A stretch of 49,210 bases of DNA from Kofleriaceae bacterium (GTDB lineage Bacteria > Myxococcota_A > Polyangia > Haliangiales > Haliangiaceae): contig JABFXX010000144.1 of assembly GCA_013368795.1 (NCBI GenBank), forward strand, positions 1-49,210, in the 5' to 3' direction. Below, piece by piece: positions 1 to 49,210 of the stretch (positions within the stretch are counted from its first letter, which is position 1; every line of letters starts with the position of its first letter). A program made the translations under genes and the position numbers. The notes below the pieces were generated by a model that was not told the origin of the DNA, did not search any database, and saw only the letters and a program-made list of their open reading frames with translations.

Positions 1-3000
1 AGGCGACCGCCGACTGGGAGCGCGCACACGACCTGGCGCAGACGCACGCGCCGAAGATCGCGCGAGATGCCGCGCGCACGATGCTCGAGCGCGCACCCGA
101 TCCCGCGGCCGAGCGGCGCTGGATCGACGCCGTGCTCGCGACGCGGCCACCGCCGGCCGAGCGCGCGACGCTGCTCGTGTCTCGCGCCGATGCACGGCGT
201 CGCGAGCCCAACCCCGATCTCGCCGCGGCGATCGCCGATCTGCACGAGGCGATCGTGCTGACCGAGGACACGTCGGAGGCCACGGAGACGCGGCGCCGCG
301 CGTACCAGCTCGAGGCCGAGATGCTCGCGACGAGCGGCGACCAGCGCGCACGCGCCCGCGCGCTGACCGCACTCGCACGCCTCGCCGACCGGCCGAGCGA
401 GCGCGTCGAGGTCGAGACCGCTGCCGCCGCTGCGTGGCTCGCCGCCGACGAACCGGCCGCCGCCCTGCCCCACGGCGCGCGTGCGCATGCCGAGCTCGCA
501 CCGGATCTGCCGTCGGCGCTGCGCCGCGAGGTGCTGACGACGCTCGGCGAGGCCGCGTGGCGCCAGCGCGCGTGGCCCGACGTCATCCGTGCGTACAAGG
601 GGCTCGTCGACGATCCGCAGGCCGAGGCCGCGCGCATCGGCACGTACCGCTATCGGCTCGCCGTCGCCGCCGATCGCTCCGGCGATCAGCCGCTCGCCGC
701 CCTAGCGCTGAAGCCGCTCGTCGACTTCCTCTCGGTCGATGCCGAAGGCCCCGGCGCCGACGCCGCGCGCGCGACCTCGCCCGAGATTCGCGGCCAGGCG
801 CTGCGCCTCTACGCCGATCTCGCCGAACGCGCGGGCGATCTCGCGGGTGCAGCGACCGCGCTCGAAGGCTTCGCCGGCGTCGCGCTCGAGTCGACCGCGA
901 GCGCGCGCGCCGATGCGATGTATCGCGCGGGCGAGCTGTTCCGCCGCGCCTCGCTCTCCGACCAGGCAGCCGAAGGCCGAGGCCCGATGACACGGGGCCG
1001 CCCCGACGACGCCGTGCGCTGCCTCGAGGGCGCGCTGCGGCTCAACGACACGCACCTGCCCGCGCTCGACGCCCTCGAGCTCATCTGGCGCGAGCGCGGC
1101 GACCTCGAGAGGGTCAGCGTGATCCTCGGCCGCAAGGTCGCGGTCACGGGCCGCCACCCGCAGCGCCAGAAGCCGCTGCTGTCGCGCCTCGGCGACCTCC
1201 AGGATCAGCTCGGCCGCCCCGACGTCGCGCTCGCGACGCACCAGCGCGCGCTCGAGATCGATCCGACGTGGCGCCCGTCGCTGCGCTACGTGACCGCGCG
1301 CCTGCGCGACGACGGCGCGGTCGTAGCCGCCGCGGGAGGCTTCGCGCAGCTCGCGGGCGAGCTCGCCGGCGATAGCGGCGTCGACCTCGCGATCGTCGTG
1401 CGCGAGCGGCAGCTCGCCGCGCAGGCGCTCGCCCAGCTCGTCGTGACGCTCGACGAGGCGCAGGTCGACGCCGTGCGCGCGGCGTCGCAGCCTGCGCTCG
1501 AGCGCGCTGCACTCGACGCGGGCCCCGGGGCAGCGGAGGTTGCCGCGGCGCTCGCGCATCTGCGCGGCGAGAAGCTGCATCGCGACGGCGACAGCGAGGA
1601 GAACACGCCGAACGGCCGGATGAAGGACGCGCCCGCGGGGGCGCTGTCGCTGCGCGACGCCGCGAAGCGCGCGCGTGCGGCGGGCAAGCTCGACGAGACG
1701 TTCGCCGCGCTCGAGGCCGCGAACCATGTCTCGCCCGGCGATCCCGAGGTGCTCGCCGAGCTCGTCGAGCTCGCGCTCCAGCTCGGCGATCCGAAGGCCG
1801 CCGGCATGCACCTGGCGTCGCTCGCCGAGCTGCAGACCGGCCCGAAGAAGGGCGACACGCTGCACCAGCTCGCCGACGTCTACTACGACAAGCTCGACGA
1901 TGCGCCCGCGGCGCGGATCGCGATGCGCGCGGCCGCCGAGGCATTCGGCCCCGGGACGCGCCGCGACGCGACGCTGCGTTTGCTCGGCTCGGAGGCCGCA
2001 TCTCATCTCGCGTGGGACGTCGCGGTCGAAGCGGCGAGCGCGATCGAGCCGGCGCGCCGCACGAGCTCCGACGTCGTCCTGCTCGCGAGCGCCCTCGTCC
2101 GCGCCGGCAAGGTCGCCGACGCGATCACCGTCGTCGAGGACGCGACCGCCGCCGGCAAGTTCGAGGACGGCGGCCTGCTCCTCCGCTCGCTGCGCGGCGA
2201 GCAATCGCGCAAGGCCAAGCTCGCGAGCTCGCTCGACGAGCGCGCCGAGACCACCCGTGGCAACGACGCCGACGAGCTACGCGAGGAAGCACACGAGCTC
2301 TGGCACTCGATCGGCAGCGTGCCCGGTGCGCCGTCGATCGCGGTCCTCGGCATGGGCACCGCGCCCGCGGTCCAGCCGATCACGCTCGCCGCCGCCGAAG
2401 CGCGCGAGAAGCTCATCGCCGCGCATCGCGACAATCCCGACGACCCGGCGGCATTCGCCGCATTGCTCGAGCACTACGCCGACCGCGAGCCGGCGATGCG
2501 GCGCGCGCTGCTCGATCGCGTCGCGCAGGAAGGCAGCGGCCGCGTCCAGGCGATGGCGCACCACGAGCTCGCCCTGCTCGCACGCAGCGAACGCGATCCG
2601 GTCCGCGCCGCCGCGACGTGGTCGAAGGCGCACCGCATCGATCCGAGCTACGCGCCGGTGTGGATGCCACTCGCCGATGCGCTCGCCGCCTCCGACGAGA
2701 TCGGGCTCGCCCGCGACCTCTACGAGCAGATCGCCGAATCGACCGAGTACGACGAGCATGGCCGGCGCTGGGCCGCCGAGCGCGCCGAGGCACTCGCGTA
2801 CGACGGCTCGGTCGTCTCGGGCGAGATCGGAACCAGGCCTCCTCCGTCGCTCGACCTCGCGCGCGAGCTCGCCGCGTCCGAGGCGTGGGCGCCCGCGATC
2901 GCGGAGGCGGAGCGCGTCGCCGACGAGGATCCGGCCAATCGCGAGGCCCTCGAGCTACTCGAGCTGCTCTATCTCGAGACCGGCGACGTCACCGCGACGT

Positions 3001-4880
3001 CCGAGGCGATCGGCCGCCAGCTCATGCTCGCCGAGACGCCGGATCAGAAGGCGGTGCTGTGGCGCCGTCGCGCGAAGCTGTACCGCGACGCGCTCGGCCG
3101 CGACGCCGAGGCATATCGCTGCCTCAAGGAAGCGCACGCGTGCGCGCCCGCCGATCCCGAGATCGCGTACCAGCTGCGCACCGCGGCGATGGTCCGCGGC
3201 GAGTGGGCGCTCGTCGCGTCGCTCCTCTATCGCGAGATCGCCGCCGCACCCGATCCGCGCGAGCGCGGCGCGCTCCACCTCGAGCTCGCGCTGGTGTTCG
3301 AGGAGCGCCTCGACGACCCGGATCAGGCGCAGGTCAATTACGAGCAGGCGCTCGCGTTCGATCCATCGATCCCGGCGGCGAAGGCCCCGCTCGCGCGCCG
3401 CTACGAGGCGATCGGCCGCCACTCCGATGCCGCGCGCCTCTACAACGAGGCAGCCAACGGCGCGCGTCCCGCCGATCGCGTCGCGCTGTACCAGGCCGCC
3501 GCGCGCAACCGCTCCGCCGCCGCCGCGAACACCGGCTTCCCCGCGCTCGCCGCATCGCTCGACAAGGCAGAGCAGCTCGGCGATCGCGAGGCCGCGCTCG
3601 ATCTCGCGCACCAGCTGTGGCGCGCCGAGCCCGGCCACGCCGCCGCCTATCGCGTGCTCGCGACCGAGCACCGCTCGACCGGCGACCTCGCGGCCCTCAC
3701 CGAGCTGACGACGCTCCGCGCGAGCAAAGCGGTGGCGAGCGAGGAGCGCGCCGCCGCGTGGCTCGAGGTCGCGCGCCTCGCCGAGGAGCTCGGCAAGCTG
3801 ACCGAGGCCGCGCGCGCGTACGACCTCGCGCTGATCGAGGATCCGTCGCACGGCGGTGCGCTCGACGCGCGTGGCTCGCTCGCGTTCCGCCTCGCCGACT
3901 GGCCGACCGCCGACCTCATCTATCGCGACCTCGCGGCGAGCGACAGCGCGCTCGGCCCCGACGACTTCGCGCTGCGCCGCTCGATCATCAGCGAGAACCT
4001 CGGCCGCCACGAGGAGGCACTCGAGCTCGCGAAGGAAGCCGCCACGAACGCGCCCGGTCGCCTCGACATCGTCCTGCGCGTCCAGCACCTCGCGACCGCC
4101 GTCGGCGAGCTGCGCACCGCGATCATCGCCGCGCGCCAGGTCCTCGAGCTCATCCCTCTCACCGACGACGATCTGACGCTGCGCACGCGCCACTCGCTCG
4201 TCGAGCTCTACCGGATCATCGGCGACTTCGACGACGCGATCGTCCAGCTCGAGCACATCGTCCGCGACCATCCCCACCACGCGCCGTCGATCGAGCTGAT
4301 CGCGGAGATGTACATCTCGAAGGGCGACTGGGCGACCGCGACGCGCTACCTGTTCCAGCTCGTGCCGCTCGCGCCGACCGCCGTCGAGCGCGCCGAGCGC
4401 CTGTATCGCCTCGGCGAAGCGGTGCTCGTCCACCTCGGCGACATCGATCGCGCCGACGACGTGTTCCTCCGCGCATCGGACCTCGATCCGACGCACGTGC
4501 CGACGCTTCGCCGCCTGCTCGACGTCTACTGGCGCGCCGACGATCCGGGCTCGCTCGTCGAGGTCGCGGCCGAGCTCGCGCGCACCGGCGGGCTCAAGGC
4601 CGGCCCGGTCGCCGGGACCTCGCTCGCGCAGGCGCTGGTCGCCGCGGCGCTCGTCGGTGAGACCTCGCTCGCGCGCCAGCTGGTCGACGCGCTCGGCGAT
4701 GACGCACCGCCCCGCATCGCGGCCGCGCTCGGCGAGCTCGTGCATCGCGCGGGCCGGTTCGAGCTGACGAGCGCGACTACTGCGATCGCCGAGCTGGGAC
4801 GCCGCGGCGTCGTCGATATGGTGAAGCTCCGCGCGGCTGCGATCGGAACGCCCATCGAGCCCGCGCTCGTCGCTCCGTGA
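1..4880 (+). CDS. Giant TPR-repeat protein, 5'-truncated by the window edge
   Basis: The reading frame is open from base 3. The first ATG (base 81) is preceded by 26 sense codons in the same frame, so the true start probably lies upstream of the window. About 1,600 codons are visible. The protein is almost wholly alpha-helical, Ala/Leu/Glu/Arg-rich, with repeated 34-residue-like units ending in patterns such as ALEIDP, ALAFDP, ALIEDP and ASDLDP, typical of tetratricopeptide repeats. I see no enzyme motif or membrane segment. TPR arrays are protein-interaction scaffolds, but the partner cannot be told from sequence. A hairpin and then clpB follow on the same strand. Sure of the TPR class; role unknown. 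Confidence 0.85.
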   Translation, partial: ATADWERAHDLAQTHAPKIARDAARTMLERAPDPAAERRWIDAVLATRPPPAERATLLVSRADARRREPNPDLAAAIADLHEAIVLTEDTSEATETRRRAYQLEAEMLATSGDQRARARALTALARLADRPSERVEVETAAAAAWLAADEPAAALPHGARAHAELAPDLPSALRREVLTTLGEAAWRQRAWPDVIRAYKGLVDDPQAEAARIGTYRYRLAVAADRSGDQPLAALALKPLVDFLSVDAEGPGADAARATSPEIRGQALRLYADLAERAGDLAGAATALEGFAGVALESTASARADAMYRAGELFRRASLSDQAAEGRGPMTRGRPDDAVRCLEGALRLNDTHLPALDALELIWRERGDLERVSVILGRKVAVTGRHPQRQKPLLSRLGDLQDQLGRPDVALATHQRALEIDPTWRPSLRYVTARLRDDGAVVAAAGGFAQLAGELAGDSGVDLAIVVRERQLAAQALAQLVVTLDEAQVDAVRAASQPALERAALDAGPGAAEVAAALAHLRGEKLHRDGDSEENTPNGRMKDAPAGALSLRDAAKRARAAGKLDETFAALEAANHVSPGDPEVLAELVELALQLGDPKAAGMHLASLAELQTGPKKGDTLHQLADVYYDKLDDAPAARIAMRAAAEAFGPGTRRDATLRLLGSEAASHLAWDVAVEAASAIEPARRTSSDVVLLASALVRAGKVADAITVVEDATAAGKFEDGGLLLRSLRGEQSRKAKLASSLDERAETTRGNDADELREEAHELWHSIGSVPGAPSIAVLGMGTAPAVQPITLAAAEAREKLIAAHRDNPDDPAAFAALLEHYADREPAMRRALLDRVAQEGSGRVQAMAHHELALLARSERDPVRAAATWSKAHRIDPSYAPVWMPLADALAASDEIGLARDLYEQIAESTEYDEHGRRWAAERAEALAYDGSVVSGEIGTRPPPSLDLARELAASEAWAPAIAEAERVADEDPANREALELLELLYLETGDVTATSEAIGRQLMLAETPDQKAVLWRRRAKLYRDALGRDAEAYRCLKEAHACAPADPEIAYQLRTAAMVRGEWALVASLLYREIAAAPDPRERGALHLELALVFEERLDDPDQAQVNYEQALAFDPSIPAAKAPLARRYEAIGRHSDAARLYNEAANGARPADRVALYQAAARNRSAAAANTGFPALAASLDKAEQLGDREAALDLAHQLWRAEPGHAAAYRVLATEHRSTGDLAALTELTTLRASKAVASEERAAAWLEVARLAEELGKLTEAARAYDLALIEDPSHGGALDARGSLAFRLADWPTADLIYRDLAASDSALGPDDFALRRSIISENLGRHEEALELAKEAATNAPGRLDIVLRVQHLATAVGELRTAIIAARQVLELIPLTDDDLTLRTRHSLVELYRIIGDFDDAIVQLEHIVRDHPHHAPSIELIAEMYISKGDWATATRYLFQLVPLAPTAVERAERLYRLGEAVLVHLGDIDRADDVFLRASDLDPTHVPTLRRLLDVYWRADDPGSLVEVAAELARTGGLKAGPVAGTSLAQALVAAALVGETSLARQLVDALGDDAPPRIAAALGELVHRAGRFELTSATTAIAELGRRGVVDMVKLRAAAIGTPIEPALVAP

Positions 4881-4884
4881 ATCC

Positions 4885-4900
4885 CTCGCCGATCGGCGAG
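4885..4900 (+). terminator. Hairpin after the TPR gene, possible terminator
   Basis: The perfect 16-base palindrome CTCGCCGATCGGCGAG begins 4 bases after the TPR stop codon. It is followed by a short T-run (CTTTT) about 7 bases on. It could act as an intrinsic terminator separating the TPR gene from clpB. The gap between stem and T-run makes this weak. Confidence 0.35.
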
Positions 4901-4946
4901 TCCTGGCTTTTCGGGTGGCCCAAACGCTCGATCTCGCTTGGCCCCG

Positions 4947-4974
4947 TTGACGGTCATGTAACGGTGGTTACGTT
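4947..4974 (+). promoter_or_regulatory. Candidate clpB promoter with inverted repeat
   Basis: TTGACG, a 16-base spacer and TACGTT resemble a vegetative promoter. The predicted start would lie about 3 bases before the clpB ATG, giving an almost leaderless mRNA, which fits the lack of a Shine-Dalgarno sequence there. The spacer and -10 region contain the inverted repeat GTAAC-GGTG-GTTAC (4958-4971), positioned like an operator. No CIRCE element (TTAGCACTC) is visible. Confidence 0.3.
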
Positions 4975-4983
4975 CAGGCCGTC

Positions 4984-7590
<2,607 letters not shown>

Positions 7591-7593
7591 GCC

Positions 7594-8388
7594 ATGCCCG
7601 CCCAGATCGATTTCGATCCGAGCGCCGACTACTACAAGGTGCTCGGCGTATCCGAGAAGGCTACCGCCGACGAGATCAAGAAGGCGTACCGCAAGCTCGC
7701 CAAGGCGAACCACCCGGACTCCACCGGTGGCGACAAGGCGAAGGAGAAGCGCTTCAAGGAGATCTCGAACGCGTACGACGTGCTCGGCGACGACAAGAAG
7801 CGCAAGCAGTACGACTCGATTCGCGCGGGCGGGTTCCGGCCCGATCTCGGCGGTGGCGGCGTCCACTACACGACGCACCAAGGCGGGCCCGGCGTGTTCG
7901 ACCTGGGCGATCTGTTCAGCCAGTTCTTCGGCGGTGCGGCGGGCGGTAGCGCACGGCCGGGTGGCGGACGTGTGCGCGTGGAGCGCTTCGACGACGATGC
8001 GGTCGGTGGCGGACCGCGTCGACGACGCGCCCCGTCGGCCGAGGACGCAGAGTTCGAGAGCAAAGTCCGCGCGTCGGACGGCAGCTGGCTACGCGTCGAG
8101 GGCAGCGACGTCCACTCGGACGTCCGGATCTCGTTCGACCGTGCGATCTTGGGCACAGTCGCGACCGTGCCAACCGTCGACGGTAAGGCCGAGGTGAAGG
8201 TTCCTCCTGGCACGTCGAGTGGCAAGAAGCTCCGTCTGCGCGGGAAGGGCGTTCCCGGACGCTCCGGACAGGTCGGCGACCACTACATCACGGTGCAGAT
8301 CGACGTTCCGAGAGACCTCGATGAGGAAACCAAGAAACTGCTGATTTCGCTCGTCCAGAAGCTCCGCAAACGCGAGCACAATGACTGA
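7594..8388 (+). CDS. Zinc-less J-domain co-chaperone with a single C-terminal domain
   Basis: The J domain (about 12-75) carries the HPD triad at residues 40-42, which stimulates DnaK ATPase. A Gly/Phe-type linker follows (about 85-135; GGGG, FDLGDLFSQFFGG). The C-terminal half (about 155-260) matches the second beta-domain of CbpA/DnaJ (AILGTVATVPTVDGKAEVKV, then PPGTSSGKKLRLRGKG). There are no CxxCxGxG zinc repeats, and the first C-terminal, client-binding domain appears to be missing. At 264 residues it is shorter than CbpA (about 306). It lies between clpB and lon with tiny gaps, which suggests co-expression and work in the disaggregation/degradation pathway. The J-protein class is certain. 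Confidence 0.93.
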   Translation: MPAQIDFDPSADYYKVLGVSEKATADEIKKAYRKLAKANHPDSTGGDKAKEKRFKEISNAYDVLGDDKKRKQYDSIRAGGFRPDLGGGGVHYTTHQGGPGVFDLGDLFSQFFGGAAGGSARPGGGRVRVERFDDDAVGGGPRRRRAPSAEDAEFESKVRASDGSWLRVEGSDVHSDVRISFDRAILGTVATVPTVDGKAEVKVPPGTSSGKKLRLRGKGVPGRSGQVGDHYITVQIDVPRDLDEETKKLLISLVQKLRKREHND

Positions 8389-8414
8389 AGTGTCGTAGAC
8401 TGCAGAGAACCTCG

Positions 8415-10850
<2,436 letters not shown>

Positions 10851-10852
10851 CC

Positions 10853-11368
10853 GTGCGCCTCTCGATCCTTGCGGGCGCGCTCGCGCTCGCGGCCCTCGGC
10901 GGTTGCAAGAAGGACAAGCCCGTCCCTCGCGCGACCGTCGAGGAGTGCACGGCCTACCGCAACAAGATGTTCTCGTTCCTCCCCGTCGAGGAGCAGCAGG
11001 CGGCAGCCAAGATGGGCATGGACAAGCCCATGCCCCTCGAGCTGAAGCTCTGCCAGGAGCGCATGGTCTCGGACGAGATCAAGTGCGCGCTCGCCGCGAC
11101 GACGCAGGACGCGGCGCTCGCCTGCAAGAGCGCCTACGACATCCGCCCGGCCGACGCGAAGCGAACACCCGAGGAGTGCACGGCGCTGACCGCGCATGTC
11201 CTCAAGCTCGCCGAGAGCAACGAGGCCGGCAACGAGGTCGGCCCACCGTTCACGCCCGCGATGTCGAAGATGTTCGTGCGCGAGTGCGAGCGCTGGATGA
11301 CGAAGTCTCGCTATGACTGCGTGATGCGCGCGGAAAGCCCGATGGGCTTCACCGTCTGCAAGCCGTAG
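10853..11368 (+). CDS. Small Cys-containing lipoprotein of unknown function
   Basis: The GTG start lies 2 bases after the lon stop, so translation is probably coupled. A short signal peptide ends in a lipobox (ALGGC), with C17 as the predicted lipidated Cys, followed by KKDKP. The 171-residue protein has two similar segments, each beginning with an EEC-TA motif (VEECTAY; PEECTAL) and each carrying further cysteines. This suggests an internal duplication of a small disulfide-bonded helical domain. I do not recognise a named family. Its link to lon may be transcriptional only. The stop is 1 base from the stop of the convergent neighbour. Confidence 0.8.
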   Translation: MRLSILAGALALAALGGCKKDKPVPRATVEECTAYRNKMFSFLPVEEQQAAAKMGMDKPMPLELKLCQERMVSDEIKCALAATTQDAALACKSAYDIRPADAKRTPEECTALTAHVLKLAESNEAGNEVGPPFTPAMSKMFVRECERWMTKSRYDCVMRAESPMGFTVCKP

Positions 11369-11369
11369 C

Positions 11370-13220
11370 TCAGATCAGGAGCGGACGCGCCGACACGTCT
11401 TGCTCGATCCAGTCGAGCGCTGTCGGCGTGTCGCCGTCGGACGTGAAGTCGACCGCGTACTGGAAGAACGGCCGGGACTCGACCGCCGGGACGGTGCCGT
11501 TTTCGACCTCGGTCCATGGCTCGTTCGCGCAGTCCGGCGCCAAGGCACACGTGCGGAAGTACACCTTGGCGCTCGAGCCCTGGCGCAGCTGCCAGCGGAG
11601 CGCGCCCAGCGAGACCACCTGCGGCACGGTGCGCACGCTCGATTCGTAGCGGTATGTCGCCGGGAACGGCGGCGCACCTCCGCTGTAGACGATCGTCACG
11701 GCGTTGCCGGTCAGATTGCCCACCATCGTGTCGACGGTGCTGTCGCCCGCGATCCACGTCCAGGTTGCGCCCGCATCGGCAACCGGCACGGTCTGGTAGT
11801 CGGAGTGCGGCCCCGTCCCGGTGGTCGAGCCGGCCGCGAGCTGCGTGATGTTGTCGCCGTTCGGCGGGTCGAGCACGATCGACACCTGGGCCTGGAGCGG
11901 ATGGTCGATCGTGTAGTGCGTGTCGATCGAGCGCGGCGTCATGTTCGTCGGCAGGTCGAGCGTCAGCGAGCGGGACGCGGTCGCACCATCGGGGATCGCC
12001 GTCGTCGCGTAGCTGCCGGCCGAGGCGAACCGCACGCCGCGCCCGGTCACGGGCCGGATCGCCGGCACCGTCTCGCCGGTCAGCGCGGGGCCGCTCTCCA
12101 CGGCGAGCGAGACGCTACCCGGCTGCGAGTTTCCGAGCTTCATCACGTCGACGACGACGTCATGCCAGCCCGCATCGAGCGTCATCGGCGTGGTCGCGAC
12201 GTCGGTGTCGACGAGGCCCATCTCGTCGGCGACCTGCGTGCCGTCGATCCATGCGCGCGCGCCCTGGTGTGCGCGAAGCCGGAACGAGTACGTGCCGCCG
12301 GATTCGATCAGCATTTGTCCCGAGAACCGCACCGACCACGTCGACGCGCCGATCGCCATGCCGAACGCGTCGTCGGGGATCGCCTGGTCGAGTCCGCCGG
12401 AAACGAGCGTCGACGCGCGATGGCGGATCAGGTACGCATCCTCGAAGCCGTCGGCGACGTAGCCCTCGAGATCGTCGACGCGCGTACGCATCATCTGGCT
12501 CGTGACATCGCGCAGCGCTTGGCTGCCGCCGGGGGCGTCGTAGCGGAGGCGCATCGACATGAACATCCCAGCGTCCGAGAACGCGGCGCGGAACTTGTGC
12601 CAGCCGGGCGTCGCGACGGTGTAGTCGCCGATCGTCGGCGCGTTCACGGACGTGGTGACCGGCGAGTACCCGCCGGTTCCCGGGTCCGCGATCTCGAGAA
12701 AGCCGCGATCGTTGGCGTCGAGCTCGAATCGCCACACGCCGGTCGTCGGCAGGTCGAGCTCGCCCTCGACGAGGATCGTGATGTCATCGCCGGCGGCAAA
12801 CCCGAGGCCGTCGGGGATGCTCGTCCCATAGTCGACGTTGAGATCCGAGAACGCGTGGCCGGTCGGCGGCGCGGCCGACACGACGTCCCACGCTGCGGTC
12901 GTCGGATCGGCGGGGATGCGATCGCCCTGGACACCCGTGAACCGCACGCGGCCGGTGAGATACGGCATCGGTCCGATGGCGCCGTTCGCTTCGATGATCG
13001 CGTCGGCGAGCACGGGGCCGCCCTGCGCGAAGTCCTCCGCGTTGTCATCGCGCCACGTCTCGGTCCTGAGCGGCGGCTGGCAGGTATTCGTGATGAGGTC
13101 GCACTGCTGGCCCGACGGACACGCGTGCGTGCCCTCGGCGCACGGAGCTCCGTACGGGATATCCGGCGAGTAACAGCCGAACTGCGCGATCGCTAGCGCA
13201 GCGGCGAGGACGAGCCGCAT
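11370..13220 (-). CDS. Lipoprotein with two PA14-like domains and a P/Homo B-like domain
   Basis: 616 residues. The signal peptide MRLVLAAALAIAQFGC ends in a probable lipobox. A short Cys-rich stretch follows (CAEGTHACPSGQQCDLITNTC). Two beta-sandwich regions resemble PA14 (GVWRFELDANDRGFLEI with GWHKFRAAF; GTYSFRLRAHQGARAWIDG with GWHDVVVDV). A segment near 420-470 (SLTLDLPTNMTPRSIDTHY, then QVSIVLDPPNG) resembles the P/Homo B domain of proprotein convertases, though no subtilisin domain is present. The C-terminal part is a further beta-rich region. PA14 domains often bind carbohydrate, so surface glycan binding is plausible but inferred. Domain calls are by eye. Confidence 0.7.
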   Translation of the reverse strand: MRLVLAAALAIAQFGCYSPDIPYGAPCAEGTHACPSGQQCDLITNTCQPPLRTETWRDDNAEDFAQGGPVLADAIIEANGAIGPMPYLTGRVRFTGVQGDRIPADPTTAAWDVVSAAPPTGHAFSDLNVDYGTSIPDGLGFAAGDDITILVEGELDLPTTGVWRFELDANDRGFLEIADPGTGGYSPVTTSVNAPTIGDYTVATPGWHKFRAAFSDAGMFMSMRLRYDAPGGSQALRDVTSQMMRTRVDDLEGYVADGFEDAYLIRHRASTLVSGGLDQAIPDDAFGMAIGASTWSVRFSGQMLIESGGTYSFRLRAHQGARAWIDGTQVADEMGLVDTDVATTPMTLDAGWHDVVVDVMKLGNSQPGSVSLAVESGPALTGETVPAIRPVTGRGVRFASAGSYATTAIPDGATASRSLTLDLPTNMTPRSIDTHYTIDHPLQAQVSIVLDPPNGDNITQLAAGSTTGTGPHSDYQTVPVADAGATWTWIAGDSTVDTMVGNLTGNAVTIVYSGGAPPFPATYRYESSVRTVPQVVSLGALRWQLRQGSSAKVYFRTCALAPDCANEPWTEVENGTVPAVESRPFFQYAVDFTSDGDTPTALDWIEQDVSARPLLI

Positions 13221-13235
13221 CGACTGATCATACAG

Positions 13236-14495
13236 CTACCCCGCGGGTACGAGCTGATAGATCGAGCCCGTTAACTCGACGACATACAGCTCTCCGTCGG
13301 GATCGGTGCCGAACGAGCTGATCTGGGTGAGCACATTCTGCACATCGATCGCGGGCTTCCAGTCCCAGTGCTCTCGCACGACGCCGCGCGTCCACACGAA
13401 GCTCCGCAGCAGGCCCGTGCAGTAGTCCGCATAGAAGTACCTACCGTCGAGCACAGGCAGCGCGGTGCCGCGATAGACGCGGCCGCCGGTGATCGAGCAA
13501 CCCTGCTCGTGCGGATACTCGACGAGCGGCGGCGTGAGCCCCGTGCGATCGCAGCTCTCCTTGTTCGTCCCGCTGTCGGCGTCGAAGCAGTGCGTGCCCT
13601 CGACGATGTTCCAGCCGAAGTTCTTCTTCGCGGTGTCGCCGGCCCGGACGGCATGGACGTACTCCCACAGGTTCTGCCCGACGTCGCCGATGTAGAGGTC
13701 GCCGGTCTTGCGATCGAACGAGAACCGCCACGGGTTGCGCAGCCCCTTGTGCACGATCTCGGGCCGCGCATCGGGCGCATCGACGTCGATCCTGAGCAGC
13801 TTCGCGAGCAGCGATCGATCGTTCTGGCCGTTGCCATGCGGATCGTTCGCCGCGCCACCATCGCCCATGCCCGTGTACAGCTTGCCGTCGGGGCCGAACT
13901 CGAGGTGACCGCCGTTGTGGTTCGAGTACGGCTGGTCGATCGTGAACAGCTCGCGCCGCGTCGAGACGTCGACCACGTCGGGGTCGGTCGCGCTGACCTT
14001 GTACTCGACGACGTGCGTGTCCATGTCCTTCGACGTGTAGTTCACGTAGAGCTTGCCGTTCTTCGCGAACTCGGGATGGAACGCGAGGCCGATCAGGCCC
14101 TCCTCGTTGCCGCTCGATAGGCCCTTGATCGAGAAGAATGGCTTCTTGCTCGGCTTGCCGTTCTCGAGGATGCGGATCGCGCCGCGCTGCTCGACGACGA
14201 ACAGCCGCTTCTTCGGATCGCCAGGCGCGAACGTCAGCAGCACCGGCCGCTCGAAGCCGCTGCCGATCTCCTTCAGTGTCACCTGGCTCGCGACGTCCTT
14301 CGGCGGTGCGGTCAGCCGATCGTCGCCGGGCGGCGCACCGGCAGGCGCAAGTGCCGCCACCGCGACCGCGCTTCCTTCGCTCGCGCTCGGCGGCCCCGAG
14401 CCCGGACGAGCCGAGCGTTCCGGAGCGCCCCGGCAGCCGGCCAGCATGACGAGCACAGCGATCCCCGTGATCTTCACGACGAGGAGTCGTCCCAC
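13236..14495 (-). CDS. PQQ-dependent aldose sugar dehydrogenase-like lipoprotein
   Basis: 419 residues with a GTG start. The signal sequence ends in MLAGC, a clear lipobox. The rest is a six-bladed propeller of the glucose/sorbosone dehydrogenase (YliI/GdhB-like) family: VLLTFAPGDPKKRLFVVEQRG, EEGLIGLAFHPEFAKNGKLYV, SNHNGGHLEFGPDGKLYTGM, GDGGAANDP, then GLRNPWRFSFDRKTGDLYIG, DVGQNLWEYV and the C-terminal TGSIYQL. Such enzymes oxidise aldoses at C1 with PQQ and act outside the inner membrane. Catalysis was not verified residue by residue. It is divergent from the small MshEN-like gene. Confidence 0.9.
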   Translation of the reverse strand: MGRLLVVKITGIAVLVMLAGCRGAPERSARPGSGPPSASEGSAVAVAALAPAGAPPGDDRLTAPPKDVASQVTLKEIGSGFERPVLLTFAPGDPKKRLFVVEQRGAIRILENGKPSKKPFFSIKGLSSGNEEGLIGLAFHPEFAKNGKLYVNYTSKDMDTHVVEYKVSATDPDVVDVSTRRELFTIDQPYSNHNGGHLEFGPDGKLYTGMGDGGAANDPHGNGQNDRSLLAKLLRIDVDAPDARPEIVHKGLRNPWRFSFDRKTGDLYIGDVGQNLWEYVHAVRAGDTAKKNFGWNIVEGTHCFDADSGTNKESCDRTGLTPPLVEYPHEQGCSITGGRVYRGTALPVLDGRYFYADYCTGLLRSFVWTRGVVREHWDWKPAIDVQNVLTQISSFGTDPDGELYVVELTGSIYQLVPAG

Positions 14496-14617
14496 GAGGC
14501 CGCCTCGTTAGCCAGTCCCACGAAGCTGGCCGGCAACTCGGCTAGCCACCGGCGTGCCCGTACGCCGCAAATCACCGATTTGAGGCTCCTTCCACAAGCA
14601 CTTACGTAGCTCCCGGC

Positions 14618-14633
14618 TGGCACATCCCGTGCT
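14618..14633 (+). promoter_or_regulatory. Sigma-54-type -24/-12 promoter
   Basis: TGGCACATCCCGTGCT matches the sigma-54 consensus TGGCACG-N4-TTGCW with exact GG-N10-GC spacing. The -24 hexamer is perfect and the -12 element has one mismatch (GTGCT for TTGCT). The expected transcript start, about 12 bases downstream of the GC, lies near 14644, only about 5 bases before the ATG of the next gene. Translation would therefore be nearly leaderless, consistent with the absence of a Shine-Dalgarno sequence. No enhancer site was recognised. Confidence 0.45.
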
Positions 14634-14648
14634 CATGGCCAGGCCGTC

Positions 14649-14969
14649 ATGCAGGTGAACGCGCATATCGCTCGCAAGAACACGGCCACGACCGCGGCCA
14701 ACACCAAGGACCTGCAGCACTACTTCGAGTACTCGCACTCCGGCATCGACGTCGTCGAGGACGGCCTCAAGGAGATCACGTTCGGCGAGTTCCTCGTCGA
14801 GCAGCAGGTCCTCGACCGGTTCCAGCTGTTCCGCGCGCTGCAGATGCAGGATCGCCTGCCCGGCGTTCGCCTCGGCGAATGCGCCGCCGCGCTCGGCTAC
14901 GCACCGATCAATGCGATCGAGCGCCTCTACGAGCGCTTCGCGAACATCAACGCCGTCGAAGTCGGCTGA
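14649..14969 (+). CDS. Small stand-alone MshEN/GspE-N-like protein
   Basis: 106 residues. After a 40-residue lead, the segment TFGEFLVEQQVLDRFQLFRALQMQ follows the pattern (R)LGxxL-(x)9-L-xx-AL-xx-Q of the c-di-GMP-binding MshEN fold at the N-terminus of type II secretion and type IV pilus ATPases. It is followed by RLGECAAALGYAPINAIERLYERF, which looks like the second half of the repeat. No ATPase domain is attached. Binding of c-di-GMP is therefore possible but unproven: the first motif has F where the motif usually has RL. A sigma-54-type promoter lies just upstream. Confidence 0.7.
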   Translation: MQVNAHIARKNTATTAANTKDLQHYFEYSHSGIDVVEDGLKEITFGEFLVEQQVLDRFQLFRALQMQDRLPGVRLGECAAALGYAPINAIERLYERFANINAVEVG

Positions 14970-14986
14970 TCTGCTATCACCAGCGC

Positions 14987-16225
14987 GTGCCTCGCGCGCT
15001 CGCGCTCTGTCTCGTCCTCACGAGCTGCGGCGACACCAAGCCGGACACGCCCGCGCCCACCCCCGCGCCCTCGCCTCGTGCAGAGGCCGCAGAGCCGCCC
15101 GATCCGACGCCGCCGCGTCCCGCACGCCCGGCCATGGCGCGCGAGAGCTGGTTCGTCCAGCGCGTCTCCGCCGACGGCAAGAAGGTCCTCCTTCGCGACA
15201 CGACGCGCGACGCGCAGGGCCGCGAGCCGCTGCGCTATCGCGTCATCCTCACCGACGCGAACACGATCGAGTCCGACGTCTCGCTCCCTGCCCTCGCCGC
15301 ATTGCCGCTCGAGACGCTCCTCGATAGCGGCGGCGAGAAGCCGGGCGCCAAGCTCGACCTCAACGATCCCGCGATCTCGAGCGAGCTCATCAAGATCGGT
15401 CCGATCCTCGCGCCGTTCGCGCTCGGTCACGGCGGCCGCATCGCCGCCTCTCCCGACGGCGCGCACGTCGCGTTCAACGCGGGCGACTGGATCCTGACGG
15501 CCGAGCGCGGCGTCATCGGCGCGCGCCTGTCGACGGCGGCGTCCTACGATCCGTGGTTCACGCCCGACGGCAAGACGCTCATCTACCGCCGGATGACCGG
15601 CACGTTCGACGGCATCGAGGGCAAGTACGAGCTCTACGCGACCTCGGTCGACGGCACCGCCAAGCCTTCGCGCATCGCCGGCACCGCGGGCGCATGGGAG
15701 CCGTTCGTCGCGACCAAGGACGCGGTGCGCTTCATCGCGACCGCCGGCCCTCACGCCAAGACGTGCGTCGTCGAGGTCCCGCTCGTCGCGCCGTTCAAGG
15801 CCAAGAGGCTCGGCTGCGTCGGCGGCGGCGCGATCAGGACGTCGAGCTGCGTGCTGTCGCCGAGTGCCACCTGGGCCGCGTGCAGCACCGTCCAGGAGCT
15901 CGCCGAGGACGATCCCAACTCGACGATCACGGTCCGCGGCAAGACGCGCCACAGCAAGAAGCTCGAGTTCGCGATGACCTCGTTCGAGGTCGCGACCGGC
16001 AAGGTCGGCTTCAGCCAGGTCGGGCTCGGCAGCGTGTCGGCGATCTCCGACGACGGCAAGCTCGTCGTGCACCGCAGCCAGCAGCTGCTCCTGATCGATC
16101 CGGCCGGCGCGAGCCACGAGCTCCACCCGCAGGGCTACGTCAGCCTGTTCACCTACTTCACGGACGCGACGCACCTCATCACCGAGCAGCACGGCGACAT
16201 CGTCGTCCTCGACATCACGCGGTGA
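14987..16225 (+). CDS. Beta-propeller (PD40/TolB-like) lipoprotein
   Basis: I chose the GTG at 14987 because it begins a short signal peptide, VPRALALCLVLTSC, with lipobox LTSC; longer in-frame starts overlap the upstream gene. A Pro/Ala linker (about 20-50) leads to a 412-residue protein with repeated WD40-like PD40 strands: QRVSADGKKVLLRD, IAASPDGAHVAFNAG, PWFTPDGKTLIYRR, VSAISDDGKLVVHR. It ends in IVVLDITR. Such propellers are binding scaffolds in the periplasm or on the outer membrane. No catalytic residues are evident. It starts 17 bases after the MshEN-like gene and may share its transcript. Confidence 0.78.
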   Translation: MPRALALCLVLTSCGDTKPDTPAPTPAPSPRAEAAEPPDPTPPRPARPAMARESWFVQRVSADGKKVLLRDTTRDAQGREPLRYRVILTDANTIESDVSLPALAALPLETLLDSGGEKPGAKLDLNDPAISSELIKIGPILAPFALGHGGRIAASPDGAHVAFNAGDWILTAERGVIGARLSTAASYDPWFTPDGKTLIYRRMTGTFDGIEGKYELYATSVDGTAKPSRIAGTAGAWEPFVATKDAVRFIATAGPHAKTCVVEVPLVAPFKAKRLGCVGGGAIRTSSCVLSPSATWAACSTVQELAEDDPNSTITVRGKTRHSKKLEFAMTSFEVATGKVGFSQVGLGSVSAISDDGKLVVHRSQQLLLIDPAGASHELHPQGYVSLFTYFTDATHLITEQHGDIVVLDITR

Positions 16226-16270
16226 AGCAGCGCGTGACCTAGCCCGCGGGTCGCGCTATCGTCCCCGTCG

Positions 16271-16702
16271 ATGAAGGCGGCGATGGCGTTTCTCCTCCTC
16301 GCGAGCTGTGTCGAGTTCGAGCCGCAACCGGTCCCGGAGCCCGAGCCAGGGACGCGCTGCGAGATCGATGCCCAGTGCGGCGCCGGCGTGTGCGCGCGGA
16401 CCGGCGAGTGCACGACCTACGACGACGTCCGCGTCGCACACGTGTTCTGGACGATCGCGAAGAAACCCGTCGACGCATCGACGTGCGCGAACGGGCCCGA
16501 CATCATCATCGATCTGAAGACGCAGCCGGAAGTCGGCCAGGGCGAGGTCGCCGAGTTCGGGCCGATGGCGTGCACCCTGGGCCAGTTCACGATCGACAAG
16601 CTGCCGTCGAAGTACTGGATCGCCGGCGTGCGAAACCGCGAGGCCGGCATGGACGTGCCGTTCGACGAGAGCTGGACCGCGCGGCTCGACCTCCCGTTCT
16701 GA
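16271..16702 (+). CDS. Small Cys-rich lipoprotein
   Basis: 143 residues. The signal MKAAMAFLLLASC ends in a lipobox. A Pro/Glu spacer (PQPVPEPEPG) and a disulfide-rich knot (CEIDAQCGAGVCARTGEC) follow. The remaining domain is a predicted beta-sandwich with VAHVFWTI, CANGPDIIIDL, GPMACTLGQFTI and a C-terminal ARLDLPF. The same outline (W, C, alternating hydrophobic strands, PC-x-G) recurs in the lipoprotein encoded at 26193-26597, so the two may be distant relatives. Function unknown. Its stop is 1 base from the convergent HAD gene. Confidence 0.72.
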   Translation: MKAAMAFLLLASCVEFEPQPVPEPEPGTRCEIDAQCGAGVCARTGECTTYDDVRVAHVFWTIAKKPVDASTCANGPDIIIDLKTQPEVGQGEVAEFGPMACTLGQFTIDKLPSKYWIAGVRNREAGMDVPFDESWTARLDLPF

Positions 16703-16703
16703 G

Positions 16704-17390
16704 CTACCGACGACCGCCGATCTCGTCGAGGTGCGCGAGGATGTCGGCGGGGTCGGCGAACACGCGGTACGCGCCGGCGCGTTCGAGCTCGCCTTCGCCG
16801 TAGCCGCCCGACAGGACGCCGATGCCGAGGCCGCGTGCGCGCTGCGCCGCGAGCATGTCCCAGACCGAGTCGCCGACGATCGTCGCGTGATGCATCGGCA
16901 GGCCGAGGCGCTCGGCGGCCGCGAGGAACAGATCCGGATCGGGCTTGGCGTGGCGCACCTGATCGCGCGTGACGATCACCATCCGGTCGAGCGGCACGCC
17001 GAGCAGCTCGAGCGACGGACGCGCGGTCTCGATGCGCCCGCTCGTCGCGATCGCCCACGGCACCCGCGCCGCGGTCAGCGCCTCGAGCAGGTCGTGCGCA
17101 CCGGGCAGCGGATCGACCTCGTCGATGTGCTCGACGTAGATCTCGTGGTGGCGCCGTAGGATCCGGGCGAGCCGCGCGGGCTCCGGCTCGATGCCGGTCT
17201 CGCGGGCGAGGATGCTCGTGAACAGGCCGCCGCTCATCCCGATCCGTCGGTGAATCCGCCAGACCGCGAGGTGAATGTCCTCCTCTCCGAGCGCCTGGTG
17301 CCACGCGAGCACGTGCTGGTACACGCTGTCGACGAGCGTCCCGTCGAGGTCGAACAGGAATCCTTCGGGGAGCGGCTGCGGTGCGGGCAT
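16704..17390 (-). CDS. HAD-superfamily phosphatase (beta-phosphoglucomutase/PGP type)
   Basis: I chose the ATG at 17390 since it places motif I at residues 10-18 (FLFDLDGTLVDS); an upstream extension of 111 codons has no family match and overlaps the divergent gene's start. 228 residues. Motif I has both catalytic Asp, with a helical cap domain (about 20-90). Motif II is AIATSGR, motif III is KPDPDLF with its Lys, and motif IV is IVGDSVWDM. Subfamily IA enzymes hydrolyse or transfer phosphate on small sugars or phosphoglycolate; the substrate is not decidable here. Confidence 0.9.
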   Translation of the reverse strand: MPAPQPLPEGFLFDLDGTLVDSVYQHVLAWHQALGEEDIHLAVWRIHRRIGMSGGLFTSILARETGIEPEPARLARILRRHHEIYVEHIDEVDPLPGAHDLLEALTAARVPWAIATSGRIETARPSLELLGVPLDRMVIVTRDQVRHAKPDPDLFLAAAERLGLPMHHATIVGDSVWDMLAAQRARGLGIGVLSGGYGEGELERAGAYRVFADPADILAHLDEIGGRR

Positions 17391-17481
17391 ATCCGCTCCC
17401 GCTGCGCATCCAGTGCCAGGCCGATCGCCTGCGATCAAATATGACAGACAGTGGACAAGTCGCGCGCGCATCCTCGCGAAC

Positions 17482-18117
17482 ATGCGTATTTCCATGTTGG
17501 GCGTTGTTGCGATTGCTGGCTGTTCCGCGGCACCACAGAAACCGCCGGTCACCGCGCCGCTTCCCGCGAGCACGCCGGCATCCGCGAGCACGGCGGACCT
17601 GCCGACCGGTGACCTCCACGACTTCGACGAGTTCGCGGGAGGGTGGAACTTCAAGAACAAGCGCCTGAAGGCGCGCAATGTCGGCAGTACCGAGTGGGAC
17701 GAGTTCCCGGCGGTGAGCTGCACCTCGCTCTTCCTCGACGGCGTATCGAACGTCGACGAGCTCTACTTCCCGACCAAGGGCTGGTCAGGCCTGACCGTGC
17801 GCGCGTTCGACGTCGCGAAGCACCAGTGGTCGATCTGGTGGATCAACAGCCGCGAGGGCGTCATGTACCCGCCCGTCGTCGGCGGGTTCTCCGGCAGCGA
17901 GGGCAACTTCTACGGCGACGACAAGGACGGCGAGACGCCGGTGAAGGTCCGCTTCCACTGGATCAAGTACAGCCGCGATCACCTGAAGTGGGAGCAGTAC
18001 TTCTCCTACGACGGCGGCAAGACGTGGGAGATGAACTGGACCAACGAGCTGACGCGCGGCGACGAGGCGGCGCTGTGCGATCACGGCAGACCTCGTCGCC
18101 AGCCGGCACAGACGTAG
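17482..18117 (+). CDS. Secreted lipoprotein, DUF1579-like barrel
   Basis: The ATG at 17482 begins a signal peptide with lipobox (MRISMLGVVAIAGC); the in-frame sequence upstream is antisense to the HAD gene. 211 residues. After a Pro/Ala/Ser linker comes a beta-rich domain: EFAGGWNFKN, CTSLFLDGVSNVDELYFP, GLTVRAFDVAKHQWSIWWI, GNFYGDDKDGETPVKVRFHW, EQYFSYDGGKTWEMNW. This strand order and WxxxW pattern resemble DUF1579-type lipocalin-like proteins. Ligand unknown. An AT-rich stretch (ATCAAATATGACAGACAGTG) about 40 bases upstream may hold the promoter. Family call is tentative. Confidence 0.72.
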   Translation: MRISMLGVVAIAGCSAAPQKPPVTAPLPASTPASASTADLPTGDLHDFDEFAGGWNFKNKRLKARNVGSTEWDEFPAVSCTSLFLDGVSNVDELYFPTKGWSGLTVRAFDVAKHQWSIWWINSREGVMYPPVVGGFSGSEGNFYGDDKDGETPVKVRFHWIKYSRDHLKWEQYFSYDGGKTWEMNWTNELTRGDEAALCDHGRPRRQPAQT

Positions 18118-18187
18118 GGCGGGTCGCCGCAAGAAGTTACTAGTCTCGGTCGTTGTAGCCGGGCGCCCTCCTTGCGACTGTCCCCCC

Positions 18188-18829
18188 GTGTTGTTGCGCG
18201 CGTGTGTTGCCGCGGCAGTGGTCGCGACCGGGTCGGGTTGCGGCGTCGATCGAACGCCGACCTCGGACCTGAGCATCGCCTTCGAGGCGAAGTACGACTC
18301 CGGCTTCGAAGACCTGACTGCGGATGCAACGCTGCGCGACCTGTCGAAGAACGGTTTGCTCTACGAGCTCGGGCCCGACGAGCGGCTGCACGTGACATTT
18401 CGGGGTCGATCGGTCGAGCGCATCACGCCGCTCGAGAGCGCGCCACAAGCCGACGAGACCATCACTTTCACGCTCGAGCGCGGCGGTGGCGACGACGTCT
18501 CGGTGACCGGCAGGTTTCCACCTCCGATCACGATCACCTCGCCGGCGAGCGGGAAAGCCTCCGAGGAGCTCCTCGTCACCTGGTCACCGACGTCCACGGA
18601 TGCGATGAGATGGCGGGCGTACGAAAGCTGCAGGCTGGTGTCAAATGACGGGCCGATCCGCGAGGATGTCGGCTCCCTCGCATTCCCCCCGAACGTGTTT
18701 GCCGGTTGTTCCTCTCCCCTCGATCTCCTGCTGTTTCGGCAGCGTCGCTTGACGATGGACACGCGGGCTGCCACGACGACGCTGACAATGGAGCAGGTAC
18801 AGCACATCGACGTGAGGCTCGAGCCATGA
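18188..18829 (+). CDS. Lipoprotein, first of a tandem paralogous pair
   Basis: 213 residues with a GTG start. The signal peptide VLLRACVAAAVVATGSGC ends at a probable lipobox (GSGC). The mature part is beta-rich, with an N-terminal half (LHVTFRGRSVERITPLES) and a C-terminal half built round LLVTWSPTSTDAMRWRAYESC. The downstream gene shows the same order of motifs, so they look like a duplication. The stop overlaps the next start as ATGA, implying coupled translation. Function unknown; no enzyme motifs. Confidence 0.72.
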   Translation: MLLRACVAAAVVATGSGCGVDRTPTSDLSIAFEAKYDSGFEDLTADATLRDLSKNGLLYELGPDERLHVTFRGRSVERITPLESAPQADETITFTLERGGGDDVSVTGRFPPPITITSPASGKASEELLVTWSPTSTDAMRWRAYESCRLVSNDGPIREDVGSLAFPPNVFAGCSSPLDLLLFRQRRLTMDTRAATTTLTMEQVQHIDVRLEP

Positions 18830-19503
18830 GCGCACGTTCCTGGGGGTTCGTCCTGGCGGCAGCAGGATGTAGTGGCCAACCAACGTCGACGCTCGAGCCT
18901 TGGATCGCGGTGTCCGGCGACGAGACGTCGCTGCGCGTGTTGGCAATCGTGGACCCCGCCGACAATGTTGACATCACCCACCCCGACGACATCGAGGTCG
19001 GTGACGCTCGCTTCACGGTAACGTTTCGTGGGGCGGACATCGACCTCAGAAGGATGTCGAACCACACCTGGTCTGGTGAGGTCCCGCTCGATACCTCGCC
19101 GATCGAGGACGAACCGGTCACCGTCGCATTCCTGCGCGACGACGGAGACGATGCGCCGGCCTCCACCGTCCGCATCCCCACTGTGTTCACAGTCGACGAG
19201 CTTCCGCTATTTGTCTCCAGGTCCCAGCCGCTCACGGTGACGTGGTCCCCAGCAAGCGAGGAGAGGATGCACTGGGAGGTCAACGATTTTTGCGGCGGCG
19301 GGTCCGGGGCAATCGAGCCCGGACTCACGACGGTTACAATTCAGGCGACCGAGTGGCATGGATCCTCTGACGAAGATGAGGGGACCTGCACGGCGAATTT
19401 CAATCTCGTTCGATCGCGGACCGGTCAGCTCGATCCGGCGTTCGGCTCCGGCACGATCTTCTTTGATTGGCAACGCCGCATCCCGATCGCACTGACGCCG
19501 TAG
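18826..19503 (+). CDS. Lipoprotein, second of a tandem paralogous pair, low GC
   Basis: The ATG at 18826 overlaps the previous stop by 4 bases and begins [15 protein letters not shown], a signal peptide with lipobox AAGC. 225 residues. It parallels its neighbour: [15 protein letters not shown] versus LHVTFRGRSVERITP, and [20 protein letters not shown] versus LVTWSPTSTDAMRWRAYESC. G+C in 18961-19080 is 70 of 120 (58%), well under typical genes here, and codon third positions are visibly more mixed. Recent acquisition or weak selection is possible. Function unknown. Confidence 0.72.
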
Positions 19504-19506
19504 CGT

Positions 19507-19869
19507 TCACGGCTCGAAGCAGTCGTACTGCTCCTGGCGCCAGACCTTGCCGTCGCGCACCTCGATCACGCTGCAGATCTGCGCGTGCATCGCGCGGCCA
19601 TCCTTCAGCGTCCCGGTCCACGCGATCTGCGCGACCGCGCGGTCTCCCTCGACGGTGAGCGCGCGCACGTCGTAGCGCTCGCTCGCCATCAGCGCCGCGC
19701 CACGCTCGCCGGCGGCGCGGATCGCCGCCTTGTCGTAGCGCGCTCCGTTGGGATTGAGCTTGTTCGGATGCTCGGTGACGACAACGTCGGGATGGAGCAG
19801 CTCGCCGACGCGGTCGAGCTCGTGCGCCTCGACGGCGCGCAGGTACGCGAGGACCAGATCCTTGGTCAT
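19507..19869 (-). CDS. SnoaL/NTF2-like protein
   Basis: 120 residues, whole-length match to the SnoaL-like fold: helix [26 protein letters not shown], then [21 protein letters not shown], a short [23 protein letters not shown], and an acidic/aromatic tail RQEQYDCF. Members are small cone-shaped proteins used as isomerases, cyclases or ligand-binding modules, and activity cannot be assigned. Its stop is 3 bases from the convergent lipoprotein gene. It lies 19 bases downstream of the isocitrate dehydrogenase gene and may be co-transcribed. Confidence 0.85.
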
Positions 19870-19888
19870 GCGCGTGGGATGCAGCGGC

Positions 19889-20911
19889 TCAGCCGTTCTG
19901 CATGTGGCGAATCACCGCATCCGTGAACTGCGCGGTGTTGGCCTTGCCGCCGAGGTCACCCGTGCGGGTCTCGGCGTTCGCGAGCGCGGCCTTGATGCCG
20001 CGGCGCAGGCGCGTCGCGGCGTCGCGCTGCTCGATGTGATCGAGGAGGAGCGCGGCCGACAGCATGAGGCCCGTCGGGTTCGCGATGCCCTTGCCGGCGA
20101 TGTCGGGCGCGGTGCCGTGGACGGCCTCGAACATCGCGACGCCACCATCGCCGATGTTCGCGGCGGGCGCGACACCGAGGCCGCCGACGAGACCGGCGGT
20201 GAGGTCGGACAGGATGTCGCCGAACAGGTTCATCGTGACGATCACATCGAACCGCTCGGGCGCGACGACGAGCTTCATCGCGGTCGCGTCGACGATCATG
20301 TCGTCGAACTGGATCTCGGGATAGCGCTTCGCGATCTCGCGGCCGGTGTCGAGGAACAGGCCGTTGCTCATCTTGAGGATGTTCGCCTTGTGGACGAGCG
20401 TGACCTTCTTGCGGCCCATGCGGCGCGCGTACTCGAACGCGTAGACAATCACGCGCTCGCTGCCGAACTTCGTGATGATCGCGATCGATTCGGCCGCCGT
20501 GCGGCGCGGATCGATGTAGTGCTCGACGCCGGCGTAGAGGTCCTCGGTGTTCTCGCGGACGATGACGAGGTCGACATTCGTGTAGCGCGACGGCACGCCG
20601 GCGAGCGTCTCGACGGGACGGACGTTTGCGTAGAGATCGAAGTGCTGGCGCAGCGTGACGTTGACGGAGCGATAGCCGCCGCCGCTCGGCGTCGCGAGCG
20701 GGCTCTTCAGCGCGAGCTGGTTCTTCTTGATCGAATCGATCGTCGCCTGCGGCAGCGGATCGCGATGCTTCTCGACGGCACCTGCACCGGCGTCGGCCTT
20801 CTCCCACGTGATCTTGCCGCCGGCGGCCTCGATCGCGCGCACGGTGGCCGCAGCGATTTCGGGGCCGATGCCATCTCCTTCGATCAACGTGACAGTACGA
20901 GTCGTGGTCAT
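19889..20911 (-). CDS. Isocitrate dehydrogenase, NAD-type
   Basis: Converts isocitrate to 2-oxoglutarate in the TCA cycle. The ATG at 20911 starts MTTTRTVTLIEGDGIGPEIA, the usual N-terminus; a longer in-frame extension runs antisense across the Rieske gene. 340 residues, the short (IDH3-like) class. Substrate loop: RSVNVTLRQHFDLYANVRPV. Other signatures are IVRENTEDLYAGVEH and NLFGDILSDLTAGLVGG. The cofactor loop is HGTAPDIAGKGIANP; the Asp there is typical of NAD enzymes, where E. coli NADP-Icd has Lys-Tyr. Isopropylmalate dehydrogenase is less likely given the substrate loop. The start overlaps the Rieske stop by 4 bases. Confidence 0.9.
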   Translation of the reverse strand: MTTTRTVTLIEGDGIGPEIAAATVRAIEAAGGKITWEKADAGAGAVEKHRDPLPQATIDSIKKNQLALKSPLATPSGGGYRSVNVTLRQHFDLYANVRPVETLAGVPSRYTNVDLVIVRENTEDLYAGVEHYIDPRRTAAESIAIITKFGSERVIVYAFEYARRMGRKKVTLVHKANILKMSNGLFLDTGREIAKRYPEIQFDDMIVDATAMKLVVAPERFDVIVTMNLFGDILSDLTAGLVGGLGVAPAANIGDGGVAMFEAVHGTAPDIAGKGIANPTGLMLSAALLLDHIEQRDAATRLRRGIKAALANAETRTGDLGGKANTAQFTDAVIRHMQNG

Positions 20912-21240
20912 GAGGGTCCTTGCAGCGTTCTCGGAACGGGGTCGATCTCGATGTGCTCGCCTACCACGCGAACTGCATAGGTGACGAGACAGACATCCGA
21001 TGCTTCGGCGTGGCGTCCCGTCGCAGTCGAGAATCGCCAGCCGTGATTGGGGCAGATGACGTGGCCGCGCGACACGATGCCGTCGGTGAGGTCGCCTCCG
21101 CGATGCACGCACTGACGCTGCATGGCGAAGTAGCGATCACCGTCGAGCCCGAGGACCATCGGAATCCCCGCGACCTCGACGGCGATGACATCACCGGGCC
21201 GGAGGTCTCCGACCTTCGCGACCTGCTTCCACTCGGACAT
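20908..21240 (-). CDS. Rieske [2Fe-2S] ferredoxin
   Basis: 110 residues, a complete stand-alone Rieske domain. Cluster ligands are C44-x-H46 (QCVHRGG) and C63-xx-H66 (CPNHGW), separated by the usual 16 residues. Lacking the cytochrome bc disulfide Cys and any membrane anchor, it looks like a soluble dioxygenase-type or NirD-type ferredoxin. No oxygenase is nearby. It overlaps the isocitrate dehydrogenase start by 4 bases and follows the VOC gene by 2 bases, so the three form one compact minus-strand unit. Confidence 0.93.
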   Translation of the reverse strand: MSEWKQVAKVGDLRPGDVIAVEVAGIPMVLGLDGDRYFAMQRQCVHRGGDLTDGIVSRGHVICPNHGWRFSTATGRHAEASDVCLVTYAVRVVGEHIEIDPVPRTLQGPS

Positions 21241-21242
21241 GT

Positions 21243-21587
21243 TCAGGCCTTGGTCCAGACCGCGAGCTCGCAGCCGCTCGGGTCGACGAAATGAAACCGG
21301 CGGCCGCCGGGAAACTCGTGGCGCGAGACGATCGTCGCGCCGGCCGCGGTGACCGCGCGCTCGCTCGCCCCGAGATCGTCAGAGTAGATGATGACGAGCG
21401 GACCGCCGGTCGTCGGCGGCGCCTGCACGAGGCGGAGCCCGCCGGTGAGTCCGGCGCCCTGGATGTCGGCGTACTCGACGCCCCAGTCCTTGAACGTCCA
21501 TCCGAAGGCCGCGCTGTAGAACGCCTTCGCGCCCGCCATGTCGAGCACCGGGATCTCGAAGAAATCGACCGCGTGGTGGCCGGGCAT
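21243..21587 (-). CDS. VOC (glyoxalase/bleomycin resistance) family protein
   Basis: The start at 21587 gives MPGHHAVDFFEIPVLDMAGA; 20 extra in-frame codons upstream are possible. 114 residues, one glyoxalase-like module: AFYSAAFGWTFKDWG, GLTGGLRLVQAPPTTGGPLV, DDLGASERAVTAAGATIV, FPGGRRFHFVDPSGCELAVW. The final block is the family's typical DPDGN-type end. The family covers glyoxalase, fosfomycin resistance, dioxygenases and binding proteins, so no reaction is assigned. First gene of the VOC-Rieske-isocitrate dehydrogenase unit. Confidence 0.87.
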   Translation of the reverse strand: MPGHHAVDFFEIPVLDMAGAKAFYSAAFGWTFKDWGVEYADIQGAGLTGGLRLVQAPPTTGGPLVIIYSDDLGASERAVTAAGATIVSRHEFPGGRRFHFVDPSGCELAVWTKA

Positions 21588-21659
21588 GGCGGCAGAATAG
21601 CGCGAAGGACGAACCGTCATTGCAGACGTGCCGAGAAACTGATGCACGGGAGCTTCTGA

Positions 21660-23192
<1,533 letters not shown>

Positions 23193-23196
23193 AGTC

Positions 23197-23233
23197 TGTC
23201 CAGCCGTCTAGACGCTGTCCAGTGGCTTGGACG
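23197..23233 (+). promoter_or_regulatory. Two tandem dyads, putative enhancer (UAS) of the ECF sigma gene
   Basis: Two 18-base imperfect dyads stand 19 bases apart: TGTCCA-GCCGTC-TAGACG at 23197-23214 and TGTCCA-GTGGCT-TGGACG at 23216-23233. Both fit TGTCCA-N6-TGGACA. A weaker copy (GGTCCA-N6-TGAGTC) is at 23167-23184 inside the activator gene, and extra half-sites TGGACA/TGGACG follow at 23240 and 23248. The centres lie about 97 and 116 bases upstream of the predicted sigma-54 start, the classic distance for activator enhancers. Confidence 0.6.
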
Positions 23234-23272
23234 GACGTCTGGACAAATGGACGCCTAACTAGCTGCAATCAC

Positions 23273-23292
23273 TTGTCCGGGTGGCTGGACAA
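23273..23292 (+). promoter_or_regulatory. Promoter-proximal dyad of the same consensus
   Basis: TTGTCCGGGTGGCTGGACAA has perfect 6-base arms and the same N6 core as the two upstream dyads (TGTCCG-N6-TGGACA). Its centre is about 40 bases before the predicted transcript start, abutting the -24 element. That position suits repression or an additional contact rather than enhancer looping. It may also serve the divergent activator gene. Confidence 0.5.
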
Positions 23293-23295
23293 ACA

Positions 23296-23310
23296 TGGCG
23301 TCGCAGTTGC
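23296..23310 (+). promoter_or_regulatory. Sigma-54 promoter of the ECF sigma gene
   Basis: TGGCGTCGCAGTTGC fits TGGC-N7-TTGC exactly, with GG-N10-GC spacing; only the inner -24 positions (GT for AC) depart from consensus. The predicted start near 23322 gives an 18-base leader that contains the Shine-Dalgarno of the ECF gene. Together with the upstream dyads and the divergent activator gene this is a complete sigma-54 arrangement. Confidence 0.6.
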
Positions 23311-23326
23311 GTATCGGATCATGGCG

Positions 23327-23332
23327 AGGAGG
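23327..23332 (+). promoter_or_regulatory. Strong ribosome binding site of the ECF sigma gene
   Basis: AGGAGG stands 7 bases before the ATG at 23340. It is one of the best Shine-Dalgarno matches in the window and fixes the start of the sigma factor. Confidence 0.75.
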
Positions 23333-23339
23333 GTGACCG

Positions 23340-23858
23340 ATGCAGACAGCGCAAGACCTCGACCTGGAACAGACCCGCGCGTACGTGAAGTCGGTCGCGA
23401 TGAAGTACGTGCGCAACGAACAAGATGCGGATGACGTCGCGCAGGACGCGATGCTCTTGGCCCATCGCTATCGCGACTCGTTCCGTGGCGAGTCCCGCTT
23501 TTCGACCTGGCTTTACCGAGTGACCGCGACCGCGGCGCTGATGTTCCTGCGCCGCCAGCGCCGGCTGTCTCGCGAGGTTTCCGCGAGCACGGCGACCGAC
23601 GAGGATGGAACGCCGTGGCTGGAGCGTCAGCCTGCAGCGACCGACACGCGCGCCGAGGTGATGGCTCGCAGCGAGCTCGATGATGTCCGTCAGGCCGTCG
23701 CCGAGCTCGGCGCGAAGTATCCCGCCGTGTTCTGGAAGCGCTACGGCGAGGGCCGCACCGAGACCGAGATCGCGCGCGAGCTCGGCATCTCTGTCGCCGC
23801 CGTGAAGACGCGCGCGTTCCGTGGCCGTCAGGCCGCGCTCCGCGCCGTCGCGCGCTGA
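23340..23858 (+). CDS. ECF-family RNA polymerase sigma factor
   Basis: 172 residues, the two-domain size of ECF sigmas. Region 2 (about 12-75): YVRNEQDADDVAQDAMLLAH, then FRGESRFSTWLYRVTATAAL and FLRRQRR, covering the -10 recognition helix. A 30-residue acidic linker follows. Region 4 (about 118-170): AVAELGAKYPAVFWKRYGEG, TETEIARELGISVAAVKTRA and FRGRQAAL, the -35-binding helix-turn-helix. No anti-sigma gene is adjacent, unlike most ECF loci. This fits control at the level of transcription by the divergent sigma-54 activator. A promoter-like site for an ECF factor occurs just downstream. Confidence 0.95.
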   Translation: MQTAQDLDLEQTRAYVKSVAMKYVRNEQDADDVAQDAMLLAHRYRDSFRGESRFSTWLYRVTATAALMFLRRQRRLSREVSASTATDEDGTPWLERQPAATDTRAEVMARSELDDVRQAVAELGAKYPAVFWKRYGEGRTETEIARELGISVAAVKTRAFRGRQAALRAVAR

Positions 23859-23882
23859 GCGTTTATCGCGTGTCCGCCCGGC

Positions 23883-23906
23883 GAACGCGGGTGTGGGCGT
23901 AGGTCC
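23883..23906 (+). promoter_or_regulatory. Candidate ECF-type promoter
   Basis: GAAC, a 16-base spacer and GTCC resemble the common ECF layout (GGAAC-N15-17-GTC). It lies between the ECF sigma gene and the next gene, about 70 bases before that gene's ATG. A chance match is possible in so GC-rich a background. Confidence 0.3.
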
Positions 23907-23975
23907 ACGGCCGAGGCCAACTGGCCGCATCGCCTGCGCTCTCGGCCTGGCCTGGAGGTCGCAATACCTGCGCTC

Positions 23976-24524
23976 ATGATGCTCGCCATCCTGCCGCTGG
24001 TTGCTGCGTCGCTCGGCTCGCCCGACGACACGGTCGTGACCACGTCGCCGCGCTCGGCGCAGGTCCGGCTTGCCGATCTGCTCGCAGACGCCGACGAGAT
24101 CGACGCAGTTCGCGCGCACCATCAGACATTCACGTTCGCGATCGTCCGCGGCGACGAGCCCTACTCCATCGTCGCATCGACGAATGCCGAGGGTGACGTC
24201 GTCGACGTCGTGCTGCGCGACCGCGTCGCCACCGACCGCGATCTCGGCACGCTCTCGTGGCTGTCGGACACGATGAAGCAGACCATCGCGGTGACGAACC
24301 TCGACGTCGACGAGGACGGCGCGGTCACGCTGACGACCGCCGACGGCCAGCACTACATGGCGATCCCCGGGCGCGGCTCGGGCGGACCGTCGGAGCGCGA
24401 CGAGGACATGGTCCCGCGCCACGGCGGCGACGACGACGAGGACGACCTGCGTGCCGGTACGGATACCAACACCGCCGCCGAGGCGAGGTTCGCGGCGCAG
24501 GTCGCGTCGGACCCACGCGGCTAG
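23976..24524 (+). CDS. Exported acidic protein of unknown function
   Basis: 182 residues. A short hydrophobic N-terminus (MMLAILPLVAASLGS) suggests a signal peptide. The middle (about 30-135) is an alternating alpha/beta domain: VRLADLLADADEIDAVRAHH, FTFAIVRGDEPYSIVAST, GDVVDVVLRDRV, TIAVTNLDVDEDGAVTLTT, DGQHYMAI. The C-terminal 45 residues are strongly acidic and disordered (GGDDDEDD). I recognise no family. It is the first gene after the ECF sigma factor and the obvious candidate target. A second in-frame ATG at 23979 is equally usable. It lacks the zinc or membrane features of an anti-sigma. Confidence 0.7.
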   Translation: MMLAILPLVAASLGSPDDTVVTTSPRSAQVRLADLLADADEIDAVRAHHQTFTFAIVRGDEPYSIVASTNAEGDVVDVVLRDRVATDRDLGTLSWLSDTMKQTIAVTNLDVDEDGAVTLTTADGQHYMAIPGRGSGGPSERDEDMVPRHGGDDDEDDLRAGTDTNTAAEARFAAQVASDPRG

Positions 24525-24530
24525 CTCGAT

Positions 24531-24548
24531 CGGGTCCGGCCGAACCCG
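24531..24548 (+). terminator. Hairpin after the exported acidic protein
   Basis: CGGGTCCGGCCGAACCCG is an 18-base near-perfect inverted repeat (one mismatched pair) starting 6 bases after the stop codon. There is no T-run, so it could be a Rho-assisted terminator or mRNA 3'-end protector. Confidence 0.3.
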
Positions 24549-24651
24549 ACAGCGCCGACGGGTGCGAGGCAAGTGCGCGACTTGCCATCGCCGACGAGCT
24601 GGCCTCGCGGCTGCACAAGGACCGCCCCGTTCCAACGGAGGCACTCAGGTC

Positions 24652-25188
24652 ATGAAGGCAAGCAAGTTCATCGTTCTCGTCGGCGGTATCCTCGGCATCC
24701 TTTCGTTCTTTCTCCCGCTCGTCTCGGTCGAGCGCCACGGCGCGACAGCCTCGGTGAGTGCATTCCAGGTCATCAAGGGGCTCGACGAGGTCGAGGTCGC
24801 CGTCGACCAGGCGGGCGCGCGGCGCGCGATCGATGTCGAGACCAGCGCGGGTGCGAAGAAGGACATCGGCGCGATGAAAGGCATCGTCATGGCGATCTTC
24901 GCGCCTGCCGTACTGCTCGCCCTGATCGGCGGCCTCGGCGTCGCGCGCAAGCGTTTCGGTCGCGGCGCGGGCGCGTTCTCGCTGCTGCTCGGCCTCGTCG
25001 GTCTCGGCATCGCCGCGATCCTGAAGAGCGCGGCCGAGGGCGATGGGGGCGTTGGCCTGACGCTGCTCCTCGTCACCGGCGCCGCCGGTGTCGTCGGTGG
25101 CCTCGCGGCGCTCGTCAAGCCCGAGCGCGCCCAGGCGCAGACGCCGGGCCTCGCAACGGTCCCCGCGCCGGTCCGCGCTGCCGCGTAG
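24652..25188 (+). CDS. Small integral membrane protein, four predicted TM helices
   Basis: The ATG at 24652 follows GGAG by 11 bases and starts directly in a TM helix (KFIVLVGGILGILSFFLPLV); in-frame sequence upstream belongs to other genes. 178 residues. Helix 1 is followed by a periplasm-sized soluble loop (about 25-80, containing VSAFQVIKGLDEVEVAVDQAG). Helices 2-4 are close together (GIVMAIFAPAVLLALIGGLG, AFSLLLGLVGLGIAAIL, LTLLLVTGAAGVVGGLAAL), with a short C-tail. No family recognised. Confidence 0.78.
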   Translation: MKASKFIVLVGGILGILSFFLPLVSVERHGATASVSAFQVIKGLDEVEVAVDQAGARRAIDVETSAGAKKDIGAMKGIVMAIFAPAVLLALIGGLGVARKRFGRGAGAFSLLLGLVGLGIAAILKSAAEGDGGVGLTLLLVTGAAGVVGGLAALVKPERAQAQTPGLATVPAPVRAAA

Positions 25189-25210
25189 CTTCGGGTCGAA
25201 CGGGCCACTC

Positions 25211-25261
25211 GCGACGGCAACTCGACCCGGTCGATCGGGCCGCCGCGATGGCAACTCGACC
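25211..25261 (+). repeat. Short direct repeat in the intergenic gap
   Basis: GCGACGGCAACTCGACC (25211-25227) and GCGATGGCAACTCGACC (25245-25261) differ at one base and are 34 bases apart. A CCCG/CGGG stem-loop (CCCGGTCGATCGGG) lies between them. The 135-base gap otherwise shows nothing recognisable. Confidence 0.5.
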
Positions 25262-25323
25262 TCCGCGCCGAGAGACGCTCCACGTCCCTCGGCGCGTCGT
25301 CGTTTTCGGGCTAGGGTCGCGCC

Positions 25324-26190
25324 GTGGCGAAGGCCAAACCCGATCCGCGCACCGATCCGGATGTTCCGCAGGGAATGTCGATCGAGCTGCTCCAGGACCT
25401 GCACCTGCTCACGCGCGAAGGTCAGCTCAACGCCGACGCGCGTCGCAAGCTCAAGCAGATTCGCCACCTCGTCGGCCTGCTCCGGCCCGCGCTGGACGAC
25501 GCGCTCGCGCGCAATCCCGAGCCGTCGATCGTCGACTGCGGCGCCGGCAAGAGCTACCTCGGTGCCCTGCTCTACTCGCTCGTGCTCGGCCCCGCCGGCC
25601 GCGGCAAGCTGACTGCGATCGAGGCGCGGCCCGAGCTCTCGCAACAGGCCGCCGCCCGCGCCGCGCGCTTCGGCCAGGATCGGTTCGAGGTCGCGACCGG
25701 TGCGATCGGCACGTTCATCGGCGTCGACGGCGCGAAGCGGCCGAACGTCGTCACCGCGCTGCACGCGTGCGACACCGCGACCGACGACGCGCTCGTCCTC
25801 GCGATCGCGAACAACGCCGATCACGTCGCCGTCGTGCCGTGCTGCCAGGCCGAGGTCGCGCGCCAGCTCGAGTCGTCCAAGCCAAGCGATCCGGTCAACG
25901 CCGCACTGTTCGCGCATCCGCTCCATCGCCGCGAGTTCGGCTCGCACCTCACGAACGTGATCCGCGGCCTCGTGCTCGAAGCACACGGCTACAAGGTCAC
26001 CGTCACCGAGCTCGTCGGCTGGGAGCACTCCGCGAAGAACGAGCTGATCCTCGCCAGGCGCGTGAACCGTTTCGATCGCCGCGCACGCGAGACGCTGCGC
26101 GCGCTGCTCGAGCGCTATCAGGTCGAGCCCGCACTCGTGCGCGAGCTGACCGCACGCGGCCTCGATCCCCGCGCCGAGCCGACCAGCTAG
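25324..26190 (+). CDS. Class I SAM-dependent methyltransferase (Methyltransf_32-like)
   Basis: 288 residues with a GTG start. After a 65-residue helical lead comes the SAM-binding motif SIVDCGAGKSYLGALL (about 68-83), the acidic strand end LTAIEARPEL, and NVVTALHACDTATDDAL. The VAVVPCCQAEVA block (about 166-177) with its paired Cys is characteristic of the Methyltransf_32 group, related to eukaryotic METTL25/RRNAD1. A C-terminal helical part follows. Substrate (RNA or protein) unknown. Cytosolic. Its stop is 3 bases from the convergent lipoprotein gene. Confidence 0.85.
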   Translation: MAKAKPDPRTDPDVPQGMSIELLQDLHLLTREGQLNADARRKLKQIRHLVGLLRPALDDALARNPEPSIVDCGAGKSYLGALLYSLVLGPAGRGKLTAIEARPELSQQAAARAARFGQDRFEVATGAIGTFIGVDGAKRPNVVTALHACDTATDDALVLAIANNADHVAVVPCCQAEVARQLESSKPSDPVNAALFAHPLHRREFGSHLTNVIRGLVLEAHGYKVTVTELVGWEHSAKNELILARRVNRFDRRARETLRALLERYQVEPALVRELTARGLDPRAEPTS

Positions 26191-26192
26191 CG

Positions 26193-26597
26193 TCACCGCG
26201 GCGTATCGACGGTCCACCACAGGATCGGCGAATCGATGTCGAGCCGCACGCTCGTCACCGATCGGATCTCCGGGCCGAGCGACCACGCGTAGATCCGGCC
26301 GCGATAGACGCCCCAGTGCCGGACGTCGAGCGTCAGCCCACCGAGCCGACACGGCACCGAGCCGGAGACCTCCCCGCCGTCGTCGTCCTCGAGCTCCACG
26401 ACGACGCGATGATCGTCCTCGCCGCACTGGAGCGGATCCCACGAGGCGACCACGCGCGCCGGCGGTTCGAACGGCGGCGGCTCCATGTCGACGCACGCTC
26501 CGAACAGGAGCCAGAACGTGGCGGTCATGATCAGCGTCGAGCCAATCCAGGTGAAGAACGCGAGAACAGGATGCTGAGAGGCGTCGTGGATCTGCAT
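26193..26597 (-). CDS. Membrane-anchored or lipid-anchored small protein
   Basis: The ATG at 26597 gives 134 residues beginning MQIHDASQHPVLAFFTWIGS; a later Met (MTATFWLLFGAC) would give a more classic signal peptide with lipobox FGAC. The mature part is a beta-rich domain: ARVVASWDPLQC, HRVVVELEDDDGGEVSGSVPC, LGGLTLDVRHWGVYRGRIYAW, VTSVRLDIDSPILWW. Its two-Cys layout resembles the lipoprotein at 16271-16702. Function unknown. It is convergent with the methyltransferase gene. Confidence 0.65.
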   Translation of the reverse strand: MQIHDASQHPVLAFFTWIGSTLIMTATFWLLFGACVDMEPPPFEPPARVVASWDPLQCGEDDHRVVVELEDDDGGEVSGSVPCRLGGLTLDVRHWGVYRGRIYAWSLGPEIRSVTSVRLDIDSPILWWTVDTPR

Positions 26598-26786
26598 GAT
26601 GGCCGCGGCCCATCGCAACCGCGAGGCCAGCGCAGCGCGCGCTGAACTGCGCGAGATCATGAAGGGCCACGGCACGGGCGATGTCCGCGTCCGCCGAACG
26701 CCGGACACGTCGTCCGACGGTCGGCGTCAGGCACCGTGTCATGCGCGCACTCTTGCCGCGTCGCGATGCGGCGCCACGCTGGAGAC

Positions 26787-27173
26787 ATGCCTGAAAAGCA
26801 GACGGTCAAGCGTGCGAAGGCAGACCTCCGGCGCGGCAAGAAACCGACGACCGCGGCCGGCGAGTTCGTTCGCGAGGAGATCGAGCACATTCGCCGCGGC
26901 AAGCACGGCGCGCGCTCGACGAAGCAGGCGATCGCGATCGGCCTCTCGAAGGCTCGGCGTTCCGGCGTTCAGCTACCGCCGCGCCGCGGTAAGGGACACG
27001 ATCAGGACGTCCGCGCCCTCGCCAAGGGCCGCCAGCACAAGCGGCCGTCGCGCACGCGGTCGAAGGCGACGGAGCGCGCGCTGAAGCGCGAGCCGCATCG
27101 CGCCGCCTCGAAGTCGGCGCTCTCGAAGCAGGCGAAGTCGTCCGCGCGCCGGCGCAAGCGCTCGCGTCGCTAG
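26787..27173 (+). CDS. Very basic DUF6496-like protein
   Basis: The ATG at 26787 follows GGAGA by a few bases. 128 residues. The first 60 (MPEKQTVKRAKADLRRGKKP, TTAAGEFVREEIEHIRRGKH, STKQAIAIGLSKARRSGV) fit the DUF6496 pattern with its KQAIAIGLSKAR core. The C-terminal half is almost all Lys/Arg/Ser/Ala and ends KRSRR, like a histone-H1-type tail. Nucleic-acid binding is a reasonable inference. The gene shares its TAG with the opposite gene's TAG in the palindrome CTAG, so the two convergent genes overlap by 4 bases. Confidence 0.75.
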   Translation: MPEKQTVKRAKADLRRGKKPTTAAGEFVREEIEHIRRGKHGARSTKQAIAIGLSKARRSGVQLPPRRGKGHDQDVRALAKGRQHKRPSRTRSKATERALKREPHRAASKSALSKQAKSSARRRKRSRR

Positions 27174-28723
27174 GACCGCGATTCGCCGGTGGTGATCGCG
27201 CCTGCGAGCGCGCGCGACAGCGTATCGGGCGAGTACGGCTTCGGGATGAAGCCGCGCGCGCCGGCGTCGAGCAGCGCCTGGACGTCCTCGTTCACGGCGT
27301 AGCCCGACATCAGGAGCACGATCACGTTCGGATCGATCTCGCGCATCGCGGCGAACGTGGCGGCGCCGTTCATGCCCGGCATGATCATGTCGAGGACGAC
27401 GGCGCGGATCATCGCGCGGTGCACGCGGAACAGCCCGACCGCCTCCATGCCGCTGCCCGCTTCGTGCGTCAGGTAGCCGAGGCCGCGCAGCGTCTTGGCG
27501 ACCGCGGCGCGGACGATCGGATCGTCATCGACGACGAGGATCGTGCCCGTCCCCGGCTCGATGGTCACGCCTGAGCCGGGGTTCGGCGCATCGGCTGGCT
27601 GCGTGGCGGCCGGGAAGCTCGCGCGCAGCGTCGCGCCCTCGCCGTCGAGGCCCGTGTCGATCTCGATCGTGCCGCCGTGGCTCTCGACGATACCGAACAC
27701 GGTCGCGAGGCCAAGACCGGTGCCGCGGTTCGCGCCGTGCGTCTTCGTCGTGAAGTACGGCTCGAACACGCGATCGCGGATCTCCGGCGGGATGCCGGGG
27801 CCATCGTCGGACACCTCGAGAATCACCTGCGAGCCCCGCGTTCGGGTGCGCACGCAAACGCGGCCGCCCTTGTCCTTCACCGCGTCGCGCGCGTTGACGA
27901 CGAGGTTCATCACGACCTGTTCGAGCTGCGACGCGTCGCCGACGACCGTCCCCCGCTCGGTTGCCGCGAGGTCGAACTCGATCTCGACGCCGGTCAGCGT
28001 GCGCGTCAGAAGCTCGCGCATCGCACCGATGACCTCGTTGAGCGCGACCGGCATCGCGCGGTGCTTGCCGCGCCGTGCGAACCCGAGCAGCGATCGCGTC
28101 AGTACCGCCGACCGCTCGGTGACATCGTCGATCATCTTCAGCGACGCGAGCTTCTGCTCGTCGGCCTCGGTCGCGGCGAGCTCGGCCGCGAGCAGTTTGA
28201 TGCCAAAGATCAGGTTGTTGAAGTCGTGCGCGATGCCGCCGGCCAGCGTGCCGACCGCCTCGAGCCGCTGGGCGCGCCGCAGTCGCGCGTCCGCCTCCGC
28301 GCTCGCCTGCTCGGCCTCGATCTGCTTCGTGATGTCGAAGAACGCGATCACGACGTGCGTGATCACTCCCGCCTTGTTCATCACCGGCCGTCCGAACGCG
28401 CGGACGTGAACGGTCGTCCTGTCCGGCCGGCGGATCATGATGTCGTCGTTGACGACGACGCGCTTCTCGACGAGCGCACGCACGAACGGCAGCCGGTCTT
28501 CCGGATAAGGTCGACCGTCGCGCGTCAGGATTCCATAGGGCTCGCTGTAGGCGCCGACGTGGACGTCGTCTCGCTGCCCTTGGCCCATGATCTCCGCGAA
28601 CGTGTGGTTCGTGTAGATCTCCTCGCCGTTCGGCGCGCGCGCGACCCAGATGCCGACGGGCAGATCATCCGCGAGGGCGTGGATGATGTCCTGGTCGGAC
28701 GGTACCTCGTCACCTTTTGTCAC
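27170..28723 (-). CDS. PAS-containing hybrid histidine kinase with C-terminal receiver
   Basis: 517 residues with a GTG start. PAS domain (about 10-130) with LADDLPVGIWVARAPNGEEI and a PAC-like ITHVVIAFFDITKQIEAEQA. HisKA region: AQRLEAVGTLAGGIAHDFNN, whose His is the phosphorylation site. HATPase: N-box VVMNLVVNARDAV, G1 VSDDGPGI, F-box PYFTTK and G2 GTGLGLATV. The C-terminal receiver (about 395-510) has ILVVDDDPIV, phospho-Asp VVLDMIMPG and Lys in FIPKPYS. No membrane helix, so it is cytosolic. This GGIAHDFNN subgroup often relays to a separate regulator; the partner is not evident here. Confidence 0.94.
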   Translation of the reverse strand: MTKGDEVPSDQDIIHALADDLPVGIWVARAPNGEEIYTNHTFAEIMGQGQRDDVHVGAYSEPYGILTRDGRPYPEDRLPFVRALVEKRVVVNDDIMIRRPDRTTVHVRAFGRPVMNKAGVITHVVIAFFDITKQIEAEQASAEADARLRRAQRLEAVGTLAGGIAHDFNNLIFGIKLLAAELAATEADEQKLASLKMIDDVTERSAVLTRSLLGFARRGKHRAMPVALNEVIGAMRELLTRTLTGVEIEFDLAATERGTVVGDASQLEQVVMNLVVNARDAVKDKGGRVCVRTRTRGSQVILEVSDDGPGIPPEIRDRVFEPYFTTKTHGANRGTGLGLATVFGIVESHGGTIEIDTGLDGEGATLRASFPAATQPADAPNPGSGVTIEPGTGTILVVDDDPIVRAAVAKTLRGLGYLTHEAGSGMEAVGLFRVHRAMIRAVVLDMIMPGMNGAATFAAMREIDPNVIVLLMSGYAVNEDVQALLDAGARGFIPKPYSPDTLSRALAGAITTGESRS

Positions 28724-28745
28724 GCCGCACCCTCATATCACGCGC

Positions 28746-29300
28746 TCAGTGACCGGTGCTGGCGTGCGCCCGACCGAGGTGACCGAGGATGTTCGCGAGG
28801 TCGTCGGCGTGCTCCTCTTCAACGGCGAGGATCTCCTCGATCATGCGGCGGGTTGTCACGTCGTCGTTACCGAGCCACCGGACGATCTCAGAATAGGTCG
28901 AGATGGCGATGCGCTCCGCGATGAGGTCCTCACGGATCATCTCCTCGAGCGTGTCCGCCTCCTCGTACTGTGCGTGGCTGCGCGTCGCGAGCCCGTCCGG
29001 GTTGTAGTTCGGACGACCGTTCAGCTCGGTGATCCGCTTCGCGACCATGTCAGCGTGACCTTGTTCCTGATTGGCGTGCTCGAGGAACTCGGCGGCCACG
29101 GCCTGGGCGTGGATGCCCTGGGCCATGTAGTAGTGGTTCTTGTAGCGAAGCGTGCAGACGATCTCCGTCGCCAGCACCTCGTTGAGGACCTCGATGACCT
29201 TTTCGCGGTCGGCGCCGTAGCTCGCCGTGACCGCACCGTCCTCCATCTTCTCGCGGGCGCGCCTGCGGATCTCCTCGATGTCAGCCTTGAAGGTGTTCAT
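28746..29300 (-). CDS. Ferritin-like protein (bacterioferritin type)
   Basis: The ATG at 29300 starts MNTFKADIEEIRRRAREKME; 33 further in-frame codons upstream lack support. 184 residues, four-helix diiron fold. Helix A has VLNEVLATEIVCTLRYKNHY and helix B FLEHANQEQGHADMVAKRI (ExxH), with a central insert, then MIREDLIAERIAISTYSEIV and MIEEILAVEEEHADDLANIL (a second ExxH). The paired Glu/ExxH motifs supply the diiron site. Likely iron storage or oxidative-stress protection. The bacterioferritin heme Met was not located. Divergent from the UbiB-type gene. Confidence 0.88.
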   Translation of the reverse strand: MNTFKADIEEIRRRAREKMEDGAVTASYGADREKVIEVLNEVLATEIVCTLRYKNHYYMAQGIHAQAVAAEFLEHANQEQGHADMVAKRITELNGRPNYNPDGLATRSHAQYEEADTLEEMIREDLIAERIAISTYSEIVRWLGNDDVTTRRMIEEILAVEEEHADDLANILGHLGRAHASTGH

Positions 29301-29431
29301 AGGATCCGCCTCGCTCCAAGATCCGCGCCTTTGGCACGCGGCCGCATTTGCGGCACAACGTTGCGAAATTCCCCCGGCTACCCCGCGCGGTACTGACACA
29401 CGTGCGCCCCGGCCCGGTAGGATGCTCCGCG

Positions 29432-30757
29432 GTGCTGCGCTGGCCAGGAAACTTCCTCCACTTCCTGTTCCTGCTCGTCGTGGTGATCGTGGGCGGCGTC
29501 GCGTACCTGATCGCGCGGCTCGGGCTCGCGCTGTTCGTGTGGGGACCGCGACGCGGCCCCGCCGTCGGGACGCTGCGCGGCTGGATGCTCAAGCACGCGA
29601 TGTCGACGCTCGGCGCGACGTTCATCAAGCTCGGCCAGGTGATGTCGACGCGGCCGGACCTGTTCGCGCCCGAGGTCATCGACCAGCTCCGCTCGCTCCA
29701 GGACCGCATCCCGCCGTTTCCGTTCCGCAAGGTCAAGGCGGTCATCGAGGCCGACTTCGGCAAGCCGCTCGACGAGCTGTTCAGCGAGCTCGACGAGAAA
29801 CCGGTCGCCGCCGCCTCGGTCGCCCAGGTCCACCGCGCGCGCCTCCGCGATGGCGGCCACGAGGTCGCGGTCAAGGTCCTCCGGCCCGGCGTCCGCCGCC
29901 AGGTCGAGCGCGACCAGGTCATCCTGATCGCGTTCGCGCGCGTGATCGCGCTCCATCCCGGCTGGCGTCGCTCCGATCCGGTCGGCCACACGCGCCACTT
30001 CATCGAGGCGATCCACGACCAGACCGACCTCGGGATCGAGGCCGCGAACTACGTCCGCTTCCACGCCAACTTCAAGGGCAACGCGCGCGTCCGGTTCCCG
30101 ACCGTCTACCCCGCCCTCTGCTCGGCCCGCGTCCTGACGATGGAGTTCATCCGCGGCACGAAGGTCGACGCGCTCCCGCCCGGTCACTATCCCAAGCTCG
30201 CCGAGGCCGTCCGCACGACGTTCTTCAAGATGTGCTTCGAGGATGGCTTCGTCCACGCCGACCTCCATCCCGGCAACATGGTCGTCCAGGACGGCGACAC
30301 GATCGTCATCTACGACGTCGGCCTCGCGAGCCTCCTGCACGAGGACGTGCTCATCCAGTTCATCGACATGACGAAGTGCATCGCGATGGGCACGGCCGAC
30401 GACATCGTCACGCACCTCAAGCGCTTCCACACGTACATCGGCGAGATCGACTGGGCCGCGCTGCGCGTCGAGGTCGAGGCGTTCGCGAAGAAGTTCCGCG
30501 CGAAGGACACCGCGAAGCTCGAGTACGGCGAGCTGATCGGCGAGATGTTCGCGATCGGCCGCAAGCACAAGGTCCGCCCCGTCACCGACATGATGCTCGT
30601 GTTCGTCGCGCTGATCACCGCGCAGGGCATCGGCAAGATGCTCGAGCCCGAGCACAACGTGTTCGGTGCGGTCGCGATGTTCCTCATCCCGATCCTGCAG
30701 AAGCGCAACGAGAAGGTGCCCGACACGGCCGAGGCCCGGGCAGCGGCGACCGCATAG
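29432..30757 (+). CDS. AarF/ABC1/UbiB-family atypical kinase
   Basis: I prefer the GTG at 29432, preceded by GGTAGGA at 9 bases spacing; GTG 29402 or ATG 29348 are alternatives. 441 residues. An N-terminal TM helix (FLFLLVVVIVGGVAYLIARL) precedes the signature KxGQ (TFIKLGQVMSTRPDLF, about 65). Then the Ala-rich loop AAASVAQVH, VAVK lysine (EVAVKVLRPG), catalytic VHADLHPGN (about 275), and YDVGLA in place of DFG, keeping the Asp. The family supports ubiquinone or quinone-lipid biosynthesis through ATPase activity. Here the membrane helix sits N-terminally as well as in a hydrophobic C-terminus (VAMFLIPIL). Confidence 0.92.
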   Translation: MLRWPGNFLHFLFLLVVVIVGGVAYLIARLGLALFVWGPRRGPAVGTLRGWMLKHAMSTLGATFIKLGQVMSTRPDLFAPEVIDQLRSLQDRIPPFPFRKVKAVIEADFGKPLDELFSELDEKPVAAASVAQVHRARLRDGGHEVAVKVLRPGVRRQVERDQVILIAFARVIALHPGWRRSDPVGHTRHFIEAIHDQTDLGIEAANYVRFHANFKGNARVRFPTVYPALCSARVLTMEFIRGTKVDALPPGHYPKLAEAVRTTFFKMCFEDGFVHADLHPGNMVVQDGDTIVIYDVGLASLLHEDVLIQFIDMTKCIAMGTADDIVTHLKRFHTYIGEIDWAALRVEVEAFAKKFRAKDTAKLEYGELIGEMFAIGRKHKVRPVTDMMLVFVALITAQGIGKMLEPEHNVFGAVAMFLIPILQKRNEKVPDTAEARAAATA

Positions 30758-30789
30758 CAACTTTGCGTCCGACGAGGTGTCAGCGCTAC

Positions 30790-31962
30790 ATGCGCCTGGC
30801 CGTCGTCTCGCTTGCCGTCGCCGCGTGTGCGACGAAGCCGCCACCGTCGAGGAATCCAGGCGCCGCGTACGCAGTATCGCCGGGGCCGAGCGGGCCTCCG
30901 GCCTCGAGTCGTCCGATCGTCGGCTGGACGGTGCCACCACCGCCACCACCTCCTCCTCCGAAGGGCCCGGTCGTGACGCGTCCGGCGATCGACTTCTCGA
31001 TCTACACGCCGGACGTCCACGACCTCGTGCGCTGGCCGCTGTCCGCGATCGAGCACCCGAGCCTCGCGCCGAGGTTCGCGATCGCAGCTGCGCTTGCCCA
31101 GCCGGGCGTCGGCCTCGCGAAGCTGTGCAGCCTCGGCGCGCAGAACCGCCACGGCATCGATCTCGATCTCGCAGCCTATCTGCGCGGCTGGTGCAGCGCG
31201 CTCGCCGGCGATGGCGATGCCGCGTGCGAGCACCTCGCGCCGCTCCTCGGCTCGGCGACACCGGCGATCGCCACCGCGGTGAAGGTCGACCTCGCGAACA
31301 TCCTCGCCGACCACGGTCGCGCCGACGACGCCGAGCACTGGCTCAACCGCCACCACATCCACAGCGTCGAGCTCCTCGATCGGCTCTCGGCGGCCTACGT
31401 CGAGGTCGGGACGAATGACGACGCGCTCGCGATCAGCCGCATCGCGCGCGCCAGCGATGACCACGCGACGCTCGCGACTCGCTGCACGCGGCTCGGTCGC
31501 GAGATCGCGCTCGGCGGCGACCCGGACGGCAGCCGGCTCGAGGAGCTCGCCGCGCTCGCCGGTCCGATCGACAAGGCCTCGATCTTCGGCGACAGCACGT
31601 GCACGCGCCTCCACTACACGCTCGCGTGCTGGACGGGGCACAGCTGCACCGCATTCCTCGCGCTCCACAACGCGACCGACGACAAGCTCGAGAGGCTGCG
31701 CGAGGCCTACGATCTGTGGCCGTCTGCGCGCAGCTTCGAGGACTGGCGCGCGATCGCGAACCGCGCGAAGTACGCCATCCCGAGCGACGGTGCGGCCGCG
31801 CTCGCGCTCGCCGCGTTCGAGAACGAGATCGCGACCGACGACGTGTGCAGCGACAACGAGAAGGAGTGGCTGCGGAGGTCAGAGCGCATGCTCCGCTCCG
31901 AGGTCGCACGCACGCCGACACTCGCGCCGCAGCTCGAGCGCCTCGAGGCGCAGTGCCGGTAA
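30790..31962 (+). CDS. Repeat-helical lipoprotein, first of a tandem paralogous pair
   Basis: The ATG at 30790 begins MRLAVVSLAVAAC (lipobox VAAC); the same frame is open far upstream but there runs antisense-like within the UbiB gene. 390 residues. A Pro-rich linker with nine consecutive Pro near residue 50 leads to a helical domain of TPR/Sel1-like character: HPSLAPRFAIAAALAQPGVG, LCSLGAQNRHG, YLRGWCSALAGDGDAACEHL, NILADHGRADDAEHWLNRHH. Paired cysteines suggest periplasmic disulfides. The next gene is a clear paralog. Function unknown. Confidence 0.8.
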   Translation: MRLAVVSLAVAACATKPPPSRNPGAAYAVSPGPSGPPASSRPIVGWTVPPPPPPPPPKGPVVTRPAIDFSIYTPDVHDLVRWPLSAIEHPSLAPRFAIAAALAQPGVGLAKLCSLGAQNRHGIDLDLAAYLRGWCSALAGDGDAACEHLAPLLGSATPAIATAVKVDLANILADHGRADDAEHWLNRHHIHSVELLDRLSAAYVEVGTNDDALAISRIARASDDHATLATRCTRLGREIALGGDPDGSRLEELAALAGPIDKASIFGDSTCTRLHYTLACWTGHSCTAFLALHNATDDKLERLREAYDLWPSARSFEDWRAIANRAKYAIPSDGAAALALAAFENEIATDDVCSDNEKEWLRRSERMLRSEVARTPTLAPQLERLEAQCR

Positions 31963-32008
31963 GGCACGACTACGTCGCTCCGCGTCAGTTCGACGCTGCA
32001 GTGTCAGG

Positions 32009-32021
32009 TTGTCGTCGACAA
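32009..32021 (+). promoter_or_regulatory. Palindrome between the two paralogous lipoprotein genes
   Basis: TTGTCGTCGACAA is a perfect 6-1-6 palindrome, 44 bases before the second paralog's GTG. Flanking TGTCA (32002) and TGACA (32027) extend the dyad loosely. It is positioned as an operator or promoter-proximal site for the second gene. No matching site was seen before the first paralog. Confidence 0.4.
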
Positions 32022-32064
32022 TCCGATGACAACATCGTGACGCGACTCGATTAGACTGACTGCC

Positions 32065-33201
32065 GTGCGGCGGGTGTTCGTTCTCGGTTTCGCGGCGAGC
32101 GTTGCCACCTCGTGCGCCTCGTCGCCGCCTCCTCGGGATCCGCGTGCAATCGCCGCCGAGACGACCACCGACGATCCGCCGGTGGCGCCGCTGCGATCGC
32201 AGGTCGCGCTCCTCCCGCGTCCGCCGTTCGACCCGTCGGCGTACCTGCCGGACTTCCACGACGAGCTGCGCTGGCCGCTGTCTCCGACGAGCCATCCGAG
32301 CCTCGAGCCGCGCTTCGCGATCGCACAGGCACTCGCACAGCCTGGTGTCGGCTGGATCGATCTGTGCGGCCTGGGCGCGCAGAACCGCTACGGCGGTAAC
32401 AAGGACGTGCTGTCGTACCTGCGCGGCTGGTGCAACGCGATCAAGGGCGACGTCGACGCCGCGTGCACGCATCTCGTTCCGCTCGTCGGCTCGACCACGC
32501 GCGGCATGACCGATGCCGTGAAGATCGACCTCTCGAACATTCTCGCGGACCAGGGCGATGCAGAGAAGGCAGAGCACTGGATCAACCGCCACCACATTCG
32601 CGACGTCGAGGTGCTCGATCGGCTCGCCGCGAACTACGTCGAGGTCGGAACGGTGAGGGATGCCGCGACGATCAACCGCCTCGCCATGGACACCGACGAC
32701 CAGGCGACGATGGCGACTCGCTGCACGCGGATGACCCGACAGATCGCGCTCGCCGGCAACCCCAGCAACGTGATGATCGACGCGGTGAAGCAGCTCGCGA
32801 CCTCGAAGGGCAAGATCGCCGATCCGACGTGCGAGAAGCTGGTGCACAAGCTCGAGTGCTGGACGGCGAACGGCACGCACGAGTGCGATGCGTACTGGCA
32901 TGACGTCGGCATCGACACCGACGTGTCGACGATGATCTGGCTGTACCGCAGCTGGCCGCGCGCGCGGACCTACGAGGACTGGCGCAGGCTCGCCGACAGC
33001 GCGACGCTGGTGGTTCGCTTACCGGGCGCGGCCGCGTTCGCGCTCTCTGCGATGGACAACGCGATCCGCGAGGCGGGCTTCTGTAGCGAGAACATCAAGG
33101 AGTGGCTCGACTACAACGAGGTGATGTTCAGGATCAGCCGCGCCAATGCACCGGAGGTCGACGCTCACTACAAGCAACTGGTCGACCGCTGCCGCCTATA
33201 G
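32065..33201 (+). CDS. Repeat-helical lipoprotein, second of a tandem paralogous pair
   Basis: 378 residues with a GTG start. Signal peptide VRRVFVLGFAASVATSC with lipobox ATSC. Shares the whole layout of the upstream gene product: ELRWPLSPTSHPSLEPRFAI, QPGVGWIDLCGLGAQNRYGG, YLRGWCNAIKGDVDAACTHL, AEHWINRHHIRDVEVLDRL, YVEVGT, MATRCTRM, and a C-terminal helix with several conserved Cys and Trp. The linker lacks the poly-Pro run. The pair arose by tandem duplication and then diverged substantially. No enzyme motif. Confidence 0.8.
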   Translation: MRRVFVLGFAASVATSCASSPPPRDPRAIAAETTTDDPPVAPLRSQVALLPRPPFDPSAYLPDFHDELRWPLSPTSHPSLEPRFAIAQALAQPGVGWIDLCGLGAQNRYGGNKDVLSYLRGWCNAIKGDVDAACTHLVPLVGSTTRGMTDAVKIDLSNILADQGDAEKAEHWINRHHIRDVEVLDRLAANYVEVGTVRDAATINRLAMDTDDQATMATRCTRMTRQIALAGNPSNVMIDAVKQLATSKGKIADPTCEKLVHKLECWTANGTHECDAYWHDVGIDTDVSTMIWLYRSWPRARTYEDWRRLADSATLVVRLPGAAAFALSAMDNAIREAGFCSENIKEWLDYNEVMFRISRANAPEVDAHYKQLVDRCRL

Positions 33202-33292
33202 CACCACGCCTGGCCTGCGATGCGTGCGTGGGCGCTTCTCGCGGTGTCGTGGGCCACGCGACGCGGGCGGCGCCCAGCGACACTTCGGTCCC

Positions 33293-33350
33293 TGCATCGC
33301 CGCCGGTTCGATTGACGAACGCTCGCCGACGGCGATGCAGAGCCTGACAA
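33293..33350 (+). repeat. Hairpin-forming intergenic repeat, copy 1
   Basis: The ends form a perfect 10-base inverted repeat, TGCATCGCCG (33293-33302) and CGGCGATGCA (33330-33339). A nested inner stem GTTCG-ATTGA-CGAAC (33306-33320) sits between them, and the tail AGAGCCTGACAA follows. The nested stems resemble a REP/BIME-like palindromic unit or a small structured RNA. Confidence 0.65.
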
Positions 33351-33395
33351 TCCGTCGCCCGCCGCGAGGCTGGACGGGGATACATGCTCGGCCAC

Positions 33396-33456
33396 TGCAC
33401 CGCCGCCGGTTTCGTTTGACGAACGCTGGGCCGACGGCGATGCAGAGCCTTGCAAA
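33396..33456 (+). repeat. Hairpin-forming intergenic repeat, copy 2
   Basis: Same order as copy 1, 103 bases downstream: TGCACCGCCG (33396-33405) pairs with CGGCGATGCA (33435-33444) with one mismatch. The inner stem is GTTTCG-TTTGA-CGAAC, and the tail is AGAGCCTTGCAAA. Sequence between the arms varies slightly in length while the arms are kept. Confidence 0.65.
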
Positions 33457-33753
33457 CCTGGGGATCGCGGCTACGGCACTTCGAGAAGGGCACAGGACAG
33501 CCGCCGCATCCGTGATTTGCGTTAACAGCAACCGATGGGCCACGCGTACCGAGCGGCCAACTCGCAGGATTCGCTCGATCCGACCGGCGCCCAGTCCGAG
33601 CGCTGGCGGCAAGTCCAGCCAGCGAACGGCAACCGGACAAGCCATGCAAACTGTCGGATACACCCGCGAATTCGTGCCGATTCCCACGCCCCCGAGGGAA
33701 GGTGTCCGGCGGTCGACCAGTATCCCGCTACTCTAGTCGAGCTTCGAGAACGT

Positions 33754-33930
33754 CTAGCGATGGCCGCGGTGGCGGCCGCGGCCGTTATGGACGCAGGCGT
33801 AGCCATCCCAGTGATGCGCCGGCGGACACGAGCGAACGCGGGCGCTGCTGCGAGCCGGGCGCGTGCGAACGATGCACGCCGACAGCGACGCGAGCATCAC
33901 GAACAAGATCATGAGCGAGAACAGCCTCAT
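33754..33930 (-). CDS. Tiny His/Arg-rich lipoprotein
   Basis: 58 residues. The signal peptide MRLFSLMILFVMLASLSAC ends in a perfect lipobox (LSAC). The mature part is short and basic: RTRPARSSARVRSCPPAHHW, then DGYACVHNGRGRHRGHR, with two Cys and a His/Gly/Arg tail that could bind metal or polyanions. An ATG one codon earlier (33933) is equally possible. Small CPP-HHWDG proteins of this sort are familiar from myxobacteria, as best I recall. Function unknown. Confidence 0.7.
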   Translation of the reverse strand: MRLFSLMILFVMLASLSACIVRTRPARSSARVRSCPPAHHWDGYACVHNGRGRHRGHR

Positions 33931-34045
33931 CATCCGTCGATCGTAGGCGCACACCCGGGGGCGATGCCACCGCTCGTGTATGACGAATCGTTAAGCCGCG
34001 ACGCGTGCGACTTTCCTGCAACCAAACCGCGCGCAACACCCACCG

Positions 34046-34432
34046 CTACGAGGGTGTGACCGCCGCCACCGTCGCGCCGACGTGCTTCTCGACGGCGCGG
34101 ACCAGCTCGGTGTTCGAGAATGGCTTCGCCAAAAAGCCGTTCGCGCCGACCTCCTGCGCTTTTCGGGCGGCGTGCTCCGCCGCGGTGACGACGATGATGG
34201 GTGCGCGTGTGGTGTCGCGGTAACGCGCCTGGTATTCGGCGGCGAACTCGGCGCCCGACATCACCGGCATACGCATGTCGAGCAAGATCAGGTCGGGCAT
34301 CGTTGCCGCGATGTGGTCGAGGCCATCTAACCCGTTCTCCGCGGTCTGCACGCGGTACCCGTGCATTTCCAGAACAAGCGAGACAAGAGCCCGCAGCGAG
34401 ATGTCGTCCTCGATGACAAGCACCGTGCTCAC
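34046..34432 (-). CDS. Single-domain response regulator (CheY-like)
   Basis: 128 residues with a GTG start, receiver only: VLVIEDDISLRALV (acidic pocket), phospho-Asp in LILLDMRMPVMSG, Thr in IIVVTAAEH and switch Lys in FLAKPFSNTELV. No output domain. Its start overlaps the dehydrogenase stop as GTGA, so the two are translationally coupled. The divergent giant kinase has no receiver of its own, making this a plausible phosphotransfer partner (inference from position). Confidence 0.94.
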   Translation of the reverse strand: MSTVLVIEDDISLRALVSLVLEMHGYRVQTAENGLDGLDHIAATMPDLILLDMRMPVMSGAEFAAEYQARYRDTTRAPIIVVTAAEHAARKAQEVGANGFLAKPFSNTELVRAVEKHVGATVAAVTPS

Positions 34433-35628
34433 GACGAGCCTCCCTGTTTTAGCTCCGGCTTGAGGATGACCTTCGTGCAGCCGTCAATCCGCTGCTCGAA
34501 CATCGCATAGGCCTCGGGCGCAGCTTCGAGCGGCAGGCGGTGACTGACCAGAAAGCTCGGCTTGGCGCGGCGCGCGACGATCATATCGCGCAGCTGAGGC
34601 GCGAACCGGATCACCGGCGTTTGTCCCATCCCGAGAGACAAGCTCTTCTCCCATAGCTTGCCGAACGACAGCGAGAACTCGCCTCGCTTTGCGTGTGGGT
34701 TGATGCCTCCTGGATCGTTCGAGACGTAGAGTCCGACCGCGCCGATACGGCCGGTCGGATTGACCAGACGGATCAGGTCTTCGATCACGCGCGCAGGATT
34801 CTCGGCGTTGGGATCGGACCAATCGATCGCCTGATAGCCGACCGCTTCGATCCCACACATGACGCCGGGCATCTTTTCCTCGCCGGGGTGAAGCCTGCGA
34901 CCGGCGCGGCGCGCCTCGTAGATCTGCTCGACCGGATCGCCGGCCCGGAAGTCGATCGGTGTGCAACCGATCTCCAGCGCCTTCGCCAGCCGCTCCTCGA
35001 TCCAGTCGACGACGTAGATCTCGCTCGCGCTCCGCAGCACCGCGCAGTACGCCGCGAGCAGACCTACCGGTCCAGCGCCGAACACCGCCACGGTGCTACC
35101 GGCGGTGACGCCGGCGAGCTCGTTCGCGTACCAGCCCGTCGGGAACACGTCCGCGAGCAGCACGAAATCATCTTCCCAGGCATCGTGCGGCGTTCCCGGC
35201 ATCACGAGACAGTTGCGGTCGCCGAACGGAACGCGCAGGTACTCGGCCTGCGCGCCTCGATAGGTGCCGAGCCCGACATATCCGTATGCGCCGCCGACTG
35301 ACTTCGGATCGATCGCGAGGCATGCCGAGGTAAAGCCGCGGGCGCAGTTGAAGCACACGCCGCACGAGATGTTGAACGGCACGAGCACGCGGTCACCTTT
35401 GCGGACGGCGGTCACTGCGGAACCCGTCTCCTCGACGACACCCAGCGGCTCGTGCCCGAGCACCATGCCCTCGGCAGGCGCTGTTCGTGCGTTGTACATG
35501 TGCAAGTCGCTGCCGCAGATCGCGGCCGACGTGACACGGATGATCACATCGGTCGGTGCTTCGATGCGGGGATCGGGGACGTTCGCGACCACGACCTGCC
35601 GAAGGCCTCGCAGGACTACCGCCCGCAC
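34429..35628 (-). CDS. Zinc alcohol dehydrogenase, glutathione-independent formaldehyde dehydrogenase-like
   Basis: I chose the GTG at 35628 because AGGAG lies 8 bases upstream and the protein then starts VRAVVLRGLRQVVVANVPDP, as the family does. 399 residues. Catalytic zinc: ICGSDLHMY with GHEPLGVVE. Structural-zinc region: CGVCFNCARGFTSAC, where one Cys is shifted or absent against the classic four. GGAYGYVGLGTYRGAQAEYL is typical of the Pseudomonas FdhA group, as is FGKLWEKSLSLGMGQTPV. NAD fold: VAVFGAGPVGLLAAY. Predicted NAD-dependent oxidation of formaldehyde or short aldehydes. Coupled to a response regulator gene. Confidence 0.9.
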   Translation of the reverse strand: MRAVVLRGLRQVVVANVPDPRIEAPTDVIIRVTSAAICGSDLHMYNARTAPAEGMVLGHEPLGVVEETGSAVTAVRKGDRVLVPFNISCGVCFNCARGFTSACLAIDPKSVGGAYGYVGLGTYRGAQAEYLRVPFGDRNCLVMPGTPHDAWEDDFVLLADVFPTGWYANELAGVTAGSTVAVFGAGPVGLLAAYCAVLRSASEIYVVDWIEERLAKALEIGCTPIDFRAGDPVEQIYEARRAGRRLHPGEEKMPGVMCGIEAVGYQAIDWSDPNAENPARVIEDLIRLVNPTGRIGAVGLYVSNDPGGINPHAKRGEFSLSFGKLWEKSLSLGMGQTPVIRFAPQLRDMIVARRAKPSFLVSHRLPLEAAPEAYAMFEQRIDGCTKVILKPELKQGGSS

Positions 35629-35746
35629 GAAATGCGCTCCTCGATTCGTCGGCTCACACAGCCAAACGATGCAAGCAGTGCACCGTGCGACGTGCGAGGA
35701 GTTTCGTTTTTGTTTTCCGAACGAACTGCGGGAGGTAGCCATCCCT
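35629..35746 (+). promoter_or_regulatory. Divergent promoter region, T-rich
   Basis: This 118-base gap separates the dehydrogenase/regulator unit from the giant kinase gene. It holds a T-rich run unusual for this DNA (35701-35717) and an inverted repeat TTCGTT (35703-35708) / AACGAA (35720-35725). GGAGGT at 35731-35736 is the kinase gene's Shine-Dalgarno. No clear -35/-10 or sigma-54 core was found. Confidence 0.45.
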
Positions 35747-38700
35747 ATGGTAGTGGGCGTCGCCGCAGAGCGCTTCGAGCTCGTGCAGCTCCTTCAGTAC
35801 GGCGAGGAGGTGTCGCTCAGCCGAGCTCGTCGCCTGTCCGATGGTCAGATCGTACTGCTCGAAATCCCGCACGCAGACGTCTCGCGCTCGGGGGAACGAT
35901 TGCAGCACGAGCTCGAGATCGCGCGCATGCTCGATCCGGCAACCGCGCTTCACCCCGTCGAGCTGAGTACGTTCGCGCACGCGCCCGTCTTGGTGTTCGA
36001 CGATTTCAGTGGAACGCCGCTCGCGGACCTGCTCGCCGCACCAATGGACGTGGAGCTCGCGCTCGAGATTGCGAGTGCGGTCGCCGCAAGCCTGGTCAGC
36101 ATTCATCGCCGCGGCATCGTTCATTGCCACATCGATCCACAGCACATCCTCTTCGATCGGCAGACCCGGGAAGCAAAGCTCGCGGGGTTCGGCAATGCCA
36201 CTGCGTTGCACGGCGAGCACTGGGCGCTCGTGGGTCACATCGAAGGCTCGCTCCCGTACGTGTCACCCGAACAGACGGGACATCTCGATCGCCCGGTCGA
36301 TGCGCGCTCGGACCTCTACTCGCTGGGCGTGATCCTCTACGAGATGCTGATGGGTGTGCGCCCGTTCGACGCGGACGACGCCGCGGGTTGGGTGTATTGC
36401 CACGTCTCCCGCCTGCCGATGCCGCCGTCGCTGATCACGCCGCGGGTGCCCACGCTGGTCTCGGATCTGGTGATGAAGCTGCTCGCGAAGCTGCCCGAGG
36501 AGCGCTATCAGACCGCCGCCGGCCTCGCACGTGATCTGCGTCGCTGCCTCGACGATTGGCGCGCCACCTCCGCGATCCCGACGTTCGAGCTCGGCCGCAA
36601 CGACGTTTCAGGCAAGCTGCAGATCCCGAAGAAGCTGTACGGCCGTCGCCGCGACACCGAGCGGCTCGGGCGCATGCTGCGAACGGTCGCGACCCGCGGC
36701 TCGTGCGGCATCGTGCTCGTGTCCGGTGCGCCGGGGCTCGGCAAGGCATCGCTCGCCCGATCGGTCGAGGATGTCGTCGTGCGCATGGGCGGCAGGTTCG
36801 GAGCGGGCTCGTTCGCCGACAACGATGCGCCAGCCCCGTACTCGGCGATCGCGCACGCGCTCGAGGAAGTCGTGTCGAACCTGCAGTGCGAACGAGCGGA
36901 CCGGCGCGCCGCGTCGCGGGATCGACTCGCCGAAGCGCTCGGGCCGATCGCGCAGCTCGTCGTCGATCTGGTCCCGTCGCTCGAGACGCTCCTTGGCAAG
37001 CAGCCGCCGGTTCCTGAAATCCCGCTCGCCGAGGCACGCGACCGATTCTTCCTGGTGATCAGGCGGTTCATCGGTGGCCTGTCGGCGAAGGGGCACGCGG
37101 TCGTGCTGTTCCTCGACGACCTGCAGCGCGCCGATGCCGCGAGCCTCGAGCTCGTCGACCACCTGGTGACGCACGCGGATGGCACGTGCATGCTCGTGAT
37201 CGCGGCCTACCGCGACGACGACTCGGTCACGAGCGATCATCCGGTGCGCTCGTTCGTGCGCGAGCTGGGCAAGCGGGCACAGCTCTTCGAGCACCTCGTG
37301 CTGTCACCACTCGCGCACGCCGACGTCGCCGAGCTGTGTGCAGACACATTCGGCCGGGATCCGAATGCAGAGCTCGCGCGGCTCGTCTGGCAGCGAACCG
37401 GCGGCAATCCGCTGTCGATCATGCAGCTGCTCGGCGAGCTACATCGCGACCGTCGGCTCTGGTTCGACGAGCAGCACGGCGCCTGGCAGTGGGACCTCGC
37501 AGGCGTGTCGAGTCTTCGGGACGACATCGTCGACCGCACGCTCGCGCGGATCCACACGCTGTCTCCACCGGCGCGCGAGGTGCTCGAGCTCGTTGCATAC
37601 CTCGGCATGCAGTTCGACGCCGACACGCTGGCCCTGTTCACGGATGCGCCGCCCGGGCCCAGCCTCGACGAACTGCTCGACGCCGGGCTCGTCTCCTCGG
37701 TCGGCACCGGCTATCGCTTCGTTCACGCTCGCATCCGCGAGGCGATCTACACGAGCGTGCCGCCGGAGCGTCGCGCCGCGCTCCACGCCCTCATCGGGCT
37801 ACGACTCCGCGATCGATTGCCCGCCGACGAGCTCGGGCACCGTGTGTTCGAGGTTGCCGGGCAGATCAATCGCGGCATCGAGGTGGTGCAAGACCGTTGC
37901 GAGCGCACGCGGGTGGCGGAGCTCGAGCTGCGCGCGGGGCGTGCAGCGGCCGCGTCGAGCGCGTTTGCCACGGCCACGACGTATCTCGCGACCGGCATCC
38001 GCCTGCTCGACGCGGCTGCGTGGGAGGATCACCACGAGCTCGCATTCGCACTTCACCTCGAGCTCGCGCGGAGCGAGCTGGCGCAATCGCACTTCGCGGA
38101 GGTCGCCCGAGCGGTCGAGCTGTTGCTCGCCCACGTCCACAGCGCCCGTGCTCGCCGGGCCGTCGAGCGCCTGCTCATCGACGACCATCTGTCGCGCAAC
38201 GAAGTAGCACCGGCGCTGGACATCGCGTTCCACACGCTCGCGCAGCTCGGGATCCAGCTGAACCCACATCCATCGCTCGACGAGCTCGCAGCGGCTCGAC
38301 GGGACGTGGTGGCCGAGCTGGGCGCCCGCCCGATCGAAGCGCTCGTCGACCTACCGCTCCTCACCGACCCGGATCTCGCCGACGCACTCGAGATCTTGTG
38401 TGCCGTGTCGCCGGCAGCGTACCTCCGCGATCCGGCACTTCACTGTCTTGTCTCGTCGCACGTCGTCATTCTGTCGATCCGGCACGGCGTCACCGGCGCG
38501 TCGGCGCATGGATTTGCCGCCTACGCGCACGCGCTCGCATCGACGTATCGAGTGCGCGAGGAGGCTCGTCGCTTCGCGGGGCTCGCGCGGCAACTGCTCG
38601 AGCACCACGGCTTCCTCGCGCACGCCGGCAAGACTTTGATGATGCTGGCGTTCACGGCGCCTCGCCTGTCAGGCCTCGGGGCTGCGCTCGAGCTCCAGCG

Positions 38701-41092
38701 CGCCGCCCACGACACTGCCCTCGAGGCCGGCGATCTCGTGTACGCCGGCTTCGCGAGCAGCGAGATCGTAGGGATGCGGATCGCGCGCGGCGATCCGCTC
38801 GACGAGGTGCGGCGCGAGATCCGCGCGCTGCTTGCCGAGACCGCGGTCCCGCTTCCCAGCGCCTGGATGCCCACGCAGCTCGGGTTCATCGCGAACCTGC
38901 GCGGCGAGACTGCGAGCACGGCGAGCTTCGCGTGCGAGGATTTCGACGAACCGAAATTGCGAGCGAGCGAGGACGCGACGTTGCCGATGATCGCGGGCTG
39001 GTATCACGTGCGCAAACTGCAGGCGGCGTGCATCCATCGCGACTATGCGACGGCCGTCGACGAAGCCGCGCGCTGTCGTCCGCATATGTGGGCACTCAAG
39101 GGCCAGCTGCGAGAGGTCGAGTATCACTTCTGTGCCGCGCTCGCGCTCGCCGGCACCGGCGCAGTGGGCGAGCTCGCGGAGCACGAGGCAGCGGTGCGCG
39201 AGTGGAGCGATGCGAGCCCGGAGAGCTTCGGGTACATGGCCATGCTCGTCGCCGCCGAACGAGCGCGCCTCGAGGATCGCACGCGCGACGCGCTCCGGCT
39301 GTTCGAGCAAGCGATCCACGCCGCGCATGACAACGGATTCGTGCACGGCGAAGCGCTCGCGTACGAACACGCCGCTTCGTACTACGCCGACCTCGGGCTA
39401 AACGACTTCGCCGACGAGTACCTCGGCAACGCACGCAGCCTCTACCTGGCATGGGGAGCGCTCGCGAAGGTGCGCGCGCTCGATCAGAAGCCGCTGCGCC
39501 TGTTGCGCGCGGTGCCGCGCACGAGTGTCGACGAGGCGGATCGCAACCTGCCACTCAAGATCGCGCAGCTGATCTCGAGCGAGATCGTGCGGCCCAAGCT
39601 TGTGACCACGCTGCTACAGGTGTTGCTCGAGCACGCAGGTGCACGGCGCGCTGTGTTCGTGTCGGTCGCCGACACCACGTGGGAGATCGAATCCGCGGCC
39701 GGCATCCAAGGCGACGTGCCTCGCCGGATCATCGACCACGTGCGCGACACGCATCAGATGGTGCTGATTCACGATGCGACACTGCCAGGTCCGTACAGTG
39801 CTTATCCGTACATCATCGTGCACCGGCCGCGCTCGCTGCTGTGCCTGCCGATCGTGCGGCGCGGCGAGCTGATCGGCATCGTCTATCTCGAGAATGATCT
39901 CGCCCCCGGCGTGTTCACGAAGGATCGCCTCGAGCTCCTCGAGTCACTCGTCGAGCAGGCCGGCATCTCGCTCGAGAACGCTCGCCTCTACGCGGATCGA
40001 GGCCGGCAAGTCGCAGAGCGCCAGCAGGCGGAGGCGATGCTGCGCTCGATCCTCGACAACATGGTCGACGCGGTGTTCGTCTGCGATCGCTCGGCCAACC
40101 TCACGTTCGCGAATGCCGCTGGCATGCGGATGGTCAGAATGGACGTTGCCGACCATCTGACACTCATGGAGCTCGTCACGAGGATGCGTCCGATGCGCCC
40201 CGACGGCACGGCGCTGCCGATGGACGAGGTACCGATGCTGCGCGCACTCGCCGGCGAGGTCCTGAGCGCCGTCGAAATCACGGTGCGTGATCCGGTGACC
40301 GAGCGCGTGCAACACCTCCGTGTCAGCGCGGCACCGCTACAAGACGCGAAAGGCGCGATTGCGGGCGCCGTCGGCGTCCTGATCAACGTGACGAAGGCGA
40401 CCGAGCTCGACCGGCTCAAGGAGCAGTTCGTGCGGGCGGTCGCCCACGAGCTAAAGACGCCGGTCACGATCGTGAAAGGTTATGCCGATGTCCTGCGCAG
40501 TCTGCGCACGGACAGTCTCGCGACAGAACGTCCGCTTCTCGACGCGCTGGTCAGCGGTGCCGATCGGATCGATCGACTCGTCAGCGATCTGTTGCTCCTC
40601 TGGCAGCTTCAGCTCGGCCGACTCGCGCTCGCCATCGTCGACCGTGTCGATCTAGCCGAGCTGATCGAGCTTGTCGTGGCGAGGTTCGGTCCGGAGGCGG
40701 TGCCGCGCGTCTCGGTCCGTGTGTCCGGCCCGCTCGTCACCGCCGTCGATCGCGAGCTCATCGACAAGGCGATCTCGAACCTGGTCGACAATGCGATTCG
40801 CTACTCGCCCGGCGGCGGTCCGATCGAGATCGACGCTGGAGTGCAAGGTGGTCGCGCGTTCATCACAGTGACCGACCACGGCATCGGCGTGCCACGCGCG
40901 AAGCAGGCACAACTGTTCGAACCATTCTTTCGCGGCCACGCCGATACGCCGTACGACGCCGGCGGACTCGGGCTCGGGCTCTACATCACGAGAGCCATCG
41001 TGCTGCTTCACGACGGCACCATCGATTTCGAGACCGTCGAGGGGCGCGGCAGCACGTTCCGCGTTGTCCTGCCCCTGCGCGATCTGCCGTGA
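35747..41092 (+). CDS. Giant pseudokinase - AAA ATPase - GAF - PAS - histidine kinase
   Basis: The ATG at 35747 follows GGAGGT by 10 bases; earlier in-frame starts lie antisense to the dehydrogenase gene. 1,781 residues. (1) A Ser/Thr-kinase-like domain, residues 10-265, keeps the fold (SLPYVSPEQTG, DLYSLGVILYEMLMG) but has E39 for the beta-3 Lys, H-C-H (126-128) for HRD and G-F-G (147-149) for DFG. (2) A PknK/HstK-type ATPase from about 300, with P-loop GAPGLGKAS (327-335) and Walker B LFLDDLQ. (3) A long helical, TPR-like region, about 600-1280. (4) GAF, about 1290-1440. (5) PAS, about 1445-1550. (6) HisKA with AHELKTPV (His near 1567), N-box NLVDNAIRYS, G1 DHGIGV and G2 GLGLGLY. The histidine kinase appears intact. 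Cytosolic. Confidence 0.93.
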   Translation: MVVGVAAERFELVQLLQYGEEVSLSRARRLSDGQIVLLEIPHADVSRSGERLQHELEIARMLDPATALHPVELSTFAHAPVLVFDDFSGTPLADLLAAPMDVELALEIASAVAASLVSIHRRGIVHCHIDPQHILFDRQTREAKLAGFGNATALHGEHWALVGHIEGSLPYVSPEQTGHLDRPVDARSDLYSLGVILYEMLMGVRPFDADDAAGWVYCHVSRLPMPPSLITPRVPTLVSDLVMKLLAKLPEERYQTAAGLARDLRRCLDDWRATSAIPTFELGRNDVSGKLQIPKKLYGRRRDTERLGRMLRTVATRGSCGIVLVSGAPGLGKASLARSVEDVVVRMGGRFGAGSFADNDAPAPYSAIAHALEEVVSNLQCERADRRAASRDRLAEALGPIAQLVVDLVPSLETLLGKQPPVPEIPLAEARDRFFLVIRRFIGGLSAKGHAVVLFLDDLQRADAASLELVDHLVTHADGTCMLVIAAYRDDDSVTSDHPVRSFVRELGKRAQLFEHLVLSPLAHADVAELCADTFGRDPNAELARLVWQRTGGNPLSIMQLLGELHRDRRLWFDEQHGAWQWDLAGVSSLRDDIVDRTLARIHTLSPPAREVLELVAYLGMQFDADTLALFTDAPPGPSLDELLDAGLVSSVGTGYRFVHARIREAIYTSVPPERRAALHALIGLRLRDRLPADELGHRVFEVAGQINRGIEVVQDRCERTRVAELELRAGRAAAASSAFATATTYLATGIRLLDAAAWEDHHELAFALHLELARSELAQSHFAEVARAVELLLAHVHSARARRAVERLLIDDHLSRNEVAPALDIAFHTLAQLGIQLNPHPSLDELAAARRDVVAELGARPIEALVDLPLLTDPDLADALEILCAVSPAAYLRDPALHCLVSSHVVILSIRHGVTGASAHGFAAYAHALASTYRVREEARRFAGLARQLLEHHGFLAHAGKTLMMLAFTAPRLSGLGAALELQRAAHDTALEAGDLVYAGFASSEIVGMRIARGDPLDEVRREIRALLAETAVPLPSAWMPTQLGFIANLRGETASTASFACEDFDEPKLRASEDATLPMIAGWYHVRKLQAACIHRDYATAVDEAARCRPHMWALKGQLREVEYHFCAALALAGTGAVGELAEHEAAVREWSDASPESFGYMAMLVAAERARLEDRTRDALRLFEQAIHAAHDNGFVHGEALAYEHAASYYADLGLNDFADEYLGNARSLYLAWGALAKVRALDQKPLRLLRAVPRTSVDEADRNLPLKIAQLISSEIVRPKLVTTLLQVLLEHAGARRAVFVSVADTTWEIESAAGIQGDVPRRIIDHVRDTHQMVLIHDATLPGPYSAYPYIIVHRPRSLLCLPIVRRGELIGIVYLENDLAPGVFTKDRLELLESLVEQAGISLENARLYADRGRQVAERQQAEAMLRSILDNMVDAVFVCDRSANLTFANAAGMRMVRMDVADHLTLMELVTRMRPMRPDGTALPMDEVPMLRALAGEVLSAVEITVRDPVTERVQHLRVSAAPLQDAKGAIAGAVGVLINVTKATELDRLKEQFVRAVAHELKTPVTIVKGYADVLRSLRTDSLATERPLLDALVSGADRIDRLVSDLLLLWQLQLGRLALAIVDRVDLAELIELVVARFGPEAVPRVSVRVSGPLVTAVDRELIDKAISNLVDNAIRYSPGGGPIEIDAGVQGGRAFITVTDHGIGVPRAKQAQLFEPFFRGHADTPYDAGGLGLGLYITRAIVLLHDGTIDFETVEGRGSTFRVVLPLRDLP

Positions 41093-41095
41093 CAG

Positions 41096-42013
41096 CTACG
41101 ATCGTGTGACCGCGGCGGCCGTCGCCCCGGCGAGCTCCGCGATCTTGACGAAACGACCAGACTCGCCGACCGGGCCGCGACGGCGATACGACTTCGAGTC
41201 ACCGTCGACGAACCGCCCGCCGTCCCACACGCGGTGGACGACCGTCAGCACGTCGTCGTCAAAGCGCAGGTGGTTGTAGCCGTTCGGCTCGCCGCGAAGG
41301 CGCGTCGAGATGCACGTGCCCGCCTGGACCGCGAGCATCGTGTGCGCCTCGTTGCGTCCGGCGACGCTCGCGACGTGCAGATGTCCCGTCAGGATCACGT
41401 CGACGCCGGCGGCCTCGAGGATCGGCAGCGCCGCGTCCGCGCCCTCGACGCGATCGGCCTCGTGGCCCACCGGCACCACGAACGGATGATGCGCGACGAG
41501 CACCCGCCACTTGTGCGGATGTGCCGAAAACCGGATCGCCGCGCGTGCCGCCTGCGCGTGCGTCACGCGGCCTCCCTTGAGCGCCTTCGTGTTCGTCGTG
41601 TCGAGACCACAAACCGCGAGGCCGTCGTCGAGGAAGCACGGCTCGAGCTCCTCGGCGATGTGGAACTGATAGCGATCGCGCGGCCACATGAAGCGGGTCG
41701 CGACGTCGAACAGCGGGATGTCATGGTTGCCCGGCACCGCGAGCCACGGCGACTTCAGCTGCTCGAGCCACAGCTTCGCCGCCTGGAACTGCGCGACGCG
41801 CCCGCGCTGCGTGAAGTCCCCGGAGAACGCGACGAGTGTCGGCGCCAACGCGTTCAGCTCCTCGACGAGTGCAGCCGCGATCGTCGCGTCGTGCGCGCCG
41901 AAGTGCGCGTCCGAGATATGGGCGAGGAGCTTGCCGCGGCCGTTCGCCTTCTTCGCAGGATCGTCGCCGATCGCGCCCGTGCCCCTCGCGGTCCGGATCC
42001 GTCGTCTGATCAT
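41096..42013 (-). CDS. Metallophosphoesterase (CpdA-like, class III phosphodiesterase type)
   Basis: 305 residues. All five dimetal motifs are present: D-x-H (ISDAHFG), G-D (FSGDFTQRG), GNHD (VPGNHDIP), H (VAHHPFV) and G-H-x-H (LTGHLHVA). The order and spacing match calcineurin-like phosphoesterases of the cAMP-phosphodiesterase CpdA/YfcE type; the natural substrate is not decidable. No signal peptide; a 28-residue basic lead precedes the domain. The start overlaps the stop of the diacylglycerol-kinase-like gene by 4 bases (ATGA), so the two are co-translated. Its stop is 3 bases from the giant kinase stop. Confidence 0.92.
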   Translation of the reverse strand: MIRRRIRTARGTGAIGDDPAKKANGRGKLLAHISDAHFGAHDATIAAALVEELNALAPTLVAFSGDFTQRGRVAQFQAAKLWLEQLKSPWLAVPGNHDIPLFDVATRFMWPRDRYQFHIAEELEPCFLDDGLAVCGLDTTNTKALKGGRVTHAQAARAAIRFSAHPHKWRVLVAHHPFVVPVGHEADRVEGADAALPILEAAGVDVILTGHLHVASVAGRNEAHTMLAVQAGTCISTRLRGEPNGYNHLRFDDDVLTVVHRVWDGGRFVDGDSKSYRRRGPVGESGRFVKIAELAGATAAAVTRS

Positions 42014-42930
42014 GCGGCCTCTCCTGCCGTCCCCAGGGCGGCGCTCGGCGCGAACACGCGAAGCGCGCCCGGCCGCGCTCGATAATGCAGTGGCGGCGCC
42101 ATCCGCACAACCTCACCGTCGAGAGCGACCTTCAGCTTCCGCTTGTTCGTCACGATGTCTGCCTTGTCGACCGCGTGCATCTCGAGGTCCGGCGGGCTGC
42201 CGCGCGAGAACATCCCGCGCAACACGAGCCAGAACATCTTCAGCCGCGATGTCGCGCGAACCGTGTACACGCCGAGCGTGCCTCGATCCATGCGCTTGCG
42301 ACTCCCGAGCGTTGTGACGCCCGTTTCGTATTCGTTGTTGCCGACGAACACGAACGGTGTTCGCGCAGAGAACACCTTCCCCGTCAGCGCGATCGCGACA
42401 TGCAGCAGCGGAAACCTCAGCAGGATGCGGAACGCCGCGCGTGCCATCGCCGACCACTTGCTGCGCTTGTTCCTGCGCTGCTCGTCCTCGCGGTGCACGA
42501 CGATCTCGGGATACAGGCCGATCGACGAGTTGTTGATGAACACGCGTCCGTTCACCTCGCCGACATCGACGCGCGCCGTGTTCCCACTCGCGATCGCCGC
42601 GATCGCACCATCGAGATCGCGAATTCCCAGATCCTTGCTGAAGTGGTTCAGCGTGCCGAGCGGCACCACGCCGAGCACGACATCGCTCCCCACCAGCCCC
42701 GCGGCGACGGCGCTCACCGTGCCATCGCCCCCGGCCGCGATCACCGCATCGACACCGCCGTCCCTGGCGATCCTCCGTGCGGTCTCGGTCAAGCGTGCGG
42801 CCTCGCACAGCTTCGCATCCGCGTCGATCCCATGAGAACGACACGCATCGACGATTTCGCGTGCGCGCTCCTCGCACAGTTTGTGGTTCAGCTGACCTGC
42901 CTTGGAATTGAGCAGTACCGCGACCTTCAT
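42010..42930 (-). CDS. Diacylglycerol kinase catalytic-domain (YegS/DgkB-like) lipid kinase
   Basis: The ATG at 42930 gives MKVAVLLNSKAGQLNHK, the family's N-terminus with its NPxAG-like motif. 306 residues. The nucleotide-binding loop AAGGDGTVSAVAAGL is intact, followed by LGVVPLGTLNHFSKDLGI, where His replaces the more usual Asp/Glu (GTxND). The C-terminal beta-sandwich has NSSIGLYPEIVVHRE and DGEVVRMAPPLHYRARPGAL. Phosphorylates diacylglycerol, sphingosine-like lipids or phosphatidylglycerol in family members; the lipid here is unknown. Translationally coupled to the phosphoesterase gene. Confidence 0.9.
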   Translation of the reverse strand: MKVAVLLNSKAGQLNHKLCEERAREIVDACRSHGIDADAKLCEAARLTETARRIARDGGVDAVIAAGGDGTVSAVAAGLVGSDVVLGVVPLGTLNHFSKDLGIRDLDGAIAAIASGNTARVDVGEVNGRVFINNSSIGLYPEIVVHREDEQRRNKRSKWSAMARAAFRILLRFPLLHVAIALTGKVFSARTPFVFVGNNEYETGVTTLGSRKRMDRGTLGVYTVRATSRLKMFWLVLRGMFSRGSPPDLEMHAVDKADIVTNKRKLKVALDGEVVRMAPPLHYRARPGALRVFAPSAALGTAGEAA

Positions 42931-43013
42931 CGCATCGCCGAGTAGGAGCAAGGCTCATGCCCCGAACTGAATCCGTCTTGCGACACGACCGTGGTCGCGC
43001 CGCAACACCCGCG

Positions 43014-43032
43014 CCTCACCGCTGACGTGAGG
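43014..43032 (+). promoter_or_regulatory. Inverted repeat upstream of the metallopeptidase gene
   Basis: CCTCAC-CGCTGAC-GTGAGG has perfect 6-base arms and lies 20 bases before the ATG at 43053, in the divergent gap behind the lipid kinase gene. It could be an operator or a leader hairpin near the ribosome binding site. Confidence 0.3.
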
Positions 43033-43052
43033 ACCGATGGATACGCGCTGGC

Positions 43053-44030
43053 ATGCCCCGTGCGAAGCGTCCTCGCCCGGTGGTCTCGCGGGTGATCGCG
43101 CCGCTGCTCCTGTTCGTCGCCTGCGTGCCGCCGGCGCAGCAGCCGACGCGCGAGCCGATCCTTCCCGAGGATCCACCCGGTCCGACCTACAACTCGCGCG
43201 TGGTCGCGCTTCGCACCACGCTCGGCCGCGCCGCGATCCGGCTCGAGATGCGCGGCGAGGTCGAGACCGTCAAGACGCCCGGCTGCTACGACACCGGCAA
43301 GCCCTACGGCTGCGCGATCTGCCCGCTCGTCGGCGAGTCCGACCCGCTCGATGGTGCCGTCCTCGAGTCGCTCGTCACCGCATTCGATCGATATCCGAAC
43401 GGTGTCATCGAGGCGACGCACATCGACAAGGTCGCCCTGTGCAAGGACATCATCTATCTCGATCCGAAGGGCCGCAAAGTCGCGGGCACGATCGACATCG
43501 AGGAGCGCCGGCTCCTCATCAGCCTCGATGCGTTCCTCGATCGCGACTACGAGTGGGCGTCGCAGTGGTACACGACCGAGCACATCGTCCACCACGAGCT
43601 GTTCCACCTGTTCGAGCACGAGCGCATGCGCGCCGAGTTCGACGACGATCCCGAGTGGCGCCTCAGCAACCCGCTCGGGTTCATCTACACCGACACGGCG
43701 GCGGCCACGCGGCCGGCCGGCTTCGTCAACGAGTACGCGACGACGAACGAGATCGAGGATCGCGCGAGCGTGTTCGAGATGATCATGTCGGCACCCGACG
43801 AGCTGTGCACGATCGCGCGCGACGACCAGATCGTGCGAACGAAGGTCGAGCTCGTGTGGCGGCGCGTCGCCGCGCTCGTCGGCGACGAGTTCATGCGGGC
43901 GCGCGCACCGTGCGTCGACTGGATCGAGCGGCGCAGCGAGCCGCGGACGACCGGCATCGTCGGCGGTGCATGGATCCGCAGCGGCATCGGGATCACGCGG
44001 CAGCAATGGCTGCGCCCACCGGCGAGGTAG
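43053..44030 (+). CDS. Secreted zinc metallopeptidase-like lipoprotein
   Basis: 325 residues. The signal segment VIAPLLLFVAC ends in a lipobox (FVAC), with a 12-residue basic lead. The catalytic motif is HHELFHLFEHE (HExxH near residue 180). About 55 residues later EIEDRASVFE offers a third Glu ligand in an E-x-x-A-x-x-F context reminiscent of lethal-factor-like peptidases. Conserved Cys pairs (GCYDTGKPYGCAICP) precede the domain. I would place it among gluzincin-like peptidases, acting at the cell surface. Substrate unknown. Confidence 0.78.
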   Translation: MPRAKRPRPVVSRVIAPLLLFVACVPPAQQPTREPILPEDPPGPTYNSRVVALRTTLGRAAIRLEMRGEVETVKTPGCYDTGKPYGCAICPLVGESDPLDGAVLESLVTAFDRYPNGVIEATHIDKVALCKDIIYLDPKGRKVAGTIDIEERRLLISLDAFLDRDYEWASQWYTTEHIVHHELFHLFEHERMRAEFDDDPEWRLSNPLGFIYTDTAAATRPAGFVNEYATTNEIEDRASVFEMIMSAPDELCTIARDDQIVRTKVELVWRRVAALVGDEFMRARAPCVDWIERRSEPRTTGIVGGAWIRSGIGITRQQWLRPPAR

Positions 44031-44137
44031 ACCGAGCTACGGCCACGAGGTCCGAATCTCGTCGGACATCGGACAGCACACCGCTGCAATACCAGGCGGT
44101 TGAGCATGGCACTCGATGTGCTGACGCGGGTGCTACC

Positions 44138-44758
44138 ATGGCAGTCGTGATCACCAGAGCGTCCATCGATCACGTCGCCCCGGGCGAATACGTTCCGACC
44201 GCCGACCGGCGCGTCGCGATGTATGGCGTCGACTGGGCGGCGTTCGAGTCGTTCCTTGCGCTCCGAGGTGATGCGCTGCCGCGGGTTGCCTATCTGGAAG
44301 GAACCCTCGAGCTCATGTCCCCCTCGCGCGATCACGAAAAGCTGAAGACCTACTTCGCCGCGGTCCTCGAGGAGTATCTCGACCATCTCGGGATCGTTTA
44401 CGACGGAGCGGGCGCCTGGCTGCTCGAGCAAGCACCCGCGGAAGCAGGGCTCGAGCCCGACGAGTGCTACTTGTTTCACGAGCCCGAGAAGCCGCGACCC
44501 GATCTCGCACTCGAGGTCGTGTGGACGAGCGGCGGGATCGACAAGCTCGAGATCTAGAAGAGGCTCTCCGTCGGAGAAGTCTGGTTCTGGATCGATGACC
44601 GGATCGAGGTCCACGTGCTGACCGACAGCGGATACGAGCAACGCGAACGCAGCGCGTGCCTACCAGGCTTCGACTTCGCGCTCGTCCTCGAGATGCTCGA
44701 GCTTCCGACGCTGTCAGAAGTTCGCAAGCGCATCCGCGCCCACTTCGCTACGAAGTAG
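44138..44758 (+). pseudogene. Uma2-family PD-(D/E)XK nuclease interrupted by an amber codon
   Basis: The frame begins MAVVITRASIDHVAPGEYVP and stops at TAG (44555-44557) after 139 codons. It then continues in the same frame for 67 more codons with perfect family sense (KRLSVGEVWFWIDDRIEVHV, then LTDSGYEQRERS, LPTLSEVRKRI) to TAG at 44756-44758. Total 206 codons plus stop is the normal Uma2 length. Motifs present: LEGTLELMSPS, the acidic pair RPDLALEVVW and the Lys in DKLEI. The amber replaces the Tyr that normally follows (KLEIY). A single-base change or sequencing error explains it. Uma2 proteins are putative restriction-like endonucleases of unclear biology. Confidence 0.85.
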
Positions 44759-44759
44759 C

Positions 44760-45662
44760 TCACTCTCGCAGCGGCGTTTGGTCTTGCTCGCAACCAGCCG
44801 GCAAGCGGACGAACCCGATCTCCGACTTCTCGACGAGTCCTGCAGGCGCACTCTCGGGATGATCGATGGCGAGCAGCGTCCGATGACCATCGACGCGAAG
44901 GATCCGGACGTCGAGCCACCTATCTCCCTGCTCGTCCTCGGCGACGGTATCGTCGTAGTAGAACAGTCGGGCACGATGAGCGCGCGTGATGCCGTCGCGT
45001 GCGCCGAGCGAGATCCAGCGAAGCGACCCGCTCTGGTCGACTCGCGAGACGCCGCCGCGACAGCCGCGCTCCGGCGAACACCGCGACGTGCAACACGCCG
45101 GGTTCGAGAGATCCGGCTGGTCGGGATCACACGCGATGACGGACGCGCATGCCGGATTGCGAGGGTCCACGCGCAGGAGATCGCAGGGCAGCGAGCCATC
45201 GGGATCCGGCACGTACGACGTGAAGCCGAACTGCAAGCCCATCACGTCGCCGGCCGCGCGCGGGTCTGGCGCGAACACCCGAACGTAGATCGTGCCGGAA
45301 GCATTCTCGACGGTGATATTGCAACCGCCGGCACGGTCGTCGCGAATACACCCGCGTCCGAGCACGCGGCCGTCGGCCTTACGCAGCTCCACCGCGAGAG
45401 CATCGGAGCGTCCGGTGTGGTCGACGTGCACGTCGAGCGGGCCGGTCTCGGTCTCTTGCATGTCGATCCGGAACCATCGCGCCCCTATGCCCGGCCGGAA
45501 CCGGACCGGCAGCGTGCCGACATGGCGTGAATCCACCCAGCTCTGGGATGGAATGAGCTCGGCGTCGTCGATGGACTCGGAGGAGACCGGCGCGTCAGGG
45601 CTTGGCGCGCGACATGCGGCGACAAGCAATGCCCCGGCGAGCAAACTGCGGACGAGCAACAC
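44760..45662 (-). CDS. Lipoprotein with PPC-like beta-sandwich and Cys-rich linker
   Basis: I chose the GTG at 45662, which starts VLLVRSLLAGALLVAAC (lipobox VAAC); upstream in-frame codons overlap the divergent nuclease gene. 300 residues. The first domain (ARWFRIDMQETETGPLDVHV, SDALAVELRKADGRVLGRGC, GTIYVRVFAPDP) resembles bacterial pre-peptidase C-terminal sandwiches. A Cys-rich stretch follows (CDLLRVDPRNPACASVIACD, NPACCTSRCSPERGCRGG). The last domain has GARDGITRAHRARLFYYDDT and QGDRWLDVRILRVDGHRTLL. Family of the last part not recognised. Likely outer-membrane or surface protein. Confidence 0.72.
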   Translation of the reverse strand: MLLVRSLLAGALLVAACRAPSPDAPVSSESIDDAELIPSQSWVDSRHVGTLPVRFRPGIGARWFRIDMQETETGPLDVHVDHTGRSDALAVELRKADGRVLGRGCIRDDRAGGCNITVENASGTIYVRVFAPDPRAAGDVMGLQFGFTSYVPDPDGSLPCDLLRVDPRNPACASVIACDPDQPDLSNPACCTSRCSPERGCRGGVSRVDQSGSLRWISLGARDGITRAHRARLFYYDDTVAEDEQGDRWLDVRILRVDGHRTLLAIDHPESAPAGLVEKSEIGFVRLPAGCEQDQTPLRE

Positions 45663-45758
45663 GCCGCGAGCGTCGCACGATCTCGGCCGACGCACCGGCG
45701 ATTCGGGCAGGCCCGCCGTCGGTGCGACGACAGAGGTGCGCGGTAGACTGGCCCCCTC

Positions 45759-48700
45759 GTGGCTCGACGACTTCTCAGTGCTTCTCGCGCGGAGCTTCGC
45801 CTCGGCGAGGTCGCGGCGTGGCTCGCGAGCCGCCCCGCCGGCGAGGAGGTCGTCGTCGTGGGCGCGTCCGCGGACGCGGCACAGGAGTGCATCCGCACGC
45901 TCGCGAAGACGTGCGGCACCGCGTTCGGGTTCCACGCGTTCACGGTCGGCCGGCTGGCCGCGGAGCTGTCGAAGCTCGTGCTCGCCGAGCGCAATCTCGC
46001 CGTCGTCGGCGCGCTGCCACTCGAGGCACTGTGCGCGCGCGTCGTCGACCGGCTACGCCGCACGTCGCTCGTGCGGTTCACGGATGTCATCGGTGAGCCC
46101 GGCATGCCGCGCGCGCTGGCGCGGACGCTCGACGAGCTGCGCATGGCACGCGCGACGACTGTCGATGGCGATCCGGACCTGACGGCCGCACTCGGCGCAC
46201 TCGGTGACGAGCTCGCGGCGGCGGGGTTGGCGGACCGCGCGCTCGTGTTCGCGGTCGCGGCCGAGGTCGCGGAGGCGGACGCATCGCGGCACGCGCTGCT
46301 CGGCGCGCACCTCGTGCTCGTCGACGTGGCGGTGCGCAACCGCAGCGAGGAGCGGCTGCTCGCGGCGATCGCGTCGCGCGCGGCGAGCGTGCTCGCGACG
46401 GTCGCGGAGGGAGACGAGCGGAGCGAGCGATATCTCGAGCGCGTCGTCGGCGTCGCGGCCGAGGATGTCGGCGGCGCGGACGATACGAATGCGCTCGGGC
46501 GCGTGCAGCGGCATCTGTTCGGCGGCACGTCGGTGCGCGCAGCGATCGACGACACGGTGTCGATCCTGTCGGCCCCCGGCGAGAGTCGCGAGTGCGTCGA
46601 GCTCGCGCGCTGCGTCCTGCGCGAGGCCGAGCGTGGCGTGCCGTTCGACAAGATGGCCGTGCTGTTGCGCTCGCCGGAGCAGTATCGCGTGCACCTCGAA
46701 GAGGCGATGGCACGCGCGAAGATTCCGGTGCACTTCACGCAGGGCACGCGCATGCCGGATCCGTCGGGGCGCGCGTTCCTGTCGCTGCTCGCGTGCGCGG
46801 CGGAGGGACTGTCGGCGCGCCGATTCGCGGAGTACCTGTCGCTCGGCGTCGTGCCGGAGGCGAGCGGCGAGGCACCGCCGGCGGCGTCGCCCGCGAGCGA
46901 GCGCTGGGTCCCGCCCGACGAGGAATTGCTGCCGAGAGCACTCGCCGCCGCGGAGGCCGAGGCGGCGAACGCGCAGTCAGCCGGCAACGTCCGCGCACCG
47001 TGGCGGTGGGAGCAGCTGCTCGTCGATGCGGCCGTGATCGGCGGGCGCGATCGCTGGACGCGCCGGCTCGACGGTCTCGAGGCGCAGTACCGGCTCGTCG
47101 ACGGAGACGAGAGCGAGGAGTCGCGCGCGAGCCGCGAGCGCAAGCTGCGCGATCTCGAGAATCTGCGGTCGTTCGCGCTGCCGCTGCTCGACGATCTGAC
47201 GTCGCTGCCGCCGCAGGGCACGTGGCGCGTGTGGATCGATCGGCTGACGGCACTCGCGACGCGCTCGCTGCGCGCGCCCGAGCGCGTGCTCGCGGTCCTG
47301 AGCGCGCTGTTGCCGATGGCGGACGTCGGGCCGGTCGACCTGCGCGAGGTCCGCGAGATCCTCCATCAGCGGCTGACCGACCTCGTCGTCAAGCCAACGG
47401 GCCGCCGCTACGGCCGGCTCCTCATCGCACCCATCGCGGCCGCGCGCGGCATGAGCTTCCAGACGGTGTTCATCCCCGGCCTCGCCGAGCGGATGTTCCC
47501 GCAGAAGATCGTCGAGGATCCGCTGCTTCTCGATCACGCGCGCAAGCGACTCGACCTCGATCTCGAGGTTCGCGACCACCGGCTCGCCGAGGAGCGGCTC
47601 GCGCTGCGGCTCGCGATCGGAGCGGCACACGAGCGCGTCGTGCTGTCGTATCCGCGCATCGATCTCGATCAAGGACGGCCGCGCGTCCCGAGCTTCTACG
47701 GCCTCGAGGTCCTGCAGGCCGCCGAGGGCACCCTGCCCGGCTTCGACGAGCTCGCGCGACGTGCCGACGTCACCGGCGCCGCACGGATCGGCTGGCCCGC
47801 ACCGAAGAAGCCGCTCGACGCGATCGACGAGGCGGAGCACGACCTCGCGCTCCTCGACGAGCACGTGCGTGCCCACGGGCCCGCACCGAAGGGCGTCGCT
47901 CGCTACCTCCTCGATTCCAACCCTCACCTCGCCCGCGCACTGCGGACCCGTGCGCGTCGCTGGGCCGTGCAGCGCTGGCTGCCCGCCGATGGCCTGATCG
48001 TGTCGACCGAGGCCGCCCGCGCCGCGCTCGCCGAGCACGCACCGTCGGCGCGCTCGTTCTCGCCGACCGCACTCGAGGCGCTCGCGGCATGCCCCTATCG
48101 ATTCGCGCTGAAGACGATCCTCCGCCTCGAGCCGCGCGAGACGCCCGAGCCGATCGAAAACCTCGGCCCTCTCGAGCGAGGCTCGCTGATCCATCAGGTC
48201 CAGTTCGAGCTGCTCGTCGAGCTACGCGACGCACGCATGCTCCCCGTGCGCGCCGCGAACCTCGATGCCGCGCGCGACCGTCTCGACGCGGTGCTCGAGC
48301 GCGTCGCCGGCCAGTATCGCGAGCTGCTCCATCCGGCGATCGAGCGCGTGTGGGACGACGGCATCGCGTCGATCAAGGCCGACCTCCGCGAGTGGCTGCG
48401 CCGCACGGCCGACGACGTCGAGTGGACGCCGAGTCGCTTCGAGCTCGCGTTCGGTCTCGCCGCGACCGCGCGCGACGGTGTCCGCGACGACGCGAGCGTC
48501 GAGGATCCCGTCACCGTCGAGCTCGCGCCCGGCGCGTCGATCATGCTGCGCGGCTCGATCGATCTCGTCGAGGATGGTGCAGGCGGTATCATGCGCGCGA
48601 CCGACCACAAGACCGGCAAGGCGACCGTGCAACCGGGCTCTCTCATGAGCGGCGGCAAGAGCCTCCAGCCCATCCTCTACGCGCTCGTCCTCGAGAAGCT

Positions 48701-48995
48701 GTTCCCGAGCACGCAGGTATCGGGTGGCCGCCTCTACTACTGCACCACGCGCGGAGACTTCACCGATGTCGAGGTGCCGCTCGATGCCGACGCGCGTGCT
48801 GCAGCCACCGTCCTCGTCGAGACCCTCGCCCACCACTTCGCCGAGGGCTTCTTCCCGGCCGCTCCGGGCAAGGACGAGTGCAAGTGGTGCGACTTCCGTC
48901 CGATCTGCGGACCGTACGAGGAGATGCGCGCGAAGAAGAAGAGCAAGGACCGTGACCGCCTGATCCAGCTCGGCAAGCTGCGAGGTCAGCGATGA
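45759..48995 (+). CDS. AddB/RexB-like PD-(D/E)XK nuclease with Fe-S cluster motif
   Basis: 1,078 residues with a GTG start. The N-terminal two-thirds resembles an AddB-type helicase fold, but the Walker A site is absent (VVVVGASADAAQEC, no GK[ST]). The C-terminal nuclease begins FSPTALEALAACPYRFALKT (first Cys near 777). It has GSLIHQ, the acidic GSIDLVED and the catalytic DHKTGK (D-x-K), then ECKWCDFRPIC, giving the four-Cys set (C, then C-x2-C-x5-C) of the AddB iron-sulfur staple. AddB acts with an AddA helicase-nuclease in double-strand-break resection; addA would be expected just downstream, beyond the window. The family is sure, the exact ortholog less so. Confidence 0.88.
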   Translation: MARRLLSASRAELRLGEVAAWLASRPAGEEVVVVGASADAAQECIRTLAKTCGTAFGFHAFTVGRLAAELSKLVLAERNLAVVGALPLEALCARVVDRLRRTSLVRFTDVIGEPGMPRALARTLDELRMARATTVDGDPDLTAALGALGDELAAAGLADRALVFAVAAEVAEADASRHALLGAHLVLVDVAVRNRSEERLLAAIASRAASVLATVAEGDERSERYLERVVGVAAEDVGGADDTNALGRVQRHLFGGTSVRAAIDDTVSILSAPGESRECVELARCVLREAERGVPFDKMAVLLRSPEQYRVHLEEAMARAKIPVHFTQGTRMPDPSGRAFLSLLACAAEGLSARRFAEYLSLGVVPEASGEAPPAASPASERWVPPDEELLPRALAAAEAEAANAQSAGNVRAPWRWEQLLVDAAVIGGRDRWTRRLDGLEAQYRLVDGDESEESRASRERKLRDLENLRSFALPLLDDLTSLPPQGTWRVWIDRLTALATRSLRAPERVLAVLSALLPMADVGPVDLREVREILHQRLTDLVVKPTGRRYGRLLIAPIAAARGMSFQTVFIPGLAERMFPQKIVEDPLLLDHARKRLDLDLEVRDHRLAEERLALRLAIGAAHERVVLSYPRIDLDQGRPRVPSFYGLEVLQAAEGTLPGFDELARRADVTGAARIGWPAPKKPLDAIDEAEHDLALLDEHVRAHGPAPKGVARYLLDSNPHLARALRTRARRWAVQRWLPADGLIVSTEAARAALAEHAPSARSFSPTALEALAACPYRFALKTILRLEPRETPEPIENLGPLERGSLIHQVQFELLVELRDARMLPVRAANLDAARDRLDAVLERVAGQYRELLHPAIERVWDDGIASIKADLREWLRRTADDVEWTPSRFELAFGLAATARDGVRDDASVEDPVTVELAPGASIMLRGSIDLVEDGAGGIMRATDHKTGKATVQPGSLMSGGKSLQPILYALVLEKLFPSTQVSGGRLYYCTTRGDFTDVEVPLDADARAAATVLVETLAHHFAEGFFPAAPGKDECKWCDFRPICGPYEEMRAKKKSKDRDRLIQLGKLRGQR

Positions 48996-49210
48996 CGCAA
49001 GCCGGACCGCGCGTCCCACGTGAGACATCGTTTGCACCCACGTGGGTATCGCCGGCCACGTGCATCGACGCGACGCGATCGGCAAGCCGCGCCGGACAGT
49101 GCGTCCCACGTGGGACATCGTTCGCACCCACGTGGGTATCGCCGGCCACGTGCATCGACGCGACGCGATCGGCAAGCCGCGCCGGACAGTGCGTCCCACG
49201 TGGGACATCG
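48992..49210 (+). CDS. Possible overlapping ORF running off the window, through the repeats
   Basis: An ATG overlaps the nuclease stop (ATGA) and its frame stays open to the window end (73 codons), because the repeat unit is exactly 30 codons. The product would repeat CVPRGTSFAPTWVSPA and following residues. About a quarter of third positions in the repeat are A or T, which looks more mixed than confident genes here, and no AddA-type sequence appears. Coding is therefore doubtful, though a downstream addA start at this position would be natural. Confidence 0.25.
   Translation, partial: MTQAGPRVPRETSFAPTWVSPATCIDATRSASRAGQCVPRGTSFAPTWVSPATCIDATRSASRAGQCVPRGTS
49011..49210 (+). repeat. 90-bp tandem repeat carrying CACGTG palindromes
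   Basis: Units start at 49011, 49101 and 49191 (the last cut by the window end). Units 1 and 2 differ at only two bases. Each full unit contains three CACGTG cores, in unit 2 at 49107, 49129 and 49147. Two sit in 12-base perfect palindromes, TCCCACGTGGGA and ACCCACGTGGGT. The repeat begins 15 bases after the nuclease stop and its left edge shows a partial earlier copy (GCAAGCC...GGAC). Total copy number is unknown. Confidence 0.9.

Follow-up and report, generated by a model that had tools for sequence, protein, structure and literature searches.

The window, the whole 49,210-nucleotide stretch of DNA from a Kofleriaceae bacterium that was analysed here (contig JABFXX010000144.1, positions 1 to 49,210), carries a gene for a sigma-54 activator (bEBP) and a gene for an ECF sigma factor that diverge from a short shared region. 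This arrangement raises the question of whether the activator governs the transcription of the ECF gene, that is, whether one sigma factor type controls another, a relay seldom described. At a probability of about 90%, we read the 147 bases between the two genes as an enhancer and a promoter that serve a dedicated relay, in which the bEBP would act through sigma-54 on the ECF gene. This reading draws on the comparison of sequences between orthologous loci. Below, genomes (G), contigs (C) and loci (L) are given by our own numbers, with G000 for the genome of the window.

The divergent gene pair and its shared region

The bEBP gene (21660–23192, minus strand) was recognized from the ORF listing, Pfam and its orthologs, and encodes 510 amino acids. 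The protein has a degenerate receiver (Response_reg, 3.5e-8), an AAA+ domain with a GAFTGA loop (Sigma54_activat, PF00158, 1.3e-69) and a Fis-type HTH at the C-terminus (HTH_8, 1.3e-8, residues 460–499). Its start is listed at 23192; as the alignments to most orthologs set in around residue 24, the true start is unsure. The ECF sigma factor gene (23340–23858, plus strand), found in the ORF listing and by Pfam, encodes 172 amino acids with regions 2 and 4 only (Sigma70_r2, 1.7e-15; Sigma70_r4_2, 5.1e-12). Among the 25 families listed of the 72 matched in NCBIfam, the general family TIGR02937 was the sole one above its cut-off (88.7 bits, cut-off 42.9). The genome has one rpoN match (PF04552, 7.2e-65) and holds 82 bEBP-like and 44 ECF-like matches. 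Pfam recognized no anti-sigma domain in the eight neighbouring ORFs of the window, in agreement with the original prediction, which had pointed to the lack of an adjacent anti-sigma gene. Control of the ECF factor at the level of transcription would fit this lack.

The intergenic region spans positions 23193–23339. Direct reading, a pattern scan for TGTCCA-N6-TGGACA and the Pfam matches bore out the divergent gene pair, the three dyads and the weaker copy that the original prediction had described, with no perfect copy of the pattern among them. Distal dyad 1 (TGTCCAGCCGTCTAGACG, 23197–23214) has two mismatches, and its left edge lies four bases from the listed start codon of the bEBP gene. 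Distal dyad 2 (TGTCCAGTGGCTTGGACG, 23216–23233), with one mismatch, starts 19 bases after dyad 1. The promoter-proximal dyad 3 (TGTCCGGGTGGCTGGACA, 23274–23291), also with one mismatch, is placed one helical turn upstream of the -24 box. The weak fourth copy (23228–23245) has three mismatches. Three dyads with at most two mismatches appeared in none of 5000 dinucleotide shuffles of 23193–23339, the mean number of dyads being 0.01.

Between dyads 2 and 3, on the plus strand, alignment and scoring against an IHF consensus delimited an A-rich element (TAACTAGCTGCAATC, 23256–23270), which reads roughly YAA-N4-yTGnAA. Downstream of dyad 3 follows the predicted sigma-54 -24/-12 promoter (TGGC-N7-TTGC, of the GG-N10-GC type; 23296–23310, plus strand), seen by direct reading and in the alignment, from which the ECF transcript would start at about 23321–23323. 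A Shine-Dalgarno sequence, AGGAGG (23327–23332, plus strand), precedes the ATG at 23340 by seven bases and was found in 10 of the 12 aligned loci. Promoter string and AGGAGG were both read where the original prediction had put them.

For the comparison, we searched 56 genomes with the ECF protein and kept, from the resulting graded list, the locus of the window and the 28 best other loci (n = 29), all oriented on the ECF gene. L038 (G029) was excluded, as its ECF match (46%, 1.6e-28) looks paralogous; a pattern scan found there no dyad and no strict sigma-54 site. A bEBP ortholog was located upstream and divergent in 26 of the 29 loci, and in the other three the contig stops about 130 (G013), 515 (G027) and 900 (G021) bases upstream. 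G013 has an 86% bEBP match, ending at the end of a different contig. The bEBP gene adjoins the shared region in the window, in ten further close loci, in G010 and in G035. Of the Sigma54_activat motifs, GAFTGA was present in all 25 ortholog rows and GESGTGKE (Walker A) in 24, the exception being a fragment. Four family genomes have neither partner (G002, G014, G016 and G029; their ECF matches reach 1.6e-28 at best and their bEBP matches 44% at most), two of them from incomplete assemblies (G002, 73%; G014, 59%). No bEBP ortholog was found among the best 80 loci listed from a collection of named genomes, the top segment identity being 48%. The ECF tree is weak: good support was found for 7 of its 26 inner branches, and G010 sits on a long one.

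Other genes accompany the pair. On the bEBP side, at 19889–21112 (minus strand), there is a gene of the isocitrate/isopropylmalate dehydrogenase family (PF00180), with matches upstream of the bEBP gene in the loci of 14 other genomes; it is not known to be linked to the switch. On the other side, 23976–24524 (plus strand) encodes a 182-amino-acid protein with a signal-peptide-like start, as judged by eye, and no match in Pfam or NCBIfam. This gene sits downstream of the ECF gene in eight close loci, the window included, and an alignment of the eight revealed no conserved ECF-type promoter upstream of it. In L060 (G030) and some relatives at the order or class level, the ECF gene is followed by what we take to be a methylmalonyl-CoA mutase-like ORF, directly next to it, and a PlsX-like ORF.

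Receivers, kinases and the question of phosphorylation

The original prediction had phosphorylation of the activator switching on the ECF gene. Its transcriptional part, the relay, was supported by the comparison; phosphorylation as the switch was not established. In a conventional two-component switch, a histidine kinase would phosphorylate the receiver Asp of the bEBP, and only then would the ECF promoter be activated. We consider this a serious contender, somewhat short of even odds. It is consistent with the receiver of the window protein, which has one acidic residue of the pair, the Asp, a Ser for the Thr, and the Lys, and with three orthologs (G034, G035 and G031) that keep the acidic pair, Asp, Thr and Lys. 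The remainder of the family argues against it. The phospho-acceptor Asp is replaced by Glu in 6 of the 24 readable ortholog rows (G018, G020, G012, G019, G022 and G025), and the acidic pair is reduced to a single Asp in 21 of the 24, the same three orthologs being the exceptions.

The kinases speak for both sides as well. A REC-histidine kinase of about 390 amino acids is encoded beside the shared region or the ECF gene in 14 related loci, and its H, N and G boxes are kept in all 13 rows that reach them. In 13 of these loci the bEBP match follows the kinase in the same direction, and in the last (G027) the contig ends first. In G024 the kinase comprises a receiver, a HATPase domain and a HisKA match just under the cut-off. 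On the other hand, the receiver Asp of this kinase was found in just 2 of 14 rows (G031 and G034), and the locus of the window has no REC-kinase, the matches listed elsewhere in G000 being at most 36% identical. G012, from the same genus as the window, has one.

A second kinase gene, at 27170–28723 (minus strand), encodes a PAS-histidine kinase-REC hybrid. It has relatives downstream of the ECF gene in four close loci (G013, G005, G007 and G004; 55–66% identity), and is a possible candidate for the partner of the bEBP, which would favour the two-component switch. Judged by these residues, receivers look decayed across the family. Phosphorylation as the switch of the window bEBP is possible, as its Asp, Ser and Lys are kept, but doubtful, given the degenerate receivers of the family and the missing REC-kinase at this locus.

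Spacing of the dyads and the promoter

Sigma-54 sites were scored with simple weights, and each locus was represented by the best-scoring site within at most 280 bases upstream of the ECF gene. In all 29 loci, this site ranked between 1 and 11 among the 10,772–33,966 scored windows of its own locus. The -12 box of G012 deviates, reading TTGG. Tandem distal dyads, called at a fixed score, were both present in 19 of the 29 loci; nine had one of them and one (G021) had none. The original prediction had named loss of the dyads at orthologous loci as evidence against itself, and the dyads turned out to be conserved.

The dyads also keep a rigid distance from the promoter. Offsets are given here as the start of the dyad relative to the first G of the -24 GG. 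Among the 12 close loci, dyads 1 and 2 lie at -100/-81 in ten and at -99/-80 in G006, and dyad 2 of G013 lies at -71. In the aligned sequences of these 12 loci, GTCTAGAC in dyad 1 is invariant. Thirteen of the other 17 loci fall within 2 bases of a -90/-71 frame, for the dyads that they possess. The remaining four are G026 (-101/-82), G010 (-99), G034 (a sole dyad at -59, off register) and the dyad-less G021. The ECF ortholog of G021 (L055) has a good sigma-54-like site, and all bEBP matches of that genome are at most 45% identical; this ECF gene is apparently unhooked from bEBP control. G017, AT-rich and outside these counts, has a 60% bEBP match divergent beside a 40% ECF match. By eye, its intervening DNA contains TGTCTA-N6-TAGACA as a perfect dyad, another dyad whose spacer is N7, and TGGCACG-N4-GTGC.

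The dyads could instead be mainly negative autoregulatory operators of the bEBP gene, with control of the ECF gene incidental or exerted by another activator. In most loci dyad 1, judged by eye, is no more than about 50 bases away from the divergent start codon, and in several a half-site enters that codon (TGGACATG or TAGACATG), either from dyad 1 itself (G010, G027) or as a further half-site (G020, G026). However, the dyads hold their distance, to within one helical turn, from the -24/-12 box of the ECF gene rather than from the divergent start codon, both where the bEBP gene and where the kinase gene is the divergent neighbour. Such a role as the main one is therefore improbable. A reading in which the sigma-54 site matches by chance, an unrecognised promoter serves the ECF gene and the dyads bind an unrelated repressor is very improbable, as the site is kept at fixed spacing beside a sigma-54 activator gene, even though TGGC-N7-TTGC is found five times in the 49-kb window (two on the plus strand, three on the minus strand). 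The string arises in 0.2% of 5000 dinucleotide shuffles of the intergenic region; by itself it would be weak evidence, and its conservation at fixed spacing is what makes the promoter convincing. A sigma-70 scan of 23000–24100 gave no site, and shuffles were also expected to give about none, so that this result is little informative.

In the dedicated relay that we prefer, the divergent bEBP would bind the distal dyads 1 and 2, centred at about -117 and -98 from the predicted transcript start. From there it would contact the sigma-54 RNA polymerase held at the -24/-12 promoter, with the DNA between them looped, perhaps through bending at the A-rich element. The ATPase of the bEBP would open the promoter, leading to production of the ECF factor, which would then act on its own promoters. 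The original prediction had likewise proposed that the bEBP acts on the ECF promoter from tandem dyads, and the conservation of the distances, together with the rpoN match, lends support to this proposal. New relative to that prediction are the A-rich element conserved in place, the REC-kinase of relatives, the single occurrence of the tandem pattern per genome and the one-turn relation of dyad 3 to the -24 box. The activator probably also limits its own expression, because dyad 1 adjoins its start codon.

Dyad 3 follows a geometry of its own, by which the loci other than G021 and G026 were split into a separated and a fused class. The separated class comprises 12 loci, G010 and 11 close ones; ten have TGTY at -23, and 11 have TGGAC at -11. 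Of the 15 loci in the fused class, eight have GTYY at -12, any other offset from -68 to -3 giving at most two. In this class the -24 box itself forms the right half of dyad 3, reading TGGAA in 8 of the 15. Two comparisons between relatives revealed length differences in this part of the region. G013 is set off from G007, G001 and G011 by a gap of exactly 10 bases between dyad 3 and the promoter, and G026 carries there 11 more bases than its relatives G024, G028 and G027. Gaps of 10 and 11 bases mean that the promoter is shifted by one helix turn relative to the whole upstream array, and stays on the same face. Dyad 3, next to the -24 box or fused with it, probably caps the output at high activator levels, as a governor site.

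The A-rich element is conserved in composition and place. Over 28 loci, A was found at -40 and at -39 in 25 each, G at -32 in 21, A at -30 in 21 and A at -29 in 23. With the IHF consensus YAANNNNTTGATW, the best plus-strand match starts at -41 in 20 of the 28 loci and within 1 base of it in 24. The best scores sum to 187, compared with 156 ± 3.8 for base shuffles (largest 172). Single matches are poor (5–8 of 9 positions), with P < 0.05 against shuffles in 7 of the 28 loci only, and raw scores on the minus strand are similar to those on the plus strand. The best IhfA-like match of the genome has 106 bits, under the family cut-off of 120. The element is IHF-like in form and place, and may be an IHF site or a UP-like or other A-rich element.

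Known systems and the reach of the activator

Closest in function is the HrpRS-sigma-54-HrpL system of Pseudomonas syringae, to which the original prediction had compared the locus, and the comparison supports the analogy. Excerpts of its published accounts (PMC5263251, PMC8999054) describe an upstream bEBP site, an IHF site between enhancer and promoter, and an ECF factor (HrpL, ECF32) listed without an anti-sigma factor. The two systems share the upstream bEBP site, the sigma-54 promoter of the ECF gene and the compact divergent intergenic region. The likeness is one of functional layout, the ECF factor studied here being without an ECF32 assignment. HrpR and HrpS form a heterohexamer, whereas the window has a single bEBP with a receiver domain, and many relatives have a REC-kinase. 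Moreover, hrpL is divergent from its target gene hrpJ, and the ECF gene of the window from its own activator. HrpL binds at hrpJ and thereby represses the hrpL promoter, whereas here a third dyad of the activator type is found at the promoter.

Other systems share single traits. As excerpted in PMC8103513, the P2 promoter of rpoE in E. coli depends on RpoN and QseF, so that an NtrC-family response regulator likewise drives an ECF gene through RpoN; P2 differs in being one of six rpoE promoters in that account, in which RpoE is also released from RseA. NtrC at glnAp2 of E. coli, in the part of PMC3870243 that describes it, likewise has two high-affinity distal sites and two low-affinity sites downstream (3 and 4), proposed to be governor sites. 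That system serves a metabolic operon. In the loci studied here, the proximal dyad either merges with the -24 box or keeps one helical turn away from it, and would be a governor by analogy. SigE and SigQ (ECF39) of Streptomyces coelicolor are likewise controlled at transcription, by a two-component system, but the excerpted account names no sigma-54 promoter for them (PMC8999054).

A literature search limited to titles and abstracts returned no description of this locus or, for this group, of any bEBP gene lying divergent to the ECF gene that it controls, an absence that weighs little. In the excerpts cited, HrpL stands out as the main example of an ECF factor that lacks an anti-sigma factor and is controlled through sigma-54. 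The locus described here would be a conserved second design, with a dedicated activator, a REC-kinase in many relatives, and an enhancer of fixed geometry that occurs once per genome. It can serve as a natural test case for helical phasing at sigma-54 promoters, and for the decay of receivers while the output wiring persists.

The tandem-dyad pattern, sought with at most two mismatches in 317 genomes of the class, is nearly unique to this locus. It was found in 25 genomes, 21 of them among the 30 of the window's family, and four outside it (G059, G042, G247 and G248); a reversed control pattern was found in one of the 317. In each of the 21 family genomes it occurs once, always at the ECF locus. 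Nine genomes of the family lack it, among them G013, cut by a contig end, G017 and G022, whose dyads have diverged beyond the pattern, and the four that have neither gene. Single dyads with at most one mismatch are in no clear excess over the reversed control (G000, 13 vs 12; G007, 12 vs 14; G024, 12 vs 11; G004, 12 vs 6), and three of the 13 in G000 belong to the intergenic region itself. The simplest reading of these counts is that the activator would serve mainly the ECF promoter, a few further single-dyad targets being possible.

A more far-reaching version of the relay can be proposed tentatively, and we consider it rather unlikely as a whole. The bEBP, its receiver past classical phosphorylation, would drive a single promoter genome-wide, that of the ECF gene. 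The same protein would throttle this promoter through a third operator, which doubles as the -24 box or lies exactly one helical turn away from it. The result would be a self-limiting pulse generator, tuned in evolution by indels of 10–11 bp.

Elsewhere in G000, two dyads of a similar type were found 33 bases apart (C8:7546–7596), with another bEBP match, at C8:8169, following after about 0.6 kb. These dyads perhaps belong to another activator with a related site. Similar single sites were found at C358:25590 in G000 and at C393:4235 in G004.
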